A DNA stretch of 64,000 bases from Haliea alexandrii (GTDB lineage: Bacteria > Pseudomonadota > Gammaproteobacteria > Pseudomonadales > Halieaceae): NCBI RefSeq assembly GCF_003719295.1, contig NZ_RFLW01000001.1, positions 992,001 through 1,056,000 on the forward strand, in the 5' to 3' direction. The position numbers were made by a program, and so were the translations under genes. This document shows positions 1 to 64,000 of the stretch, piece by piece (position 1 is the first letter of the stretch; each line of letters opens with the position of its first letter). A model generated the notes under the pieces. It saw only the letters and a list, made by a program, of their open reading frames with translations, did not search any database and was not told where the DNA came from.

Positions 1-831
1 ATGGGTGTGGTCAATACAACCCCCGATTCCTTCTCCGACGGTGGTGCCCTATATCGGGGTGGCCACCTTGATGTAGAGTGCGCGCTCGCACATGCTCGAC
101 GGCTGTGTGCAGAGGGCGCGGCAATTCTGGATATCGGTGGCGAGTCCACGCGCCCCGGGGCACCGGCTGTATCCTCGGTGGAGGAGCAGGATCGCGTGCT
201 GCCGCTGGTCGATCGTGTGGCGCGCGAGCTCGACGTGGTGATATCCGTGGATACCAGTGACCCGGTGGTGATGCGTGAGGCGGCGGCACTCGGGGCGGGT
301 ATGCTCAATGATGTGCGAGCGCTCACCCGCGAGGGTGCACTGGAGGCAGCGGTGGCGTCTGGCCTGCCGGTGTGCCTGATGCATATGCAGGGCCAGCCGG
401 ATACGATGCAGCAAGCGCCCACCTACACCGATGTGGTGGCTGAGGTGCGCGCTTTTCTGGCACAGCGACTGGAGGCCTGCCTGGAGGCGGGCATGGCGCG
501 CCGGCAGATTCTTCTCGACCCCGGATTCGGCTTTGGCAAGACGGTGGCGCACAACCTGGAGTTGTTGGACCGCCTCGGCGACCTGGCGCTGGACGGCCTG
601 CCGCTGCTGGTGGGTTTGTCACGCAAGTCGTTGATTGGCAAGGTGCTGGGGCGCACGACAGCCCCCGGGCAACCGGGGGTGGACATTGCACAAGACCGTC
701 TCGCCGGCAGCCTCGCCCTGGCGGTGCTTGCAGTCGAGCGTGGTGCCGCTATAGTGCGTGCGCATGATGTGGCGGCAACGGTGGATGCGCTGGCCATGTG
801 TGTGGCAATGAAGCGATGGGGGCGACCTTGA
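1..831 (+). CDS. folP: Dihydropteroate synthase, 5' end outside the window
   Basis: Condenses p-aminobenzoate with dihydropterin pyrophosphate to make dihydropteroate in folate synthesis (cytoplasm). Visible family motifs are [11 protein letters not shown] at the very start, [18 protein letters not shown] and GLSRKS. The pterin-pyrophosphate loop [11 protein letters not shown] normally lies about 20 residues inside the protein, so the ATG at position 1 is probably internal and the true start lies upstream of the window. Its stop overlaps the next gene (TTGA), indicating translational coupling to glmM, the usual gammaproteobacterial order. Confidence 0.95.
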
Positions 832-2183
832 GTAGACAGTTCTTCGGTACCGATGGCATTCGGGGCACAGTGGGTGAAGCCCCTATCACCCCGGATTTCA
901 TGCTCAAGCTGGGCTGGGCCTGTGGTCGCGTGTTCGCGCGGGGCGCCAGTCCCGGTACCCACAACACGGTTATTATCGGCAAGGATACCCGGGTTTCGGG
1001 CTACATGTTCGAGTCCGCCCTGGAAGCGGGGCTGGTGGCCGCCGGCGTGGACGTCAAATTGTTGGGGCCCATGCCGACGCCGGCTGTGGCCCTGATGACC
1101 CGCACTCAGAACGCCGTGGCAGGGATCGTAATCAGCGCCTCCCACAACCCTTATTACGACAACGGTATCAAGTTCTTCTCATCGGGTGGCGCCAAGCTGG
1201 CCGACGAGGTGGAACTCGCCATTGAGGCCGAACTGGCCTGCGATCTGGTGGTCGTGCCGTCGCGGGATATTGGCAAGGTTGTGCGGGTTGCCGACGCCGC
1301 GGGCCGTTACATCGAGTATTGCAAGGCCACGGTGCCAGACAGTTTCAGCCTGCGCGGCCTGAAAATCGCAGTCGACTGTGCCCACGGCGCGACCTACCAT
1401 ATCGCGCCCAATGTGCTGGCCGAACTCGGTGCGGACGTGGTCAGCATGGGCGATCGGCCCGATGGCTACAACATCAACGAAGGCGTGGGCTCGACCGATA
1501 CCGCGCGCCTCTCGGCCCTGGTGCTGGAAAGCGGGGCCGACCTGGGTATCGCCTACGACGGTGATGGCGACCGCGTTATGTTCGTCGACGCTGACGGTTC
1601 CCTGGTGGATGGCGACGAGTTGCTCTATGTGATTGCTGTGCACCGGGCTGCACAGGGGCACAGCGAAGCGGGCGTCGTCGGCACACTGATGTCCAATCTG
1701 GGGCTGGAACTGGCGCTGCGCGAGCTGGGCCTGGAACTGGCGCGGGCCAAGGTCGGTGACCGCTATGTCAAGGAGCTGATGGAGGCTCGGGGCTGGCGCT
1801 TGGGCGGAGAGTCCTCCGGGCACATCATCTGCGCGGACCATACCACCACGGGCGATGGCATTGTTGCCAGCCTGCAGGTGCTGGTGGCCATGGCTGATGC
1901 GGGGGCTAGCCTGGCGCAATTGCGGGCCGGGCTGCGCAAGTGCCCGCAGACCATGATCAATGTACCGGTCAACGGCCGTTTTGTGCTCAGTGAACTGCCT
2001 GCAGTGGCGGCGGCGGTCGAGTCGGTGGAGCAGGTGCTGGGCACGCGCGGGCGTGTTCTGCTGCGTCCTTCCGGTACGGAGCCCCTGGTGCGGGTGATGG
2101 TCGAGGGTGAGGACGCAGCGGAAGTGGAAGCGCTGTGCCAGGCACTTGCCAGCGATGTGGCAGAGGCCCTGCAGGCGAGCTGA
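828..2183 (+). CDS. glmM: Phosphoglucosamine mutase
   Basis: Converts glucosamine-6-phosphate to glucosamine-1-phosphate for UDP-GlcNAc, peptidoglycan and LPS synthesis. From the TTG at 828 the product is 451 residues, close to the E. coli length of 445, and begins [13 protein letters not shown], matching the family N-terminus. In-frame ATGs at 798 and 816 would add a non-conserved leader. The catalytic serine is in SASHNP (Ser105), the metal loop is DGDGDR, the sugar loop GGESSGH and the phosphate loop RPSGTEP. The TTG start overlaps the folP stop (TTGA), which supports coupled translation. The start choice is inference; the identity is secure. Confidence 0.95.
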
Positions 2184-2262
2184 GACACCCGCTGGCGCGC
2201 CTTGTATGTGGCGGCCTTCTTGGGTACCATTGCCGACCGTTTTTTGAGGCCGGGTGTAGCCA

Positions 2263-3009
2263 GTGCGCAAACCGCTTGTGATGGGTAACTGGAAGATGCA
2301 CGGCACCCGGGCCAGCGTGCAGAAGCTGCTCGCAGGGCTGGTGTCCGAGGGCGTGCCGGCGTCAGTAGACGTTGCGGTTTGCCCGGTGTTCGTGCATATC
2401 CCGCTGGCGGTCAGCCTGTGTGAAGGCTCGGCACTGGCCGTGGGCGCACAGGACTGCAGTCACATGGTCGAGGGCGCCTACACGGGCGAGGTGGCGGCGG
2501 CCATGCTGGTCGACAGCGGCTGTCACTGGGTGATTCTCGGGCACTCGGAACGGCGCCAGTACCACGGTGAGTCAGACGACATGGTCGCGGCAAAACTGGC
2601 GGCGGCCCTCGCCGCGGGCATCGCGCCAGTGCTCTGTGTTGGTGAAACACGGGACGAGCGCGAGGCCGGTGAGGCCGAATATACAGTGGCGCGACAGTTA
2701 CAGGGCGCTCTGCGTGGACAGGCGAGCCTGCACAGCCTGGTTATCGCCTACGAGCCTGTCTGGGCGATTGGTACCGGGCTGACGGCCACGCCCGAACAGG
2801 CGCAGTCCATGCACGCGTTCATCCGCGGTCAGTTGGAAGCGCTGCCGGGGATTGATGCCACGGCAATTCGCGTGGTGTACGGCGGTAGTGTGAAGCCGGA
2901 TAACGCGGCAGAGTTGTTTGCGCAGGACGACATCGACGGCGCGCTGGTCGGTGGCGCCTCGCTTGACGCAGAGGATTTTCAGGCGATTGTTGCCGCAGCA
3001 CAGGGCTGA
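2263..3009 (+). CDS. tpiA: Triosephosphate isomerase
   Basis: Interconverts dihydroxyacetone phosphate and glyceraldehyde-3-phosphate in glycolysis and gluconeogenesis. The product is 248 residues, normal for the family. The catalytic residues are Lys11 (GNWKM), His94 (LGHSERR) and Glu164 (AYEPVWAIGTG); the phosphate loop YGGSVKP is also present. The start is GTG at 2263, chosen because it places GNWKM at the usual distance from the N-terminus. It lies 79 bp after glmM and 44 bp before secG on the same strand, the order tpiA-secG found in pseudomonads. Confidence 0.96.
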   Translation: MRKPLVMGNWKMHGTRASVQKLLAGLVSEGVPASVDVAVCPVFVHIPLAVSLCEGSALAVGAQDCSHMVEGAYTGEVAAAMLVDSGCHWVILGHSERRQYHGESDDMVAAKLAAALAAGIAPVLCVGETRDEREAGEAEYTVARQLQGALRGQASLHSLVIAYEPVWAIGTGLTATPEQAQSMHAFIRGQLEALPGIDATAIRVVYGGSVKPDNAAELFAQDDIDGALVGGASLDAEDFQAIVAAAQG

Positions 3010-3053
3010 CAAACGCAATACAGACGGGTAGAGCCCGGGTGGGCAAGGGTGTT

Positions 3054-3425
3054 ATGGAACAGATAATTCTGATCGTTCATTTGCTGATCGCGCTGGCAAT
3101 CATCGGCCTGATCATGCTGCAGCAGGGCAAGGGGGCAGACGTTGGCGCATCATTTGGTGCCGGCGCCTCGCAGACGCTGTTTGGCAGTGCCGGCAGCAGC
3201 AATGTGCTGACCAAGTCGACCGCCTGGCTGGTCGTGCTGTTCTTCGCCACCAGTTTTGGCCTGGCCATGCTGGCCAGCCAGAAAACACAGGTGGTGGACG
3301 ACCTGGACCTGGTCATACCCGCCGCAGAGGAAAGGATGGCGCCAGTACTGGATTCCGACCTGCCAACTGTGGATAATGCCGAGCCGGCAGCCGAGGCTGC
3401 CGCAGACGACGTGCCGGAACTGTAG
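3054..3425 (+). CDS. secG: Preprotein translocase subunit SecG
   Basis: Small inner-membrane subunit of the SecYEG translocon. The 123-residue product has two membrane segments (about residues 3-20 and 53-75) flanking the hallmark cytoplasmic loop LMLQQGKGAD-like sequence (LIMLQQGKGADVGASFGAGA). The acidic, alanine-rich tail after residue 80 is variable in the family. The ATG at 3054 gives the canonical N-terminus; a GTG at 3039 would add five residues. It is followed after 20 bp by tRNA-Leu, as in E. coli and Pseudomonas. Confidence 0.95.
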   Translation: MEQIILIVHLLIALAIIGLIMLQQGKGADVGASFGAGASQTLFGSAGSSNVLTKSTAWLVVLFFATSFGLAMLASQKTQVVDDLDLVIPAAEERMAPVLDSDLPTVDNAEPAAEAAADDVPEL

Positions 3426-3445
3426 ACCGGTCGCGCAACGTTTTT

Positions 3446-3531
3446 GCCGAAGTGGTGGAATTGGTAGACACGCCATCTTGAGGGGGTGGTGGGCATAGCT
3501 CGTGCGGGTTCAAGTCCCGCCTTCGGCACCA
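3446..3531 (+). tRNA. tRNA-Leu (anticodon GAG)
   Basis: An 86-nt class II tRNA with encoded CCA. The acceptor arm GCCGAAG pairs with CTTCGGC and the discriminator base is A. The D-arm GTGGTGGAATTGGTAGACAC is characteristic of tRNA-Leu. The anticodon stem CCATC/GGTGG encloses TTGAGGG, giving anticodon GAG. The T-arm is GCGGGTTCAAGTCCCGC, and a long variable arm is present. It probably shares a transcript with secG. Confidence 0.97.
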
Positions 3532-3566
3532 AATTGATGTTCAGGAGTGATCCTGAATGTCCTGAG

Positions 3567-3591
3567 AGCCTGGCACTTGCCGGGCTTTTTT
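3567..3591 (+). terminator. Rho-independent terminator after tRNA-Leu
   Basis: The stem AGCCTGGC/GCCGGGCT with a short loop is followed directly by six T residues. It closes the folP-glmM-tpiA-secG-tRNA transcription unit. A separate perfect hairpin, TTCAGGA-GTGA-TCCTGAA (3540-3557), lies between the tRNA and this terminator. Confidence 0.8.
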
Positions 3592-3781
3592 GTGCCTGCA
3601 CCTCCTGCCTTCGCCTCCGTTTCACACGTGTTGTGCTGTCCAGCGTGTTGCCGCCAGCCACGCGGTGCGGTCGGATAGGGTCACGTAAACCATTGTGATA
3701 GTGTACTGAGGGGTGTCGGGGCACACCCGGCCCCATGGGGTCCATGGGCGGCAGCGGTCCGCATAAAGGAGAGCGTAGCCG

Positions 3782-5569
3782 ATGCTCAGGCGTAGCAGTC
3801 AAGTCAAGGACAAGCTTTCAACACATTTCGGCAGCCGGCTTTCGGCGGGAGAGGGTGTGCTGCAACTGGCTCTTCTGGGGCTGCTGTCGGGCATCGGAAC
3901 AGGTGGTGTCATACTCCTCTTTCGCAGTGCCATCGAATGGCCACTTGAGTACTTTCTGCCGGGTGCCGACAGTGAGGCCTTTGAGCAGCTGGGCCACTTG
4001 GCGCGCATGTTGCTGCCGCTGGCGGGTGCCGTGGGGCTTGGTCTGTTTCTGCACTTTCTGTCGGTGAGCGACCGCCGGGTGGGTGTTGCCCACGTGATGC
4101 ACCGCCTGAATTACCATCAGGGTTATGTTCAACTGCGCGGCGCGCTGATTCAGTTTCTGCTCGGGGTGGGCACCGTGATCACCGGGCAGTCCGCGGGGCG
4201 GGAGGGCCCTGCGGTGCACCTGGGTGCAGCGTTCTCGAGCCTGCTCGGGCAGTGGCTGCGTCTGCCCAACAACAGCATTCGCACGCTGGTGGCCTGTGGT
4301 GTTGCCGCAGCCATTGCGGCGTCATTCGACACGCCGATTGCCGGTGTGATTTTCGCCATGGAAGTGGTGATGATGGAATACACCATCGGCGTGTTTACGC
4401 CGGTGATTCTGGCGGCGGTGAGCGCGGCGGTATTGACGCGGGCCGTCTATGGTGCGGAGCCGGCCTTCGAGGTGCCACTGGTGACGCTGCAGTCGCTGTT
4501 GGAGCTTCCCTGGATCCTGCTCGTGGCAGCTCTGATCGGTGTCGCTGCGGCGCTTTTCATCCAGCTGATCGAATCGGCGGGGCGCTTTGATCACCGGCCG
4601 ATTCTGCTGCGCCTGCTGATGGCCGGCCTGTTCATGGTGCCGTTTGCGCTGCTGGTCCCGGAGGTCATGGGTATCGGCTACGACACGGTAGAGCAGACCA
4701 TCAACGGGCAGCTCGCACTCTGGGTGCTGCTGGGCGTCGGGTTGGCGAAACTGGTGGCGACCGGTGTCAGTGTGGGCCTCGGCATGCCCAGCAGCATCAT
4801 AGGTCCCACGCTGGTCACCGGAGCCACTCTCGGGGGCGCATTGGGGTTGGTGGGTGCTGCACTCATGCCCGAGCAGGCATCCACTGTGGGGTTCTACGCC
4901 ATGCTGGGCATGGGCGCGATGATGGGCGCGGTATTGCAGGCCCCACTTGCCGCGCTCATGGCCTTGCTGGAGTTCACGCACAACCCGCACATTATCATGC
5001 CGGGTATGCTGGCCATCACCGTGGCCAGCCTGGTGACCAGCGAGGTGTTTGGCAAGAAGGCGGTATTCCAGAGCATGCTGAAGGCTCAAGGCCTGGGCTA
5101 TGACACCTCACCAGTGACGCAGGCGCTGCGGCGCGTGGGAGTGGGTGCCATCATGGAGCGCAGCGTGAAGGTCGCGCCGCGTATGCTGGAGGGAGACGCC
5201 ATTGCCGGATTGCTGACGGCGGGCACGCGCTGGGTGCTGGTGGAAGGCAGCAAGGGCCCGGTATCGCTGCTGCTGACCGCGGACCTCGCGCGGTTTGTAG
5301 AGCAGCGCGAGTCTGAGGCGCGGGAGCGCGGCGAGCCTGTCACCGTTGCGGCAGCGGTGGACCTGATGGCGATTCCGGCCAAGCGGCAGGATGTATCGGC
5401 GGTGTCCTACCAGGCTACGCTGGAGGAGGCGCTGCAGACCTTCGAACGCACGGATGCCGAGGTGCTTTATGTGCGCCAGTATCTCTCATACGGCATTGTG
5501 CGCATTGCGGGCGTGCTGCATCGGGCGGATATCGACAGTTACTACCAGGCGGGTGTTGTACGCGTCTAA
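3782..5569 (+). CDS. CLC-family chloride channel/transporter with C-terminal CBS-like region
   Basis: Inner-membrane anion channel or H+/Cl- exchanger of the CLC family, 595 residues. The core spans about residues 25-430 with many hydrophobic segments. The gating-glutamate motif GREGP is present (Glu141), as is the chloride-coordinating GLGMPSSIIGP. The first CLC signature GSGIP is not recognisable: the equivalent stretch reads RRVGVAHVMHRL. About 150 C-terminal residues resemble a degenerate CBS pair (for example VGAIMERSV). The start ATG at 3782 has AAGGAG ten bases upstream. It is the first gene of the accessory stretch and seems monocistronic. Channel versus antiporter cannot be decided from sequence. 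Confidence 0.88.
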   Translation: MLRRSSQVKDKLSTHFGSRLSAGEGVLQLALLGLLSGIGTGGVILLFRSAIEWPLEYFLPGADSEAFEQLGHLARMLLPLAGAVGLGLFLHFLSVSDRRVGVAHVMHRLNYHQGYVQLRGALIQFLLGVGTVITGQSAGREGPAVHLGAAFSSLLGQWLRLPNNSIRTLVACGVAAAIAASFDTPIAGVIFAMEVVMMEYTIGVFTPVILAAVSAAVLTRAVYGAEPAFEVPLVTLQSLLELPWILLVAALIGVAAALFIQLIESAGRFDHRPILLRLLMAGLFMVPFALLVPEVMGIGYDTVEQTINGQLALWVLLGVGLAKLVATGVSVGLGMPSSIIGPTLVTGATLGGALGLVGAALMPEQASTVGFYAMLGMGAMMGAVLQAPLAALMALLEFTHNPHIIMPGMLAITVASLVTSEVFGKKAVFQSMLKAQGLGYDTSPVTQALRRVGVGAIMERSVKVAPRMLEGDAIAGLLTAGTRWVLVEGSKGPVSLLLTADLARFVEQRESEARERGEPVTVAAAVDLMAIPAKRQDVSAVSYQATLEEALQTFERTDAEVLYVRQYLSYGIVRIAGVLHRADIDSYYQAGVVRV

Positions 5570-5665
5570 CGCATTTGGGGTATGCGGCGGCCGAAGCAAG
5601 CGGCTACGGTGGCGCCACTACGAGTGTTAGCTTTCAACATCTCGATAATAAAGGGATCGTTAGCC

Positions 5666-7963
5666 ATGAAAAAAATTGCATCTGTACCCGCACACCATCA
5701 TTTTCCTAAAATGCTGCTTGCCGCCGCTGTGCTGGCCACCAGCCAGGCGCAGGCTCAGGGGCTTGAGGAAGTCGTTGTTACCGCCCAGAAGCGCGAGCAG
5801 TCGCTGCAGGACGCGCCCATAGCCATCACCGCCTTTGGCGAATATGAGCTTGAGCAACGCGGCATCCGCGACCTCGTCGATCTCGGCACCATAGCGCCCA
5901 ACGTCAAGGTGGCACCGCTGCCGTCCAACACCGCCAAGGCGACGGTGGCCATTCGCGGTTCGGTGACCTCAAACCCCGGTATCTACTGGGAACCCACGGT
6001 GGGTATTTACCTCGACGGCGCGTATGTCGGCAAGTTTTCCGGCAACGTGTTCAAGCTGGCCGAAGTGGAGCGCATCGAAATACTGCGCGGCCCGCAGGGC
6101 ACCCTGTTTGGCCGTAACACATCGGGCGGTGCGGTCAACGTGGTGACGCAGAAGCCTACCGGCGAGTTGGGCGGTCGCCTGCGCGCCGGGGTGGGTAACT
6201 TTGGCTATACCGAGATTGACGGCAGCCTGAACCTGCCGCAGCTTGATCTGGGTGGCGCAGGTAACCTGAAAACCCGCGTCAGCCTGTCCTGGGATGACCG
6301 CGACGGTTTCTATGACAACGTTGCGGCCGCGCCCGGCACCACCATCACCCACCCCTTTACTGGCCAGCCCATTCCCGCCAACCCACCCGGCGCGGAAGAT
6401 GAGCAGAATGCAGCCTCGAGCACGGTGGGCCGCCTGGACCTGCTCTGGGATGTCAGCGACCGCTTTTCCGTGCGCTACTCGCTGGATGAGGTAGACGTCG
6501 AGAACACCCCCGGCAAGCCACAGTTCACCAGTTTTGACCCCACCAGCCTTGTATTCGGCTTTCCGCTGCCGGGTGAGCTCGCCCAGTTTCTTACCAGCGA
6601 GACCGATAACCTCGAGGCGAACAGCATCGATGCGGATGTCTACGAAGAATTCGACTCCACCAGCAATACGCTGACGATGGACTACGATCTTGGCAGCGCC
6701 GGCATCCTGGGTGATGCATCGGTCAAGTATGTGTACAACCACCGCGATCTGAGCTTTGCCCAGAGCCTGGACAACGATGGCACGCCCTTCGGCCTGTTCC
6801 ACTCCGCGATTGAGGAAGAGTACACGCAGCAGTCCCACGAGGTGCAGCTCACCGGGTCTTATGACCGGGTGAACTATGTCATGGGGCTTTACTACTTCGA
6901 TGAAGATGCGGACGTCTATAACCCCCTGCAGCCGCTGAACTCCTTCTTCGGGCCGCTGTTGTCGCGCAATGCCTATGGCCTGGAGTCCGAACAGTTCGCT
7001 GTTTACGGCCAGGCGGACTGGCGCCCGCCGGTGCTGGATGATCGCCTGACCATTACCGCCGGCATTCGCTGGACGGAAGAAGAGAAGACGGTCTATATCG
7101 ACCACCCCGACGATAACCCGCCCTTCGCCGGCGAAAACACTGACGATTACAGCAACGTAGCGCCCACGCTGATCTTCAGCTACGAATTCACCGATGAATT
7201 CAATGCCTACGCCAAGTACGCCAAGGGCTGGAAAGCAGGTGGCTTCAACGGTGAAGCGGGCAGCATAGAGGACTTCAACGTCGGCTTTGACCCGGAAGAA
7301 ATCGACTCCTATGAGATCGGTTTCAAAAGCCGCTGGCTGGATAACACCCTGCAGCTGAACGGCGCAGCGTTCTATAACGATGAGTCTGATATCCAGCTGT
7401 CCGTGTTCATTCCCCGCGATGGCGGCGTGGCCTCGGTTATCGAGAACGCCGGTGAGTCAGTGAAGCAGGGTCTGGAGCTGGAAGTGGTGTACATGCCCAA
7501 CGCGGATCTCATGCTGAGCGCAAACTACGGCTACCTGGATTCCGAGTTCACCGAGTTCCTGGAATTCGACCCGGTTCTGGGTGAAACCGTCGATGTGTCT
7601 GATGAGCGCTTCACGCAGTACACGCCCGAGCACACGGTCAACTTAAGCGTTGAGTACACCATGCTGCGCAGCGACTACGGCGACCTGATGGGCCGCCTGG
7701 ACTACAGCTACAACGACGAGTACACCCCGTACGTGAAGCCAGAGCAGAAAGCGGTTTCCGACATCGATGGCTACGGCACGTTGAACGGTCGCCTCACCCT
7801 GATCAACATTCCGGTGGGTGACAACCAGCTGCAGGTGGCGCTGTGGGGCAAGAACCTGCTGGATGAGGAATACCGGGTCAACACGGTACCCTTCGGTCCG
7901 TTCACAGTGAGCTTCTTCGGCAACCCCCGCACCTATGGGTTGGAAGCGCAGTACACCTTCTGA
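5666..7963 (+). CDS. TonB-dependent outer-membrane receptor
   Basis: Energised outer-membrane uptake receptor, 765 residues, substrate unknown. The ATG at 5666 follows AAGGGA by nine bases and begins a signal peptide ending near SQAQAQG. Next come a TonB-box-like EEVVVTAQ and a plug domain (about residues 45-170, containing RIEILRGPQGTLFGRNTSGGAVNVVTQ-type signatures). The beta-barrel ends in the terminal aromatic residue typical of outer-membrane proteins (AQYTF). No iron-siderophore regulator or transport gene is adjacent. It resembles the large receptor family of marine gammaproteobacteria and Caulobacter that takes up diverse nutrients. Confidence 0.9.
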   Translation: MKKIASVPAHHHFPKMLLAAAVLATSQAQAQGLEEVVVTAQKREQSLQDAPIAITAFGEYELEQRGIRDLVDLGTIAPNVKVAPLPSNTAKATVAIRGSVTSNPGIYWEPTVGIYLDGAYVGKFSGNVFKLAEVERIEILRGPQGTLFGRNTSGGAVNVVTQKPTGELGGRLRAGVGNFGYTEIDGSLNLPQLDLGGAGNLKTRVSLSWDDRDGFYDNVAAAPGTTITHPFTGQPIPANPPGAEDEQNAASSTVGRLDLLWDVSDRFSVRYSLDEVDVENTPGKPQFTSFDPTSLVFGFPLPGELAQFLTSETDNLEANSIDADVYEEFDSTSNTLTMDYDLGSAGILGDASVKYVYNHRDLSFAQSLDNDGTPFGLFHSAIEEEYTQQSHEVQLTGSYDRVNYVMGLYYFDEDADVYNPLQPLNSFFGPLLSRNAYGLESEQFAVYGQADWRPPVLDDRLTITAGIRWTEEEKTVYIDHPDDNPPFAGENTDDYSNVAPTLIFSYEFTDEFNAYAKYAKGWKAGGFNGEAGSIEDFNVGFDPEEIDSYEIGFKSRWLDNTLQLNGAAFYNDESDIQLSVFIPRDGGVASVIENAGESVKQGLELEVVYMPNADLMLSANYGYLDSEFTEFLEFDPVLGETVDVSDERFTQYTPEHTVNLSVEYTMLRSDYGDLMGRLDYSYNDEYTPYVKPEQKAVSDIDGYGTLNGRLTLINIPVGDNQLQVALWGKNLLDEEYRVNTVPFGPFTVSFFGNPRTYGLEAQYTF

Positions 7964-7969
7964 TCCCCT

Positions 7970-8020
7970 CCGGTTCGGTTCGGCGATGTTCGCATCGCTG
8001 GGCCGAACCGGAACGCTTTC
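7970..8020. terminator. Probable terminator hairpin between convergent genes
   Basis: A long stem, CCGGTTCGG ... CCGAACCGG, with an internal GGCGATG/CATCGC stem and a TTCG loop lies just after the receptor stop codon and is followed by CTTTCTTT. It sits between the plus-strand receptor and the minus-strand LuxR regulator. The T-tract is imperfect. Confidence 0.55.
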
Positions 8021-8021
8021 T

Positions 8022-9134
8022 TTACTCTCCCCATATCTGCTGTGCAGTGCGCAGTACCTGAGCGACCAATTGCGGTTGCCTGTTCACTCCTGTTTTCGAA
8101 AAGATGGCGGTCAGTTGTGCGCGCGTCGTATGCCGTGAGCGCCCGAGGCTCGTGGATATTTCCGCAAGACTCTCGCCTTCAACCAGGCGCTTTGTCAGTA
8201 CGGCTTCTGCCCTGGTCAGGGCAAATAACTCCATGAGCAGTTCCTCGGTAATGATGCGGGTGCCTGCGGGATCGCGGAACAGCAGCAACGTCGTGGCCGA
8301 TGCGGTTTCTTCAATGCCCGGGCGTGGCGCAATCCGCTTCAGCAGCACGCTCCACTGCTGCCCTGCCGGCCGTTTTATCTGCAAGGATTCGGCCTGTTGC
8401 GCAACATCGCCGCGAGTCAGCCGGCGCAACGCGGTGTGCAGCGCAGTATTGCTCTCAGGGGAACTGCACTGCAGACGGTCCCCACTGATCAGCAGCCCGT
8501 CCGCGTGTTGCAGTACCCGGTTTGCCAGCGGGTTGGTGGTGAGGACCTCTGCCCTGTCACCAAGGACCATGGAGCCAATGGCCAGTTGGTCTTCTGTCGC
8601 ACCAGAGATACTGAGCTGGTACTCACGCCTTGCAAGCCGTGCATAGATCGCGATGGCGGTGCGCAGCCAGGGTGTCAGGGCGGCCAGTTTTTGGCGGTCA
8701 TCAGCATTGAAGTGAGCCTGGCCTCGCACACGGGCGCAACGCAGGCGGAATATCATGCCGGTTTCCGGTTCCTCCAGATTGATGCCTATCAGATCATCTG
8801 TGTCGCCGTATTCCTGAATATAGGCGTAGAAGTTCGCGTGGTGGCGTGTGAGCTCACTCCGGGTCATCATTTCGCTGAGTATGACGATTTCGTCTCGTGG
8901 GATGTCAAGGAACGGCGTCTCCCGAAAGACACTGTTCTGTAGCAGCACAAGCGCTGCGGTATTGCTTTGGGTAGAAATCAGGACCCCGGGGTCCCCCTGC
9001 CTGGGCCTGCGCAGCACCATGGTGGCGTGATGGCCGTCGAGATAGTGCTCCAGTGCTTGCAGAAAACTCAGCCAGGGCGGCTCTTCCAGCAGGCTGCTGA
9101 ACAGTTTGGAAACCAATGTGTCAGGCAAGCTCAT
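8022..9134 (-). CDS. LuxR-family HTH transcriptional regulator
   Basis: A 370-residue DNA-binding regulator. The C-terminal 65 residues form a LuxR-type helix-turn-helix (LTRAEAVLTKRLVEGESLAE, followed by a recognition helix near SLGRSRHTTRAQL). The first 300 residues match no domain I can name; such proteins often carry a divergent sensory domain. There is no receiver aspartate motif, so it is not an obvious response regulator. It is divergent from the TauD-amidohydrolase operon across 225 bp and convergent with the TonB receptor, so either may be its target. The ligand is unknown. Confidence 0.82.
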   Translation of the reverse strand: MSLPDTLVSKLFSSLLEEPPWLSFLQALEHYLDGHHATMVLRRPRQGDPGVLISTQSNTAALVLLQNSVFRETPFLDIPRDEIVILSEMMTRSELTRHHANFYAYIQEYGDTDDLIGINLEEPETGMIFRLRCARVRGQAHFNADDRQKLAALTPWLRTAIAIYARLARREYQLSISGATEDQLAIGSMVLGDRAEVLTTNPLANRVLQHADGLLISGDRLQCSSPESNTALHTALRRLTRGDVAQQAESLQIKRPAGQQWSVLLKRIAPRPGIEETASATTLLLFRDPAGTRIITEELLMELFALTRAEAVLTKRLVEGESLAEISTSLGRSRHTTRAQLTAIFSKTGVNRQPQLVAQVLRTAQQIWGE

Positions 9135-9359
9135 TCGTGTTTTGCCCTCTGGGGTTTTGGGCGCCGGTGGTTCTGGTCGGGTGGCGAAATGGTGACGTCT
9201 CGGGGCTTCGCTAGTGCATTTGTGTTATGTGGCGCGCGCCGGGCTGCGGGTATAGTGTGTTCACAGGCGTGGTCACGGCCTCGCCGATACGCTTTCAATA
9301 ATAGCGTTGAGCTGCAGAGATGGGTACCTCTGGCAGTGTGAACGCCAAGAGGTTGTATC

Positions 9360-10268
9360 ATGGATTTCAGCGTTGCTCCGCTATCCGGAGGTGTGGGTGT
9401 CGAGGTGCTGGGGCTTGACCCCGACAAGCATATTCCCGATGAGTCTGCCCGCGCGCTGCGTGAGCTCTGGCTGAATGCGGGTATTGTCCTGTTTCGCGGT
9501 ATCGGTACATCGCCGGAAGCGCTGTTGAGCATTTCACGCTGCCTGGGTGAGCTTGAACCCCATCCCATTGAACATTTCCGCCTGCAGGGCTATCCGGAGC
9601 TCATTCTCCTGAGTAATGAGAAATCACTCACAGGCCCTGTGTATGAGTTTGACGGGGTGCCCACCTACGGGGGTATTCCCTGGCACACGGACCTGGCATT
9701 TACCACCACCCCGAACGCGGGCGCCGTGCTGCGTATGGTGCGCAACAGCGAGCACGGTGGGCAGACGGGCTGGATCGATACGGCGCTGGCCTACGATGCG
9801 CTGGATACCGCTACCAGAGAGCGCATAGAGGGGCGTGAGGCACGCTATATTTTTTGCCCGGACCTGAGTGGCATGCGCTTCAACAAGCCCGGTGGAAGGT
9901 TGCTGCAGTCTTCCATGAAAGACCTGCCCAGCTTCCCGCCGGTGGCGCACCCGCTGGTCTGGGTGCACCCGGAAACGGGCCGGCGCATTCTCAATATCAG
10001 TACGCTGAACATCCAGTGCATAGAGGGGCTGCCGACAGCGGAAAGTGATGCGCTGATCGAAACCCTGGTGGCACACGCGCTGCAGCCGCGCTTCCAGTAC
10101 GTTCACGCCTGGCAGAACAATGATGTGGTGGCGTGGGATAACCGCCGCACCATGCACATGGCGTTCGGGCATCCGGTGAGTGAAACGCGCATTGTGCAGC
10201 GCAGCACCCTTCGCGGTACGGTGCAAATGGGTAGAACAATCGACAGCGGTGAGGAGCAGACGGCATGA
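9360..10268 (+). CDS. TauD/TfdA-family Fe(II)/2-oxoglutarate dioxygenase
   Basis: Non-haem iron oxygenase, 302 residues. The facial triad is visible: His109 and Asp111 in WHTDLAF and the distal His266 in NRRTMHMAF. The 2-oxoglutarate-binding arginine is probably Arg277 or Arg281 (SETRIVQRSTLRG). Family members hydroxylate taurine, 2,4-D, alkyl sulfates, carnitine precursors and others, and the substrate here is not predictable. The stop overlaps the next start by four bases (ATGA), so it is translationally coupled to the amidohydrolase, and the two probably act on one compound. Confidence 0.88.
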   Translation: MDFSVAPLSGGVGVEVLGLDPDKHIPDESARALRELWLNAGIVLFRGIGTSPEALLSISRCLGELEPHPIEHFRLQGYPELILLSNEKSLTGPVYEFDGVPTYGGIPWHTDLAFTTTPNAGAVLRMVRNSEHGGQTGWIDTALAYDALDTATRERIEGREARYIFCPDLSGMRFNKPGGRLLQSSMKDLPSFPPVAHPLVWVHPETGRRILNISTLNIQCIEGLPTAESDALIETLVAHALQPRFQYVHAWQNNDVVAWDNRRTMHMAFGHPVSETRIVQRSTLRGTVQMGRTIDSGEEQTA

Positions 10269-11992
10269 GTGACTATGACCTGGTAATTCGCGGCGGCACC
10301 GTGCTGGATGGCAGCGGCGGCGAGCCGCGGCCCGCAGACGTTGCCGTGAACGGCGGTGTGATTGCCGCACTGGGTTCGGGTTTGGGGCCGGGGCGGGAAG
10401 AAATCGATGCGCGCGGCCTGTTGGTGACGCCCGGGTTCGTCGATGTACATACGCACTACGATGGCCATGTGACTTGGGAAAACCGTCTCAAGCCCTCTTC
10501 CTGTCACGGTGTTACTACCGCCATCATGGGCAACTGCGGCGTAGGCTTCGCCCCTTGCCGGGCGCAGGATCACGATACCCTGATTCGCCTGATGGACGGC
10601 GTTGAGGACATTCCCTTTCCCGTACTGGCGGAAGGTCTGCCCTGGACATGGGAGAGCTTTCCGGAATACCTGAACGTACTCGCGGGTCGTGACTACGACA
10701 TGGATGTAGGCGGCTACCTGCCTCACGCGGCGCTGCGGGTCTATGTGATGGGGGAGCGCGGTGCCCGGCGCGAGCCCGCCACCGTCGCTGATATTGAGCG
10801 CATGTGTGCCCTGCTGGAAGAGGCGCTGGAGGCAGGTGCCATGGGTATTGGCACGTCGCGCACACTGTTTCATCGGGCCAGTGATGGCTCTCCCATCCCG
10901 ACCCTTGATGCCACCAATGAGGAGTTGCTGGCGCTTGCAGGTACCTTGCGCAAAGCGGGCAAGGGTGTGTTCCAGATTGTGGAAGACGTGCACCTGCCGG
11001 GGAAGGATGTCAGCGTCTTGCGCCAGCTGGCAGAGACCTCCGGTCGGCCATTGACCTTCTCCATGGGCACCGGCAATAGCGGCCCACAGATATGGCCGCA
11101 GTTGCTGCAAGGGCTGGAAGAAGCCAATGCTGCCGGTGTCACCATCAAAGGCCAGATCATGCCGCGTGCCATCGGCATGATGCTGGGGGTGGAGCTTACG
11201 CTGAATCCGTTCTACACCACCGCAGGCTACCGCGAGGTGGCCGACCTGCCACTGCCCGAGCGCCTTGCGAAGCTGCGCGATCCCGCGCGCCGCGCCCGTA
11301 TTCTCGCGGAACCTACGGACCCCGACCCGGCCCTGGTGCTGGGCCGCATGGTGCGCGACTTCGACTACATGTTCCTGCTCGGTGATTCGCCGGATTATGA
11401 GCAACCCTGGGAGCAGAGCATCGCCGGCCGCGCGCAGGCGCAGGGCATCAGTGCGGCTGAACTGGCCTATGACCTGATGGTGGAGGGTGAGCGGGGAACG
11501 GTGCTGTACCTGGCCATGGCCAATTATGCCGACGGCAAGCTGGATGCTGTGGGTGAGATACTGCGTCATCCGGATGTGCTGCCCGGGCTGGGTGATGGCG
11601 GTGCGCACTCCTCCACGATTTGCGACGGCAGCTATTCCACCTTTGCCCTGACCCACTGGGGTCGCGATCGGCCTGCGGGGCGCATGCCGGTTGCTGAACT
11701 GGTGCACCGCCTGAGCAGGGCAACGGCCCTCACCATGGGTCTTGAGGATCGTGGCCTGCTGGCGCCCGGCTTCAAGGCCGATATCAACGTCATCGACTTC
11801 GATCGCCTGGCCCTGCATGCGCCGGAAATCACCTATGATTTACCCGGCGGCGGGCGACGCCTGGTGCAGCGCGCCGAGGGTTATGTGGCGACACTCGTAA
11901 ACGGTGTACCGGTGTATCGCCATGGTGAAGCGACAGGGGCATTGCCTGGTCGGTTGATTCGCGGCCAGCAGGGCGCACCGCGTAGCCTTTAG
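10265..11992 (+). CDS. Amidohydrolase of the N-acyl-D-amino-acid deacylase family
   Basis: Metal-dependent hydrolase, 575 residues, amidohydrolase-3 type. The N-terminal beta-sandwich signature GGTVLDGSG is followed by the metal motif HTHYDGH (His62, His64) and the D-aminoacylase-type GNCGVGFAPC (Cys91 is the expected metal-ligand cysteine). The C-terminal GDGGAHSS and GLLAPGFKADINVIDF complete the family pattern. It is coupled to the TauD gene upstream. Annotated relatives include D-aminoacylases, but many act on unknown amides, so the specific substrate is left open. It runs convergent to the next gene with only four bases between stop codons. Confidence 0.85.
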   Translation: MSDYDLVIRGGTVLDGSGGEPRPADVAVNGGVIAALGSGLGPGREEIDARGLLVTPGFVDVHTHYDGHVTWENRLKPSSCHGVTTAIMGNCGVGFAPCRAQDHDTLIRLMDGVEDIPFPVLAEGLPWTWESFPEYLNVLAGRDYDMDVGGYLPHAALRVYVMGERGARREPATVADIERMCALLEEALEAGAMGIGTSRTLFHRASDGSPIPTLDATNEELLALAGTLRKAGKGVFQIVEDVHLPGKDVSVLRQLAETSGRPLTFSMGTGNSGPQIWPQLLQGLEEANAAGVTIKGQIMPRAIGMMLGVELTLNPFYTTAGYREVADLPLPERLAKLRDPARRARILAEPTDPDPALVLGRMVRDFDYMFLLGDSPDYEQPWEQSIAGRAQAQGISAAELAYDLMVEGERGTVLYLAMANYADGKLDAVGEILRHPDVLPGLGDGGAHSSTICDGSYSTFALTHWGRDRPAGRMPVAELVHRLSRATALTMGLEDRGLLAPGFKADINVIDFDRLALHAPEITYDLPGGGRRLVQRAEGYVATLVNGVPVYRHGEATGALPGRLIRGQQGAPRSL

Positions 11993-11996
11993 CCGC

Positions 11997-13736
11997 TTAT
12001 GCTGCCAGGTTAGCCTCGACCGCGTCGAGAAAGCCGCACATGTCCACCACGGTTTCAGTGTCAGGGTTGGTGGTCTTGCCCTTGAGATCGCCGGTGATGG
12101 TGCCCTGCGCAACGGTTTCTATCAGGGCCGTCTTGAGGTTCTTCGCGTAATCGGCCAGCGGCGGATTGTCCTCCCGCCTGGCCATTTCCTCCAGAGCGTT
12201 CGCCACGGCGAAAATCAGGGCAGAAGAATTGAAGTTGGCCTCCTTGCCGTCGGTCTCCAGGTAGCGCAGATACAGGTCGTGTGCCGTGCCGTGCGGTGCT
12301 TCGTAGAGCATGGTGCCGTCCTTGCTCTCGATCACCGAACTGGCGGTGGCCAGGCTCCCACCCAGCGCCGCGGAAATATCGGAAAAGATATCGCCATCAA
12401 GATTCTGCGCCGGATAGAGGCCCCAGCGTGGGGGGTCACAGATCATTTTGCTCAGCTGCCGTGAGGGACGCATGATCATGAAGGAAGGTGGCGGTGTATC
12501 GAGGGCCGCCAGTTCCTTGCGTATTTCCAGGATAATGGAGCTGTAAACCTCATCGTAGTTGACGAATTCCCGCTTCAGCCCGAAGTAGATTTCCTTTTTG
12601 TTGACCACCGCATCCCGGAATACCTGCTTCACCCAGTCCTTGATGGCCTCGCGATCGTTTGACATGAACAGAATGGGATCATTGGCTTTGACGCTGCGGG
12701 CGTGTTTTTCCTCGCCATCGACAATGACCTTGATGATGCCGTCCTCCGGGGCTGGCAGGTTATAGCTGCCGTACTGGTCTCCGCCGCCTGCGCTCATTCG
12801 GGAGATGGAAACGTGTGCCTTGCGTTCGGGCAGACCATAATGCTTGAGCTGCTGCACCAGTTTGAACAGCTTCATGCCGACGATGTTGTCTGGCACCCCC
12901 CAAAGCGCCCGCTGTGGAGGGTTGGAAATAATGCGCGCCGCCTGCGCATCGATCAGCTCGTAGTGATAGGACAGTCCTGCCGCGGCTACCCGTTCCTTGT
13001 ACTCACGTTCGTAGATCTCCTCTATGGCCGCACGCATCACGCCGTCGTATCCGGGAACGACGGTATCCTTCAGGCCGAGGTAAATGTCGCGCCGCTCATC
13101 CAGGGCTCGCTGGAAAAAACGGTGAGCCCAGGCCTGAACTTCCTCAATGCAGTTGGTCGCGAGCATCCAGGGGTCGCCCTTTCTCAGGGTCCGCCGATGT
13201 ATTTCCACCGGGTCGCCGCTGCTGCCCACAAACACCACCTTGGCAACGCCGGTGGCATTGGAGAGTTCGCTGTAGCTGAAATCCAGGCCGCCGCTGTGCA
13301 TGGTGTCGACTTCGATATCGCGATTTTTCCACTCCGGTCGCACGCTTCGCAGATTGTGGAACTCGATATCCTCGCGCGTGATGTTGCCGCCAATACCTTT
13401 GCGGATAGCGCCGTTCGGTGACTTTGTTGCCAGCTTGTGCAGTGCAGCTTCCCTGATGTCGGGGTGTTTGCCGAGCAATTCGTTTAGCTGACTGCGGTTC
13501 ACCGTCATTCCCGCATTCTTGACCCCGATGCCGTGCTCCCGGAGTGCCTCAATCGCATCAAGCACCACCTGGCCGTTGCTCGTCAGCCGCTTCTCCGCTG
13601 AGAGATCCACCTCTACCAAATCGATTTGCAGGCGTGAGGTGACGAACTGTTCGAGTATTCTATCGAAGGCAACTTGTGCCATCTCATCACCGTGAAGAAT
13701 CACAAGTGGCTTTTTGACCACGATCTTGGTGCCCAC
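11997..13736 (-). CDS. Isocitrate dehydrogenase-like protein with internal tandem duplication (putative pseudo-dimer)
   Basis: A 579-residue relative of the homodimeric, eukaryote-type NADP isocitrate dehydrogenase (usually about 410-420 residues). The substrate loop SPNGAIRKGIGGNITRE (Ser106, Asn108, Arg112, Arg121) and the cofactor-region motif EAPHGTAHDLY (479-489) are intact. The extra length is explained by a tandem repeat: about residues 132-295 and 302-462 align with each other along their whole length. Copy 1 keeps GLKDT (Lys223, Thr225) and ELID (Asp263), which match human IDH1 Lys212, Thr214 and Asp252. Copy 2 keeps SRMSAGGGDQY (Arg313, Tyr322) and NLDGDIFSD (Asp449, Asp453), which match Arg132, Tyr139, Asp275 and Asp279. 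The start is GTG at 13736 preceded by AGGAG. It is unrelated to the 740-residue monomeric enzyme of Azotobacter at motif level. Confidence 0.85.
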   Translation of the reverse strand: MGTKIVVKKPLVILHGDEMAQVAFDRILEQFVTSRLQIDLVEVDLSAEKRLTSNGQVVLDAIEALREHGIGVKNAGMTVNRSQLNELLGKHPDIREAALHKLATKSPNGAIRKGIGGNITREDIEFHNLRSVRPEWKNRDIEVDTMHSGGLDFSYSELSNATGVAKVVFVGSSGDPVEIHRRTLRKGDPWMLATNCIEEVQAWAHRFFQRALDERRDIYLGLKDTVVPGYDGVMRAAIEEIYEREYKERVAAAGLSYHYELIDAQAARIISNPPQRALWGVPDNIVGMKLFKLVQQLKHYGLPERKAHVSISRMSAGGGDQYGSYNLPAPEDGIIKVIVDGEEKHARSVKANDPILFMSNDREAIKDWVKQVFRDAVVNKKEIYFGLKREFVNYDEVYSSIILEIRKELAALDTPPPSFMIMRPSRQLSKMICDPPRWGLYPAQNLDGDIFSDISAALGGSLATASSVIESKDGTMLYEAPHGTAHDLYLRYLETDGKEANFNSSALIFAVANALEEMARREDNPPLADYAKNLKTALIETVAQGTITGDLKGKTTNPDTETVVDMCGFLDAVEANLAA

Positions 13737-13885
13737 CGCGTGCGCTCCTGTTAACAGCTCTAAAACGATAATCTACCGTGCCGGGAGGAAGAAAAGAAGC
13801 ATTCTGCACCCGCTTCGGCGTTTTGCTTCCGACGTCGGTGTGTGCAGCACAAGTGCGAGACTCTCGCCCCGCACTGCCAGTGCTG

Positions 13886-15733
13886 TCAGGGCTGGTACCA
13901 GATCGGTGACGTCCAGGCGCGTTCCTGCAGAGTGGCAGGCACGTCTTCCGGTAGCGGCAGGCCGGTACGCAGGCTGTCCCAGGTGCTCCAGCGGCAGGTG
14001 GGATTTTCCAGCACGCGGGCGTAGTAGAATGCCGGCTGTGCAGGATTGAAGGTGGGGTCGCGCCAGCGAGCGGCGATCTGGCCATCCCCCTTGTGACGAT
14101 CGAAGTCGCAGGTCTCCAGGGATACCGTGGCACCGTTGTCGGGGCAGCGATGCGTTGCCGGGTCCGGGCTCAACCCGTCTGCACAGCCCACGTCAAACAC
14201 CGCCTCACGCGCGGCACCGTCCTCTACCCAGCCTTTGACGATCTGCACCCGCTGTAGCCAGGCGCTGCTCGGGTCCTTGGCGGCCCAGAGCAGAAACTCG
14301 GGTGCGGAATCGCCCATGCTTTCAGGCAGCTCCCCGCCCATGGTTACGCCGTGGGTATAGGCGTGTTGCGCCCAGTCCGCTTGCGCCAGCAGGTCAGCGG
14401 GCCAGTCAGTGCCGGCAAAAAAGCGCACGCTGATGCGCGGACCGCTGGTGCCGAATGTCTCCCGGCGTGCCAGTGCATCATAGAGTGCCTCGCGCGTGTT
14501 TTCGCTGGCCCAGACACCCGCGAGGCCGGCAGAGCTGTACTTGATATGGTGTGTGTTGATGAAGCTGCCACCGCGGCGTGACTCTGGCGTGCCATCGGCA
14601 CTGCCGATCTTGCCGTGGTAGTTGTCTTCCTCCACCTGGGAACCGGAGTTGTGGCTGTCACTCGCGGCGATAACCCCAAAGCGGTAGGGGTTGAACCCCT
14701 GCTGCTCCTGCATCACCAGGCCCGCCAGCCACGCATCGCGGGCATAGCTGCCCTTGACCTCGCCCTGTGTGCCCCGCCCGCCGAGCAAATCCTCCAGCAA
14801 TTCAAAGCCCGCCCACTCGTCGTTGGGAGACAGCAGCGGATGGGTTTCCGAGGTGCCCTTGATCTGCGCAATTTCCACCAGCGGTTCATTGCGCTGGCGC
14901 AGGGCGGCATACGCGGCGTCGATTTCTTCGCCGCCAAACGCCACCTCGGTGGGGAACATCAAGCCGTTGCTCAGGTTGCTGTTGTGGGCGATGGCCATGC
15001 CCTCTATGCCATGCTTGCGCTGCTCATCCAGCCAGGCCCAGAGCGCACGCGGCTCTACACTGTCGAAGCTGGAGAAAGGCTGTTTCGGCACATCGCTGCT
15101 GCGGAAGATCACGTTGCGGTGCAGGTTGACTTCCTCCAGGGCGCCGGAAGACGTCCACTCATAGCCGATCAGCGTGCTGAATTCCCCCGGCCGGTAATAG
15201 CGCTCGGCGCTACGTACATACTCTTGCCAGATGGACTGGCGCAGAGCCTCATCCACCAGTGCTGGCATGGGGGTGTTGTCACCCATGCTCATCAGCACCT
15301 CCAGCACGGCGGCCTGGCGGCGCTCCGGATCCTTGTCGGTCAGACGGGCCGCAATCGGCAGCGCCGCCAACTCGCCCTGCGGCGCGAACAGCCGTGGCAG
15401 TATGCCCATGTATTCGGAGTGGTCGGTAATGGCGACGAAGTCGAGTGGGGCTCGCAACTGAATGGTAACGCCGCTGATATGCGGTATGGCTTCGCCTTGC
15501 GCAAAGCGGTAGGCATCATCCGGCGTGGTGCGCACGTTCAGCATGAAGGCATCGGGTGAATTCATGGTGTGTACGTGGAGCTCACCGAAGAAAGCCTGTC
15601 GCGGCGCTGCAGCAGTGGCGGTACTGCCGGTTGCGGAGGCGTGTGCAGCGGCCGGTGCCAGAGTGATGCACAGCGCAGCGCCCAGGCGCAGTGGCCAGCT
15701 GAAGCGCGAGCGGATGCGGTTGTTTCGTTGCAT
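13886..15733 (-). CDS. Exported DUF3604 family protein, PHP-like
   Basis: A 615-residue DUF3604 protein of unknown reaction. The start at 15733 gives a basic N-terminus and a hydrophobic stretch ending near AAAHASA, a plausible signal peptide, so it is likely periplasmic or secreted. Histidine/aspartate motifs resembling PHP metal-dependent hydrolases are GELHVHT, AITDHSEYMG and AASDSHNSG. It is divergent from the hppD operon over 228 bp. DUF3604 genes are common in marine gammaproteobacteria, and I know of no established substrate. Confidence 0.8.
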   Translation of the reverse strand: MQRNNRIRSRFSWPLRLGAALCITLAPAAAHASATGSTATAAAPRQAFFGELHVHTMNSPDAFMLNVRTTPDDAYRFAQGEAIPHISGVTIQLRAPLDFVAITDHSEYMGILPRLFAPQGELAALPIAARLTDKDPERRQAAVLEVLMSMGDNTPMPALVDEALRQSIWQEYVRSAERYYRPGEFSTLIGYEWTSSGALEEVNLHRNVIFRSSDVPKQPFSSFDSVEPRALWAWLDEQRKHGIEGMAIAHNSNLSNGLMFPTEVAFGGEEIDAAYAALRQRNEPLVEIAQIKGTSETHPLLSPNDEWAGFELLEDLLGGRGTQGEVKGSYARDAWLAGLVMQEQQGFNPYRFGVIAASDSHNSGSQVEEDNYHGKIGSADGTPESRRGGSFINTHHIKYSSAGLAGVWASENTREALYDALARRETFGTSGPRISVRFFAGTDWPADLLAQADWAQHAYTHGVTMGGELPESMGDSAPEFLLWAAKDPSSAWLQRVQIVKGWVEDGAAREAVFDVGCADGLSPDPATHRCPDNGATVSLETCDFDRHKGDGQIAARWRDPTFNPAQPAFYYARVLENPTCRWSTWDSLRTGLPLPEDVPATLQERAWTSPIWYQP

Positions 15734-15884
15734 GGCGGTGGTTCTCCGATTGTGAATCCACAGAATAGGTGCTTGCGCCGGTACAGGGCGAGCCGCAGAG
15801 CCGGGTTCTTTCGCACTGGTTTGTATAGCCGGACCGCCCTGGGGCAGGGGTGACATGCCGCAATTGTTGCGGATAAAGTTACAT

Positions 15885-15913
15885 TTGAAACTAAATAGGG
15901 TCGAGCCTATACT
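15885..15913 (+). promoter_or_regulatory. Sigma-70 type promoter for the hppD operon
   Basis: TTGAAA (15885-15890), a 17-bp spacer and TATACT (15908-15913) match the -35/-10 consensus closely. Transcription would begin near 15920, about 40 bases before the hppD start codon. Confidence 0.65.
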
Positions 15914-15961
15914 CAGCGCTCAGCAGCAAGCGTGCGGCAGCGGTCTGCCGGGAGGCTCAAA

Positions 15962-17044
15962 ATGGCCAATCTGTTCGAAAACCCGATGGGTCTGGACGGG
16001 TTTGAATTCGTCGAATTTACTGCCCCCGCAGCCGGGGTTCTGGAGCCCGTCTTCGAATCCATGGGGTTTACCTGCGTTGCCCGCCACCGCAGCAAGGCGG
16101 TAGCGCTGTGGCGCCAGGGTGACATCAATTTCCTGACCAACTACGAGCCCGGCAGCCACGCCTGGTATTACGCCCGCGAACACGGTCCCTCGGCTTGCGG
16201 CATGGCCTTCCGCGTGCAGGACGCCACCGGGGCTTACAACCGTGCGCTGGAGAAAGGCGCGCAGCCGGTTGCCGTGGAAACCGGCCCGATGGAGCTGCGT
16301 TTACCGGCCATTCGCGGCATCGGCGGTGCCATTCTCTACCTCATCGACCGCTATGCGGAAGGGCAGAGTATCTACGACATTGATTTCCATTGGTTGCAGG
16401 GCGTGGACAGAAAACCCGTGGGCCTCGGTTTTCATACCCTCGACCACCTCACCCACAATGTGTATCGGGGCCGCATGGGCTATTGGGCGCGCTATTACGA
16501 GGAGTTGTTCAACTTCCGCGAAATTCGCTATTTCGATATCGAGGGTGAGCACACGGGACTGTTGTCGAAAGCGATGACCGCCCCCGATGGCAAGATCCGT
16601 ATTCCCCTCAATGAAGAGTCGCGCGGTGGCGGCCAGATTGAGGAATTCCTCATGGCGTACAACGGCGAGGGCATACAGCACATTGCGCTGGCCTGCGACG
16701 ACATCCTGGCGTGCTATGACCGCTTGCAAGCAGCCGGCATGACCTTCATGCCGGCCCCTCCGGCAACCTACTATGACATGCTTGAAGGCCGCCTGCCCGG
16801 GCACGGCGAACCGGTGGCGGAATTGCAGGCGCGCGGCATTCTCCTTGATGGCAGCACTGAGGGCGGGGAGCCACGCCTGCTGTTGCAGATCTTTTCCGCC
16901 AACCTGCTCGGGCCAATGTTTTTCGAGTTCATCCAGCGCAAGGACGACGAGGGTTTTGGTGAGGGCAACTTCAAGGCGCTGTTCGAATCCATAGAGCGTG
17001 ACCAGCTGGCCCGCGGTGTCATCGGCGCGGCGCGAGAGGCGTGA
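15962..17044 (+). CDS. hppD: 4-Hydroxyphenylpyruvate dioxygenase
   Basis: Converts 4-hydroxyphenylpyruvate to homogentisate with Fe(II) and O2 in tyrosine catabolism. The product is 360 residues, the bacterial length. The iron triad is His162 (LDHLTHN), His240 (GIQHIAL) and Glu322 (FFEFIQR). Two vicinal-oxygen-chelate modules are visible, with the active site in the second. ATG 15962 is preceded by GGGAGG at six bases. It is the first gene of a tight three-gene unit with a VOC protein and a fumarylacetoacetate hydrolase. No homogentisate dioxygenase lies nearby. Confidence 0.92.
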
Positions 17045-17054
17045 AGGAGGCAAC

Positions 17055-17597
17055 ATGAATATCCGCCGTATCCATCACGTGGCCTATCGCTGCAACGACA
17101 CCCGGGAAACCGTCGAGTTCTACCAGCGCGCCCTGAACATGCAGCTGGTGCTGGCAATCGCCGAGGATCAGGTGCCGTCCACGCAAGAGCCCGACCCGTA
17201 CATGCATGTGTTTCTCGATGCCGGCATGGGCAATGTACTGGCCTTTTTCGAGTTGCCGAATTCGCCCCCGATGGGGCGCGACGGCAATACGCCGGAATGG
17301 GTGCAGCACATCGCGTTCGAACTGGACAGCGAGGAGGCGTTGCTCGCGGCCAAGCGGGAGCTGGAGGAGCAGGGTATTGCGGTGCTGGGCCCCACGCATC
17401 ACGGCATTTTCCGCTCCCTCTATTTCTTTGACCCGAATGGCCATCGCCTGGAGCTTGCGGTCAATATCGCACAGCCGGGCGATCTCGCGCGCCTGCATGC
17501 AGTGGCCCCGGAGATGATCGAGGAGTGGTCCCGCACGCGTCGGGCACCGCGTCATGCCGCCTGGCTACACCAACGCGATTCTGGAGAAAGCACATGA
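17055..17597 (+). CDS. VOC (glyoxalase/extradiol dioxygenase superfamily) protein
   Basis: A 180-residue protein made mainly of one VOC fold pair. It has metal-ligand candidates His8 (IHHVAYR), a central histidine (WVQHIAFEL) and a glutamate near the end of the fold (GHRLELAV). The start has a strong AAGGAGG, and the stop overlaps the fahA-like start (ATGA). Placement between hppD and a fumarylacetoacetase argues for a step in aromatic-acid breakdown, perhaps ring cleavage or detoxification. The reaction is not known from sequence. Confidence 0.8.
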   Translation: MNIRRIHHVAYRCNDTRETVEFYQRALNMQLVLAIAEDQVPSTQEPDPYMHVFLDAGMGNVLAFFELPNSPPMGRDGNTPEWVQHIAFELDSEEALLAAKRELEEQGIAVLGPTHHGIFRSLYFFDPNGHRLELAVNIAQPGDLARLHAVAPEMIEEWSRTRRAPRHAAWLHQRDSGEST

Positions 17598-18595
17598 AAC
17601 TCGCCTCTTTGCGCGCGGGCCGCGACGGCGCCCTCGTGGTTGTGTCGCGGGATCTGCAACGTTTCCTGACAGCAGAGATGACCCTGCAACAAGCGCTGGA
17701 TGATTGGCCGGCGCAGGCGCCTGTGCTCGCGGCGTTGTCGCAGCAGGTCAACGAGGGCGCGGGATCACCGTTTGTTGAGTCCGATTGTGCATCGCCGCTG
17801 CCGCGTGCCTATCAATGGGCGGATGGTTCTGCCTATGTGAATCATGTGGAGCTGGTGCGCAGGGCGCGCGGCGCGGAGATGCCGGAGAGTTTCTGGAGTG
17901 ATCCCTTGATGTACCAGGGCGGGTCAGACAGCTTTCTCGGCCCGCGCGACCCCATCGTCATGGATGATGTTGCCTGGGGTATCGATTTCGAAGGCGAGGT
18001 TGCGGTTATTACGGGGGATGTGCCCATGGGTGCGAGCGTGGCCCAGGCCGCCGGAGCGATCCGCCTGCTCATGCTGGTCAACGATGTGTCTTTGCGCAAC
18101 CTGATCCCGGCGGAGCTGGGCAAGGGCTTCGGTTTCTTCCAGTCCAAGCCTTCCAGCGCGTTCAGCCCGGTGTGTGTGACACCGGACGAGCTGGGCCCGG
18201 CCTGGGACGGCGGTCGGCTGCACCTGCCGCTAAGCATACACTTCAATGACGCACTGTTTGGACAGGCGAATGCCGGGGTCGACATGACCTTCGATTTCCC
18301 CACGCTGATCGCCCACGCGGCGAAAACCCGCCCGCTGGCTGCCGGCACGATTATCGGCTCTGGCACCGTATCCAACAAGGGTAGCGACGGATCGCCGGGG
18401 GAGCCGGTATCGGCGGGCGGGCTGGGTTACAGCTGTATTGCGGAGTTGCGCATGATCGAAACTCTGCGCGATGGCCAGCCCTCCACGGCGTTCATGCAGT
18501 TCGGTGACCGGGTGCGTATCGAGATGGCAGACGCCAATGGCGCCGGTATTTTTGGCCGCATTGAGCAGCAGGTTGTGGCGCGTTCACACAGCTGA
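17594..18595 (+). CDS. Fumarylacetoacetate hydrolase family protein
   Basis: A 333-residue FAH-fold hydrolase, probably cleaving fumarylacetoacetate to fumarate and acetoacetate. The metal-binding segment DFEGEVAVIT is present, as are NDVSLRNLIP, GFGFFQSKPSSAF and the glycine-rich GSGTVSNKGSDG. The N-terminal MKLASLRAGRDG and YQWADGSAYVNHVELVRRARG match the roughly 330-residue bacterial fumarylacetoacetase type found with tyrosine-degradation genes. The start ATG at 17594 overlaps the preceding stop. It is the last gene of the hppD operon. Confidence 0.87.
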   Translation: MKLASLRAGRDGALVVVSRDLQRFLTAEMTLQQALDDWPAQAPVLAALSQQVNEGAGSPFVESDCASPLPRAYQWADGSAYVNHVELVRRARGAEMPESFWSDPLMYQGGSDSFLGPRDPIVMDDVAWGIDFEGEVAVITGDVPMGASVAQAAGAIRLLMLVNDVSLRNLIPAELGKGFGFFQSKPSSAFSPVCVTPDELGPAWDGGRLHLPLSIHFNDALFGQANAGVDMTFDFPTLIAHAAKTRPLAAGTIIGSGTVSNKGSDGSPGEPVSAGGLGYSCIAELRMIETLRDGQPSTAFMQFGDRVRIEMADANGAGIFGRIEQQVVARSHS

Positions 18596-18737
18596 TGGGG
18601 GCGCCGCGGCTTCGTACCGCGCTAGCGCAGTGGACTTGGTTCAACTATGCATAAAGTAATGAGCGCGTATTAAAAGCATGCTCCGCGGTCGCGGCGGCTG
18701 CGTTAGTATGGCCCCTTGCATAGCTGAGGAGCAGGGC

Positions 18738-19610
18738 ATGAAATTCTGGCAAGCGCTGGTGTGGACTGAACCGGAGCAGCTGGTGCCGCTGGCACAGTTC
18801 GCCGAAGAGCTGGGGTTCCATGGGGTGTTCAATGCCGACCACGCTGTATTTCCCGAGGATGTGAAGTCCCCCTACCCGTACGCTGAGAATGGTGTTGCGC
18901 CGATGACCGCGGATGCACCCTACCCGGACTGTTGGGTGAGTATTGCCTTCATGGCCGCCGCCACCCGCCGCCTGCATTTTACGACATCCATTTATGTGTT
19001 GCCGCTGCGCAATCCCTTTGAGGTGGCCAAGGCCGCAGGCTCGCTGGATATTTTCAGTGGCGGCCGCTTTGCGCTGGGAGTTGGCGCGGGCTGGATGCAA
19101 GACGAATATGACATTTATGACGTCCCTTTTCGCCGGCGCGGCGAGCGCATGGATGAAATGATCGATGTGATGCACAAGCTCTGGCAGGGGGGCATGGTAG
19201 ACCACGACGGCCCTCTGTTCCCGTTCCCGCGCCTGTGCATCGAGCCGGCCCCGGGGCACAACGTGCCCCTTTATGTCGGCGGTGCCAACGAGGCGGCCCT
19301 GCGCCGTGCCGCGGTGCGTGGCGACGGCTGGATTGGTGCGGGCAACCATCCGGACGAGGTGCCTGCGCTGATGGCGCGGCTGCGTGCACTGCGCGAGGCG
19401 GCCGGGCGCGCGGCCGAGCCCTTCGAGACCATTGTCGGGCTGACGACGCCGCTGGACGTTGCGACCTTGCAGCGTCTGGAAGAGGCCGGTATGACCTCGG
19501 CGGTGAACCTGCCTTTCAGTTTCGCCTTGGGCAAGCATTCAACGCTCGACGCCAAGAAGCGTTTCATGGAGGACTTCGAGCGGCGCATCATGCGTCCGCT
19601 ACGTGGTTGA
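18738..19610 (+). CDS. LLM-class (luciferase-like) flavin/F420-dependent oxidoreductase
   Basis: A 290-residue TIM-barrel oxidoreductase of the luciferase-like superfamily. Typical features are EELGFHGVFNADH near residue 30, the central LGVGAGWMQDEYDIY and PLYVGGANEAALRRAA. Such proteins bind F420 or FMN; without an F420 pathway in view the cofactor is undecided. The ATG at 18738 follows GAGGAG by six bases. A VOC protein begins 18 bp downstream, so the two probably form an operon. The substrate is unknown. Confidence 0.82.
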   Translation: MKFWQALVWTEPEQLVPLAQFAEELGFHGVFNADHAVFPEDVKSPYPYAENGVAPMTADAPYPDCWVSIAFMAAATRRLHFTTSIYVLPLRNPFEVAKAAGSLDIFSGGRFALGVGAGWMQDEYDIYDVPFRRRGERMDEMIDVMHKLWQGGMVDHDGPLFPFPRLCIEPAPGHNVPLYVGGANEAALRRAAVRGDGWIGAGNHPDEVPALMARLRALREAAGRAAEPFETIVGLTTPLDVATLQRLEEAGMTSAVNLPFSFALGKHSTLDAKKRFMEDFERRIMRPLRG

Positions 19611-19628
19611 ACAACGGAGAGGAATGAC

Positions 19629-20105
19629 ATGTCAGAAGACCAGCGACTGCAGGCGCTCGGCCTGCCCCCGATTGACCAGATCGGTTTTGTAGTAAAAGAC
19701 CTCGATGCCTGGATAGCCCGTTTCGATCCGGTATTCGGCCCCTTTTCCCGGATGAATGGATCGGTAGAGGGCGCCGACTTCCGTGGCCGCCGCGAAGATG
19801 TGCAGCTGCGGCTGGGCTTTGGGCGCAGCGGGGGCGTTGAAATCGAGCTGATCGAGTGGCAGTCGGGCGTCAGTCCACACAGCGAATTCATTGAGTCCGG
19901 GCGCGAGGGCATGCATCACCTGCGTTTTCGCGTCGAGGATACCGACCACTGGGTTGAGAAGCTCGCCGCCATTGGGTACACACCGTTCTGGTACAAGCGC
20001 TGGAACAGCGATACGGTATTTGCCTACCTGGAGAGCCCGGATTTCCCACTCTGCCTGGAGCTGCTGCAAATGCCGCAAGAAGGCGCGGGCGCGCCGCAGC
20101 CATAA
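19629..20105 (+). CDS. VOC family protein
   Basis: A 158-residue glyoxalase/bleomycin-resistance superfamily protein resembling methylmalonyl-CoA epimerase-like members. It has an N-terminal IDQIGFVVKDLDAW strand-helix, a central EIELIEW and a second half with MHHLRFRVEDTDHW. Several metal-ligand positions of characterised enzymes are conserved (His-His and Glu), but a specific function cannot be assigned. It is co-directional with the LLM gene and probably co-transcribed. Confidence 0.78.
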   Translation: MSEDQRLQALGLPPIDQIGFVVKDLDAWIARFDPVFGPFSRMNGSVEGADFRGRREDVQLRLGFGRSGGVEIELIEWQSGVSPHSEFIESGREGMHHLRFRVEDTDHWVEKLAAIGYTPFWYKRWNSDTVFAYLESPDFPLCLELLQMPQEGAGAPQP

Positions 20106-20163
20106 CATGTGCCGCGGAACCTATCGTGCGCGTTGAAACCGTGCTTTTTTCTCTGCGGGGCTG

Positions 20164-20192
20164 TTGACCGGGCGTGGCGGCGTACCTATAAT
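20164..20192 (+). promoter_or_regulatory. Strong sigma-70 promoter for tRNA-fMet/rimP-nusA unit
   Basis: TTGACC (20164-20169), a 17-bp spacer and a perfect TATAAT (20187-20192). Transcription should start near 20199, about 75 bases before the tRNA. Confidence 0.8.
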
Positions 20193-20274
20193 GCACAGCC
20201 TCGAATTTGGGCCGGTAATGTTGGTTAGGCCCAGTATGAAGTGCCAAGGGGCCTTCAGGTCGAGGAAGTTTTGA

Positions 20275-20351
<77 letters not shown>

Positions 20352-20392
20352 ACATACGTGTCGTCCGCTCCGAATTGGCGGCACGTTTCGTC

Positions 20393-20415
20393 AAAGCCCC
20401 TTCTTGGGGCTTTTT
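20393..20415 (+). terminator. Terminator/attenuator between tRNA-fMet and rimP
   Basis: AAGCCCC-TTCTT-GGGGCTT runs into five T residues. Because no other promoter is obvious before rimP, partial read-through would set expression of the nusA operon. Confidence 0.75.
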
Positions 20416-20479
20416 CGTATCTGCGAAAAATGCAGGCGTTTTTGCAAGCGTAACCGCCGGTGGCGGAAATGGAGTCGGA

Positions 20480-20974
20480 TTGACGGCCAGGCAACAGGAA
20501 CTGCAGGCACTGCTGGAACCCACAGTGGTCGCCCTCGGCTTTGACCTCTGGGGCATCGAGTATGCTGCCCAGGGCAAGGACAGTGTGCTGCGCGTCTTCA
20601 TTGATGCCCAGTCGGGCGTGACTGTGGACGACTGCGCCGCGGTGAGTGCGCAGGTCAGTGCCGTGCTGGATGTCGAGGACCCGATCACCGGTGAATATAC
20701 CCTGGAGGTGTCTTCGCCCGGTGTCGACCGCCTGCTGTTTCGCCTGGAACAGTTTCCACCGTTCTTTGGCGAATGGATTGAGGTGCGTTTGCGCAGGCCC
20801 TTCGAGGGGCGGCGCAATTTCAAAGGCATTTTGCAAAGTATCGAAGGCGATGAGGTTGTGGTGCGTGTAGACGACCACGAGTACCTGCTGCCCTATGGCG
20901 CCGTGGACAAGGCGCGTGTTCATCCCCGCATCGAGGGTGCGGCCAGCGTAACTGACGAGGCTACGAATGACTAA
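20480..20974 (+). CDS. rimP: Ribosome maturation factor RimP
   Basis: Assists 30S subunit maturation. With a TTG start at 20480 the product is 164 residues. The conserved centre is [20 protein letters not shown] and [10 protein letters not shown], followed by the C-terminal SH3-like part ([24 protein letters not shown]). The TTG is preferred because it has GGAG five bases upstream and gives an N-terminus ([13 protein letters not shown]) aligned with Pseudomonas RimP; the frame extends upstream without a conserved sequence. It overlaps nusA by eight bases. Confidence 0.93.
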
Positions 20975-22460
20975 AGAGATCCTGATGGTGGCTGAGGCCG
21001 TCTCGAATGAGAAAGGCGTGTCCGAGGACATCATTTTCGAGGCGATCGAGCTGGCGCTGGCAACAGCGACCAAGAAGCGCTACGACGAGGATGCCGATAT
21101 CGAGGTGACGATCGACCGCAAGACGGGCGACTACGTCACTGTGCGTCGCTGGCTGGTGGTTCCCGATGATGAAATGGCGCTGCTGGGCACCCAGTTCACC
21201 ACCGAGGAAGCAATAGAGAAGGAGCCGAGCCTCAAGCCCGGCGACATCTATGAGGAGTCGGTGGAGAACGTAGGCTTCGGGCGCATTGCCGCACAGACCG
21301 CCAAGCAGGTGATCGTGCAGCGTGTGCGCGACGCCGAGCGTGCGCAAGTCGTTGAGCTTTATCTGGAGCGCGTGGGCGAGCTGGTTGCCGGCACCGTGAA
21401 GAAAGTCACGCGCGATAATGTGATTGTCGACCTCGGCAGCAACGCCGAGGGCCTGCTGCCCCGCGACCAGCTGGTAGGTCGCGAGACGTTCCGTGTTAAC
21501 GACCGGGTGCGTGCCATTCTGCGCGAGATCAGCGCGGAGACGCGCGGCCCTCAGCTGATGCTGAGCCGCTCCTGTCCGGAAATGCTCATTGAGCTGTTCA
21601 AGATTGAAGTGCCGGAAATTGCCGAAGAGGTCATCCAGATCAAGGCCGCCGCCCGCGACCCGGGTTCGCGTGCCAAGATTGCGGTAAAAACCAACGACCA
21701 GCGTATCGATCCGGTCGGGGCGTGTGTTGGTATGCGCGGCTCGCGTGTACAGGCGGTCTCCAACGAGCTGGACAATGAGCGTGTGGACATCATCCTCTGG
21801 GACGATAACCCGGCGCAACTGGTGATCAACGCCATGTCACCGGCCGAGGTCGAGTCTATCGTGGTCGATGAAGACAGCGGCACCATGGATGTGGCGGTTG
21901 CGGAAGACAACCTGGCGCAGGCCATCGGCCGCTCCGGGCAGAACGTGCGACTGGCCAGCGAGCTGACCGGCTGGACCATCAACGTCATGAGCAACGAGGA
22001 AGCTGCCGAGAAGCACGAGGCGGAGGCCGGCGAAGTGATCCAGATGTTCGTTGAGCAGCTGGATATTGATGAGGAAGTGGCCGAGATCCTGGTCGAGGAA
22101 GGCTTTACCACGCTGGAAGAGGTGGCCTACGTGCCACTGGAAGAAATGACCGCAGTGGACGGCTTCGATGAAGAGATCGCCGAGGAATTGCGGGCGCGCG
22201 CCAAGGATGCGCTGCTGACCCAGGCGATTGCCTCGGAAGAGCAGCTCGGTGCCAACGAGCCCGCTCAGGACCTGCTGGAGATGGACGGTATGGATCGTCA
22301 CCTGGCCTTTGTGTTGGCCAGCCGTGGTGTGGTCACCATGGAGGATCTCGCGGAACAGGGTGTCGATGAATTGATGGACATTCCGGAAATGACCGAGGAG
22401 CGCGCAGGAGAGCTGATCATGACAGCGCGCGCACCCTGGTTTGCCGAGGAGAGTGAATAG
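20967..22460 (+). CDS. nusA: Transcription termination/antitermination factor NusA
   Basis: Binds RNA polymerase and modulates pausing, termination and rRNA antitermination. The product is 497 residues (E. coli 495). The domain order is an N-terminal polymerase-binding domain (1-130), S1 (about 135-200, [18 protein letters not shown]), two KH domains (about 205-345, with [12 protein letters not shown]), and two acidic C-terminal repeats (about 365-495). The start [16 protein letters not shown] matches the family. It overlaps the end of rimP and is followed 60 bp later by infB. Confidence 0.97.
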
Positions 22461-22520
22461 GCCAGTACAGGCGTTTTTACTCTAGGCATCAGGGTTTCAC
22501 GGGATTAAGGAGAATTTTGC

Positions 22521-25202
22521 ATGGCGCAAGTGACAGTACAGCAGCTCGCGGAAACAGTGGGAGCGCCCGTTGACCGTCTGCTGACGCAGATGAAGGAAGC
22601 GGGTCTGCCTCACTCGGCTGCCGGTGAGGCCGTGTCGGAAGAAGACAAGCAGACGCTGCTCACCTTCCTGAAGCGCAGCCATGGTGAGTCCACCGCGGCG
22701 CCCAAGCGCATCACCCTGAAACGCAAGACGATCAGCACGCTGAGAACGTCAGGTTCACAGGGCAAGAAAACGGTGAACGTGGAAGTGCGCAAGAAACGCA
22801 CCTACGTGAAGCGCGACGCCTCGGACGCCGATTCGGAAATGCAGGACGCGGCCAAGCTGGAAGCCGCTGCGCTTGCAGAGGCCGAGCGACAGGCGGCGGA
22901 AGCGCGTGCTGCCGCAGAAGCGGAAGCGGCAGAAAAAGCAGCCCGCGAAGCGGCCGAGGCCGAGGAAGAGGCAGCCGTTGCTGCCGCCGCGGCATCCGTG
23001 CCCGAGCCAGAGCCGGAAGACGAGAAAGACCTGGACCCGGAAATTCTGCGGCAGCGTGCAGCCGAGCGGCGTATGGCGCGCGAGGCGGCGGAGGCCGAGG
23101 CGCGCAAAGCTGCCATGGAGGCACGCAAGGCCGAGGAAGAGCGGGTCAAGGTGGAAGCCGCGGCAAAAGTGGAACGGGAAAAAGAAGCCGCAGCCAAGCG
23201 GCCCAAGCGCCTGCACGATGCGCCCGCGCCACAAACCGAAGAGCAGCGCAAGAAGGCGGCTCGTGGCCGGCTCGATCGCAGCTCTCCCGGCGGTCGCGGT
23301 AAGCAGCGTGGCCACAACCTGTCATTGTCCGACCTGGAAGCAGCGGAATCCGGCATGATGCGCCGCCGCGGCGGGCGCAAGAAGATGCGTGGTGGTTCCC
23401 ATGCGGAGCACGGTAAACACGGATTCGAGATGCCTACAGAGAAAAGAGCCCACGAAGTCGAACTGGCCGACATGACCTCGGTCGGCGGCCTGGCGCAGCA
23501 GATGTCGGTGAAGGCCGGCGAAGTGATCAAGGAGCTGATGAAGCTCGGCGTCATGGCCACCATCAACCAGATGATCGACCAGGACACGGCGATCCTCGTG
23601 GTTGAGGAGATGGGGCACAAACCGAAGTTGATCAGCGCCGATGCGCTGGAAGAAAAGCTGGAAGAGACCCTGGCGCAGCACGAGGGTACGCTGGAGTCAC
23701 GCGCCCCGGTGGTGACGGTGATGGGCCACGTAGACCACGGCAAGACTTCGCTGCTCGACTACATTCGCAAGGCGAAGGTGGCTTCCGGTGAGGCGGGTGG
23801 TATCACCCAGCACATTGGTGCCTACCACGTGGAAACTGGCCACGGCATGATCTCCTTCCTCGACACCCCCGGGCACGCGGCCTTTACCGCCATGCGCGCC
23901 CGCGGTGCGAAGAGCACGGATATCGTCATTCTGGTGGTGGCCGCCGATGACGGCGTCATGCCGCAGACCGAAGAAGCCGTGCAGCACGCCAAGGCTGCCA
24001 AGGTGCCCCTGATTGTCGCCATCAACAAGATGGACAAGGAGGGCGCCGACCCCGACCGCGTCAAGAGTGAACTGGCGGCCCGGGAGGTGATTCCCGAGGA
24101 TTGGGGCGGCGATACCCAGTTTATCGAAGTGTCTGCACACACCGGCGACGGCGTTGATAACCTGCTGGACGCCGTGCTGCTGCAGGCCGAAGTGCTGGAG
24201 CTGCAGGCACCGCGCGACGTACCCGCACAGGGCATCGTGATCGAGTCGCGCCTGGATAAAGGCCGCGGCCCGGTGGCTTCGCTGCTGATCCAGAGCGGCA
24301 CCCTGCGCCAGGGCGACATCGTGCTGGCCGGGCTGCAATATGGCCGCGTGCGCGCCATGCTGGATGAAAACGGCAAGAACATCACCGAAGCCGGACCGAG
24401 TATTCCGGTGGAAATCCTGGGCCTCGATGGCACGCCGGATGCCGGTGACCTGTTCGCGGTGGTTGAAAGCGAGAAGCGGGCGCGTGAAGTGGCCCAGTAC
24501 CGTCAGGACAAGACACGCGACAGCAAGCTGCAGCGTCAGCAGGCGGCGAAGCTCGACAACATGTTCGAGAGCATGACGGCGGGCGAGAAGAAAACACTCA
24601 ACGTGGTGGTCAAGGCAGACGTGCGCGGCTCTCTGGAGGCCATCCAGACGGCGTTGCTGGACCTCGGCAACGACGAAGTGCAAGTGAACATCGTCTCCGG
24701 TGGTGTCGGCGGTCTGGCCGAAACCGATATCACCCTGGCAATCACTTCGAGTGCCGTGGTGTTTGGTTTCAACGTGCGCGCCGATGCCTCTGCGCGCCGT
24801 CTGGTGGAAAACGAGGGGGTGGATCTGCGGTACTACAACGTGATCTACGATCTCATTGACGACGTGAAGCAGGCCCTGACCGGGATGCTGGCGCCGGAAA
24901 TGCGCGAGGAAATTCTCGGCATCGCCGAGGTGCGCGACGTGTTCCGCTCACCCAAATTTGGCGCCATTGCCGGCTGCATGGTGATCGAGGGCACGGTGTA
25001 CCGTTCGCGCCCCATCCGCGTGCTGCGCGACAACGTGGTGATTTACCAGGGCGAACTGGAATCCCTGCGCCGCTTCAAGGACGATGCCAGCGAGGTGCGC
25101 AACGGCATGGAGTGCGGTATCGGCGTCAAGAACTACAATGACGTCAAGCCGGGCGACCTGATTGAAGTATACGAAGTCAAGGAGTTTGCCCGCACCCTGT
25201 AG
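22521..25202 (+). CDS. infB: Translation initiation factor IF-2
   Basis: GTPase that delivers fMet-tRNA to the 30S subunit. The product is 893 residues (E. coli 890). An N-terminal IF2_N domain is followed by a long Ala/Glu/Lys/Arg-rich helix (about 95-240) and a second IF2_N domain (about 315-365). The GTPase domain has G1 [10 protein letters not shown]3 DTPGHA and G4 NKMD, with domains II-IV following. ATG 22521 follows AAGGAG. It sits in the classic nusA-infB-rbfA-truB-rpsO-pnp cluster. Confidence 0.97.
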
Positions 25203-25213
25203 GCGGCCCTGTT

Positions 25214-25615
25214 ATGGCGAAGGAATACAGTCGTACCCAGCGCGTTGCGGATTACCTGCAACGCGAGCTGGCGCAACAGATCCAGCTCGAGTTGCGTGAC
25301 CCGCGGATCGGTATGGTCAGCATCACGGGCGTGGATGTCAGCCGCGACCTGGGGCATGCCAAGGTCTACTTTACGCGTCTCGGCAGCGATTGCGCCGACG
25401 AGGCACGGGAGGCCGCGGAGGTGCTGAACAAGGCTGCCGGCTTCCTGCGCAGCCGGCTGTCCCGCGACAGCAATATGCGTAGTGTGCCGCAACTGCGTTT
25501 CTATTTTGATAGCAGCGTGGGCCGCGGACGGGATATGGAAGCGCTGATCCAGCGTGCCGGTGAGGCGGACCGGGAACTGGGTCTGCGCGATGACGAGCCG
25601 GGCGAAGAGTCCTAG
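25214..25615 (+). CDS. rbfA: Ribosome-binding factor A
   Basis: 30S assembly factor with a KH-like fold, 133 residues. Diagnostic stretches are [16 protein letters not shown] at the N-terminus, [20 protein letters not shown] and [11 protein letters not shown]. It starts 11 bp after infB, and its stop shares one base with the truB start (TAGTG). Confidence 0.95.
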
Positions 25616-26544
25616 TGGCGCGGCAACGCAAGGGTCGGCCGCTGGATGGCATATTGCTGTTGGACAAGCCCGCCGGGTTAAGCTCCAACCAGGCGCTGCA
25701 GCGGGCCAAGCGGCTCTTTTTTGCCGCCAAGGCAGGCCATACGGGTAGCCTTGACCCGCTGGCGACAGGGGTGCTGCCGCTGTGCTTCGGCGAGGCGACC
25801 AAGTTTTCCCAGTACCTGCTGGATGCCGATAAAGCCTATGCCAGCACCTTTGTGCTGGGTGAGCGGCGCAGTACGGGAGACGCCGAGGGCGAGGTGCTCG
25901 CCACCGCAAATGCCGGCGCCATCAGCCGTGAGCAGGTCGAGCAGGCACTGGAGGCGTTCCGCGGTGCAATCGAGCAGGTGCCTTCCATGTACTCGGCACT
26001 GAAGCACGCCGGTCAGCCCCTGTATAAGTTGGCCCGTAAAGGGCAGGAAGTGGAGCGTGCAGCGCGGCCTGTGGTGGTGCACCGGCTGGAGTTGCTGGCG
26101 TTTCGACCCGGCGAACGGGCCGAAGTGGACCTGCAGCTCGAGTGCAGCAAAGGCACGTATGTGCGTTCGATTGCCGAGGACCTCGGTGCAGCCCTGGGCT
26201 GTGGCGGCTATGTGAGTGCGCTGCGACGCACGCGCGCCGGGCCTTTTGCGCTCGACCAGTGCGTTACGCTGACGGCGTTGGAGGCACTGAAGGATGCCGA
26301 GCGGCTGGCGGACATGGACGCGCTGCTGCTGCCCGCGGATACGGCGCTGGACGCACTGCCCACCGTGCGACTGACCGAGTCCGGCGGTTACTACCTGCGC
26401 CAGGGTCAACCGGTTCAGGTGCCAAACGCGCCCCACAATGGTATGGTGCGCGTCGCCCTGGAAACTGGTGAGTTTCTGGGCGTAGGCGAAATATTGGACG
26501 ATGGGCGCGTTGCGCCGCGTCGCCTGATAGTCACCGGGAGGTGA
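25615..26544 (+). CDS. truB: tRNA pseudouridine(55) synthase
   Basis: Makes pseudouridine 55 in the T-loop of tRNAs. The product is 309 residues. The catalytic aspartate is Asp47 in GHTGSLDPLATGVLP, and KAYASTFVLG and CSKGTYVRSIAEDLG are also typical. It starts at a GTG overlapping the rbfA stop. The C-terminal PUA-like extension is present. A perfect hairpin GTCACC-GGGA-GGTGAC covers its stop codon (26530-26545). Confidence 0.96.
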   Translation: MARQRKGRPLDGILLLDKPAGLSSNQALQRAKRLFFAAKAGHTGSLDPLATGVLPLCFGEATKFSQYLLDADKAYASTFVLGERRSTGDAEGEVLATANAGAISREQVEQALEAFRGAIEQVPSMYSALKHAGQPLYKLARKGQEVERAARPVVVHRLELLAFRPGERAEVDLQLECSKGTYVRSIAEDLGAALGCGGYVSALRRTRAGPFALDQCVTLTALEALKDAERLADMDALLLPADTALDALPTVRLTESGGYYLRQGQPVQVPNAPHNGMVRVALETGEFLGVGEILDDGRVAPRRLIVTGR

Positions 26545-26550
26545 CGCGAA

Positions 26551-26585
26551 CCTGTCTGTAAATCTGCACGGACAGGCTCTTTCTA
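26551..26585 (+). terminator. Possible weak terminator between truB and rpsO
   Basis: CCTGTC (26551-26556) pairs with GACAGG (26571-26576), followed by CTCTTTCT. The T-tract is broken, so termination would be partial. Confidence 0.35.
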
Positions 26586-26648
26586 TCGAACTCCACCGCG
26601 CTCTGTTAAAGCGGGTGGAACATGCAGATTAATTGAGAGGAAATTGAC

Positions 26649-26918
26649 ATGGCTTTAGAAGCTGCGAAGAAAGCAGAAATCGTTAAAGAGTACCAGACCA
26701 GCGAGAGTGACACCGGGTCGCCGGAAGTCCAGGTTGCGCTGCTGACAGCAAACATCATTCAGCTGCAGGACCACTTCCAGGCTCACAAGCACGACCACCA
26801 CTCACGCCGCGGCCTGATCCGCATGGTGAACCAGCGCCGCAAGCTGCTCGACTACCTGAAGCGCAAGGATGTGACGCGCTACGCCGAGCTGATCAAGCGA
26901 CTGGGTCTGCGTCGATAA
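26649..26918 (+). CDS. rpsO: Ribosomal protein S15
   Basis: Primary 16S rRNA-binding protein of the 30S platform, 89 residues, the standard length. It contains [13 protein letters not shown], the [11 protein letters not shown] loop and [12 protein letters not shown]. The start is preceded by GAGAGGA. In E. coli S15 represses its own translation through its leader. The 104-bp leader region here has no hairpin that I can assign to that mechanism. Confidence 0.97.
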
Positions 26919-26930
26919 GCGGTACCACAT

Positions 26931-26951
26931 ACCGGGGCCTTGTGCCCCGGT
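26931..26951 (+). terminator. Hairpin between rpsO and pnp
   Basis: ACCGGGGC-CTTGT-GCCCCGGT is a perfect 8-bp stem without a clean T-run. In E. coli the same place holds the rpsO terminator and a processing region that separates the rpsO and pnp messages. The same role is inferred. Confidence 0.55.
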
Positions 26952-26978
26952 TGTCATATTCAGCATTGGAGAAATAAT

Positions 26979-29105
26979 GTGAATCCAGTTAGAAAGACCT
27001 TCCAGTACGGTGGCCAGACAGTCACCCTGGAAACGGGTCGGATTGCCAGGCAGGCAACCGGCGCGGTTCTGGTTACCGTCGAAAACACCTCAGTTCTGGT
27101 TACCGTTGTGGCGGAAAAGAGCGCCAAGCCGGGCCAGCCATTTTTTCCCCTGGCCGTGCATTACACGGAAAAGACCTACTCGGTAGGCAAGATCCCCGGC
27201 GGCTTTTTCAAGCGTGAAGCCCGCCCCAGCGAGAAAGAGACCCTCACCTCGCGCCTGATCGACCGGCCGATTCGTCCCCTGTTCCCCAACGGCTTCATGA
27301 ACGAAGTGCAGGTTATCTGTACCGTGATGTCGGCGGACAAGCACATTGACCCGGATATCCCGGCAATGATCGGCACCTCGGCCGCCCTGGCGATTTCCGG
27401 CTGCCCGTTCAATGGCCCCATCGGCGGCGCGCGCGTCGGCTTCAATGACAGCACCGGTTATATGCTCAATCCCACCTACGACCAGCTCAAGGACAGCAAG
27501 CTGGATATGGTCGTGGCAGGCACGGAACACGCCGTATTGATGGTGGAGTCTGAAGCGAAGGAACTGTCGGAAGACCAGATGCTGGGTGCTGTATTGTTTG
27601 CCCACCAGGAAATGCAGGTGGTGATTCAGGCTATTCGCGATCTGGCCGCAGAAGCTGGCAAGCCGCGTTGGGACTGGCAGCCGCCGGCTGTGAACGAAGA
27701 GCTCACCGCCGCTGTTGAAACTCAGGTCAAGACTGACCTGGGCGAGGCTTATCGCATCACGGAAAAAGCGCTGCGCTACGACCGCGTGTCTGAAGTGCGC
27801 AAGGCCTGTGTGGCTGCGCTGGCGGTTGAAGGCGGCCCCTCCGAAGACGAAATCAAGGACGTGTTCAAGGCCGTCGAAAAGAACCTGGTGCGCAAGCGCA
27901 TTCTTGCCGGTGAGCCGCGCATTGATGGTCGCGACACACGCACTGTTCGGGCCATTGCCTGCGAAACCGATATTCTTCCCAAGGTGCACGGCTCTGCGCT
28001 GTTCACCCGTGGCGAGACTCAGGCCATCGGTGCGGTCACCCTGGGCTCCACCCGCGACTCGCAGATCATTGATGCGCTGGAAGGCGAGCGCCGCGATCCC
28101 TTCATGCTGCACTACAACTTCCCCCCCTACTCGGTGGGTGAAGCGGGCCGTGTTGGCTTTACCAGCCGTCGCGAAGTGGGTCACGGGCGTCTGGCGCGTC
28201 GCGGCCTGGCCGCCGTGCTGCCGAGCGCTGAAGCGTTTCCCTACACCATTCGTGTGGTCTCGGAGATCACCGAGTCCAACGGCTCCAGCTCCATGGCCTC
28301 GGTGTGTGTGGGCTCCATGGCGATGATGGCGGCAGGCGTGCCGTTGAGCGCACCGGTAGCCGGTATCGCAATGGGCCTGGTGAAGGATGGCAACCAGTTT
28401 GCCGTGCTCACCGACATCCTGGGTGACGAAGATCATCTGGGTGACATGGACTTCAAGGTTGCCGGTACGGCGGCTGGTGTTACCGCGCTGCAAATGGATA
28501 TCAAGATCGAAGGTATCAATGAGCAGATCATGGAAATCGCCCTGCAACAGGCGCAACAGGCCCGTCTGCATATTCTGGGGCAGATGAATGCTGTGCTGGC
28601 CGAGCCGCGTCAGGTGCTGTCTGACAATGCGCCGAGCATGCTCACGCTGAAGGTCGATTCGGACAAGATCCGCGACATCATCGGCAAAGGCGGCGCGACC
28701 ATCCGCTCCATCACCGAGGCGTCCGGTGCTACTGTAGACATCGACGACGACGGTACGGTGCGTGTGTTTGGCCAGGACAAGGCCGCTCGCGACAAGGCGG
28801 TGGCGATGATCGAAGAGATCACCGCCGAAGCGGAAGTGGGTGCCGTGTACAAGGGCACCGTTGCCCGCATCGTTGATTTCGGCGCTTTCGTCAATATCCT
28901 GCCGGGCAAGGACGGTTTGGTACACATCTCCCAGATTGCGCACCAGCGCGTGGAGAATGTGTCCGATTACCTCAAGGAAGGTCAGGAAATCGAAGTGAAG
29001 GTGCTGGACGTGGACCAGCGTGGCCGTATCAAGCTGTCCATCAAGGAACTGCTTGAAGACGACACCGCCCCCGACGCCGAGAGCGGAAGCTCAGACGAGG
29101 GTTAA
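26979..29105 (+). CDS. pnp: Polyribonucleotide nucleotidyltransferase (PNPase)
   Basis: Phosphorolytic 3'-5' exoribonuclease of the RNA degradosome. The product is 708 residues (E. coli 711). Two RNase PH domains surround an all-alpha segment, followed by KH ([14 protein letters not shown]) and S1 ([19 protein letters not shown]). The start is GTG at 26979 with GGAG seven bases upstream and gives [11 protein letters not shown], matching the family. An overlapping ATG at 26977 runs straight into a stop. Confidence 0.97.
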
Positions 29106-29115
29106 ACCCGGGACA

Positions 29116-29149
29116 CACAAAAAAGGGCGCTTCGGCGCCCTTTTTTGTG
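29116..29149. terminator. Bidirectional Rho-independent terminator
   Basis: A perfect 15-bp inverted repeat with a TTCG loop: CACAAAAAAGGGCGC / GCGCCCTTTTTTGTG. A-runs and T-runs on both sides let it end pnp on the plus strand and the permease on the minus strand. Confidence 0.9.
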
Positions 29150-29159
29150 GCTGCGGTTT

Positions 29160-30539
29160 CTACAGACTGGCGACCGCCATGCAGATGAGCGTTGCCAGTA
29201 CTGGTATCACTACGGTGACCACGCCCATGTCGCGGTAGGCTTCGCGGTGAGTGAGGCCGGTAATGGTGAGTGTCGCCACCACGGCACCGGAGTGTGGCAG
29301 GGAGTCGAACCCTCCCGCGGCAATAGTGGCCAGGCGGTGCAGGGTGGCAGGCTCAATGCCCATGGCCAGGTAGCTGTCCGCCATGGTCGACATGAAAATC
29401 TGCAGGCCGCCAGAGGCTGAGCCGGTGATGGCGGACATAACACTCACCGAGGTGAACATGGAGATCAGTGGGGGCAGGCTGGACCGCAGCATGATGTCGC
29501 TGAACTGCGCGAAGCCCTGGGTCTGTGTTACCACGCCTGCGAAGCCGATCACCGCGGCGGTGTTGATCAGCGGGATGATGGAGTCCTGGGTGCCCTCGCC
29601 AATACTGTAGAGGGCGTGCCGGCGCACGGCGGGGAACATGAGTACCGTAACCAGCGTGCCGGCGAAGAGTGCGAGGCTGGGCCAGACCACGGGCTGTGCG
29701 TTGGCAAAGGCGAGCAGAGCGAAGGCGGGCCCTTCACCCTCGCCGAGCATCGTAGAGAGCAGACGTGGCAGCAGGATGGCACCCAGCACCAGTGCGGGCG
29801 GCACGAGCGCCAGCGCCCAGTGCGGGTAGTTTTCCACGCCGGGATCGTCGGCAATGTGCCGGTCCCGCGGGCCGGCGACAAAGCCTTCACCCCGTGTGGC
29901 GGCCCGTTGCCGCTGGCTCTCCAGATACCACATGCCCAGCCCGAACATGATGACGCTGGCGAGAATGCCCAGCCAGCCCCCTGCGAACAGGTCGGTACCG
30001 AGTGCCACCGAGCTGATCACGTTGTGGATCGAGGGTGTGCCGGGTAATGCGGTCAGGGTGAAGGTACCTGCCCCCAGCGCCAGGGCGGCACAGAATAGCC
30101 GTTTGGGGATGTCTGCCTGTTGCAGCAGTTTGATGCCCAGCGGATACATGGCGAAGATCACCACGAAGACTACTACGCCACCGTAGGTGAGCAGGGCTGT
30201 TGCCAGCACGGTAATCCACAGGGCACGGCTGGGCCCCAGTTTGCGCACCATCGCCAGGGCAATGCTGGACGCGGCATGACTGTCCCCCATCACGCGCCCG
30301 AACATGGCCCCCGCCGCGAACAGCAGGAAGAACTTGCCGGCGAAGGTAAAAGCGCCGAGAGGGCCAAAGGCGAAGTATTCGCCCAACCCGGCGGCCAGTG
30401 GCAGCCCGTTACTGAGAATAACCACGGCAGCGCTGAGCAGGGCGGCGAACACGATGTTGATGCCGCGCAGGGCAAGCCAGATCAACAGGGAAAGCGCGAC
30501 GGCAAGTCCCGCGTAGCCGAGAAAGACGCTGAAAGACAT
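29160..30539 (-). CDS. GntP-family permease
   Basis: A 459-residue inner-membrane transporter with about 12 hydrophobic segments, similar to gluconate:H+ symporters and related organic-acid carriers. Family-like stretches are TALPGTPSIHNVI, ITGSASGGLQIFMSTM and GGFDSLPHSGAVVATLTITG. It is transcribed divergently from a thiamine-diphosphate enzyme with 90 bp between the start codons, suggesting shared control and a linked substrate, for example a hydroxy- or keto-acid. The exact substrate is not predictable. Confidence 0.85.
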   Translation of the reverse strand: MSFSVFLGYAGLAVALSLLIWLALRGINIVFAALLSAAVVILSNGLPLAAGLGEYFAFGPLGAFTFAGKFFLLFAAGAMFGRVMGDSHAASSIALAMVRKLGPSRALWITVLATALLTYGGVVVFVVIFAMYPLGIKLLQQADIPKRLFCAALALGAGTFTLTALPGTPSIHNVISSVALGTDLFAGGWLGILASVIMFGLGMWYLESQRQRAATRGEGFVAGPRDRHIADDPGVENYPHWALALVPPALVLGAILLPRLLSTMLGEGEGPAFALLAFANAQPVVWPSLALFAGTLVTVLMFPAVRRHALYSIGEGTQDSIIPLINTAAVIGFAGVVTQTQGFAQFSDIMLRSSLPPLISMFTSVSVMSAITGSASGGLQIFMSTMADSYLAMGIEPATLHRLATIAAGGFDSLPHSGAVVATLTITGLTHREAYRDMGVVTVVIPVLATLICMAVASL

Positions 30540-30629
30540 TCGAGTAGATCCGTTTTATCGTTATGCGGTGGCCAGTATACTGTGGCCACGTCTCAGCGAC
30601 ATGCCTGTATTGGCATAAAGGAAGCAATC

Positions 30630-32195
30630 ATGAACGGTGCGGAAAGCCTGATTACAACGCTGGTTAATAACGGTGTCACGATGTGCTTTACCAACCCCGG
30701 AACCTCGGAGATGCATTTTGTCGCCGCGCTGGATGAGGTCGAGGGCATGCGCTGCGTGTTGTGCCTGTTCGAAGGGGTGGTTACCGGGGCAGCGGATGGC
30801 TTTGCGCGTATCGCCGAGCGTCCGGCCGCCACGCTTCTGCACCTTGGCCCCGGGTTCGGCAATGGTCTTGCCAATGTCCACAATGCGAAGAAAGGCCACG
30901 TGCCCATGATCAATGTGGTGGGCGACCACGCCACCTACCACCTGCAGTACGATGCGCCCCTCACTTCTGACATCGAGGGCATTGCGCGCCCGGTTTCCCA
31001 TTGGGTGCTGACATCCAGTGAACCTGCCGCCATTGCCCGGGACGCTGCGGAGGCCGTGCGCCAGGCGGGGCACGATCAGGTGGCAACGCTGGTACTGCCT
31101 GCGGATGTCTCCTGGGGTGACAACCCGAATGGGGCAGCACCGGCGGTGGCCATCCCGGGGCCGGCACCGGTGCCCGCAGAGCGCCTGCAACGTGCTGTCA
31201 CGCTGCTGGGCAACGGCAAACGCACCGGTATCCTGCTGGGGGGGCGTCATATCAGCGATGCGCAAACGCTGCTGCTGAGCCGGGTGGGCAAAGCCAGCGG
31301 TGCGCGCGTACTCACCGAAACCTTTCCCGCCCGTGTGCGGCGCGGTGCCGGTACGGGTGTGATGGAGCGGCTTCCCTACCTCGCGGAACTGGCTATCGAC
31401 TCGTTGAAAGACCTCGAACAGTTGATACTGATAGGCGCAGACAGCCCGGTATCGTTCTTCGCCTACCCGGATGTCGCCAGCGTCATTCCGCCGGCGGGTT
31501 GCGACGAACTGCTACTGGCAGGCCCCGGTGAAGATATTGAGCAGGCGCTGGAATTATTGCTCGAAGAGCTGGAAGCGGTGGATGTGAGCCCGGATATCTA
31601 CCCATTGCAGGTGCCTGATCTGCCCAGCGGCGCGCTGGACGCCAACAGTGTGGCGCAGGCGCTGGCCCACTGCCTGCCAGAGAACGCGATTGTGGTGGAC
31701 GAGGGGATCACCTCCGGCCTTGCCTGCTTCCCCCTCACGGCAAACGCCCGGCCGCACGACTGGCTGAACCAGACGGGCGGCGCTATCGGTTGGGGGTTAC
31801 CTGCCGCCGTGGGTGCGGCGCTGGCAGCACCCCAGCGCAAGGTAATCTGCCTGGAGGGCGACGGCAGCGCCATGTATACGGTACAGGCCCTGTGGACGAT
31901 GGCCCGTGAGCAACTCGACGTCACGGTGGTGATTTTCAACAACCGCAAATACAGCATTCTCGAACTCGAGTTTGCGCGCACCGGGGCCCGCGGCGGCAAG
32001 CCCGGCCCCAAAGCCGCCAGTTCGCTGGATATTGGCAGCCCGGACATGGACTTTGTCGCCCTGGCGCAGGGCATGGGGGTTGCGGCAAGCTGCGCGTCAA
32101 CGGCGGAGGAGTTCAATGCCCAGTTGGAGGCGGCCCTCGCCAGCGGCGGCCCGAGCCTGATCGACGCCCGTGTGCCGCCATTGCAATTGGGGTGA
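30630..32195 (+). CDS. Acetolactate synthase/benzoylformate decarboxylase-like TPP enzyme
   Basis: A 521-residue thiamine-diphosphate enzyme. The N-terminal PYR domain has the catalytic glutamate (Glu48, CLFEGVVTGAADGFAR), the middle domain covers about 180-330, and the PP domain carries the GDGS...NN cofactor motif (EGDGSAMYTVQALW to FNNRKYS). It is shorter than biosynthetic IlvB/IlvI (about 570 residues) and has no small subunit beside it, so a catabolic carboligase or decarboxylase is more likely. ATG 30630 follows AAGGAA. It is divergent from the GntP permease. Confidence 0.83.
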   Translation: MNGAESLITTLVNNGVTMCFTNPGTSEMHFVAALDEVEGMRCVLCLFEGVVTGAADGFARIAERPAATLLHLGPGFGNGLANVHNAKKGHVPMINVVGDHATYHLQYDAPLTSDIEGIARPVSHWVLTSSEPAAIARDAAEAVRQAGHDQVATLVLPADVSWGDNPNGAAPAVAIPGPAPVPAERLQRAVTLLGNGKRTGILLGGRHISDAQTLLLSRVGKASGARVLTETFPARVRRGAGTGVMERLPYLAELAIDSLKDLEQLILIGADSPVSFFAYPDVASVIPPAGCDELLLAGPGEDIEQALELLLEELEAVDVSPDIYPLQVPDLPSGALDANSVAQALAHCLPENAIVVDEGITSGLACFPLTANARPHDWLNQTGGAIGWGLPAAVGAALAAPQRKVICLEGDGSAMYTVQALWTMAREQLDVTVVIFNNRKYSILELEFARTGARGGKPGPKAASSLDIGSPDMDFVALAQGMGVAASCASTAEEFNAQLEAALASGGPSLIDARVPPLQLG

Positions 32196-32208
32196 GGGTG
32201 GGGCGTGC

Positions 32209-33093
32209 TCAGGGTGAGGCGAGCATGCCCCAGTCGGAAACCGGGTTGAGCGTCAGCCGGACATTGTCGATCAGGCGTGTGGAGCCCAGACGCGCCGCGG
32301 CCAGTATGGCAATTTCCTCGGTGTTCTCATTCACCGCACGCAGGGTGCGGGCGTCCCGAATCGCGAAGTAGTCGGGTTCAAAACCGGCCTGCAGCAGCTG
32401 CATGCGGGCATGGGACTCAAGTTGCAGGAAATTGTCGAAACCGCAGGCAACCGCATCGCGACAACTCACCAGGGTAGCGTGAATCAGGGGGGCGAGCTTG
32501 CGTTGTTCGTTCGAGAGATAGCCGTTGCGCGAGCTCTTTGCCAGGCCGTCAGTGTCGCGTGCTGTCGCCACGCCCTCGATCTGCACCGGTATACACAGGT
32601 CTGCGACCATCTTGCGGATGATGGTGAGCTGCTGAAAGTCCTTTTCACCGAACACCGCGACATCGGGCTGCACGATATTGAACAGTTTGCTGACCACGGT
32701 GGTTACACCGGTAAAGTGGCCGGGCCGACTGCTGCCACACAGGGTTTCTGACAGGTCTGGCACCTGCACCTGGGTTTGCAGTGCCATGCCCTCCGGGTAA
32801 ATATCCTCGGCCTCGGGCAGGAACAGATGCTGTACCCCTTCGCTGAAGAGCTTTTCCTTGTCTGCCGCGAGTGTGCGCGGGTAGGCATCCAGGTCTTCGT
32901 TGGGGCCAAACTGCAGCGGGTTGACGAAGATACTGACCACAACGATATCGGCCAGCGTGCGCGCCCTGCGTACCAGTTCAAGGTGGCCCTCGTGCAGATT
33001 GCCCATCGTGGGCACGAAGGCAATGCGCTGGCCCTGTTGGCGGCAGTTGCGCAGGGCAGACTGCAGTGGTGCTATGGCGGTATACGTTCGCAT
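32209..33093 (-). CDS. panC: Pantothenate synthetase (pantoate-beta-alanine ligase)
   Basis: Joins pantoate and beta-alanine with ATP to give pantothenate, the CoA precursor. The product is 294 residues. The nucleotidyl-transferase motif is TMGNLHEGH, with FGEKDFQQL and the KMSKS-equivalent SSRNGYLS. ATG 33093 gives MRTYTAIAPLQSALR, aligned with the family; the frame continues upstream without conservation. It follows panB after an unusually wide 228-bp gap. Confidence 0.95.
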   Translation of the reverse strand: MRTYTAIAPLQSALRNCRQQGQRIAFVPTMGNLHEGHLELVRRARTLADIVVVSIFVNPLQFGPNEDLDAYPRTLAADKEKLFSEGVQHLFLPEAEDIYPEGMALQTQVQVPDLSETLCGSSRPGHFTGVTTVVSKLFNIVQPDVAVFGEKDFQQLTIIRKMVADLCIPVQIEGVATARDTDGLAKSSRNGYLSNEQRKLAPLIHATLVSCRDAVACGFDNFLQLESHARMQLLQAGFEPDYFAIRDARTLRAVNENTEEIAILAAARLGSTRLIDNVRLTLNPVSDWGMLASP

Positions 33094-33321
33094 ATCTACA
33101 TGCCCCCCGAAAAACGGAAAAGGGTGACGCAAGACCGGAACAAGCTGGTCGTCATGTGCCCGGGATGGGTGCCCATCGGCGAGCGGACGGGCAGTATGCC
33201 CCAAGCGCAGACACCCGGCAATGGATGCAAATCAAAAGTCTGGACGATTTTGTTACCGTAAGAAGCAGTGAACAAAGAGGGTAACATTGGTGTTACGAAT
33301 GGAGTGGTGCGCCTGCGCCGC
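33094..33321. other. panB-panC intergenic region with GTTAC half-sites
   Basis: No gene is seen in these 228 bases. They contain TGTTAC (33251-33256), GTAACA (33281-33286) and TGTTAC (33291-33296). The last two form a 6-bp hairpin GTAACA-TTGG-TGTTAC, which on the minus strand is followed by CCTCTTTGTT and could be a weak terminator after panB. The same hexamer occurs upstream of the CrcZ-like RNA. Confidence 0.4.
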
Positions 33322-34113
33322 TTAGCTGTAGCTGTGCTCGTCGCGCGGGTAGGCACCCGATTTAACCGCCTGGACAAATGCGGCAAGGGCCTCCTGAATA
33401 CTGTTGCTGCCGGTCATGAAGTTTTGCACAAAACGCGCGCTGTGGCTGGAGAGCCCCAGCATATCGTGCATCACCAGTACCTGGGCGTCAGTGCCGGCGC
33501 CGGCGCCGATGCCGATGACCGGGATATCAAGCTTGTCGCTGATGTCCGTGGCGAGGTGAGACGGCACGCACTCCAGCACCAGCAGGCTGGCGCCGGCATC
33601 CTGGATTTCCACCGCATCCGCAAGAATCGACTTCGCTTCCTTGGGCGTGCGCCCCTGGACGCGGAAGCCGCCCAGCGCGTTCACGGACTGCGGCGTGAGA
33701 CCCAGGTGCGCACACACCGGGATACCGCGCTCCACCAGCATGGAAATGGTGTCTGACAGCCAGGTGCCGCCCTCGAGCTTGACCATCTGGGCCCCGGCCT
33801 GCATCAGCCGTGTGGCGTTGGTCATTGCCTGTTCCGGCGTGCTGTAGCTCATGAACGGCATATCGGCGATGACCAGCGATGCGGGTGCACCGCGGCACAC
33901 GCATTCGGTGTGGTAGGCCATGTGCTCCAGCGACACCGGAATCGTGCTGTCGTGGCCCTGCAGTACCATGCCCAGTGAGTCGCCGACCAGAATGGTTTCC
34001 GCGCCCGCTTCGGATACGAGGCGCGAAAAGGTGGCGTCATAGGCGGTGATGCAGACGAATTTTTCTCCCGCGGCCTTCATTTTGTCGAGGGTGCTGATGG
34101 TGATCTTGCCCAT
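33322..34113 (-). CDS. panB: 3-Methyl-2-oxobutanoate hydroxymethyltransferase
   Basis: Makes ketopantoate from 2-oxoisovalerate and methylene-tetrahydrofolate, the first pantothenate step. Starting at ATG 34113 the product is 263 residues (E. coli 264). Motifs: [15 protein letters not shown] (metal/substrate), [17 protein letters not shown] (catalytic glutamate) and [21 protein letters not shown] at 34122 would overlap the kinase stop and add MQR. Its folate-dependent reaction explains the link with folK in this operon. Confidence 0.95.
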
Positions 34114-34121
34114 GCGCTGCA

Positions 34122-34805
34122 CTATCCAAAGAACGTGGGATTGAAGTAATGGCGGCCGCTGCGGATATCCAGCAGGTAATCGACCAGATGCCGGTAATCG
34201 TCCTCACCCCGTGCGAGGTCAATTTCGCTGGCGTTGACGATCAGTAAAGGAGCTTCATCGTAATACAGAAAAAACTCACTGTACACTTCGTTCAGGCGCT
34301 CCAGATAGTCGCGTTCGATGGCTTTTTCGTGGTCTATGCCGCGCTGGTGAATGCGGTCCAGCAGGATGTCTGTCGGCGCCTGCAGGTAGATGACCAGATC
34401 CGGTGTGGGCGGCTCGATGAGCAGTTGTTCGTAGACACGCTGGTAGAGCTGGAACTCGTCGCTGTCGAGGTTTACACGCGCGAACAGGGGGTCTTTCTCG
34501 ATCAGGAAATCCGCTACCCGCGACGCGGCGAAAATATCCCCCTGGCGCAGGTCGTTGATCTTCTGCGCCCGCTGGAACAGGAAGAACAGCTGGGTGGCCA
34601 GTGCGGCCTGGCGCTGGTTGCCATAGAAGCGTTCCAGAAACGGGTTCTGGTGAGCGTCTTCCAGCAGCATGGGGTAGCCGAAGGTGGCTGCCAGACGGCG
34701 TGCCAGCGTGGTTTTGCCCACGCCGATTGGCCCCTCTACCGCGATATAGCCCGGTGGTGTGCGGCCCTTGAGGTCGACGCCAGTGGTCGGGATGTCTGTG
34801 GTCAC
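34122..34805 (-). CDS. Deoxynucleoside kinase family protein (dGK/dAK-like)
   Basis: A 227-residue P-loop kinase with [16 protein letters not shown] (P-loop near residue 25), [29 protein letters not shown] and [17 protein letters not shown]. This is the pattern of deoxyguanosine/deoxyadenosine kinases rather than thymidylate kinase. The start is GTG 34805, which overlaps the folK stop (GTGA). The long open frame upstream in the same phase reads through folK and is not coding. It presumably phosphorylates salvaged purine deoxynucleosides; specificity is not decidable here. Confidence 0.88.
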
Positions 34806-35329
34806 GTTCCGGGCTCCCGTGAATCCTGCAAATGATAGTCGAGACTGATTGCACTGCGTGTAAGCCCGGTGGCCGGGCACCGGGCCAGCAAGTCGGCCAG
34901 AGGGCCAAACCCGGGAACCAGCAGCCCGTGCGGGTAAAGGTCGAGCAGAGGATAAAGGACGAAGTGCCGTTGTGCCATGGCCGGGTGCGGAACCTGTAGC
35001 CTTGGCAAGCGGATCTCCTCGCGGCCGAATAGCAGAATGTCCAGATCCAGAGTGCGGGCACCCCAGCGCACGCTGCGTTCGCGGCCCTGAGCCTGCTCGA
35101 TACCCTGCAGGGCATTGAGCAGTGCCAGTGGGTCCAGCCCGGTGGTCATGCGCACAACGGCGTTCAGGTAATCCGGTTGCTGCCCCGGGCCCACGGCGGC
35201 GCTGGCAAACAACCCGGAGCCCGCGGTAATACGCGTGCCGGGCAACCGGTTGATGGCATTGACGGCCAGTTGCAACTGCAGCGCGGGGTTGCCGAGGTTG
35301 CTGCCCAGCGCGATGCAGGCGTCGGTCAT
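34802..35329 (-). CDS. folK: 2-Amino-4-hydroxy-6-hydroxymethyldihydropteridine pyrophosphokinase
   Basis: HPPK, which transfers pyrophosphate from ATP to hydroxymethyl-dihydropterin ahead of FolP. The product is 175 residues. Motifs: IALGSNLGNP, GPGQQPDYLNAVV and the catalytic WGARTLDLDILLFG; HPAMAQRHFVL follows. The start shares one base with the pcnB stop (TGATG), and its stop overlaps the kinase start, giving tight coupling. Confidence 0.95.
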   Translation of the reverse strand: MTDACIALGSNLGNPALQLQLAVNAINRLPGTRITAGSGLFASAAVGPGQQPDYLNAVVRMTTGLDPLALLNALQGIEQAQGRERSVRWGARTLDLDILLFGREEIRLPRLQVPHPAMAQRHFVLYPLLDLYPHGLLVPGFGPLADLLARCPATGLTRSAISLDYHLQDSREPGT

Positions 35330-36642
35330 CAGGGGGCGGGCGGTCGCCGTTTGCGCGGCCGGCGTCGGCGTCCGCGCCCGGCGGCTTCTTCGCCGCCTTC
35401 GCTGGCGGTGTCGAGCATTGGCAGGTTCTGGTTCTCCGGAAGCTCTTGGAATTCGGTCCAGAAAGCGCCGACATTGCCGGTGTCCTCACCTGCCTCTTCG
35501 CGCAGCAGGAGGAAATCGTAGGCCGCGCGGAAGCGTCGGTTCTGCAGCAGCTCGCGTGCCTTGCGGCTGTTGCCGCGCTGCAGCCGCAGCTGGAACTCCC
35601 ATATCTCACGCATGGGCTGGCTGAAACGGCGCGGGATGGCGATGCTGGACACGGCACTGGCGATCACCTGCTGCGCGGCGCTGTGCATGGCGGGGACGGG
35701 CGGGTCGCCGCGCTCCTGCAGCTGCTCAGCGAGCTGCCTGGTCACAGGCCACAGCAGAGCGGCGAGCAGGAACGCGGGAGTGACTGGTTTGTCCGCCTTG
35801 ATGCGCGTGTCAGTGCTGCGCATGGCGGCCCTCACCAGCGCCATCGCGGCGGGGTCGCGGTGCAGTTCCTCTGTGCCGTCAGGGAACAGGTAGCCGAGCA
35901 GCTCGTGTGCCAGCAGTGCGTCGAAGGTGCGCTCCGCATAGCCTGAAAGGAACAGCTTGAGGAACTCGTCAAACAGACGAGCCGAGGGGATTTCACGCAG
36001 CAATGGTGCACAGCGCGGAATAGCGGCTGCGGTGTCGCTGTCAATGCCGAACTCGAGCTTGGCGGCAAACCTTGCCACCCGCAGCATGCGCACCGGGTCT
36101 TCGCGGAAGCGCTGCTCGGGGTCGCCAATGATGCAGACGCTGCGCCGCTGGAGATCCTGCATGCCGTGTACGTGGTCGTAGACTTCGAAACGGGCGGAGT
36201 CGTAGTACAGGGCGTTTACCGTCAGGTCGCGACGTACCGCGTCTTCTTCCAGCGTACCGAACACGTTGTCGCGCAGCAACAGGCCCTGTTCAGAGCGGTG
36301 TGAAGGCCCCTTGACCTTGCCCGGACGGGGTGCAGGTTCGCCGTCGTGATGGCCGCGGAATGTGGTGACTTCAATGATTTCCCGGCCCATGCGCACGTGC
36401 ACGATGCGAAAGCGGCGGCCGATAATGCGTGAGCCGCGGAACAGGGCGTGGACTTCCTCGGGCGTGGCGTCGGTCGCCACATCGAAGTCCTTGGGGTGGC
36501 CACCGAGCAGCAGGTCGCGCACGGCGCCGCCGACGAGATAGGCCTCATGATCTGCATTGCGCAACCTCGCCATGACCTTCAGGGCGCCGTCGCTGATGTT
36601 CTTGCGGGATATGCAGTGTTGGTCCCTGGGAATGACCTTCAA
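35329..36642 (-). CDS. pcnB: Poly(A) polymerase I
   Basis: Adds 3' poly(A) tails that promote RNA decay. The product is 437 residues. Nucleotidyltransferase signatures are AYLVGGAVRDLLLG, HPKDFDVATDATPEE and RRDLTVNALYYD, followed by the RNA-binding domain (GDPEQRFREDPVRMLR) and a very basic tail (RGRRRRPRKRRPP). The only start in frame after an upstream stop is TTG 36642. The protein therefore lacks the roughly 30-residue leader of Pseudomonas PcnB and begins at KVIPRDQHCISRKNISD. It lies downstream of the CrcZ-like RNA on the same strand, as in Pseudomonas. Confidence 0.95.
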   Translation of the reverse strand: MKVIPRDQHCISRKNISDGALKVMARLRNADHEAYLVGGAVRDLLLGGHPKDFDVATDATPEEVHALFRGSRIIGRRFRIVHVRMGREIIEVTTFRGHHDGEPAPRPGKVKGPSHRSEQGLLLRDNVFGTLEEDAVRRDLTVNALYYDSARFEVYDHVHGMQDLQRRSVCIIGDPEQRFREDPVRMLRVARFAAKLEFGIDSDTAAAIPRCAPLLREIPSARLFDEFLKLFLSGYAERTFDALLAHELLGYLFPDGTEELHRDPAAMALVRAAMRSTDTRIKADKPVTPAFLLAALLWPVTRQLAEQLQERGDPPVPAMHSAAQQVIASAVSSIAIPRRFSQPMREIWEFQLRLQRGNSRKARELLQNRRFRAAYDFLLLREEAGEDTGNVGAFWTEFQELPENQNLPMLDTASEGGEEAAGRGRRRRPRKRRPPAP

Positions 36643-36729
36643 GCGCGCGTTGCCTTTTGCGATGGGTAACCAGCCGCGAGTTTAGCACAGGCTAAAAGCC
36701 GTGGTCTGCAGGAGGTTGCTGGAGTATGC

Positions 36730-36920
36730 AAGTGACGGGGAAGACAGTCGTCTTCCCCATCCAGGTCACAAGCGAATCGTTATTGTTATGCGGGCGCCGT
36801 TGTTCTTATTGCGGCATCTGAGCCTGGAAATCGAAGGGGAAGAATTCTTCCCCATCCAGGTCCACAGTTTCTCTGTTATTGTTATTGGGGCACGCGTGTT
36901 ATTGTTATTGTTGTTGCCGC
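36730..36920 (-). ncRNA. crcZ: CrcZ-like small RNA (Crc/Hfq-titrating RNA candidate)
   Basis: Read on the minus strand, this gap between cbrB and pcnB carries four AAY-triplet clusters: AACAACAATAACAATAAC (rc of 36898-36916), CAATAACAATAAC (36875-36887), CAATAAGAACAAC (36799-36811) and CATAACAATAAC (36779-36790). Two strong hairpins, GGGGAAGAATTCTTCCCC (36836-36853) and GGGGAAGAC/GTCTTCCCC (36737-36758), are each preceded by ACCTGGAT. A sigma-54 promoter predicts a 5' end near 36919, immediately before the first cluster. In Pseudomonas the RNA CrcZ lies exactly here, is transcribed by CbrB and sigma-54, and sequesters Hfq/Crc through repeated CA motifs. The 3' end is unclear because no T-run follows the last hairpin. 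Confidence 0.8.
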
Positions 36921-36929
36921 GTTAAGTAA

Positions 36930-36945
36930 TGCAGGCGGTGTGCCA
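36930..36945 (-). promoter_or_regulatory. Sigma-54 promoter of the CrcZ-like RNA
   Basis: On the minus strand the sequence is TGGCACACCGCCTGCA. The -24 GG and -12 GC are separated by exactly ten bases, and TGGCAC matches the consensus fully; the -12 element is CTGCA against TTGCA. CbrB just upstream is a sigma-54 activator. Confidence 0.8.
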
Positions 36946-36973
36946 GAAAATAATAATTCTATAAAAAACAGAG

Positions 36974-37069
36974 TGTTACAATATTTCGTCTGAGTTCCCC
37001 GGTGCGCAAAATTTTAAGTTTGTTACGCATCTACTCCCCCGAACGTTACAGCAGAGCCTGCCGGTAACG
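36974..37069. promoter_or_regulatory. Putative CbrB upstream activating sites
   Basis: Four GTTAC-type half-sites lie 30-140 bp upstream of the sigma-54 promoter: TGTTAC at 36974-36979 and 37021-37026, CGTTAC at 37044-37049 and GTAACG at 37064-37069. The last two form an inverted repeat CGTTAC-N14-GTAACG. The position fits an enhancer for a sigma-54 activator. Binding by CbrB is inference. Confidence 0.5.
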
Positions 37070-37070
37070 C

Positions 37071-38498
37071 TCAGGAAGCCGTTTTTCTGCGCCGGGCGCT
37101 GGTTCCGCTACTTTTCTTGCGTGGAATTTCGAAGCGCTGACGCCGCTCCCACAGGCACTTGCGGCTGATGCCCAGTTTTTGCGCGAGTTCGGTCTCGCTC
37201 ATGGAGTCCTGGTGCTCGAGCACAAAGCGCTGGAAGTAGTCCTCCAGTGACAGATCCTCGGCGGGATCCGAGGTGATGTGACGTGGCGCCTGATAGGCGG
37301 TCTGCAGGGCCGGACCGGCGTGGCCGCGAATCCGGTTTACATTGACCAGTTCCAGGTCGATGCCCAGGGCCTCGTTGTCGATTTCCGTGTCTTCGGAAAG
37401 CACCACCGCGCGCTCGATGGCGTGCTCGAGTTCGCGCACGTTGCCAGGCCACTGGTAGGTGGTAATAGCCTGAATAGCGCGCGGTGACAGTGTCATGCTG
37501 CCTTTGCCCAGGCGTTCGGACTGCACTTCCAGCATGCGTTCCGCGAGCTGCAGAATGTCCTTGCCTCGTTCGCGCAATGCGGGTAACTGCAGCCTCAGCA
37601 CATTGATGCGGTAGTAGAGGTCCTGGCGGAACAGACCTTCTGCGGACAGCGCGTGCAGGTTGCGGTGGGTGGCACAGATCAAGCGCACGTTGACTTTGCG
37701 CGAGTGTACCGAGCCTATCCGGCGAATTTCCCCTTCCTGAATGAAGCGCAGCAATCGGGCTTGCGCTTCCATCGGCAGTTCCCCGATTTCGTCCAGAAAC
37801 AGGGTGCCGCCATCTGCGGCCTCAATCAGGCCCATGCGGCTGGCGTTGGCGCCGGTAAAGGCGCCTTTCTCGTACCCGAACAGCTCGGACTCGATAAGGG
37901 TATCGGGGATGGCTGCACAGTTGACGCAGATGAGGGTCTTGTCCGCGCGTTGGCTGTGCTGGTGCACACTGCGCGCCACCAGTTCCTTGCCGGTACCGGT
38001 TTCGCCCTGCACCAGTACCGTGGAGTCAGTGGGGGCAACTTTGCGGATATGCTCGGACAGCGTGACCATCGCCGGGCAGTTGCCGATGATGCCGGTCACC
38101 GGCGAGCCAGTGGCCGGGGCCTGTGGAGCGGCATCGCCGCGGCGCGCCGGGTGGTCGGCGATGATACGTTCGACAGCGGCGACCATGTCACTGTGGTCAA
38201 AGGGCTTGGCGATATAGTCCACCGCACCCATGCGCATGGAATCCACCGCCGAGCGCAGGCTGGCATAGCTGGTCATGATGAGCACCGGCACGTCGCCCGC
38301 TTTCTTGATCAGGTCGGTCCCGGGAGCGCCGGGCAGGCGCAGGTCCGAGATGATCAGGTCGAAATCGGTGAGCGTGTGCTTGGACTCTGCCTCCTGCACG
38401 GAGGCGGCTTCGGCAATACCATAACCGTTGCGTTCCAACAGGCGCCGCAGCGCGGTGCGGATAACCGATTCGTCTTCTACCACCAGTATCTGTTGCAT
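37071..38498 (-). CDS. cbrB: Sigma-54-dependent response regulator CbrB
   Basis: Response regulator of the CbrAB carbon/nitrogen-balance system, 475 residues. It has a receiver domain with phospho-acceptor Asp52 (IISDLRLPG), then an AAA+ sigma-54 interaction domain with Walker A GETGTGKE, the GAFTGA loop (ELFGYEKGAFTGAN) and Walker B GGTLFLDEIGE. A Fis-type helix-turn-helix lies near the C-terminus (SETELAQKLGISRKCLWERRQRF). AGGAGGTAACAACGC precedes the ATG. It is separated from cbrA by 96 bp on the same strand, and the CrcZ-like RNA is directly downstream. Confidence 0.93.
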   Translation of the reverse strand: MQQILVVEDESVIRTALRRLLERNGYGIAEAASVQEAESKHTLTDFDLIISDLRLPGAPGTDLIKKAGDVPVLIMTSYASLRSAVDSMRMGAVDYIAKPFDHSDMVAAVERIIADHPARRGDAAPQAPATGSPVTGIIGNCPAMVTLSEHIRKVAPTDSTVLVQGETGTGKELVARSVHQHSQRADKTLICVNCAAIPDTLIESELFGYEKGAFTGANASRMGLIEAADGGTLFLDEIGELPMEAQARLLRFIQEGEIRRIGSVHSRKVNVRLICATHRNLHALSAEGLFRQDLYYRINVLRLQLPALRERGKDILQLAERMLEVQSERLGKGSMTLSPRAIQAITTYQWPGNVRELEHAIERAVVLSEDTEIDNEALGIDLELVNVNRIRGHAGPALQTAYQAPRHITSDPAEDLSLEDYFQRFVLEHQDSMSETELAQKLGISRKCLWERRQRFEIPRKKSSGTSARRRKTAS

Positions 38499-38594
38499 GC
38501 GTTGTTACCTCCTGAACGCAAGCTACACAACATACCCTTGCCGCTCCGGTTTTTCCAGTCGGTTCAGGTGCTTGAGTTGTCACTTGCGGTTACA

Positions 38595-41564
38595 TCAGAG
38601 CCCCGTGAGGTAGTGCCCGCGGGGCAATTGCAGGGTGAATCGTGTTCCCGGTTGCTCGGCCGGGCCCACCGGGCTCTGGATGTGCACGGAGCCCTGCATG
38701 TCATCCATGATGCTGTAAACCAGGGCCAGACCCAGGCCCGTGCCTTCACCGGGCTCCTTGGTGGTGAAAAAGGGCTCGAAAACCTGGGTTTGCAGTGCCG
38801 GCGGGATGCCGCTGCCCTGGTCTTCAACCTCAATGGATACGCGCTGGTGGTCCACTGAGGCGCTCACCGTAACCTGTGCGTTCGCGTTGCTCGCGTCACG
38901 CGCATTACCCAACAGGTTGACGAAGACCTGCAACAGCCGCTGGGCGTCGGCGTGCACCAGCAGCTCGCGGTCGCAGTGGTTCTCGAAGTGCAGCGGCCGC
39001 GCCTGGTGGTCCAGTTGCAGCAGGTGAATGGCTTCATCGACGCAATCGGCCAGGTTGCACGGCTCCAGGTGCACGTCACCGGCGCCTGAGCCCACGTGCG
39101 AGAAATTCACCAGGGAGTCGACGATGCGGCTGATCCGGTCGGTCTGCCTGAGGATATCCTGCGCTGCGCTGCGCACCTCTGCGGGGTCATCTTCGTAGGC
39201 GAGATTCTGCGCCAGGCAGGCGATGCCCGTTACGGGGTTGCCGATTTCATGCGCCACGCCGGCAGCGAGACGGCCGATTGAAGCGAGACGCTCACTGTGC
39301 AGCAGCTCCTGCTCCAGGCGCTCGTAGTCGGAAATATCCTCAATCAACACCAGTTGGTCACCGCCGGGAGTGCCCCCGGCGCTGGCTTTGTGCAGGCTTA
39401 TCCAGCGGGTGGTGTCGTCGTCCAGCACCACCTCCCGTTTCAGCACGGTGTCCTCACCCTCGCCGAGAAACTGTGTGATTACCACGCCCCAGGGTGCCGG
39501 CAGGGAGTCCAGCAGCGAGCCGAGTACGGCGCTTGAAGGAATGCCGGTGATGCTCTGCATACTGCGGTTCCAAAGCAGCAGTTCCCGGTCCGGTGCCAGA
39601 GAGCAGACACCGATGGGCAGGTTGTCCAGGGTTTGCCGGTAGTGCAGGCGCAGGTTGTCCAGCTCAGCAGCCAGCCCTGTGAATTGTCCGCCCGCGCGGT
39701 CCAGCCGGCGCTCGATCAGGAACAGGTCTTCACTGCTGCCGCCGGGGTTGTTGTCGAACGGAATACAGCGGCTGATAATCGAGTGGGCAACCGCCGGTCC
39801 CAGCAGGCCGGACAGGTTGGCCTCGAGGCGGCTGCGCAGCCGACGCAGGGCGTAGGGCCTGGATTCGTTGTGATCGAATTGCAGCTCGCGCAGCGCGCGG
39901 GAGACCTCGAGTTGCGCGGTGGCCTCGCCCAGCGCAAGCGCGAGCTGCTCGGTGAACGCCTGTGCGCTGCGCAGGGTGAGGGTGCGCCTTGGCGATCGAC
40001 TCAGCACATCCATGGAGCAGATCTCCGCTGCCACGCGCTCTTCTTCCGAGGGCTCACTCAGCAGTGATACAACAATGAACAGCGCAAGGTTCACCGTCAG
40101 TGCGGCGAGGCTGGCCGCTGCCCAGGCGGTGTCGTTGCCCGCGAACCAGCGTCCGGCCAGATCGGCCATCCAGGTGGGCTGGTCAATGCCGAGCACGGGT
40201 AGCAGCAGCAGGATGCACCACAGTAGCAGGCCGCCTGCGAGGCCGCTGACCAGGCCCTTGCGGTTGGCCCGCGCCCAATACGGTGTGGCCACAATACCCG
40301 GCAGGAATTGCAGCGTACCGGAAAATGCCACCAGCCCCAGTTGCGCCAGGCTGTGCTTGCCATTGACGGTCACGAAGAATCCGTAGCCGGCGAGAATCAG
40401 CAGGGCAATCAGCGAGCGCCGCAACCACTTGAGCTGGTCGTACAGTGATTGGTCAGTGCGCAGCTGCAGCAGTTGGCGCGGCAGAATGAGATGGTTTAAA
40501 CACATGTTCGCCAGTGCCAGCGTGGCCACGATAATCGCGGTGCTCGCGGCAGACAGCCCCGCGACAAAGGCGAGCGCGGCGAAACCGGGGGATTGCAGGC
40601 CGATGCCGATGGCGAGCCCGGTGTACGCCGCGGGCAGGTCGTGTGACAGCCGCATGCCGGCCCAGGCCAGCGGCAGCACTGGCAGGGCCAATAACAGTAA
40701 ATACAGTGGCAGGCCCCAGCTGGCGGCGCGCAGGTCCTGCGATTCCTTGTTCTCGGCAAACGCCATGTGGAACAGATGTGGCATGCATACGGCTCCGGCG
40801 AAGAATACCAGCAGCAAGACCCGCGCGGCATCACCCCCAACGGGCTGTTCAATCACGGCCTGGGCCGCCGGGGTTGCCGCAAGCCAGGCATCAAGGCCGG
40901 CAAAGCCTCCAAAAACCTCGCTGACCGCAATAGCCATCATGAGTAGCAGGGCTGCCAGTTTGACCAGCGATTCAAAGGCCACCGCAGTGACCAGACCGAT
41001 ATTGCGGCGCTGTGAATTCAGGTTCCGGGTGCCGAACAGGATGGCGAAGATAATGATGATTACGCAAAACAACAGCGCCAGTATGTCCTGGCGTTGCGCT
41101 GCGGGCATCACCCTGTCATGGGCCCCCGCGAGTATGTGGATGCTGTCTGCAACCGCCTGGATCTGGAGTGCCAGCAGGGGCATGAGGGTCAGGCACATGG
41201 CCAGGGTGACGGCGCCGCCGACGCGGTGACTGCGAAAACGAAAGGTCAACACATCGGCGAGTGAAGCCAGCTGGTACACCCGACACAGGCGCAGCAGCGG
41301 CAGCAGGAGCAGGGTGGCCATGAGGAACATGAGAACCACGCCGGTATAGTAGAGCAGGAAGCCGTAGCCAAAACGATAGGCGAGTTCGAAAATGGCGTTG
41401 CTGGCAATGGCACAGGCGATGACCGCCAGCGACAGGACATAGGTCGCCGGGTGGTGGGTAATGGCACGTGGCAGGGTGCCGCGGTCGGCCAGGTGCGCCA
41501 CCAGGAACAGCACCATGAGGTAGCCGACAATCGCCAGCAGGATCTCCGGCAGACTAAAGCTCAT
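38595..41564 (-). CDS. cbrA: Sensor histidine kinase CbrA with Na+/solute symporter domain
   Basis: A 989-residue hybrid of transporter and kinase (P. aeruginosa CbrA 983). The first about 510 residues form a 12-13-helix SLC5/SSS-type membrane domain. A linker (STAC-like, about 515-640) is followed by a PAS domain (about 655-760, TLDNLPIGVCSLAPDRELLLWNR). The HisKA domain has phospho-His about residue 772 (AAGVAHEIGNPVTGIA), and the ATPase domain has N-box VNLLGNARDA, DQGSGIP and GEGTGLGL. The start ATG 41564 lies inside the end of the small upstream gene, so translation is coupled. It controls CbrB and thus carbon-source hierarchy. Confidence 0.93.
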   Translation of the reverse strand: MSFSLPEILLAIVGYLMVLFLVAHLADRGTLPRAITHHPATYVLSLAVIACAIASNAIFELAYRFGYGFLLYYTGVVLMFLMATLLLLPLLRLCRVYQLASLADVLTFRFRSHRVGGAVTLAMCLTLMPLLALQIQAVADSIHILAGAHDRVMPAAQRQDILALLFCVIIIIFAILFGTRNLNSQRRNIGLVTAVAFESLVKLAALLLMMAIAVSEVFGGFAGLDAWLAATPAAQAVIEQPVGGDAARVLLLVFFAGAVCMPHLFHMAFAENKESQDLRAASWGLPLYLLLLALPVLPLAWAGMRLSHDLPAAYTGLAIGIGLQSPGFAALAFVAGLSAASTAIIVATLALANMCLNHLILPRQLLQLRTDQSLYDQLKWLRRSLIALLILAGYGFFVTVNGKHSLAQLGLVAFSGTLQFLPGIVATPYWARANRKGLVSGLAGGLLLWCILLLLPVLGIDQPTWMADLAGRWFAGNDTAWAAASLAALTVNLALFIVVSLLSEPSEEERVAAEICSMDVLSRSPRRTLTLRSAQAFTEQLALALGEATAQLEVSRALRELQFDHNESRPYALRRLRSRLEANLSGLLGPAVAHSIISRCIPFDNNPGGSSEDLFLIERRLDRAGGQFTGLAAELDNLRLHYRQTLDNLPIGVCSLAPDRELLLWNRSMQSITGIPSSAVLGSLLDSLPAPWGVVITQFLGEGEDTVLKREVVLDDDTTRWISLHKASAGGTPGGDQLVLIEDISDYERLEQELLHSERLASIGRLAAGVAHEIGNPVTGIACLAQNLAYEDDPAEVRSAAQDILRQTDRISRIVDSLVNFSHVGSGAGDVHLEPCNLADCVDEAIHLLQLDHQARPLHFENHCDRELLVHADAQRLLQVFVNLLGNARDASNANAQVTVSASVDHQRVSIEVEDQGSGIPPALQTQVFEPFFTTKEPGEGTGLGLALVYSIMDDMQGSVHIQSPVGPAEQPGTRFTLQLPRGHYLTGL

Positions 41565-41730
41565 CGGTGTGACGACGGAACTGGTTGGACCACGCAGCAA
41601 AAATCGCTGCGATCCAGAGGACAAAGGGGCGATACCAGCCGCCGTCTGCTGCCCACAGCCATTCGTCTATGGCGGGCAGGAAAATGAAGGCCAACGCCAT
41701 GAGCAGGAGCAGCGCGCGGTTGATGTACAT
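41554..41730 (-). CDS. Small membrane protein coupled to cbrA (CbrX-like)
   Basis: A 58-residue protein with two hydrophobic segments (about 5-20, ALLLLMALAFIFLPAIDEW, and 30-46, FVLWIAAIFAAWSNQF) and a charged tail RRHTDEL. Its last 11 bases overlap the start of cbrA. Pseudomonas has a comparable tiny gene between gluQ and cbrA that is translationally coupled to cbrA. The start ATG 41730 is chosen because the frame upstream overlaps the predicted promoter. Function unknown; it may assist CbrA expression or membrane assembly. Confidence 0.78.
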   Translation of the reverse strand: MYINRALLLLMALAFIFLPAIDEWLWAADGGWYRPFVLWIAAIFAAWSNQFRRHTDEL

Positions 41731-41761
41731 GTTTTTGGGCCTGTCTTCGCCGTGGTCATGG

Positions 41762-41790
41762 ATACTACGCAAGCCCCGGCGCACGGTAAA
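41762..41790 (-). promoter_or_regulatory. Sigma-70 type promoter for cbrX-cbrA(-cbrB)
   Basis: On the minus strand TTTACC (41790-41785), a 17-bp spacer and TAGTAT (41767-41762). Transcription would begin near 41755, 25 bases before the small ORF's ATG. Confidence 0.5.
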
Positions 41791-41821
41791 GCGCGCGACA
41801 TTGCGCTGGCGCCACTGGCAG

Positions 41822-42742
41822 TCAGAAGGAGGCCGGCCCCGCCACGGCGGGCTGTGCGGGTACTGCGGCGGGTGCCCAGTGTTCCAGGGCGAAGGCCAGT
41901 ATGGCGTTTGCGGTATTCGCGGTTACAGGCGGTGGCGTTTGCCCGAGAGCGGCGAGTGCAGCGCGCAGGTTGCGCTCGGGCGTGTTCGGGTCGATTGCTG
42001 GCGCCAGGTTCTGTTTACTCAACTTCTGGCCACCGGCATCCGTCAGTACGGGCAGGTGTGCGTAGCGCGGGGTGGGGTGACCGAGCAGCTGTTGCAGCAG
42101 GTGTTGCCGGGGTGTGGAGTCCAGCAGGTCCGCACCGCGCACCACGTCGGTGATTGCCTGCGCTGCATCATCCACCACCACGGCGAGCTGATAGGCGTAG
42201 AGCCCGTCCTTGCGCCGGACCACGAAGTTGCCCAGCGTTGCGCCCAGCGGCCAGTGCTGTGGCCCCTGCCAGGTATCGTGCCAGCGGGTGGTGAAGGACG
42301 GTGGCACCGAGACTCGCAGCGCACGGGGCCGAGGGGGTGTCGTGTCACGCCAATCCCCCTCACGGCAGCCCTGCTGATGGCAGCCCCGCACACATTCACC
42401 CAGCGGGCCCTGTTGCTGGCGGCTGCAGGCACAGGCGAACAGGTGGCCCCGGGCGTCGAGCTCGGAGAGCGCGCCATCGTAGGCCGCGCCGCGCAGGCTT
42501 TGCCACAGCACCGCTTCATCCCAGCGCAGCCCGTGTTGCTGCAGGCAGTGCAGAATGGCGTCAGCGGCGCCGGCCTGTTCTCGCGGTGGGTCAATGTCTT
42601 CCATGCGCAGTAGCCAGCTGCCCCCGGCATGGCGCGCTTCCAGCCAGCTGGTCAGGGCGGCGAGCAGTGATCCAAGGTGCAGTGGGCCGGTTGGCGAGGG
42701 GGCAAAGCGGCCGCGGTAGGCGCTGTGGCCAGCGGTGGTCAT
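41822..42742 (-). CDS. gluQ: Glutamyl-Q tRNA(Asp) synthetase
   Basis: Attaches glutamate to queuosine 34 of tRNA-Asp. The product is 306 residues, a catalytic-core paralogue of GluRS without an anticodon-binding domain. Motifs: YRGRFAPSPTGPLHLGSL (HIGH-type), a zinc site in CACSRQQQGPLGECVRGC, RGADLLDSTPRQ and KLSKQN in place of KMSKS. It lies between dksA and the cbr genes as in Pseudomonas. Confidence 0.94.
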   Translation of the reverse strand: MTTAGHSAYRGRFAPSPTGPLHLGSLLAALTSWLEARHAGGSWLLRMEDIDPPREQAGAADAILHCLQQHGLRWDEAVLWQSLRGAAYDGALSELDARGHLFACACSRQQQGPLGECVRGCHQQGCREGDWRDTTPPRPRALRVSVPPSFTTRWHDTWQGPQHWPLGATLGNFVVRRKDGLYAYQLAVVVDDAAQAITDVVRGADLLDSTPRQHLLQQLLGHPTPRYAHLPVLTDAGGQKLSKQNLAPAIDPNTPERNLRAALAALGQTPPPVTANTANAILAFALEHWAPAAVPAQPAVAGPASF

Positions 42743-42820
42743 GCTATCCGGTGTGGCTCAGTACAGACGATCGCGACTGACCTGCGTGCAGCAGGCCAGC
42801 GGCAATGGTCGCACCCGGTG

Positions 42821-43294
42821 TTAGCCCTTTTCCTGTTTTTCCTTGATTTCATCAAGGGTCTTGCAGTCGATGCACAGGGTAGCGGTGGGGCGGGCTTCAA
42901 GTCGCTTGATGCCAATGTCCACGCCGCAGGCATCACAGAAACCGTAGTCGTCCTGGTTGATGCGCTCAATCGTGCTGTCTATCTTCTTGATCAGTTTGCG
43001 CTCGCGGTCCCGTGTGCGCAGTTCCAGGCTGAATTCTTCTTCCTGTGTGGCGCGGTCGGCGGGGTCGGGGAAATTGGCCGCCTCGTCTTTCATGTGGGTA
43101 ACGGTGCGATCCACTTCCTGCATCAATTCTGATTTCCAGTTGAGCAGAATGGCGCGAAAGTGCTCCCGCTGGTTTTCGCTCATGTACTCTTCGCCGCGCT
43201 TCGGCTTGTAGGGCTCGAAGTTCTTGAACTCAGTGCTCGCTGAGGTACTCGCGCTGGCTGCTTTTGCCGGCGCTTTCTTTGCTGCTTTGGGCAT
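42821..43294 (-). CDS. dksA: RNA polymerase-binding transcription factor DksA
   Basis: Secondary-channel factor that works with ppGpp to repress rRNA and activate amino-acid promoters. The product is 157 residues. The coiled-coil tip has FPDPADRATQEEE with the DxxDxA signature, and the zinc finger is CDACGVDIGIKRLEARPT...CIDC. The ATG 43294 start gives a Lys/Ala-rich N-terminal extension (PKAAKKAPAKAASAS) before the conserved YKPKRGEEYMS. It is first in the minus-strand block dksA-gluQ-cbrXAB. Confidence 0.95.
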   Translation of the reverse strand: MPKAAKKAPAKAASASTSASTEFKNFEPYKPKRGEEYMSENQREHFRAILLNWKSELMQEVDRTVTHMKDEAANFPDPADRATQEEEFSLELRTRDRERKLIKKIDSTIERINQDDYGFCDACGVDIGIKRLEARPTATLCIDCKTLDEIKEKQEKG

Positions 43295-43514
43295 GGCTGG
43301 GTCCCCATACGGATCGGGTGGTTCGAAAACCCACCGGAGTGGGTGCGTCGGCGACGGGCGCCGGCGATTGAGCGCCGAGAAACTACCAGATATCGCCCGG
43401 CTTCGCCACAAAATTCGCAGCTGTGGTGCACGTCCGCTTGTGCGGGCTATCGGGAGCTAACACCGTGTGCCCGGCATTGATAGAATGCGGGTCTTTGCCC
43501 GTTCAGGGGGAACC

Positions 43515-44690
43515 ATGACAACGCACGCAGGGGAATTCCGCTTCGCGGACCGCATCGCTGATATCGAGCCATTTCGCGTAGTTGAAGTGCTGACACGGGC
43601 GACTGAGCTCGCGGCGGCAGGACGCGATATTGTGCACCTGTCTGCCGGGGCGCCGGACTTTGTTACGGCAGCGCCCATTGTGGAAGCCGGTCGTCAGGCG
43701 CTTGCCGATGGGCACACCCATTACTCGCCGGCGTGTGGCTTGCCGGCCTTGCGTGAAGCCCTGTCTGCGCATTACGCGCAGGTCTATGGTCTGGATATTG
43801 CGCCGCGCCGGATTATTGTGACACCCGGTGCCTCGGGTGCGCTGTTGCTGCTCAGCGCGCTGCTGCTCAACCCGGGCGAAGGTATGCTGCTGACCGACCC
43901 CGGTTATCCATGCAACCGGCATTTCATGCGTCTGGTTGAGGGGCGCGGGCAACTGGTGCCCGTGGATGCGAGTACCCGCTATCAACTCACGGGCGCACTG
44001 GCGACCGCTCACTGGCGTGAGAACACTGTCGGCGCGATGGTTGCTTCGCCCGCCAACCCAACCGGAACCGCCCTCTCCCTGGCTGAGTTGGCCGACCTGT
44101 CAGCGGCCGTGCGTGCACGCCGCGGCCACCTGATTGTGGACGAGATCTACCACGGCCTCGGTTACGACGGTCCCACTCGCTCGGTGCTGGAAGTGGACCC
44201 GGAGGCCTTCGTGGTCAACAGTTTTTCCAAATACTTCGGCATGACCGGTTGGCGGCTGGGGTGGTTGGTGGCGCCAGAGGCCGCCGTGCCCGGCCTGGAG
44301 AAGCTGGCCCAGAACCTGTTCATCTCCATGTCCACCATGGGTCAGCACGCGGCCCTGGCCTGCTTCAAGCCCGGTACCCGTGACATTCTCGAAGAGCGGC
44401 GCGACATTTTCCGCCAGCGGCGCGACTTCCTGCTGCCGGAACTGGAAAGCCTGGGCCTGACGATTCCCTGCAGACCGGACGGTGCCTTCTATATCTACGC
44501 CGATGCAGCCCGTTTTACCGACGATAGCGAGGCCTTTTGCTGGCGCCTGCTGGAAGAACATGGCGTTGCCCTCACGCCGGGCGTCGACTTTGGCCACGTG
44601 CGGGCCCGCGAGCACATCCGCTTTTCTTACGCCACCAGTATGGAACGTCTGGAAGAAGCGGTCAGCCGGCTGTCCCGGGTGCTGGCGTAG
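43515..44690 (+). CDS. PLP-dependent aminotransferase, class I/II
   Basis: A 391-residue fold-type I aminotransferase. The PLP-binding lysine lies in NSFSKYFGMTGWRLGW; the cofactor contacts SPANPTGT and VDEIYHGLGYDG and the C-terminal substrate arginine region HIRFSYATS are visible. ATG 43515 follows AGGGGGA. The gene next to dksA in Pseudomonas is also an aminotransferase of this type. Its stop shares one base with the sfsA start. The amino-acid substrate is not predictable. Confidence 0.88.
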   Translation: MTTHAGEFRFADRIADIEPFRVVEVLTRATELAAAGRDIVHLSAGAPDFVTAAPIVEAGRQALADGHTHYSPACGLPALREALSAHYAQVYGLDIAPRRIIVTPGASGALLLLSALLLNPGEGMLLTDPGYPCNRHFMRLVEGRGQLVPVDASTRYQLTGALATAHWRENTVGAMVASPANPTGTALSLAELADLSAAVRARRGHLIVDEIYHGLGYDGPTRSVLEVDPEAFVVNSFSKYFGMTGWRLGWLVAPEAAVPGLEKLAQNLFISMSTMGQHAALACFKPGTRDILEERRDIFRQRRDFLLPELESLGLTIPCRPDGAFYIYADAARFTDDSEAFCWRLLEEHGVALTPGVDFGHVRAREHIRFSYATSMERLEEAVSRLSRVLA

Positions 44691-45397
44691 TGGAGTTTGC
44701 CCCGCTGTTGGAGGGTCGCCTGATACGCCGCTACAAGCGCTTCCTGGCGGATGTGGCAATGCCTTCGGGCGAAACACTGACTGTGCACTGCCCCAACACG
44801 GGCGCCATGACTGGCTGTGCCGAGCCGGGCGCCCGTGTGTGGCTGTCGCAATCGGCCAATGGCAAACGCAAGTACCCACATACCTGGGAGCTGGTGGAGA
44901 CCTCCCGTGGTCTTGCCTGTATTCACTCGGCGCTGGCCAACCGGGTAGTGAAACAAGCCGTGCAGGCGCAACGTATACCCGGGTTGGAAGGCTATCCCGA
45001 AATCGCCACGGAGGTGGCCTACGCGGGCGGCAGCCGGGCTGACCTGCTGCTTAGCGGGCCTGCCGGGCGGGTGTACATCGAAGTGAAGTCGGTGACACTG
45101 TGTGTTGATGGCGGTCAGGGCCTGTTCCCCGATGCGGTGAGCGAGCGCGGGCGCAAACACCTGGCAGCGCTGCGTGAGGTGCTCGATGCGGGCACGCGCA
45201 GCGTGCTGCTGTTTTGCGTATTCCACCGTGGCATTGGGCGGGTCAGCAGCGCCGGTGGCATCGATCCGGCGTACCGGGAGGCATTGCGCGAGGCGCAGGC
45301 GGCGGGTGTGGAGGTGCTGGCCTGGGGCGCAGAGATCACGCCGCAAGGGCTTACGCTCGCGCACCCGCTGCCGTTTTCACTCGATCCGCAGGTGTAA
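44690..45397 (+). CDS. sfsA: SfsA family protein (sugar fermentation stimulation protein)
   Basis: 235 residues (E. coli 234). Family stretches: RLIRRYKRFLADV, HCPNTGAMTGCAEPGARV, WLSQSANGKRKYPHTWELVE and the nuclease-like VYIEVKSVTL, which recalls PD-(D/E)xK folds. Start GTG 44690 overlaps the aminotransferase stop (TAGTG). The biochemical role is unsettled; E. coli SfsA was linked to maltose metabolism genes. Confidence 0.93.
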   Translation: MEFAPLLEGRLIRRYKRFLADVAMPSGETLTVHCPNTGAMTGCAEPGARVWLSQSANGKRKYPHTWELVETSRGLACIHSALANRVVKQAVQAQRIPGLEGYPEIATEVAYAGGSRADLLLSGPAGRVYIEVKSVTLCVDGGQGLFPDAVSERGRKHLAALREVLDAGTRSVLLFCVFHRGIGRVSSAGGIDPAYREALREAQAAGVEVLAWGAEITPQGLTLAHPLPFSLDPQV

Positions 45398-45402
45398 CCA
45401 TC

Positions 45403-46098
45403 ATGCTGACTATTGCCCAGCTTACCGGCCGCGACGACCGTCACCTTGTGCCCTGCGCCGGTCCTCACCGCCTGCAGGCGGATGCGGCGGCCGCGTTCGA
45501 ACGGTTGCAGTCCGATGCCCGCGAGGCGGGCTTTGAGCTCGCGATTGCCAGCAGCCATCGTTCCTACGAGCGCCAGCGCATTATCTGGAATGGCAAGGCC
45601 TGCGGCCAGCGCGCCGTGCACGATGATGCCGGGGCGCCGGTGGATCTGCTGGCGCTGCCGCCTGCCGCCCGCGTGCACGCCATTCTGCGTTTCTCCGCGC
45701 TGCCGGGCACGTCGCGTCATCATTGGGGTACAGACCTCGATATCTATGATGCGGCGGCAGTGCCGGCGGACTACGCGGTGCAATTAACCCCTGCGGAAGT
45801 GGCGCCGGGAGGGCCTTTTGATGCTTTGCATCGCTGGCTGGACGAGCGCATGGCAGTGCACGCCTCGCAGGGCTTTTTTCGTCCTTATGCACGCGATTGC
45901 GGCGGTGTGGCGCCGGAGCGTTGGCACCTGAGTTATGCGCCGCTCTCGCGTGAGCTGGCCGGACGAGTGACCGCTCGGGCTCTGGAAGAATGCTGGGATT
46001 GCGATCGCGAGCCACTGGTGTTGCGCGCGGAGGTTGAGGCCGAGCTGCCGGCACTGCTGGCGCGCTACGTGGCCGTTGCGGACAACTGGTGCGGGTAA
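45403..46098 (+). CDS. M15-family peptidase, VanY-type D-alanyl-D-alanine carboxypeptidase
   Basis: A 231-residue metallopeptidase. The zinc motif is SRHHWGTDLDIYD (His-x6-Asp), with the third ligand in ERWHLSYAPL; SSHRSYERQRIIWNGK is the other family signature. No signal peptide is obvious from ATG 45403, so the location is uncertain. It begins five bases after sfsA, completing a three-gene unit. Confidence 0.86.
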   Translation: MLTIAQLTGRDDRHLVPCAGPHRLQADAAAAFERLQSDAREAGFELAIASSHRSYERQRIIWNGKACGQRAVHDDAGAPVDLLALPPAARVHAILRFSALPGTSRHHWGTDLDIYDAAAVPADYAVQLTPAEVAPGGPFDALHRWLDERMAVHASQGFFRPYARDCGGVAPERWHLSYAPLSRELAGRVTARALEECWDCDREPLVLRAEVEAELPALLARYVAVADNWCG

Positions 46099-46167
46099 GA
46101 ATGCGGTGTTACGCCAGGGAAAAGACCGGGGCACGGCAGTGGCCGACCCCGGGAGTGTACAGCGGAC

Positions 46168-46713
46168 TCAGCGGTCGATCTGGCTGGTTTCGTCGAAGTT
46201 GCGTACGGCGTCCACAATGGCTTTGCGCGCCTCATCGGAGGTGCCCCAGCCGTCAATTTTCACCCATTTGCCCTGTTCCAGATCTTTGTAGTGTTCGAAG
46301 AAATGCTGGATTTGCTGGATCAGCAGCGGCGGCAGGTCGGTGGCTTCCTTGACGTCCTTGTAGGCCTTGCTCAGTTTGTCGGTCGGCACGGCGATCAGCT
46401 TGGCGTCGCCGCCGGCTTCATCCGACATGTGCAGGATACCCACTGGGCGGCAGGGTATGACGCAGCCGCTGATGACTGTGTGCGGCGTGTGCACCAGCAC
46501 GTCCAGCGGGTCGCCGTCGTCGGCCAGCGTGTTGGGAATGTAGCCGTAGTTGCAGGGGTAGAACATCGCCGCCGTCATGAAGCGGTCGACCATGATCGCG
46601 CCGCTGTCGTGATCGACCTCGTACTTGACCGGGTCTGAGTGTGCGGGAACTTCGATAATGACATTGATTTCATCGGGAATGTTCTTCCCGGCGGGCACGA
46701 GGTGCAGGCTCAT
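46168..46713 (-). CDS. ppa: Inorganic pyrophosphatase
   Basis: Hydrolyses pyrophosphate to drive biosynthesis. The product is 181 residues, family I. Active-site stretches: [27 protein letters not shown] and [10 protein letters not shown] with the metal aspartates, plus KLIAVP. It lies 56 bp downstream of a PPi-dependent phosphofructokinase on the same strand, a noteworthy pairing since both consume PPi. Confidence 0.96.
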
Positions 46714-46769
46714 GGGCGTTCCTGTTGTGAGTGGTTGCTAAATGGGCAGCGGAGTATAACAGGCTGTGG

Positions 46770-48032
46770 CTAAACCTTGAACGCTGTCTTCAGTTTGCGC
46801 GGTACCGGGGTCAGGCGCAGGCGCACGTAGCGCGGCAGCCCCTTGCGATACTCGGGGTAGGCTTCGCCGGTAATCAGCGGTTCCAGATAGGCCCGCGCGT
46901 CATCGGTAATGCCGAAACCGTCGCGGCTGATATAGCTGCGGGGCATTTTCTTTTCCTGGTTGGCGACCGCCTCGAGTGGCGCCTCGCCGATGTGCCAGCT
47001 GTACTTCTTGCCCTTGCCGCGGACGATGGCGGGCATGATGGCGTTGCGGCCCTGCAGGGCAAATTCAACGGCAGCCCGGCCCACGGCGTAGGCCTGCTCG
47101 AGGTCGGTTTGCGAGGCAATGTGGCGCGCGGAGCGCTGCAGGTAGTCGGCAACGGCCCAGTGGTACTTGTAGCCGAATTCCTGCTTGATCATGTCTGCCA
47201 GCGTGGGGGCCAGGCCGCCCAGCTGACTGTGGCCAAAGGCGTCCGTGAGGCCCGACTCGGCCAGGAAGCGCCCCTCGCGGTCCTGCGTGCCCTCCGAGGC
47301 AACGATGACGCAGTGACCCCAGCGCTTCACTGTGCGCTTCACCCGGGCCAGGAACTTCTTGCGGTCAAACGCCACTTCCGGAAACAGGATGATATGGGGG
47401 GCATCGCCCTCCTGTTCCGCTGCGAGCCCGGCAGCGGCGGCGATCCAGCCCGCGTGGCGGCCCATGACCTCAAGAATGAAAACCTTGGTGGAGGTTTCGC
47501 ACATCGAGGCCACGTCCAGCGCCGCCTCCCGCGTGGAAACGGCCACATATTTCGCGACCGAACCAAAGCCCGGGCAGGTATCCGTCAGGGGCAGGTCATT
47601 GTCGATGGTCTTGGGAATGTGAATTGCCTGCAGCGGGTAGCCCATGGCCTGGCTGAGCTGGGAAACCTTCAGGCAGGTGTCCGCCGAGTCGCCGCCACCG
47701 TTATAGAAGAAGTAGCCAATGTTGTGGGCGCGAAACACCTCGATGAGGCGTTCGTATTCGGCGCGGTTTTCCTCCAGGCTTTTCAGCTTGTGCCGACAGG
47801 AGCCGAAGGCGCCCGCGGGCGTGCTCAGCAGGCCGCGAATTGCCGCGGGCGTTTCCTTGCTGGTGTCGATCAGATCCTCGCGCAGGGCGCCGATAATGCC
47901 GTTGCGGCCCGCGTACACTTTGCCGATCTGTTTGCGGTTTTCCCGTGCGGTTTCAATAACACCGCAAGCCGAGGCATTGATGACGGCGGTGACGCCGCCC
48001 GACTGGGCATAGAAGGCATTCTTTACAGGCAT
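46770..48032 (-). CDS. pfp: Pyrophosphate-dependent 6-phosphofructokinase
   Basis: Reversibly phosphorylates fructose-6-phosphate using PPi. The product is 420 residues from ATG 48032. YAQSGGVTAVINASACGV, YNGGGDSADTCLK, the catalytic PKTIDNDL and MGRHAGWIAAAAGLA match the Xanthomonas-type PFP closely. The aspartate in GGGDS is the position that favours PPi over ATP, where ATP enzymes have glycine. It is probably co-transcribed with ppa, and divergent from mpl over 176 bp. Confidence 0.92.
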   Translation of the reverse strand: MPVKNAFYAQSGGVTAVINASACGVIETARENRKQIGKVYAGRNGIIGALREDLIDTSKETPAAIRGLLSTPAGAFGSCRHKLKSLEENRAEYERLIEVFRAHNIGYFFYNGGGDSADTCLKVSQLSQAMGYPLQAIHIPKTIDNDLPLTDTCPGFGSVAKYVAVSTREAALDVASMCETSTKVFILEVMGRHAGWIAAAAGLAAEQEGDAPHIILFPEVAFDRKKFLARVKRTVKRWGHCVIVASEGTQDREGRFLAESGLTDAFGHSQLGGLAPTLADMIKQEFGYKYHWAVADYLQRSARHIASQTDLEQAYAVGRAAVEFALQGRNAIMPAIVRGKGKKYSWHIGEAPLEAVANQEKKMPRSYISRDGFGITDDARAYLEPLITGEAYPEYRKGLPRYVRLRLTPVPRKLKTAFKV

Positions 48033-48208
48033 AGTCAGTCCGTAGTGGGCCGGGCCTTGCGGCTCCGGGGAGATCATCTTTTAGTCAGGCCGCGATGATA
48101 CGGGAAACTGAGGCGCTTGTAGACCGTGGGCGGGCCGGTTGTTGTGGATTGCTGCTGTGGTTGCCTGCTGCGTGCTAGACTGCGCGGCTTCACTGGAGGG
48201 CGCGGCGC

Positions 48209-49579
48209 TTGAGCGGACACATTCATATTCTGGGTATCTGCGGTACATTTATGGGCGGAGTTGCGTTGTTGGCGCGCGAACTCGGCTACCGCGTGACCGG
48301 CTCCGATGCCAACGTCTATCCCCCCATGAGTACGCAGCTGCAAGCCGCGGGCATTGAGTTGATGGAGGGCTACGCGCCGGAGCATTTGCAGCCAGCGCCG
48401 GATACCGTGGTGGTGGGCAACGCGATGCGCCGCGGCAATCCCGCGGTCGAGTACCTGTTGAACGCGGGCCTGCCCTACACCTCCGGGCCGCAATGGCTCG
48501 CCGAACACGTGCTGCAGGACAAATGGGTGCTGGCGGTATCGGGTACGCACGGCAAAACCACGACCAGCAGCCTGCTGGCCTGGATTCTGGAGTATGCCGG
48601 GCTGGCACCGGGTTTCCTGATTGGCGGTGTACCGGCAAACTTCGGCCAGTCCGCACGCGGCACCAGTGGCAACTTCTTTGTGGTGGAAGCCGACGAATAC
48701 GACACGGCCTTTTTTGACAAGCGCTCGAAGTTTGTTCACTACCGGCCGCGCACGGTCACCATCAACAATCTTGAGTTTGACCACGCGGATATCTTCCCGG
48801 ACCTCGCGGCCATTCAGCGGCAGTTTCACCATCTCGTGCGCTGCGTGCCGGGGGAAGGGTTGGTGATCCATCCGCAGGGACAGGCAGCGGTTGATGACGT
48901 GCTGGCCATGGGGTGCTGGACGCCGGCACAGTCGTTCACTCTGGACGGCGAGGCCGACTGGAGTGCCACCCTGCTGGCCCCGGATGCGTCGCGTTTTGCC
49001 GTGCGCGACCCCGCAGGGTCCACGGCAGAAGTGGCCTGGGGGTTCCTGGGGCGCCACAATGTGGAGAACGCACTGGCTGCGCTGGCAGCGGCGCGGCATG
49101 TGGGTGTGCCGTTGCAGCAGGGTGTGGCAGCGCTGGCCGGGTTCCGTGGGGTCAAACGCCGGCTGGAATTGTTGGGTGAGGTGGGAGGTGTAACCGTCTA
49201 TGACGACTTTGCGCATCACCCCACTGCCATTGCGACAACCCTGCAGGGTTTGCGCGCCAGCGCCGCGGGCCGCGTGATTGCCGTAGTTGAACCGCGCTCC
49301 AACACTATGCGTATCGGTCAACATCGACGTGCGCTGCAGGATTGTACGCGCGACGCTGACGCTGTGTACTGGTTCCAGCCGCCGGGCATGGACTGGTCGC
49401 TCGATGCGGTAGCGGCGGCGAGTACTGTACCGGCCACTGTGGCCCACGACATCGACCAGTTGGCGCGGCGTGTGGCGCAAGAATCGCGACCCGGAGACCG
49501 GGTGGTCATAATGAGCAATGGCGGCTTTGGTGGCATTCACCAGCGTCTGCTGGATGAATTGAAGGCGGCAAATTCCTGA
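48209..49579 (+). CDS. mpl: UDP-N-acetylmuramate:L-alanyl-gamma-D-glutamyl-meso-diaminopimelate ligase
   Basis: Recycles murein tripeptide onto UDP-MurNAc. The product is 456 residues (E. coli 457). Mur-ligase motifs: HILGICGTFMGG, P-loop SGTHGKTTTSSLL, EADEYDTAFFDKRSKF and YDDFAHHPTAI. The start is TTG 48209 with GGAGGG eight bases upstream and no nearby ATG giving a matching N-terminus. Its stop overlaps the next start (TGATG). Confidence 0.94.
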   Translation: MSGHIHILGICGTFMGGVALLARELGYRVTGSDANVYPPMSTQLQAAGIELMEGYAPEHLQPAPDTVVVGNAMRRGNPAVEYLLNAGLPYTSGPQWLAEHVLQDKWVLAVSGTHGKTTTSSLLAWILEYAGLAPGFLIGGVPANFGQSARGTSGNFFVVEADEYDTAFFDKRSKFVHYRPRTVTINNLEFDHADIFPDLAAIQRQFHHLVRCVPGEGLVIHPQGQAAVDDVLAMGCWTPAQSFTLDGEADWSATLLAPDASRFAVRDPAGSTAEVAWGFLGRHNVENALAALAAARHVGVPLQQGVAALAGFRGVKRRLELLGEVGGVTVYDDFAHHPTAIATTLQGLRASAAGRVIAVVEPRSNTMRIGQHRRALQDCTRDADAVYWFQPPGMDWSLDAVAAASTVPATVAHDIDQLARRVAQESRPGDRVVIMSNGGFGGIHQRLLDELKAANS

Positions 49580-52200
49580 TGCGTAACCACCCTCTGCTCC
49601 GCGCCTATGACACCCTGGTGCTGCGTCGCCCCTGGATCTCGCTGGCCCTCGTCGCCCTGGTGCTGGTACTCAGTGCCTCACAACTGGGCAAAATCAAGCT
49701 CGATGCGTCGGCTGACTCCCTGATGTTGCAGGGTGACCCCGCACTGGACTTCTTTCGCGACGTGTCCGCTGAATACGGGGCCGAGGATTTCCTGCTGCTG
49801 ACCTGGCAGCCCGACGCGCCGCTGCTCAGTGACGCGTCGCTGGACCCGCTCAAGCGCATGGCAGACGAGCTGCGCACACTGCCGCGGGTATCCTCCGTGG
49901 TTACTGTGTGGGATGTGCCGCTGCTGGAGAGCCCGCCGGTCAGCCTGTCGGATATCACCTCCGGCGATCCGCTGCCCAGCCTGAACGACCCGCAGGTGGA
50001 TCGCGCCATGGCGCTGGAAGAGTTCACCACCAGTCCCATTTATGCGGAATTGCTGGCCAGCCGCGAGGGCGATCTGACCGCCGTGCAGGTCAACCTGCAA
50101 CGAGACACGCGCTACTTCGACCTGCTGCAGCAGCGTGATGCGCTGCGCGCCAAGGCGGAGGCGGGTGCCTTGAGCGCCGCGGAAGAGGCGGCCCTTGAGG
50201 CGGTCGAGGTGGCGTTCAAGGCGCACACGGCTCAAGCGCTGGAGCAGCAGAGTCAGCTGGTGCAGTCGGTGCGCACCATCGCCGATGGTTATCGCCAGCA
50301 CGCGCGCATCTTTGTCGGCGGTGTGCCCATGATCACGGCGGATATGGTCAGTTTCGTGCGCAGCGATCTGGTGCTGTTTGGCACGGCGATACTCGGCGTC
50401 ATGCTGGTCGTGCTCGCTCTCATTTTCCGCCGCGTGCGCTGGACGGTGATTCCCCTGGCCACGTGCATGGCCTCTGTGACGGTGATGCTGGGTCTGCTCG
50501 GCTGGCTGGACTGGCGCATGACCGTGATCTCGTCGAACTTTGTTGCAGTGTTGTTGATTATCAGCCTCGCCATTGCCATCCACCTGGTGGTGCGCTACCG
50601 GGAACTGCATGCCGAGGACCCGGAGGGCGACCTGCATGACCGTGTGTTGCAGACGGTGGCGTTGATGGCGGTGCCCTGCGTCTATACGGGCATTACCACC
50701 ATCGTCGCGTTCATGTCACTGGTGGTGTCCGGCATCCAGCCGGTGATCGATTTCGGCTGGATGATGACGGTGGGTATCCTGGTGGCACTGGTGCTGGCGT
50801 TCATTATGGTGCCGTGCCTGATTGAGGTCTGGCCCAAAGGCCGCCCTTTCCGTTTCCGTCAGGAAGGCGAGCCGTTGACGCTGCATTTTGCGCGGGCGAC
50901 TGAGCACTTTGGCAAAACCATCCTGGTGGCGACCGCGATTGTTGTGGGGCTCACGGTGCTGGGTATTTCGCGCCTGCAGGTGGAAAACCGCTTTATCGAC
51001 TACTTCAAGGAGACCACGGAAATCTATCAGGGTATGGAGCTGCTGGATTCACGCCTCGGCGGCACCATTCCACTGGACATCATTTTCTCCGGCCCCGATG
51101 CCACAGCGCCGCTGCCCGGCCTGGAAGACATGCAACCGGCGGCGGACGCACCCGCGGAAGACGATCCGTTCCTCGACGGTGACACAGCGCAATTCGCCGC
51201 CGCCGATGAACCTGCTGCAGATGACTGGGGCGATGACTTCGATGGCGGATTTGACGAGTTCGGCGGCAGCGAAGACAGCTTTACTCCGAGCTATTGGTTC
51301 AGCCTGGAAGGCATGCGCCTGCTGGATGCGGCCCATGAGCACGTGGACAGTCAGGAAGAAACCGGCAAGGTGCTGTCGCTGTCGACCACTTTTTCGGTGG
51401 TGAAGGATCTGCTGGGCGACGACATCGGCAGCGTTGAGCTGGCGCTGGTGCAGAAGAGCCTCCCGGCGGACGTTGCCGAGCTGATGGTAGATCCCTATTT
51501 TTCCGAGGACAAAGAGCAGGCGCGCATTACCGTACGAGTGAAAGAAACCAGTGAGCAATTGCGCCGCGATGCATTCCTGTCCCGCCTGCACAATGAGCTT
51601 GTTGAGGTGACCGGGCTGGCGCCGGAGCGGATTCGTTTCACCGGCATGCTGGTGCTCTACAACAACGTGCTGCAAAGCCTGTTCCAGTCGCAGATTCTCA
51701 CTCTGGGCGCTGTGTTCATCGCCATCATGCTGATGTTCCTGCTGCTGTTCCGCTCCCTGTCGCTTGCATTTATTGCGCTGGCGCCGAATATTGTGGCCGC
51801 CGGTTTGGTACTCGGCGTTATGGGTCTGGCGGGCATTCCGCTGGATATCATGACCATCACCATTGCCGCCATTGTGGTGGGCATCGGTGTGGATGACTGT
51901 ATTCACTACGTACACCGGTTTCAGCGCGAGTTCCCGCGCGACCGCAATTACGTGGCGGCCATGTACCGCTGCCACGGGAGTATTGGCCGGGCCATGTACT
52001 ACACGACAGTGACGGTAGTGATCGGCTTTTCGATGCTGACGCTGTCCAATTTCAATCCGAGTATTTATTTCGGCCTGCTCACGGTGCTGGCGATGGCCGT
52101 GGCAGTGATTGGTGCACTGCTGCTGTTGCCCAGATTGATTCTGCTGATGCGCCCCCTTGGCCCTGAGGCCGATGCGGCCTCCGAGGCGGAGGCGGGCTGA
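49579..52200 (+). CDS. MMPL/RND-family transporter
   Basis: An 873-residue inner-membrane protein with the RND/MMPL plan: one N-terminal helix, a periplasmic loop, five or six helices (about 270-420), a second loop and a second helix set (about 700-860). GVDDCIHYVHRF in the second set resembles the family's charged relay helix. The second loop contains an acidic low-complexity stretch (about residues 505-575) rich in Asp, Glu, Ala and Gly. The start overlaps the mpl stop. Relatives export lipids or hopanoids, but the cargo here is unknown. Confidence 0.85.
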   Translation: MRNHPLLRAYDTLVLRRPWISLALVALVLVLSASQLGKIKLDASADSLMLQGDPALDFFRDVSAEYGAEDFLLLTWQPDAPLLSDASLDPLKRMADELRTLPRVSSVVTVWDVPLLESPPVSLSDITSGDPLPSLNDPQVDRAMALEEFTTSPIYAELLASREGDLTAVQVNLQRDTRYFDLLQQRDALRAKAEAGALSAAEEAALEAVEVAFKAHTAQALEQQSQLVQSVRTIADGYRQHARIFVGGVPMITADMVSFVRSDLVLFGTAILGVMLVVLALIFRRVRWTVIPLATCMASVTVMLGLLGWLDWRMTVISSNFVAVLLIISLAIAIHLVVRYRELHAEDPEGDLHDRVLQTVALMAVPCVYTGITTIVAFMSLVVSGIQPVIDFGWMMTVGILVALVLAFIMVPCLIEVWPKGRPFRFRQEGEPLTLHFARATEHFGKTILVATAIVVGLTVLGISRLQVENRFIDYFKETTEIYQGMELLDSRLGGTIPLDIIFSGPDATAPLPGLEDMQPAADAPAEDDPFLDGDTAQFAAADEPAADDWGDDFDGGFDEFGGSEDSFTPSYWFSLEGMRLLDAAHEHVDSQEETGKVLSLSTTFSVVKDLLGDDIGSVELALVQKSLPADVAELMVDPYFSEDKEQARITVRVKETSEQLRRDAFLSRLHNELVEVTGLAPERIRFTGMLVLYNNVLQSLFQSQILTLGAVFIAIMLMFLLLFRSLSLAFIALAPNIVAAGLVLGVMGLAGIPLDIMTITIAAIVVGIGVDDCIHYVHRFQREFPRDRNYVAAMYRCHGSIGRAMYYTTVTVVIGFSMLTLSNFNPSIYFGLLTVLAMAVAVIGALLLLPRLILLMRPLGPEADAASEAEAG

Positions 52201-52457
52201 TGGAGTGTCGCGCCGGGTGCGGTGCCTGCTGTGTGGCACCTTCCATCTCTACGCGCTTTTATGGCATGCCCGAGGGCAAGCCGGCGGGGGTGCGCTGTGT
52301 TCACCTGACGCCGGAGCGCCTCTGTGGCTTGTTTGGCGACCCCAGACGCCCCGCGGTGTGCAGTGCTTTTCAGGCGGATGTCGACGTGTGCGGTGACAAC
52401 CGCAGGGCGGCATTGGCCAATCTGGAGCAGCTGGAAATTCTCAGCCGCCCCGACTGA
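52200..52457 (+). CDS. YkgJ-family cysteine cluster protein
   Basis: An 85-residue protein with a CxxxCxxCC cluster at the N-terminus (MECRAGCGACCVAP) and further cysteines in RCVHL, LCGLF, VCSAF and DVCGD. Such proteins probably bind a metal or an Fe-S cluster. The start overlaps the MMPL stop by one base. Function unknown. Confidence 0.83.
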   Translation: MECRAGCGACCVAPSISTRFYGMPEGKPAGVRCVHLTPERLCGLFGDPRRPAVCSAFQADVDVCGDNRRAALANLEQLEILSRPD

Positions 52458-52470
52458 ACGGGAGTACCCG

Positions 52471-53070
52471 ATGTCTACAACCGAATTACCCCTGTTTCCC
52501 CTGTCTGCGGTGCTCTTGCCCTACGGCAAGATGCCACTGCAGATTTTTGAACAGCGTTACCTGGACCTGGTGCGTGATTGCATGAAGAACGGCACCGACT
52601 TCGGTGTGGTCTGGATACGTCGCGGAGAGGAAGTGGCGGTGAAGGGCACGCGGCAACAACTTGGCGACATCGGAACGCGCGCACGCATTGTGGACTTTGA
52701 CCAGTTGCCGAACGGTTTGCTGGGCGTGACCATTGAAGGCCGGGAACGGTTCCACCTCAGCGATACCCGGGTGGCCACGAATGGACTGGTATTGGGCAAC
52801 GTTGCGTTCGAGCCCATGCCCGAGTCGGCCGCGCTCGACGATGCCTGGCTGTCGTTGCGGGAAATCCTCGAGAACCTGAAGCAGCATCCGCACGTCAGGC
52901 GCATGGGACTGGAGATCGACTTCGATGACGCCTGGCAGGTGGGTTACACGCTGGCGCAGTTGCTGCCGCTGGAGGAGTCACTGAAGTATGCGCTCCTCAA
53001 CGCCGGTGACATTGAGGAGCTGATGGATCAACTGGACCTGATCCTGAGCGATATCAGTGGTGAGGGGTAG
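52471..53070 (+). CDS. LON peptidase substrate-binding domain protein
   Basis: A 199-residue protein consisting of only the Lon N-terminal (LAN/PUA-like) domain: LPLFPLSAVLLPYGKMPLQIFEQRYLDLV is the hallmark, with no ATPase or protease part. ATG 52471 is preceded by CGGGAG. It ends the mpl-MMPL-ykgJ operon. Stand-alone LON-domain proteins are common in this group, and their role is not established. Confidence 0.88.
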   Translation: MSTTELPLFPLSAVLLPYGKMPLQIFEQRYLDLVRDCMKNGTDFGVVWIRRGEEVAVKGTRQQLGDIGTRARIVDFDQLPNGLLGVTIEGRERFHLSDTRVATNGLVLGNVAFEPMPESAALDDAWLSLREILENLKQHPHVRRMGLEIDFDDAWQVGYTLAQLLPLEESLKYALLNAGDIEELMDQLDLILSDISGEG

Positions 53071-53095
53071 TTCCCGCCTGGAGCCAATAAGCTCG

Positions 53096-53746
53096 TCAGT
53101 TTGTTGAAAGCTTTGCCAGCAGTGCTTCGGCTTCGGCCTTGCGAGCCGCATCTGCGGCGTTGCGCCCGGGTCTAGGTGCCGCTCTCAGAACGCGTTCCAA
53201 GTGTTCTTTCGCTTTGTCCGTTTCGCCCTCACTCGCGAGAAACTCGGCAAGGAAAAAGTTGCTGTCGATACCCTCGGGGTTGGCCTGCAGGCCGGCTTCG
53301 AGATATTCGAGCGCTTTCTTGCTGTTTCCAAAGCCCACCGGCCAGCCTGGCACCCGCGCATACAGTGTGCCGAGGCTGACGAGGGCAGCGCCGTCGCTGA
53401 CGGTTGGATCAATGGCCACTGCTCGCTCGAAATCGTCGCGAGCGGCTTTGGCGTAACCCAGCGCGTCAAGACCGCCGACAACACCCGCGAATGAGGAGCG
53501 GATGATGCCGCACCAGGTGAGTGCCTGGGCGTCATCCGGCTGCTTATCAAGCAGTTCGTCACAGCGCGCGAGCAGGCCGCCATAGGCCGCTTCCTGCTCC
53601 TGCGTGGGCAGCTCGAAGTTGACATGCTCCCACTGGGTGCGCAGTGCGCTCACCTCTGCGTTTACTGAAGCGAGTGCGGGTGTGATTGCGGCGAGGCCTG
53701 CAAGTACACCAAAAAGTGTGGAGCACAGTCGAGGGTAGGTTTGCAT
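53096..53746 (-). CDS. Exported TPR-repeat protein
   Basis: A 216-residue protein with a signal peptide (hydrophobic LFGVLAGLAAITPALASV) and TPR-like helix pairs. The segment GFGNSKKALEYLEAGLQANPEG resembles the periplasmic T component of some TRAP-type systems. AGGAG precedes the ATG. It lies 80 bp after phoD on the same strand and may be co-expressed. Function unknown. Confidence 0.75.
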   Translation of the reverse strand: MQTYPRLCSTLFGVLAGLAAITPALASVNAEVSALRTQWEHVNFELPTQEQEAAYGGLLARCDELLDKQPDDAQALTWCGIIRSSFAGVVGGLDALGYAKAARDDFERAVAIDPTVSDGAALVSLGTLYARVPGWPVGFGNSKKALEYLEAGLQANPEGIDSNFFLAEFLASEGETDKAKEHLERVLRAAPRPGRNAADAARKAEAEALLAKLSTN

Positions 53747-53826
53747 GGTGCGGTTTCTCCTGGAGCGTTCTCTGCACTATACGAAAAAAACCTTAAGGTG
53801 GCCTTATGCGCATCTCCGCCAGCATT

Positions 53827-55506
53827 CTAGCCTGCAACCTCGTAGCTCAGGCCCGAGTCGCTGTGACTCATCACCACGCTGCGAAGCATGCCGGTGTGGT
53901 AATCACGGCTGAGGATATTACTGACCTTGACAAAATCAGCCTGCAGTCGCGCCGGGGTGACCCGTACACGCAGGTAACCGTTGCTGATGCCGTCGGTCCA
54001 GAGCACCTCGGGGTTGCTGGATACCAGCCGCTCGTCCATCCTCCGCGCACCCTCAGTGCCGAACTCAAGGAAATCGCCGGGTGAGGTGATGCCGGTGGTA
54101 CCCAGCTCTACCCCCATCGCACGGCCCCCGTTGTCGTACAGCGCATTCTGCCAGAAACTGTGGCTATCGCCGGTCAGCACCACGAGGTCGTTGACGTCGG
54201 CATTCTGGCAGCTCTGGTAGAACGCCTCCCGTGCCCTCGGGTAGCCGTCCCAAGGGTCGAGGTAGAGCGGAAGGCCCAGCTCACCGAGGCGCTGGAAGTA
54301 CTGCGCGCGTTGCAGATTTTCACTACTCACCCGGCCCTTGAGGTAGTTCATGTCTGCAGCATCAAGCCGGGGGGCAGACATTCTCGCCATGGGTATCTGA
54401 TTGCCCAGCATGCGCCAGGGCCGCGCAGCCGAAACCGATTCGGCCAGTGCGGCCGCCGCGAAGGCCTGCATATCCGCCGACAGCATTTCCCGCCCGGGTG
54501 CACCCACCACGTCTCGCAGGAACGTTTCGGCAGCGTCCGGTGTCATCTCCAGCAGCGCTGGTATGTCATAGTCAATTTGCTGTGCACGACCGGTATGACG
54601 TGTTTCCAGTGTCACCAGTGAGGCCAGGTCACCGAAGCGGAAATGGCGCCAGTAGGCCGCCGGGTCTTCGCCAATGTCCGGTTCACGCACCGGCATCCAT
54701 TCATACCAGGCCTGCAGGGAAGCGCTGCGCCGCGTGCGCCAGCTGCCCTCCGTTGCGGGTTGGTGGTTCTCTGCGCCTTCCTGCCAGGGGTTGTTGGTAG
54801 ATTCGTGATCGTCCCACAGGGGAATCAGCGGGTGAGCGGCATGCATTTCTCGCGATTGGGCGTCCGCTTTGTATTGGGCGTGTCGCAGCCGGCAGTCGGT
54901 GAGCGATACCATTTCCCGCGGTGGGTTGTGCTGCCGTCCCAGCTGCGCGCCAATACCGCCGCCATAACCATCGGGCCCGTACTCGTAGAGGTAGTCCCCC
55001 AGGTGCAATACGAATTCGACCGACTCATCCCGGGCAATGGCCTCGTAGGCATTGAAGTAACCAAAAGGAAAATTGGAGCACGACGCCACTGCCAGGCCGA
55101 GGTAATCCAGGGCTCCATTGGGGAGGGTGCGCGTACGGCCCACGGGCGATGTCTGCGCACCGGCACGAAAGCGGTAGTAGTAGGTGGCACCCGGTTTCAG
55201 GCCGTCGACCACAACCTTTACGGTGTGGTCGCGTTGTTGCCCGGTTGCGCTACGTCCGCGCTGCAGGGTGTGATCAAAGGTCGGGTTCTCAGCGATTTCC
55301 CACTCGCATTCGGCGACGCCGGCTGTGGTGGTCAACCGCGTCCACAGTACAACAGAGCTGTGATCCGGGTCGCCGCTTGCTACGCCGTGTTGGAAGACGC
55401 TATCCGGGTTCGCGGTAGCGCCCGGCACACGCAGCCCCACCGGTAGCAGCAGGCTGGCAGACAACCCGGACAGTATCTGACGGCGGGTAAGTGGAAGGCG
55501 TTTCAT
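53827..55506 (-). CDS. phoD: PhoD-family alkaline phosphatase/phosphodiesterase
   Basis: A 559-residue metallophosphatase probably exported by Tat. LTRRQILSGLSASLLLP has a twin arginine (Arg8-Arg9) before a hydrophobic run. The N-terminal Ig-like domain (about 40-130, FQHGVASGDPDHSSVVLWTR) precedes the catalytic domain with HLGDYLYEYG, LWDDHESTNN and LTGDSHSFW. The start ATG 55506 is preceded by GAGGAA. It lies 57 bp downstream of a TonB receptor gene but beyond that gene's terminator. The likely role is release of phosphate from organic esters in the periplasm. Confidence 0.9.
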   Translation of the reverse strand: MKRLPLTRRQILSGLSASLLLPVGLRVPGATANPDSVFQHGVASGDPDHSSVVLWTRLTTTAGVAECEWEIAENPTFDHTLQRGRSATGQQRDHTVKVVVDGLKPGATYYYRFRAGAQTSPVGRTRTLPNGALDYLGLAVASCSNFPFGYFNAYEAIARDESVEFVLHLGDYLYEYGPDGYGGGIGAQLGRQHNPPREMVSLTDCRLRHAQYKADAQSREMHAAHPLIPLWDDHESTNNPWQEGAENHQPATEGSWRTRRSASLQAWYEWMPVREPDIGEDPAAYWRHFRFGDLASLVTLETRHTGRAQQIDYDIPALLEMTPDAAETFLRDVVGAPGREMLSADMQAFAAAALAESVSAARPWRMLGNQIPMARMSAPRLDAADMNYLKGRVSSENLQRAQYFQRLGELGLPLYLDPWDGYPRAREAFYQSCQNADVNDLVVLTGDSHSFWQNALYDNGGRAMGVELGTTGITSPGDFLEFGTEGARRMDERLVSSNPEVLWTDGISNGYLRVRVTPARLQADFVKVSNILSRDYHTGMLRSVVMSHSDSGLSYEVAG

Positions 55507-55521
55507 GTCATTTCCTCGCAT

Positions 55522-55545
55522 AAAAAAGCCGGCCCGTGGGCCGGC
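55522..55545 (-). terminator. Rho-independent terminator of the TonB receptor gene
   Basis: Minus-strand GCCGGCCC-AC-GGGCCGGC followed by six T residues, located between the receptor stop and the phoD ribosome-binding site. Confidence 0.88.
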
Positions 55546-55563
55546 AAGCACGCTTACAGGGTT

Positions 55564-57948
55564 CTAGAGATCTACTGTCAGTGAGGCGGAGACGGTGCGC
55601 GGTGCGCCGATCCAGGCGCCTTCCCCGGCGATACCCCCCAGATAATCTTCGTCGAAGGCGTTGTTCAGGAGCAGTGTGATGCTCCAGTTGCCAGCGCCGT
55701 TGGCCTCTCCACTACCGTTGAGCGTGATGTAGGCATCCACCGTGGTGTAGCTGTCCGCTACCCAGCTGTTGTCGAGCCGTATGGGGCGCTCACCGGTGTG
55801 TTTGCCGCTGATTCCGGCCGCCAGTCGGTCGCCGGTCCAATCCAGAGACAGAACCAGTTGCTGGTCGGGAATACCCACCACATCGTTGCCTGGTGCAATA
55901 CCCAGGCCGGTGTCTACCGCGGGGTCCCCAGTGCCCACGTAGCTGGCGTCGTTCAGAGTGAATGCACCGTAGAGCGAGAGGTTGTCGCTGAGACGGTAGT
56001 CCGCTGTAAGCTCGACACCATCCGATTCGATGCCGCCGGCGTTGAAGTAGGTGCCGTTGGTGCCGATCAGATAATCGGGTCCCGCAGCACTTTCCGGGCT
56101 GAGGAAAATGATGCGGTTCTCAAAGTCGGTCTGGAAGGCGGTTGCGGTGAGGAACAGGTCGCCGTTGCGATAACGCAGGCCGGCCTCGAGGTTCTCGGCT
56201 GTTTCCGGCTCAAGAGCGTCCAGGTCTGACTCGGGGCGCTCCAGAATCTCGTCGTAGATGGCTTTGAAATTCTCCGCGTAGCCGGCGAAGAATTCGAGTC
56301 CTTCAAGCGGGGTCTCCCACAGGAGCCCACCGGAGAACAGAACGTCCGAGTCAGAATTGACTGTCACGTCGGTGGTCTCGGCAAAGTTGTCCTGGCGTTC
56401 AAGGTCCACCAGAAATTGCTTGATACCCAGCGTGAGCTGCACTGAAGCAAGCTGCAGGCTGTCTTCTGCGTACCATTTGAAAACTTCCTGCGGGTAGCTG
56501 CGATCGTACTGTGTCCAGTACGGTATGTTGTCGAACTCGATGCCCACGCGAGCATCGGTAAGCTTCTGCCAGGTGCGCGTCTCGTCGCGCTGCTGGTCTT
56601 CATACCATAGCCCGGCGCGCAGCGTGTTGGCCAGGCCGCCGAGGTCAGCGCTCCAATCGCCATCGACCATGAAGCCATAACGTTCTTTCTGGTAGTTGGT
56701 GTGGCGGTAGGACTGCACCGGTATCGCTCCGGGCGCGTAGCAGGCGGGGTCGTAGCTGGCACCGGCACCACCGTAGGGGAAGGTGATGGAGGAGGTGCAG
56801 CCTGCGCGTGGGCTCAGCGCATTACCGGCGCCATCGACGAAGTAGATTTGGCCCAGCGCACTGCCGCCGTTAACGCTGGCCGTGCCCAAAGCTTCCGACT
56901 GGGGGCCCGCGCCATCGTTCACCACGTCAACCAGGTAGGGCGGGATCCAGTCGCCGCGGCCTTCGTTGTCGTGATAGTAGCCACCCACGGTCAGGCGCAA
57001 ATCACTGCTGAGCTCCATGCTGGCCTTCACGTACGCCAGCAGGTTTTCGCGCAGGGTAGACCAGCCGCGGCGATAAACCTGGTCCACATAGGGAATACCG
57101 GTCCAGATGTCTGTTAGCCTGTCCCACTCCGGGTTGCCGCGAAATTCCTCGGGGCTGAACAGGCGCTGGTAATTGTCCTCGTGTGTGTCGTCGTAGGAAG
57201 CGTACGCGGTGATTTCTGTATTGCCGATTTCAGAGATCATCTTGGCGGCCAGGTGGTCGCGTTCGTTTTCCGCTGCACCGTTAACCCAGTCGCTGGCACT
57301 CTGGTGTGAGGCTGAAAACCATGCGCGCGTGCCATTGGCAAGCCGACCTGTATCCACCCTCACGTAATAGCGTTCGGCATCGTACTCGCCGGCTGAGCCC
57401 TGAAAGCGGATGCGCGCTTCTTCCTCGGGGTCATCCGAGACGAAGTCGATGGTGCCGCCGAGCGCGTCGAGAGCCCGAGAGGCAATATCAGCCGTGCCCT
57501 GGGAGACCGTAACCGTGCGCAGGTTGGCGGTATCCAGGTAGCGGTTTGCCTTGGCACCGCCGCCGTAGCCGCTGCCGCCGTTGGGTATGCCGTCCAGTGT
57601 GGTGCCAATCTGTTGCTCATCGAGACTGTTCTGGAAGCCGCGCACCGCAATGGTCGTGGACCAGTCATCGAATCCGTAGGCATCGCCTTCCTGAATCGAA
57701 ACACCGGGCAGGTTGTCGATCAGGGCATTCACACTGGTCATCGGCGACTGCTGCATTTTCATACTGTCGGTGACCACGTTGTTGCCATAGTGCTGACTGC
57801 GTGCCACCACGGTGATTTCTTCCAGTGCAGGGTCGCCATTCTGTGCACCCGCGGCAGCAGAAAGCGAGAGACCGCTGGCAATAGCCAGACGCACAAGGCG
57901 CGCGCACGGACGACGAGCGAAATTCGGTTGAAACATACCCTTCCCCAT
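55564..57948 (-). CDS. TonB-dependent outer-membrane receptor (upstream of phoD)
   Basis: 794 residues. The signal peptide ends near AAAGAQ, a TonB-box-like EEITVVARS follows, then a plug domain (about 60-190; LIDNLPGVSIQEGD, TVTVSQGTADI) and a beta-barrel to the C-terminal strand SASLTVDL. One barrel loop carries a cysteine pair (GCTSSITF, YDPACYA). The substrate is unknown; the phoD gene downstream suggests a phosphorylated organic compound, but this is inference. The start could also be an internal ATG at 57936. Confidence 0.88.
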   Translation of the reverse strand: MGKGMFQPNFARRPCARLVRLAIASGLSLSAAAGAQNGDPALEEITVVARSQHYGNNVVTDSMKMQQSPMTSVNALIDNLPGVSIQEGDAYGFDDWSTTIAVRGFQNSLDEQQIGTTLDGIPNGGSGYGGGAKANRYLDTANLRTVTVSQGTADIASRALDALGGTIDFVSDDPEEEARIRFQGSAGEYDAERYYVRVDTGRLANGTRAWFSASHQSASDWVNGAAENERDHLAAKMISEIGNTEITAYASYDDTHEDNYQRLFSPEEFRGNPEWDRLTDIWTGIPYVDQVYRRGWSTLRENLLAYVKASMELSSDLRLTVGGYYHDNEGRGDWIPPYLVDVVNDGAGPQSEALGTASVNGGSALGQIYFVDGAGNALSPRAGCTSSITFPYGGAGASYDPACYAPGAIPVQSYRHTNYQKERYGFMVDGDWSADLGGLANTLRAGLWYEDQQRDETRTWQKLTDARVGIEFDNIPYWTQYDRSYPQEVFKWYAEDSLQLASVQLTLGIKQFLVDLERQDNFAETTDVTVNSDSDVLFSGGLLWETPLEGLEFFAGYAENFKAIYDEILERPESDLDALEPETAENLEAGLRYRNGDLFLTATAFQTDFENRIIFLSPESAAGPDYLIGTNGTYFNAGGIESDGVELTADYRLSDNLSLYGAFTLNDASYVGTGDPAVDTGLGIAPGNDVVGIPDQQLVLSLDWTGDRLAAGISGKHTGERPIRLDNSWVADSYTTVDAYITLNGSGEANGAGNWSITLLLNNAFDEDYLGGIAGEGAWIGAPRTVSASLTVDL

Positions 57949-58085
57949 TCGAACAAAGCGTTGGTGTGAGGCTCGGCAACAGGTTGACGTGAATCGCAGC
58001 TGACCTGATTGCCGGCGAGCGCTACTTTAGGCAGCGCTTATGAACGCGCCATGAAGAAGGGATGATGATTTTGTGAAATTGAAGG

Positions 58086-59039
58086 CTAGTGCAGCAACTC
58101 AATGCCAGTATGTGCGAGCGCGGTGCTGACACAGACTTGCAGGACCCAGATGGCCGCAATCGCAGCCAGCAGGAATGGTAACTGTTGGGTGTTCTGGCCG
58201 CTCTCCCTGAGGGCCGCGATGCGCTGTTGCGCGCAGTCGCTGCTGGCCTGTGGGTCGATGTGCTGTGACGGGCTTGCCGCATTTCGGTCCAGGTGGGCAA
58301 TAACGCTGGCCACCCGGTCGGCACTGCCAGTCGCTTTGAGGGCGGCCTGGTCGCAGGCTATCTCGGTGGCGGTCTTGAAGTCGCTGTGCAAATGTCGCCG
58401 GCGGGCGCGTGGCCAAAGACAGGTGACAACAGCCAACAGGGCCTTGCGCAGGTTATCCCGACGCCGAAGATGCGCATATTCGTGTTCCAGCACAATCTCC
58501 AGCTCGGCGGCAGGCAGGGTTTCAAGCATGCTGCGCGACACATACACCTCCGGGCGCAGCCAGCCAATACACCAGGCTGCCGGGGCTGCTCCTTCAACCA
58601 CGTGGTAGTGATGGCTCCGGGTGCTGCGCGACAGCGCGAACAGCGTTCTGAGTTGCCCTTGCAGGCGCATGGCGAGCAGGATCATTGCGCCAAGCAACGC
58701 CAGGCCAATCCCACCGGCTGCTGCCGCCATGCCAATGCGCAGTGCTGCGTGGGCGTCCGAGACCGGCACATGCGGCGCACAGTTCAGCCCATGACAGTGG
58801 CCTGGAATAAGCGGGGCGGAAAGCGCCGGGGTCATCACCAGCAGTGTTGCCAGGCTTGCAGCAACAGGTGGAATGCCCCCCCACAGTAAGAGCAGGCTCG
58901 CTTTGTGTGCAGCACGGACACGGCCGCAACTGCGTTGCAGCAGCGGGTAGAGCAGCGCATGAAGCAGTGACGAGAACAGGAACACGGCACACCAGATCAG
59001 CACCGCGTCCGCGGCCTTCGATAACAGCTCAGTGTTCAT
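58086..59039 (-). CDS. M56-family membrane metallopeptidase (BlaR1-like)
   Basis: 317 residues with four or five membrane helices and the zinc motif LEHEYAHLRRRDN (His186-Glu187, His190), the signature of BlaR1/MecR1-type antirepressor proteases. It lacks the large extracellular penicillin-binding sensor domain of BlaR1 and ends shortly after the last helix. Its ATG lies inside the end of the blaI-like gene (11-base overlap). It probably cleaves or controls that repressor. Confidence 0.88.
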   Translation of the reverse strand: MNTELLSKAADAVLIWCAVFLFSSLLHALLYPLLQRSCGRVRAAHKASLLLLWGGIPPVAASLATLLVMTPALSAPLIPGHCHGLNCAPHVPVSDAHAALRIGMAAAAGGIGLALLGAMILLAMRLQGQLRTLFALSRSTRSHHYHVVEGAAPAAWCIGWLRPEVYVSRSMLETLPAAELEIVLEHEYAHLRRRDNLRKALLAVVTCLWPRARRRHLHSDFKTATEIACDQAALKATGSADRVASVIAHLDRNAASPSQHIDPQASSDCAQQRIAALRESGQNTQQLPFLLAAIAAIWVLQVCVSTALAHTGIELLH

Positions 59040-59463
59040 CCGGAGCCTGAGAGCTTGCGCCGAGAAGTGCTTCAATCGCAGCGGCTGTTGCCTCGTCGTC
59101 TTCGGCGACATAGCGCGCAAAGCCGGAAATCACGGGGAGCAGGTCGCCGTCGGCGATGTCCCGTGTGATGTCGCGCAGCAGTGTCTTGATGAGCTCTTCC
59201 CGCGGCACGCGGTGGCGGTAGACGAAAGCTCGCGCCTCCTTTTCACGGCTTGCCATACCTTTGCGGTAAAGCCTTTCCAGGGTGCTCTGTACCGTGCTCA
59301 GCCGAATTCCTGCGGTTGGCATGGCTTCCAGCACCTGCACGGCGGACTGGGGCTGCCCACGCCACAATATGCTCATCACCGCGAGCTCGCGCTCGCCAAG
59401 CCGGGGCGCCCGGCGTGTGCGCAGGCCGAGCCGGTGCAGCAGGCTGCGTGTCTGTTCGGGCAT
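59029..59463 (-). CDS. BlaI/MecI/CopY-family repressor
   Basis: A 144-residue winged-helix repressor. LGERELAVMSILWRGQPQSAVQVLEAM and LSTVQSTLERLYRKGMASREKEARAFVYR are the family pattern, including the site region usually cut by the partner M56 protease. It is divergent from a TonB receptor with 68 bp between start codons, so the receptor gene and the blaI-like operon are likely its targets. Confidence 0.9.
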   Translation of the reverse strand: MPEQTRSLLHRLGLRTRRAPRLGERELAVMSILWRGQPQSAVQVLEAMPTAGIRLSTVQSTLERLYRKGMASREKEARAFVYRHRVPREELIKTLLRDITRDIADGDLLPVISGFARYVAEDDEATAAAIEALLGASSQAPDEH

Positions 59464-59531
59464 AAAACCGACCTGTTATCGGTGTTGGCGGGTCGTGATA
59501 CAACATCGTGATTGAACACAAGGAGTGTAGC

Positions 59532-61652
59532 GTGATCGGAGACGGGACGGAAACGGTAGTGCCAAAGGCGGCAGCAACTCCATGCGGGTTCCAGGGCCAG
59601 CGCATCTCTTGCCAGGTGGTGGCCGGGGTACTTCTGGGCGCGAGCCTCGCTGTACAGGGCCAAACCCTGGAAACGGTAGCTGTGGAAGGACGCCGCGTCA
59701 GCCTGCTGGGTGATGCGATAACGGCCTCGGAGGGTATTATCGGGCAGCAGGAGATCGCCCTCAGACCGTTGCTGCGCAGCGGCGAGGTGCTGGAGCTGGT
59801 GCCGGGCATGGTGGTGACACAGCACAGTGGCACAGGCAAGGCCAATCAGTATTTTCTGCGCGGCTTCAACCTGGACCACGGTACGGATTTCGCCACCTTT
59901 ATAGACGGTATGCCGCTGAACATGCGTACCCACGGCCACGGCCAGGGCTATACCGACCTGAATCCCGTCATTCCCGAAACACTTGCCAACATCGCCTACA
60001 AAAAGGGACCGTATTACGCGGATGTGGGCGACTTCAGCGGCGCCGGCAGCGCGGAAATGCGCACCGTGGACCGGGTGGATGAGGGCCTGGCCGAGATCAC
60101 CTGGGGTGAAGATGGTTACCAGCGCCTGGTTGTGGTTGATAGCCAGAATGCCGCCGGCGGTGACTGGCTCTATGCGCTGGAGGGCAATCGCTACGACGGG
60201 CCCTGGCGCGGTATCGAAGAAGATCTGTCGCGCATCAACCTGTTGCTGAAGCACACCCGCGACGTGGCCGCGGGCAGTCTCAGCCTGACCGCGATGGCCT
60301 ACGACAACAGCTGGAACAGCGCCGACCAGATACCGGCCCGAGCCGTAACCCAGGGCATCATCGACGACCTGGGTGTGATCGACGACACCGTGGGGGGCGA
60401 GTCCAGCCGCTACAGCCTGAGCGCCGCGTGGCGCGGCGGTGCGTGGGAGGTGGATGCATGGCTGGCGCGCTATGACCTGAACCTGTGGTCCAATTTCACG
60501 TATTTCCTCGATGATCCCGAGGGCGGCGACCAGTTCGAGCAGGTAGACGAGAGGTTCCTCTATGGCGGGCGATTGCGCTACATCCATACCGGCACCCTGG
60601 CCGGCCTGCCGATGACGCAGGCCTTCGGCGCCGAACTGCGAGTCGATGATATCGAGGAAGTGGGCCTGTATCGCAGCCGTGCGCGGCAACGCACTGGTCC
60701 GGTACGCAGCGATGCGGTGGATGAGTCCAGTATTGGCCTGTTCTGGGAGCAGAAGCTGCAGTGGTCGCTACGGTTGCGCTCGGTGTTGGGTGTGCGTTAT
60801 GACTATTTCGACTTCGATGTCGACAGTGCCATTGAGCGCAATATCAACGGCATCGACCTCGCGCCCAATGGTGGCACGGCTGATGATGACTTGTGGTCCC
60901 TCAAGGGCAGCCTGGTTTACACCCTGGGCAGCGACTGGGAAGCCTATGCATCCGCAGGGCAGGGGTATCATTCCAACGATGCCCGCGGCACAACCACTCG
61001 CATCGACCCTGCCGATGGCACCGCCATTGATGCGGTAGATCCACTGGTGCGCTCGCTGGGCTACGAGGCCGGTGTGCGTGGTTACTGGCGCGAGCGCCTG
61101 AATACCTCGCTCGCGGTCTGGTATCTGGAGCTGGATAGCGAACTGCTGTTTGTGGGTGACGCCGGCAACACCGAAGCGAGCGGTCGCTCTGAACGCGAAG
61201 GTGTCGAACTTACCGCCTATTACTCGCTTACGGAGGCGTGGACGCTGGACCTGGAATACTCATGGACTGACGCACGCTTCAGTGACGCGCCTGCGGGGGA
61301 ACGCGAGATTCCCGGAGCCGTTGAGCATGTGGTGCAGGCGGGCATCAGCCTGGATGACGGGCAGGACTGGTTTGGCAGCCTGCGCCTGCGCTACTTCGGC
61401 GAGCGTCCGCTGGTCGAGGATGCCAGCGTGAAGTCAGACGCCACGTTCTCGGTCAATCTGGGTCTGGGTCGCCGACTGGGCCCCTGGACGCTGCGCGCAG
61501 ATATCCTGAATTTGCTCGATAGCGATGACCACGACATCGATTACTTCTATGCGTCGCGCCTGCCCGGCGAAGCGGCGGCCGGTGTCGAGGACCTGCACTA
61601 TCACGTACTTGAGCCACGTACCGTGCGCCTGACGGCGGGTTATCGCTTCTAA
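59532..61652 (+). CDS. TonB-dependent outer-membrane receptor (divergent from BlaI/M56)
   Basis: 706 residues from GTG 59532, which has AAGGAG six bases upstream; a GTG at 59508 lacks one. A signal peptide is followed by a plug domain (RSGEVLELVPGMVVTQHSGTGKANQYFLRGFN) and a barrel ending in VRLTAGYRF. The sequence HGTDFATFIDGMPLNMRTHGHGQGY is typical of a receptor family often found next to BlaI-like regulators. The histidine-rich loop might contact a metal or metal complex, which is inference. Confidence 0.88.
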   Translation: MIGDGTETVVPKAAATPCGFQGQRISCQVVAGVLLGASLAVQGQTLETVAVEGRRVSLLGDAITASEGIIGQQEIALRPLLRSGEVLELVPGMVVTQHSGTGKANQYFLRGFNLDHGTDFATFIDGMPLNMRTHGHGQGYTDLNPVIPETLANIAYKKGPYYADVGDFSGAGSAEMRTVDRVDEGLAEITWGEDGYQRLVVVDSQNAAGGDWLYALEGNRYDGPWRGIEEDLSRINLLLKHTRDVAAGSLSLTAMAYDNSWNSADQIPARAVTQGIIDDLGVIDDTVGGESSRYSLSAAWRGGAWEVDAWLARYDLNLWSNFTYFLDDPEGGDQFEQVDERFLYGGRLRYIHTGTLAGLPMTQAFGAELRVDDIEEVGLYRSRARQRTGPVRSDAVDESSIGLFWEQKLQWSLRLRSVLGVRYDYFDFDVDSAIERNINGIDLAPNGGTADDDLWSLKGSLVYTLGSDWEAYASAGQGYHSNDARGTTTRIDPADGTAIDAVDPLVRSLGYEAGVRGYWRERLNTSLAVWYLELDSELLFVGDAGNTEASGRSEREGVELTAYYSLTEAWTLDLEYSWTDARFSDAPAGEREIPGAVEHVVQAGISLDDGQDWFGSLRLRYFGERPLVEDASVKSDATFSVNLGLGRRLGPWTLRADILNLLDSDDHDIDYFYASRLPGEAAAGVEDLHYHVLEPRTVRLTAGYRF

Positions 61653-61656
61653 CGGT

Positions 61657-61720
61657 GACGGTTCGACGGTTCGACGGTTCGACGGTTCGACGGTTCGACG
61701 GTTCGACGCTTCGACGCTTA
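61657..61720. repeat. 8-bp tandem repeat (GACGGTTC)n
   Basis: Six exact copies of GACGGTTC (61657-61704) followed by two variants, GACGCTTC and GACGCTTA. The last variant contains the stop codon of the minus-strand sulfotransferase. It fills the gap between two convergent genes. Confidence 0.95.
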
Positions 61721-63688
61721 GTCTTTGGATATAGACGGGTCGCTCGCGAGTGCCAGGCGCAGCGGCTCCAGCCACTGTGCATAGTGCTTCCAGCGCGCCT
61801 GTGCCGTGCGAAACAGGGGTTGCCGCACCTGTTCCGAACTGGGTGTCCGCACCGCGCGTTCGGTGTCGTAGTAGTGCAGGCAGCCGGCCTCGAACGGCAG
61901 GCCCAGGAAGTCGAGCATGCGCCGCACCTGTCCTTCGAGGTCGTCGAGCACGTCTTCGTGTTGTACGCGCAGGACTTTCCCGGGCAGTACGCGGTCCCAG
62001 TGGCCCATAAGCTCGACGTAATCCCGGTAGTAACGCCCCAGATCGGCGAGGTCGTAGGTGAATTCCTGGCCGGAGGCAAAGAGCTGGCGGTAGTTGCCGA
62101 AACAGCAGTCCATGGCGTCGCGCCGGGCGTCGATGATGCGTGCGTTGGGCAGGATCAGGTGAATGAGGCCGATGTGGCGAAAATTGTTCGGCATCTTGTC
62201 GATGAAAAAGGGTGCGCCCTGCCGGTGAACACGGGTGGCTTCGAGGAATTGTTCGCCGTAGGCGCGCAAAGTGTCCGCATCCAGCGTGGCAAGGCGCTCC
62301 GGGTAGCCATCCCCTTCCGCTCGTGTGCCGTGCCCGTCGAGGCGCTGGGCCAGTGCCGGGATATGGTTCAGTTCCATGGTGCCGTCAATCGCCGAGTGCG
62401 ATGACAGTATCTGCTCCAGTAGCGTGGAGCCGGCACGCGGCATACCGACAATGAAAATGGGGTCGGCGGCGGGGTGGCCGGTGTTTGCGTGGCTGCCGAA
62501 TAGCCCGGGAGTGAAAAACGACTGCTGACGTTGCAGGCGTCGGCTCATGCGTTGTGGCTGGTAGCCGAGGGTGCTGTGCCGCAGGCGGTTGCCGCGCTCG
62601 TAATAGTCCCAGGAGGCGCTGTAGTCGCTGTTGTCCTCGCAGGCTTTGCCGAGTGCAAAACAAAGGTGGATGCGGTCCTCCAGCGCCGTGTTCTCCGCCG
62701 CTTCCTGCGTCACCATGGTGGCAATATCCGTCGCATCGAAACGGAAGGTCTTCAGGTTTGCGAGGCTCCACCAGGCGTCGCCGAAATCGAGCCTCGCACG
62801 GTTTGCCGTGCGGTAGGCGGTCACCGCCTGCTCAGTATCGCCAATGGTTTTGAGCGCATGGCCCAGGGTCAGTTGCAGTGATGGTTGCTCCGGGTTTGCT
62901 TCCAGCAGGCCCCGCAACAGCGCGATGCCCTCTTCAAACCGGCCCACAGCAATGTACTGGTTGGCCAGAGTGGCTTCTATCGACAGATTTCCCGGAAGCT
63001 CCTGCTGCAGTGCTTCTGCCGTGGCGAGGGCCTCGGTGAACCGTTGTTGCCGGTACAGCACATTCACGTGGTCCAACCGCACCAGCAGGTTGTCGGGACT
63101 GAACTCTGTGGCGCTCTCCAGCAGAAAACCGGCTTCTTCCAGCTGGCCGTGCTGCACGGCGATGGCGGCGAGCAGGCGCATGCCTTCGATATGCTGCGGG
63201 TTGTGGCGCAGGTAGTGACGACACAGCGCCTCAGCACGCTCCAGTCGACCCTCGTGCAACATGCTCTGGCCGCTGAGGATCTCTGCCGGCAGTTTGGCAA
63301 GTGCCTGCGCCTGAATCACCGCCTCGCGCGCCAGCTCCCGCCAAGCCGGGTTATCAGCGGTCAGCTGTGCGATGGCCTTCCAGCTGGCCAGCAGGGCTGG
63401 GTTGCGCGCTACCGCATTGCGATAGGCCGACAGGGCCGGCGCAGGTTGCTGCAGCGCGAGTAAGTTGTGGCCGCGTTCCTGATACAGACGAGCATGGCTG
63501 GCATCAAGGCGCTCGAGTTCCTCGAGAGTAGCCAGTGCCTGCGCATATTTGCTGAGATAGCGGCGCGCCGTGGCCAGCAGGTACAGCGCCTCACTTGCGG
63601 TACCGGTGGCAAGCGCGGCGTTAGCCGCCTGCTCGGCAGCCTGGAAGTCGCCGCGTTGCAGGCAGGCTTTTGCCGCCTCGATGCTCAC
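61718..63688 (-). CDS. TPR-repeat sulfotransferase
   Basis: 656 residues. The first about 400 are tetratricopeptide repeats (several A-L-Y-x-G-like helix pairs, e.g. GRLERAEALCRHYLRHNPQ). The C-terminal 250 form a PAPS-type sulfotransferase with the 5'-phosphosulfate loop IFIVGMPRAGSTLLEQIL and ARRDAMDCCFGNYRQLF. It lies two bases after the stop of a TonB receptor gene on the same strand, an arrangement suggesting joint expression. Target unknown; some such proteins sulfate proteins or small outer-surface molecules. Confidence 0.87.
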   Translation of the reverse strand: MSIEAAKACLQRGDFQAAEQAANAALATGTASEALYLLATARRYLSKYAQALATLEELERLDASHARLYQERGHNLLALQQPAPALSAYRNAVARNPALLASWKAIAQLTADNPAWRELAREAVIQAQALAKLPAEILSGQSMLHEGRLERAEALCRHYLRHNPQHIEGMRLLAAIAVQHGQLEEAGFLLESATEFSPDNLLVRLDHVNVLYRQQRFTEALATAEALQQELPGNLSIEATLANQYIAVGRFEEGIALLRGLLEANPEQPSLQLTLGHALKTIGDTEQAVTAYRTANRARLDFGDAWWSLANLKTFRFDATDIATMVTQEAAENTALEDRIHLCFALGKACEDNSDYSASWDYYERGNRLRHSTLGYQPQRMSRRLQRQQSFFTPGLFGSHANTGHPAADPIFIVGMPRAGSTLLEQILSSHSAIDGTMELNHIPALAQRLDGHGTRAEGDGYPERLATLDADTLRAYGEQFLEATRVHRQGAPFFIDKMPNNFRHIGLIHLILPNARIIDARRDAMDCCFGNYRQLFASGQEFTYDLADLGRYYRDYVELMGHWDRVLPGKVLRVQHEDVLDDLEGQVRRMLDFLGLPFEAGCLHYYDTERAVRTPSSEQVRQPLFRTAQARWKHYAQWLEPLRLALASDPSISKD

Positions 63689-63690
63689 CC

Positions 63691-64000
63691 TCAGAACAGG
63701 TCGTAGGTGAAGCGCAAGCCGAATTCCAGCGGACGATTGGTCAGAATCTTGCGCGACCCGTCTTGGGTGTTGATGTGCAGTTGCGCGCGCTCATCGGTCA
63801 GGTTGTTGACGAACAGCTCGGCCGTCCAGGTGTCCTGCCGGTAGCCCAGCGTAGCATCGGTGATGACGTAGGAGTCCTGCAGCTCGCGGCGCTGCGGTAC
63901 ATCGATGATTGAGCTGTAGGCCTCGTCCGAATAGCGTGACGCCAGCTGCGCATGCGCGGTGCCTTCGAATACATCCCACTCATAACGGCCGCGCAGGCTG
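63691..64000 (-). CDS. TonB-dependent receptor, C-terminal part (cut by window edge)
   Basis: The minus-strand frame is open from the window edge to a stop at 63691 and encodes about 102 residues. Typical barrel-end sequence includes YVITDATLGYRQDTWTAEL, VNNLTDERAQLHI and the terminal RFTYDLF with C-terminal phenylalanine. It directly precedes the sulfotransferase. Confidence 0.85.
   Translation of the reverse strand, partial: SLRGRYEWDVFEGTAHAQLASRYSDEAYSSIIDVPQRRELQDSYVITDATLGYRQDTWTAELFVNNLTDERAQLHINTQDGSRKILTNRPLEFGLRFTYDLF

Follow-up and report, generated by a model that had tools for sequence, protein, structure and literature searches.

CrcZ-type RNAs follow a logic like that of the CsrB/RsmZ-type sponges, in which an RNA that is itself under regulation uses repeated sites to take away a translational repressor, but they differ from these in the motif and in the protein, which is CsrA/RsmA in the case of CsrB/RsmZ. 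For Pseudomonas putida, the available part of a 2018 paper gives the CbrB subsites as one TGTTAC in forward and two GTAACA in reverse orientation, and reports that IHF assists at crcZ and crcY (PMC6296734). CrcY and CrcX of Pseudomonas are likewise CbrB-dependent RNAs binding Crc/Hfq (PMC8871633, available part), and CrcY also has CbrB subsites (PMC6296734, available part). The only other genus described in the accessible text of the 2022 review is Azotobacter, of the same family Pseudomonadaceae, where CrcZ/CrcY of A. vinelandii form the same circuit (PMC8871633). On the grounds of the synteny of cbrAB with crcZ, that text regards the system as unique to Pseudomonadaceae, and the 2018 paper, in its accessible part, calls CbrAB exclusive to Pseudomonaceae. 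CbrA-CbrB transcripts have been recorded in a mesopelagic Atlantic community, in a report whose accessible part does not mention the RNA (PMC5073097). A literature search by title, with most subscription journals outside its coverage, found, among the titles listed, none on CrcZ outside Pseudomonadaceae.

We analysed a 64,000-nt window, i.e. the whole stretch of DNA under study, from the 3.96-Mb genome of Haliea alexandrii (GCF_003719295.1, NZ_RFLW01000001.1, positions 992,001–1,056,000). The genes dksA, gluQRS, cbrA, cbrB, pcnB, folK, one more ORF, panB and panC follow one another on the minus strand, with a gap of 428 bases (37070–36643, minus strand) between cbrB and pcnB. The initial annotation had placed a CrcZ-type RNA in this gap, and the anatomy of the locus, the upstream subsites, the crc gene and the conservation in relatives described below support that proposal. 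In our reading, to which we assign a probability of about 0.9, a sponge RNA of the CrcZ type, about 185–190 nt long, is encoded in the gap; it would be driven by CbrB and sigma-54 and would draw Hfq off catabolic mRNAs. The flanking genes are:

38595–41624, minus strand: cbrA, with PAS, HisKA and HATPase domains; no transporter domain scored at 1e-5
37071–38498, minus strand: cbrB, with Response_reg and Sigma54_activat domains
35329–36642, minus strand: pcnB (TIGR01942, 505 bits; cut-off 306)
34802–35329, minus strand: folK (TIGR01498, 131 bits; cut-off 54)
33322–34122, minus strand: panB (TIGR00222, 350 bits; cut-off 208)

The ORF between folK and panB (about 34122–34800, minus strand) resembles, by reading, a deoxynucleoside kinase and is a candidate for such a gene; to our knowledge, Pseudomonas has no gene at this position.

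The promoter region of the predicted RNA contains the following elements, with the distances of the subsites counted from the T of TGG:

36930–36945, minus strand: sigma-54 promoter TGGCACACCGCCTGCA, GG-N10-GC, just ahead of CA cluster 1
36967–36978, minus strand: IHF-like site TAACACTCTGTT, fitting a relaxed motif, between the subsites and the promoter
37022–37026, minus strand: R2-like CbrB subsite GTAAC, 81 nt upstream of TGG (81 in P. putida)
37045–37049, minus strand: R1-like CbrB subsite GTAAC, 104 nt upstream of TGG (103 in P. putida)
37064–37068, minus strand: F1-like CbrB subsite GTTAC, 123 nt upstream of TGG (122 in P. putida)

The order and spacing of the putative F1, R1 and R2 subsites is thus as in P. 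putida (L301), and one extra GTAAC is found in each species, at 34 in the window and at 149 in P. putida. These subsites and the IHF-like site add to the features noticed in the initial annotation. The same architecture was looked for upstream of 143 promoters, 119 from the order-wide gaps and 24 from Halieaceae (see below). GTTAC and GTAAC were both present upstream of 134 of them (shuffle mean 4.0) and lay no more than 60 nt apart in 132, the main exception being family f6 (both elements in 2 of 8). The relaxed IHF motif was found upstream of 120 of the 143 (shuffle mean 10.7), with 101 matches at 30–34 nt from TGG, and the strict IHF consensus in 38 of the upstream regions (shuffle mean 1.3). 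A gene for RpoN is present in the genome.

Since the sigma-54 promoter lies at 36930–36945, the transcript is expected to start near 36919, and its 3' end is most likely at about 36734–36728; an end at about 36734 gives a length of about 185 nt. The RNA, its parts and an element between it and pcnB are:

36728–36919, minus strand: predicted CrcZ-type RNA, from promoter geometry, fold, a sub-threshold Rfam match and conservation in 24 of 24 Halieaceae gaps
36898–36915, minus strand: CA cluster 1, AACAACAATAACAATAAC, six AAY triplets
36875–36886, minus strand: CA cluster 2, AATAACAATAAC, four AAY triplets
36836–36853, minus strand: hairpin 1, with a T-rich tail, terminator-like
36799–36810, minus strand: CA cluster 3, AATAAGAACAAC
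36779–36787, minus strand: CA cluster 4, AACAATAAC
36734–36761, minus strand: hairpin 2, with a 12-bp stem, the likely 3' end
36679–36689, minus strand: extended -10 like sequence TGTGCTAAACT, by direct reading

Direct inspection of the sequence confirmed the four minus-strand AAY clusters, the two near-identical hairpins and the perfect GG-N10-GC promoter that had been noted initially. The length suggested at that stage, 190–230 nt, was right as to the compactness of the RNA, whereas the predicted 185–190 nt reaches just under its lower limit. The number of AAY triplets in cluster 1 equals that of the six pockets of one Hfq hexamer (PMC6422490, available part). A 14-base AAY motif, AAYAAYAAYAAYAA, has its single site in the genome in this gap (a control with the reversed pattern is uninformative, since the pattern is palindromic in letter order), and the exact hairpin motif ACCTGGATGGGGAA has two genomic copies, both in the gap. 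In comparison with Pseudomonas, which also has CrcY and CrcX, no further copy of either motif occurs elsewhere in this genome.

The fold predicted for 36919–36728 has an energy of -59.7 kcal/mol (z -3.9), equalled by 1 of 200 shuffles. The predicted centroid pairs 2 of the 51 cluster bases and the minimum-energy fold pairs 10 of them (8 in cluster 1 and 2 in cluster 2); in these models several CA motifs lie in a single-stranded context, as is expected of a CrcZ. ACCTGGATGGGG stands ahead of each hairpin, at 36850–36861 and 36755–36766. A terminator scan found two terminator-like sites, both at hairpin 1 (0.7 in shuffles), and made no call at hairpin 2, which has a poor U-tract. The pairing of hairpin 1 is kept in 97.9% of pair cells (20 sequences) with slight covariation; that of hairpin 2 is kept in 92.5% (18 sequences), a value reached by 0 of 500 shuffles. 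One pair of hairpin 2 is AU in 9 sequences and GC in 8, and two of its pairs changed on both sides, as many as in 82 of 500 shuffles. Because pairing is kept but covariation is scant, the structural support is real but modest. A conserved small peptide read over hairpin 1 (GTG GAC CTG ...) was considered and rejected, as the frame lengths, read by eye, differ among relatives.

With curated cut-offs, Rfam reported no CrcZ in the window. A permissive search placed CrcZ at 36921–36826 with 22.3 bits (E 7.8e-4 in 801 bases; cut-off 95). Among 11 named loci searched in this way, the model was found in 8: the P. putida control scored 349.7 bits, and seven of the 10 non-Pseudomonas loci gave 19–39 bits (E 1e-6 to 0.57), below the cut-off; no CrcZ match was obtained, even at E 1, for the other three, namely the Halieaceae metagenome-assembled genome UBA5085, Gilvimarinus agarilyticus and Halomonas rhizosphaerae. 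The RNA of H. alexandrii shares with Pseudomonas CrcZ (RF01675) i) the location in the cbrB-pcnB gap, ii) the sigma-54 promoter with F1-R1-R2-type subsites at like spacing, iii) the IHF-like site, iv) several CA motifs, and v) a GGGG-stem hairpin near the 3' end. It differs in that the Halieaceae RNA, at about 185–190 nt, is about half as long as CrcZ (the Rfam model has 398 positions), consists mostly of two modules of two CA motifs and a hairpin, and carries a CCUGGAU motif that occurs in 0 of 17 named Pseudomonas and Stutzerimonas gaps. As it falls below RF01675 both in score (22.3 versus 95 bits) and in length (about 400 nt in that family), it was filed as a CrcZ variant, which shares the regulatory head and whose body is modular and shorter.

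PcnB was detected in 37 of 38 genomes searched, a set including 25 genomes of the family Halieaceae, from 24 of which the pcnB locus was obtained. All 24 gaps contain the promoter followed by at least one AAYAAYAA, so that close relatives keeping cbrB and pcnB also keep the promoter and clusters, a point on which the initial proposal could be checked. The module of two CA motifs and a ACCTGGATGGGG-type hairpin is present in 44 copies in these 24 genomes, two in 20 of them and one in 4. A looser form of ACCTGGATGGGG, CTGGWNGGGG, was found in all or part of Halieaceae (f1), f47, f30, f24, f4, f32, f31 and f45, and in none of the 30 remaining families or of the 17 named Pseudomonas and Stutzerimonas gaps.

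Since the RNA lies directly upstream of pcnB and its terminators are only modest, the transcript could instead be a 5' leader of pcnB through which CbrB controls poly(A) polymerase. We consider this quite improbable. The extended -10 like sequence TGTGCTAAACT, which is the probable promoter of pcnB itself, lies between the RNA and pcnB and is preceded by the hairpins; 18 of the 24 Halieaceae gaps have TGTGNTARACT at no more than 110 nt from pcnB, and 20 have it when TATG is allowed. The length of the gap is also variable in Halieaceae, ranging from 318 to 1015.

The conserved motif CCUGGAUGGGGA of these gaps bears GGA, a consensus element for CsrA; it occurs in 23 of the 24 and, in whole or in part, in a further seven families. 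This distribution would fit a dual sponge, with CA clusters for Hfq and CCUGGAUGGGGA for a CsrA/RsmA-type protein, but GGA is scarce per RNA, and there is very little likelihood, in our judgement, that the RNA has this double role.

In a sample of 194 genomes of the GTDB order, CbrA was found in 146 (E <= 1e-60). Stretches downstream of cbrA were taken for 138 of these; the eight left out were G000, G018, G010 and G024, which are covered in the PcnB set, and four weak or fragmentary matches. A cbrB orthologue follows cbrA in 136 of the 138 regions. After three regions had been dropped (two without cbrB and one at a contig end), 135 gaps totalling 110.7 kb remained, 17 of which, with no pcnB in reach, were read up to 900 bases. 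They contain 506 AAYAAYAA in sense and 27 in antisense orientation (41 in shuffles), and 119 strict sigma-54 promoters in sense and 1 in antisense orientation (0.9 in shuffles). A CA motif is present in 121 gaps, a promoter in 104, both in 101 and two or more promoters in 15; AAYAAYAA is missing from 14 of the 135 and the strict sigma-54 site from 31. At least one genome with both promoter and CA motif was found in 33 of 38 families, the five without being f5, f8, f18, f42 and f43; judged by shared 11-mers, f21 represents the Pseudomonas group. Among named loci, the best 80 of at least 590 confirmed matches contain the promoter in 77 cases (0 in antisense) and 275 AAYAAYAA in sense versus 10 in antisense orientation, and these 80 include the genera Parahaliea, Kineobactrum, Spongiibacter, Zhongshania, Gilvimarinus, Cellvibrio, Saccharospirillum, Halomonas and Pseudomonas. 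A full catabolite-repression circuit operating in the lineage of H. alexandrii had been proposed initially; its sequence components are indeed present and we infer that it operates, but it is not peculiar to this lineage, being found in most of the families of the order sampled.

Several loci deserve separate mention: 1) A metagenome-assembled genome labelled Klebsiella pneumoniae (L270) has a CbrB-CrcZ-pcnB locus, and the record is probably mislabelled. 2) In family f39 (L143, L144 and L145, from G153, G199 and G126), the gaps measure 1.7–2.0 kb and hold 13–14 CA motifs. G153 shows three tandem CrcZ-like copies, in each of which subsite-like repeats are accompanied by a promoter-like site with CGC/GGC at -12 that the strict sigma-54 pattern misses. 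3) In family f8 (L182–L187), cbrB is present, no pcnB lies in the fetched stretch, the strict sigma-54 site occurs in 0 of 6, and there are three CA motifs in total.

Outside the order the situation is different. A sample of 274 genomes from the class gave 30 with CbrA at E <= 1e-100, of which 27 lie outside the order; 20 of these 27 regions were fetched, and 19 had cbrB, after which up to 1000 bases were read. The fetched stretches of the 19 contain no pcnB, and the bases read hold two AAYAAYAA and one strict promoter in total, with no genome having both. There are therefore CbrAB-like systems that lack the RNA at that place, and the RNA goes with the adjacency of cbrB and pcnB.

These counts also bear on whether the promoter and A-rich clusters of H. 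alexandrii could be chance or low-complexity sequence. Drift can yield A-rich stretches; beyond that, nothing in favour of such an origin was found. Four AAYAAYAA as in the 428-base gap occurred in 0 of 20,000 dinucleotide shuffles; a strict sigma-54 match occurred in 127 of 20,000 gap shuffles, and together with four AAYAAYAA in none. With the strand-specific conservation seen in independent genomes, and the coincidence of promoter and motif in 0 of the 19 CbrB regions outside the order, the probability of a chance origin is practically negligible.

The protein partners of a CrcZ-type RNA are also encoded by H. alexandrii. The search for a crc gene, by which the initial proposal could be judged, was successful: the 254-residue product of L005 has P. 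aeruginosa Crc (4jg3) as its best PDB match (217 bits, E 2.6e-63), and has lost catalytic residues, its six catalytic positions being D N H D S H as against E D N D D H in the genome's own ExoIII. Among the ExoIII-type genes of the genome that were considered as Crc, L002 was rejected, being closer to true exonucleases; KRRE alone was likewise rejected as a mark of Crc, since it also occurs in ExoIII paralogues with intact catalytic residues. When compared with the RNA-contacting and dimer-forming residues given for P. aeruginosa Crc (PMC6422490, available part), K135, R137, K139, R140, R141 and E142 are kept, whereas R138, K155, M156, W161, R162, R196, R229 (now K), R230 and F231 are not. In view of these alterations, assembly of Hfq with Crc may differ from that in P. 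aeruginosa. The Hfq of H. alexandrii aligns to P. aeruginosa Hfq over residues 1–78, and Y25, L26, I30, L32, Q33, Q52 and T61, described as distal-face residues (PMC6422490, available part), are unchanged.

A 17-sequence Crc alignment was searched against 28 chosen genomes. Three Crc-bearing controls gave 382–403 bits. By this sequence search Crc was undetected (97 bits or less; none in G194) in 6 of 6 genomes of f43 and 5 of 6 of f29; two f17-g35 genomes gave 172–175 bits, near the ExoIII of H. alexandrii at 165, and the remaining 12 genomes gave 255–363 bits. The best Crc-type matches in f22, f26, f28, f17-g69 and f44 (6 sequences) have all six catalytic positions intact. Those of f22, f26, f17-g69, f44 and G052 scored 255–363 bits, and the genomes concerned were kept out of the Crc-less group, since a paralogue that is still active might serve as Crc. 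The seven CbrAB genomes without detectable Crc (five f29 and two f17-g35) have all kept the promoter and contain 39 CA motifs, corresponding to 5.25 AAYAAYAA per kb versus 4.57 in the 122 others. The retention of promoter and CA motifs in these seven suggests that Hfq may be the constant partner of the RNA.

It would be a further step to suppose that the RNA acts on Hfq alone, with Crc as an optional helper which may contribute little in the lineage of H. alexandrii. Both the seven genomes just described and the loss of several contact and dimer residues from the Crc of H. alexandrii point in this direction. However, a Crc that has lost catalysis and carries the KxxKRRE patch argues for a retained role, and the six f43 genomes (L174–L179), in which Crc is also undetected, have the strict promoter in 0 of 6 and 13 CA motifs, only 3.21 per kb. 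As the absence of Crc is moreover judged by sequence search, we regard action on Hfq alone as rather unlikely.

Candidate targets were sought as CA motifs 1–16 bases before ATG. Two patterns gave 29 and 19 places, versus 25 and 12 for the reversed patterns; the plain count was rejected as evidence for a regulon, since the reversed pattern was nearly equal (48 versus 37). A filter for an open frame of at least 90 codons with an in-frame stop no more than 150 bases upstream was passed by 11 of the 48 places. Ten genes were scanned with Pfam: eight from the 11 passing places (two being the same gene twice and two omitted), and L350 and L383, which fail the filter and whose stated start is uncertain. 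Nine of the ten had matches, namely a phenol hydroxylase (AACAATAAGGAGAGGCAGAGATG), a tannase, a member of a tannase-like family, a TonB-receptor plug, a penicillin amidase, a beta-lactamase-fold enzyme, a Crp-type regulator, a calcineurin-like phosphoesterase and Yip1; L363 had no Pfam match. The set, in which the start codons of the phenol hydroxylase, tannase, tannase-like, TonB-receptor and acylase genes are closely preceded by CA motifs, resembles a possible catabolite-repression regulon, although the resemblance is suggestive only.

The anatomy of the gap is seen directly, its promoter architecture is conserved, and genes for Crc, Hfq and RpoN are present. It is very probable that the RNA functions as a CrcZ, and we infer its transcription, its binding of Hfq/Crc, the resulting derepression and the trigger along the following lines. 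At low levels of the preferred carbon source, CbrA would activate CbrB, which would bind F1-R1-R2; with the DNA bent by IHF, the sigma-54 form of RNA polymerase would start the RNA near 36919. The AAY clusters would then fill the distal face of Hfq, alone or together with Crc, and Hfq would be pulled from the ribosome-binding sites of catabolic mRNAs.

We tentatively suggest, at slightly less than even odds, that CbrAB-CrcZ is an ancestral circuit of the whole GTDB order and arose when cbrB came to lie beside pcnB. Hfq would be its constant partner and Crc dispensable, such that lineages losing Crc can keep the RNA; in Halieaceae it would have become a compact RNA built of a single module or of two, and hairpin 1 might terminate a version of half the length. 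The sequences of the locus and of its relatives contradict the statements, in the accessible parts of PMC8871633 and PMC6296734, that confine the system to Pseudomonadaceae. If the reading is true, carbon catabolite repression by RNA titration would be common across much of the marine and soil Gammaproteobacteria, including Halieaceae, Spongiibacter, Gilvimarinus, Halomonas and others, and the lineages that bear the RNA without detectable Crc offer a natural experiment to tell which of the two proteins, Hfq or Crc, is its real target.
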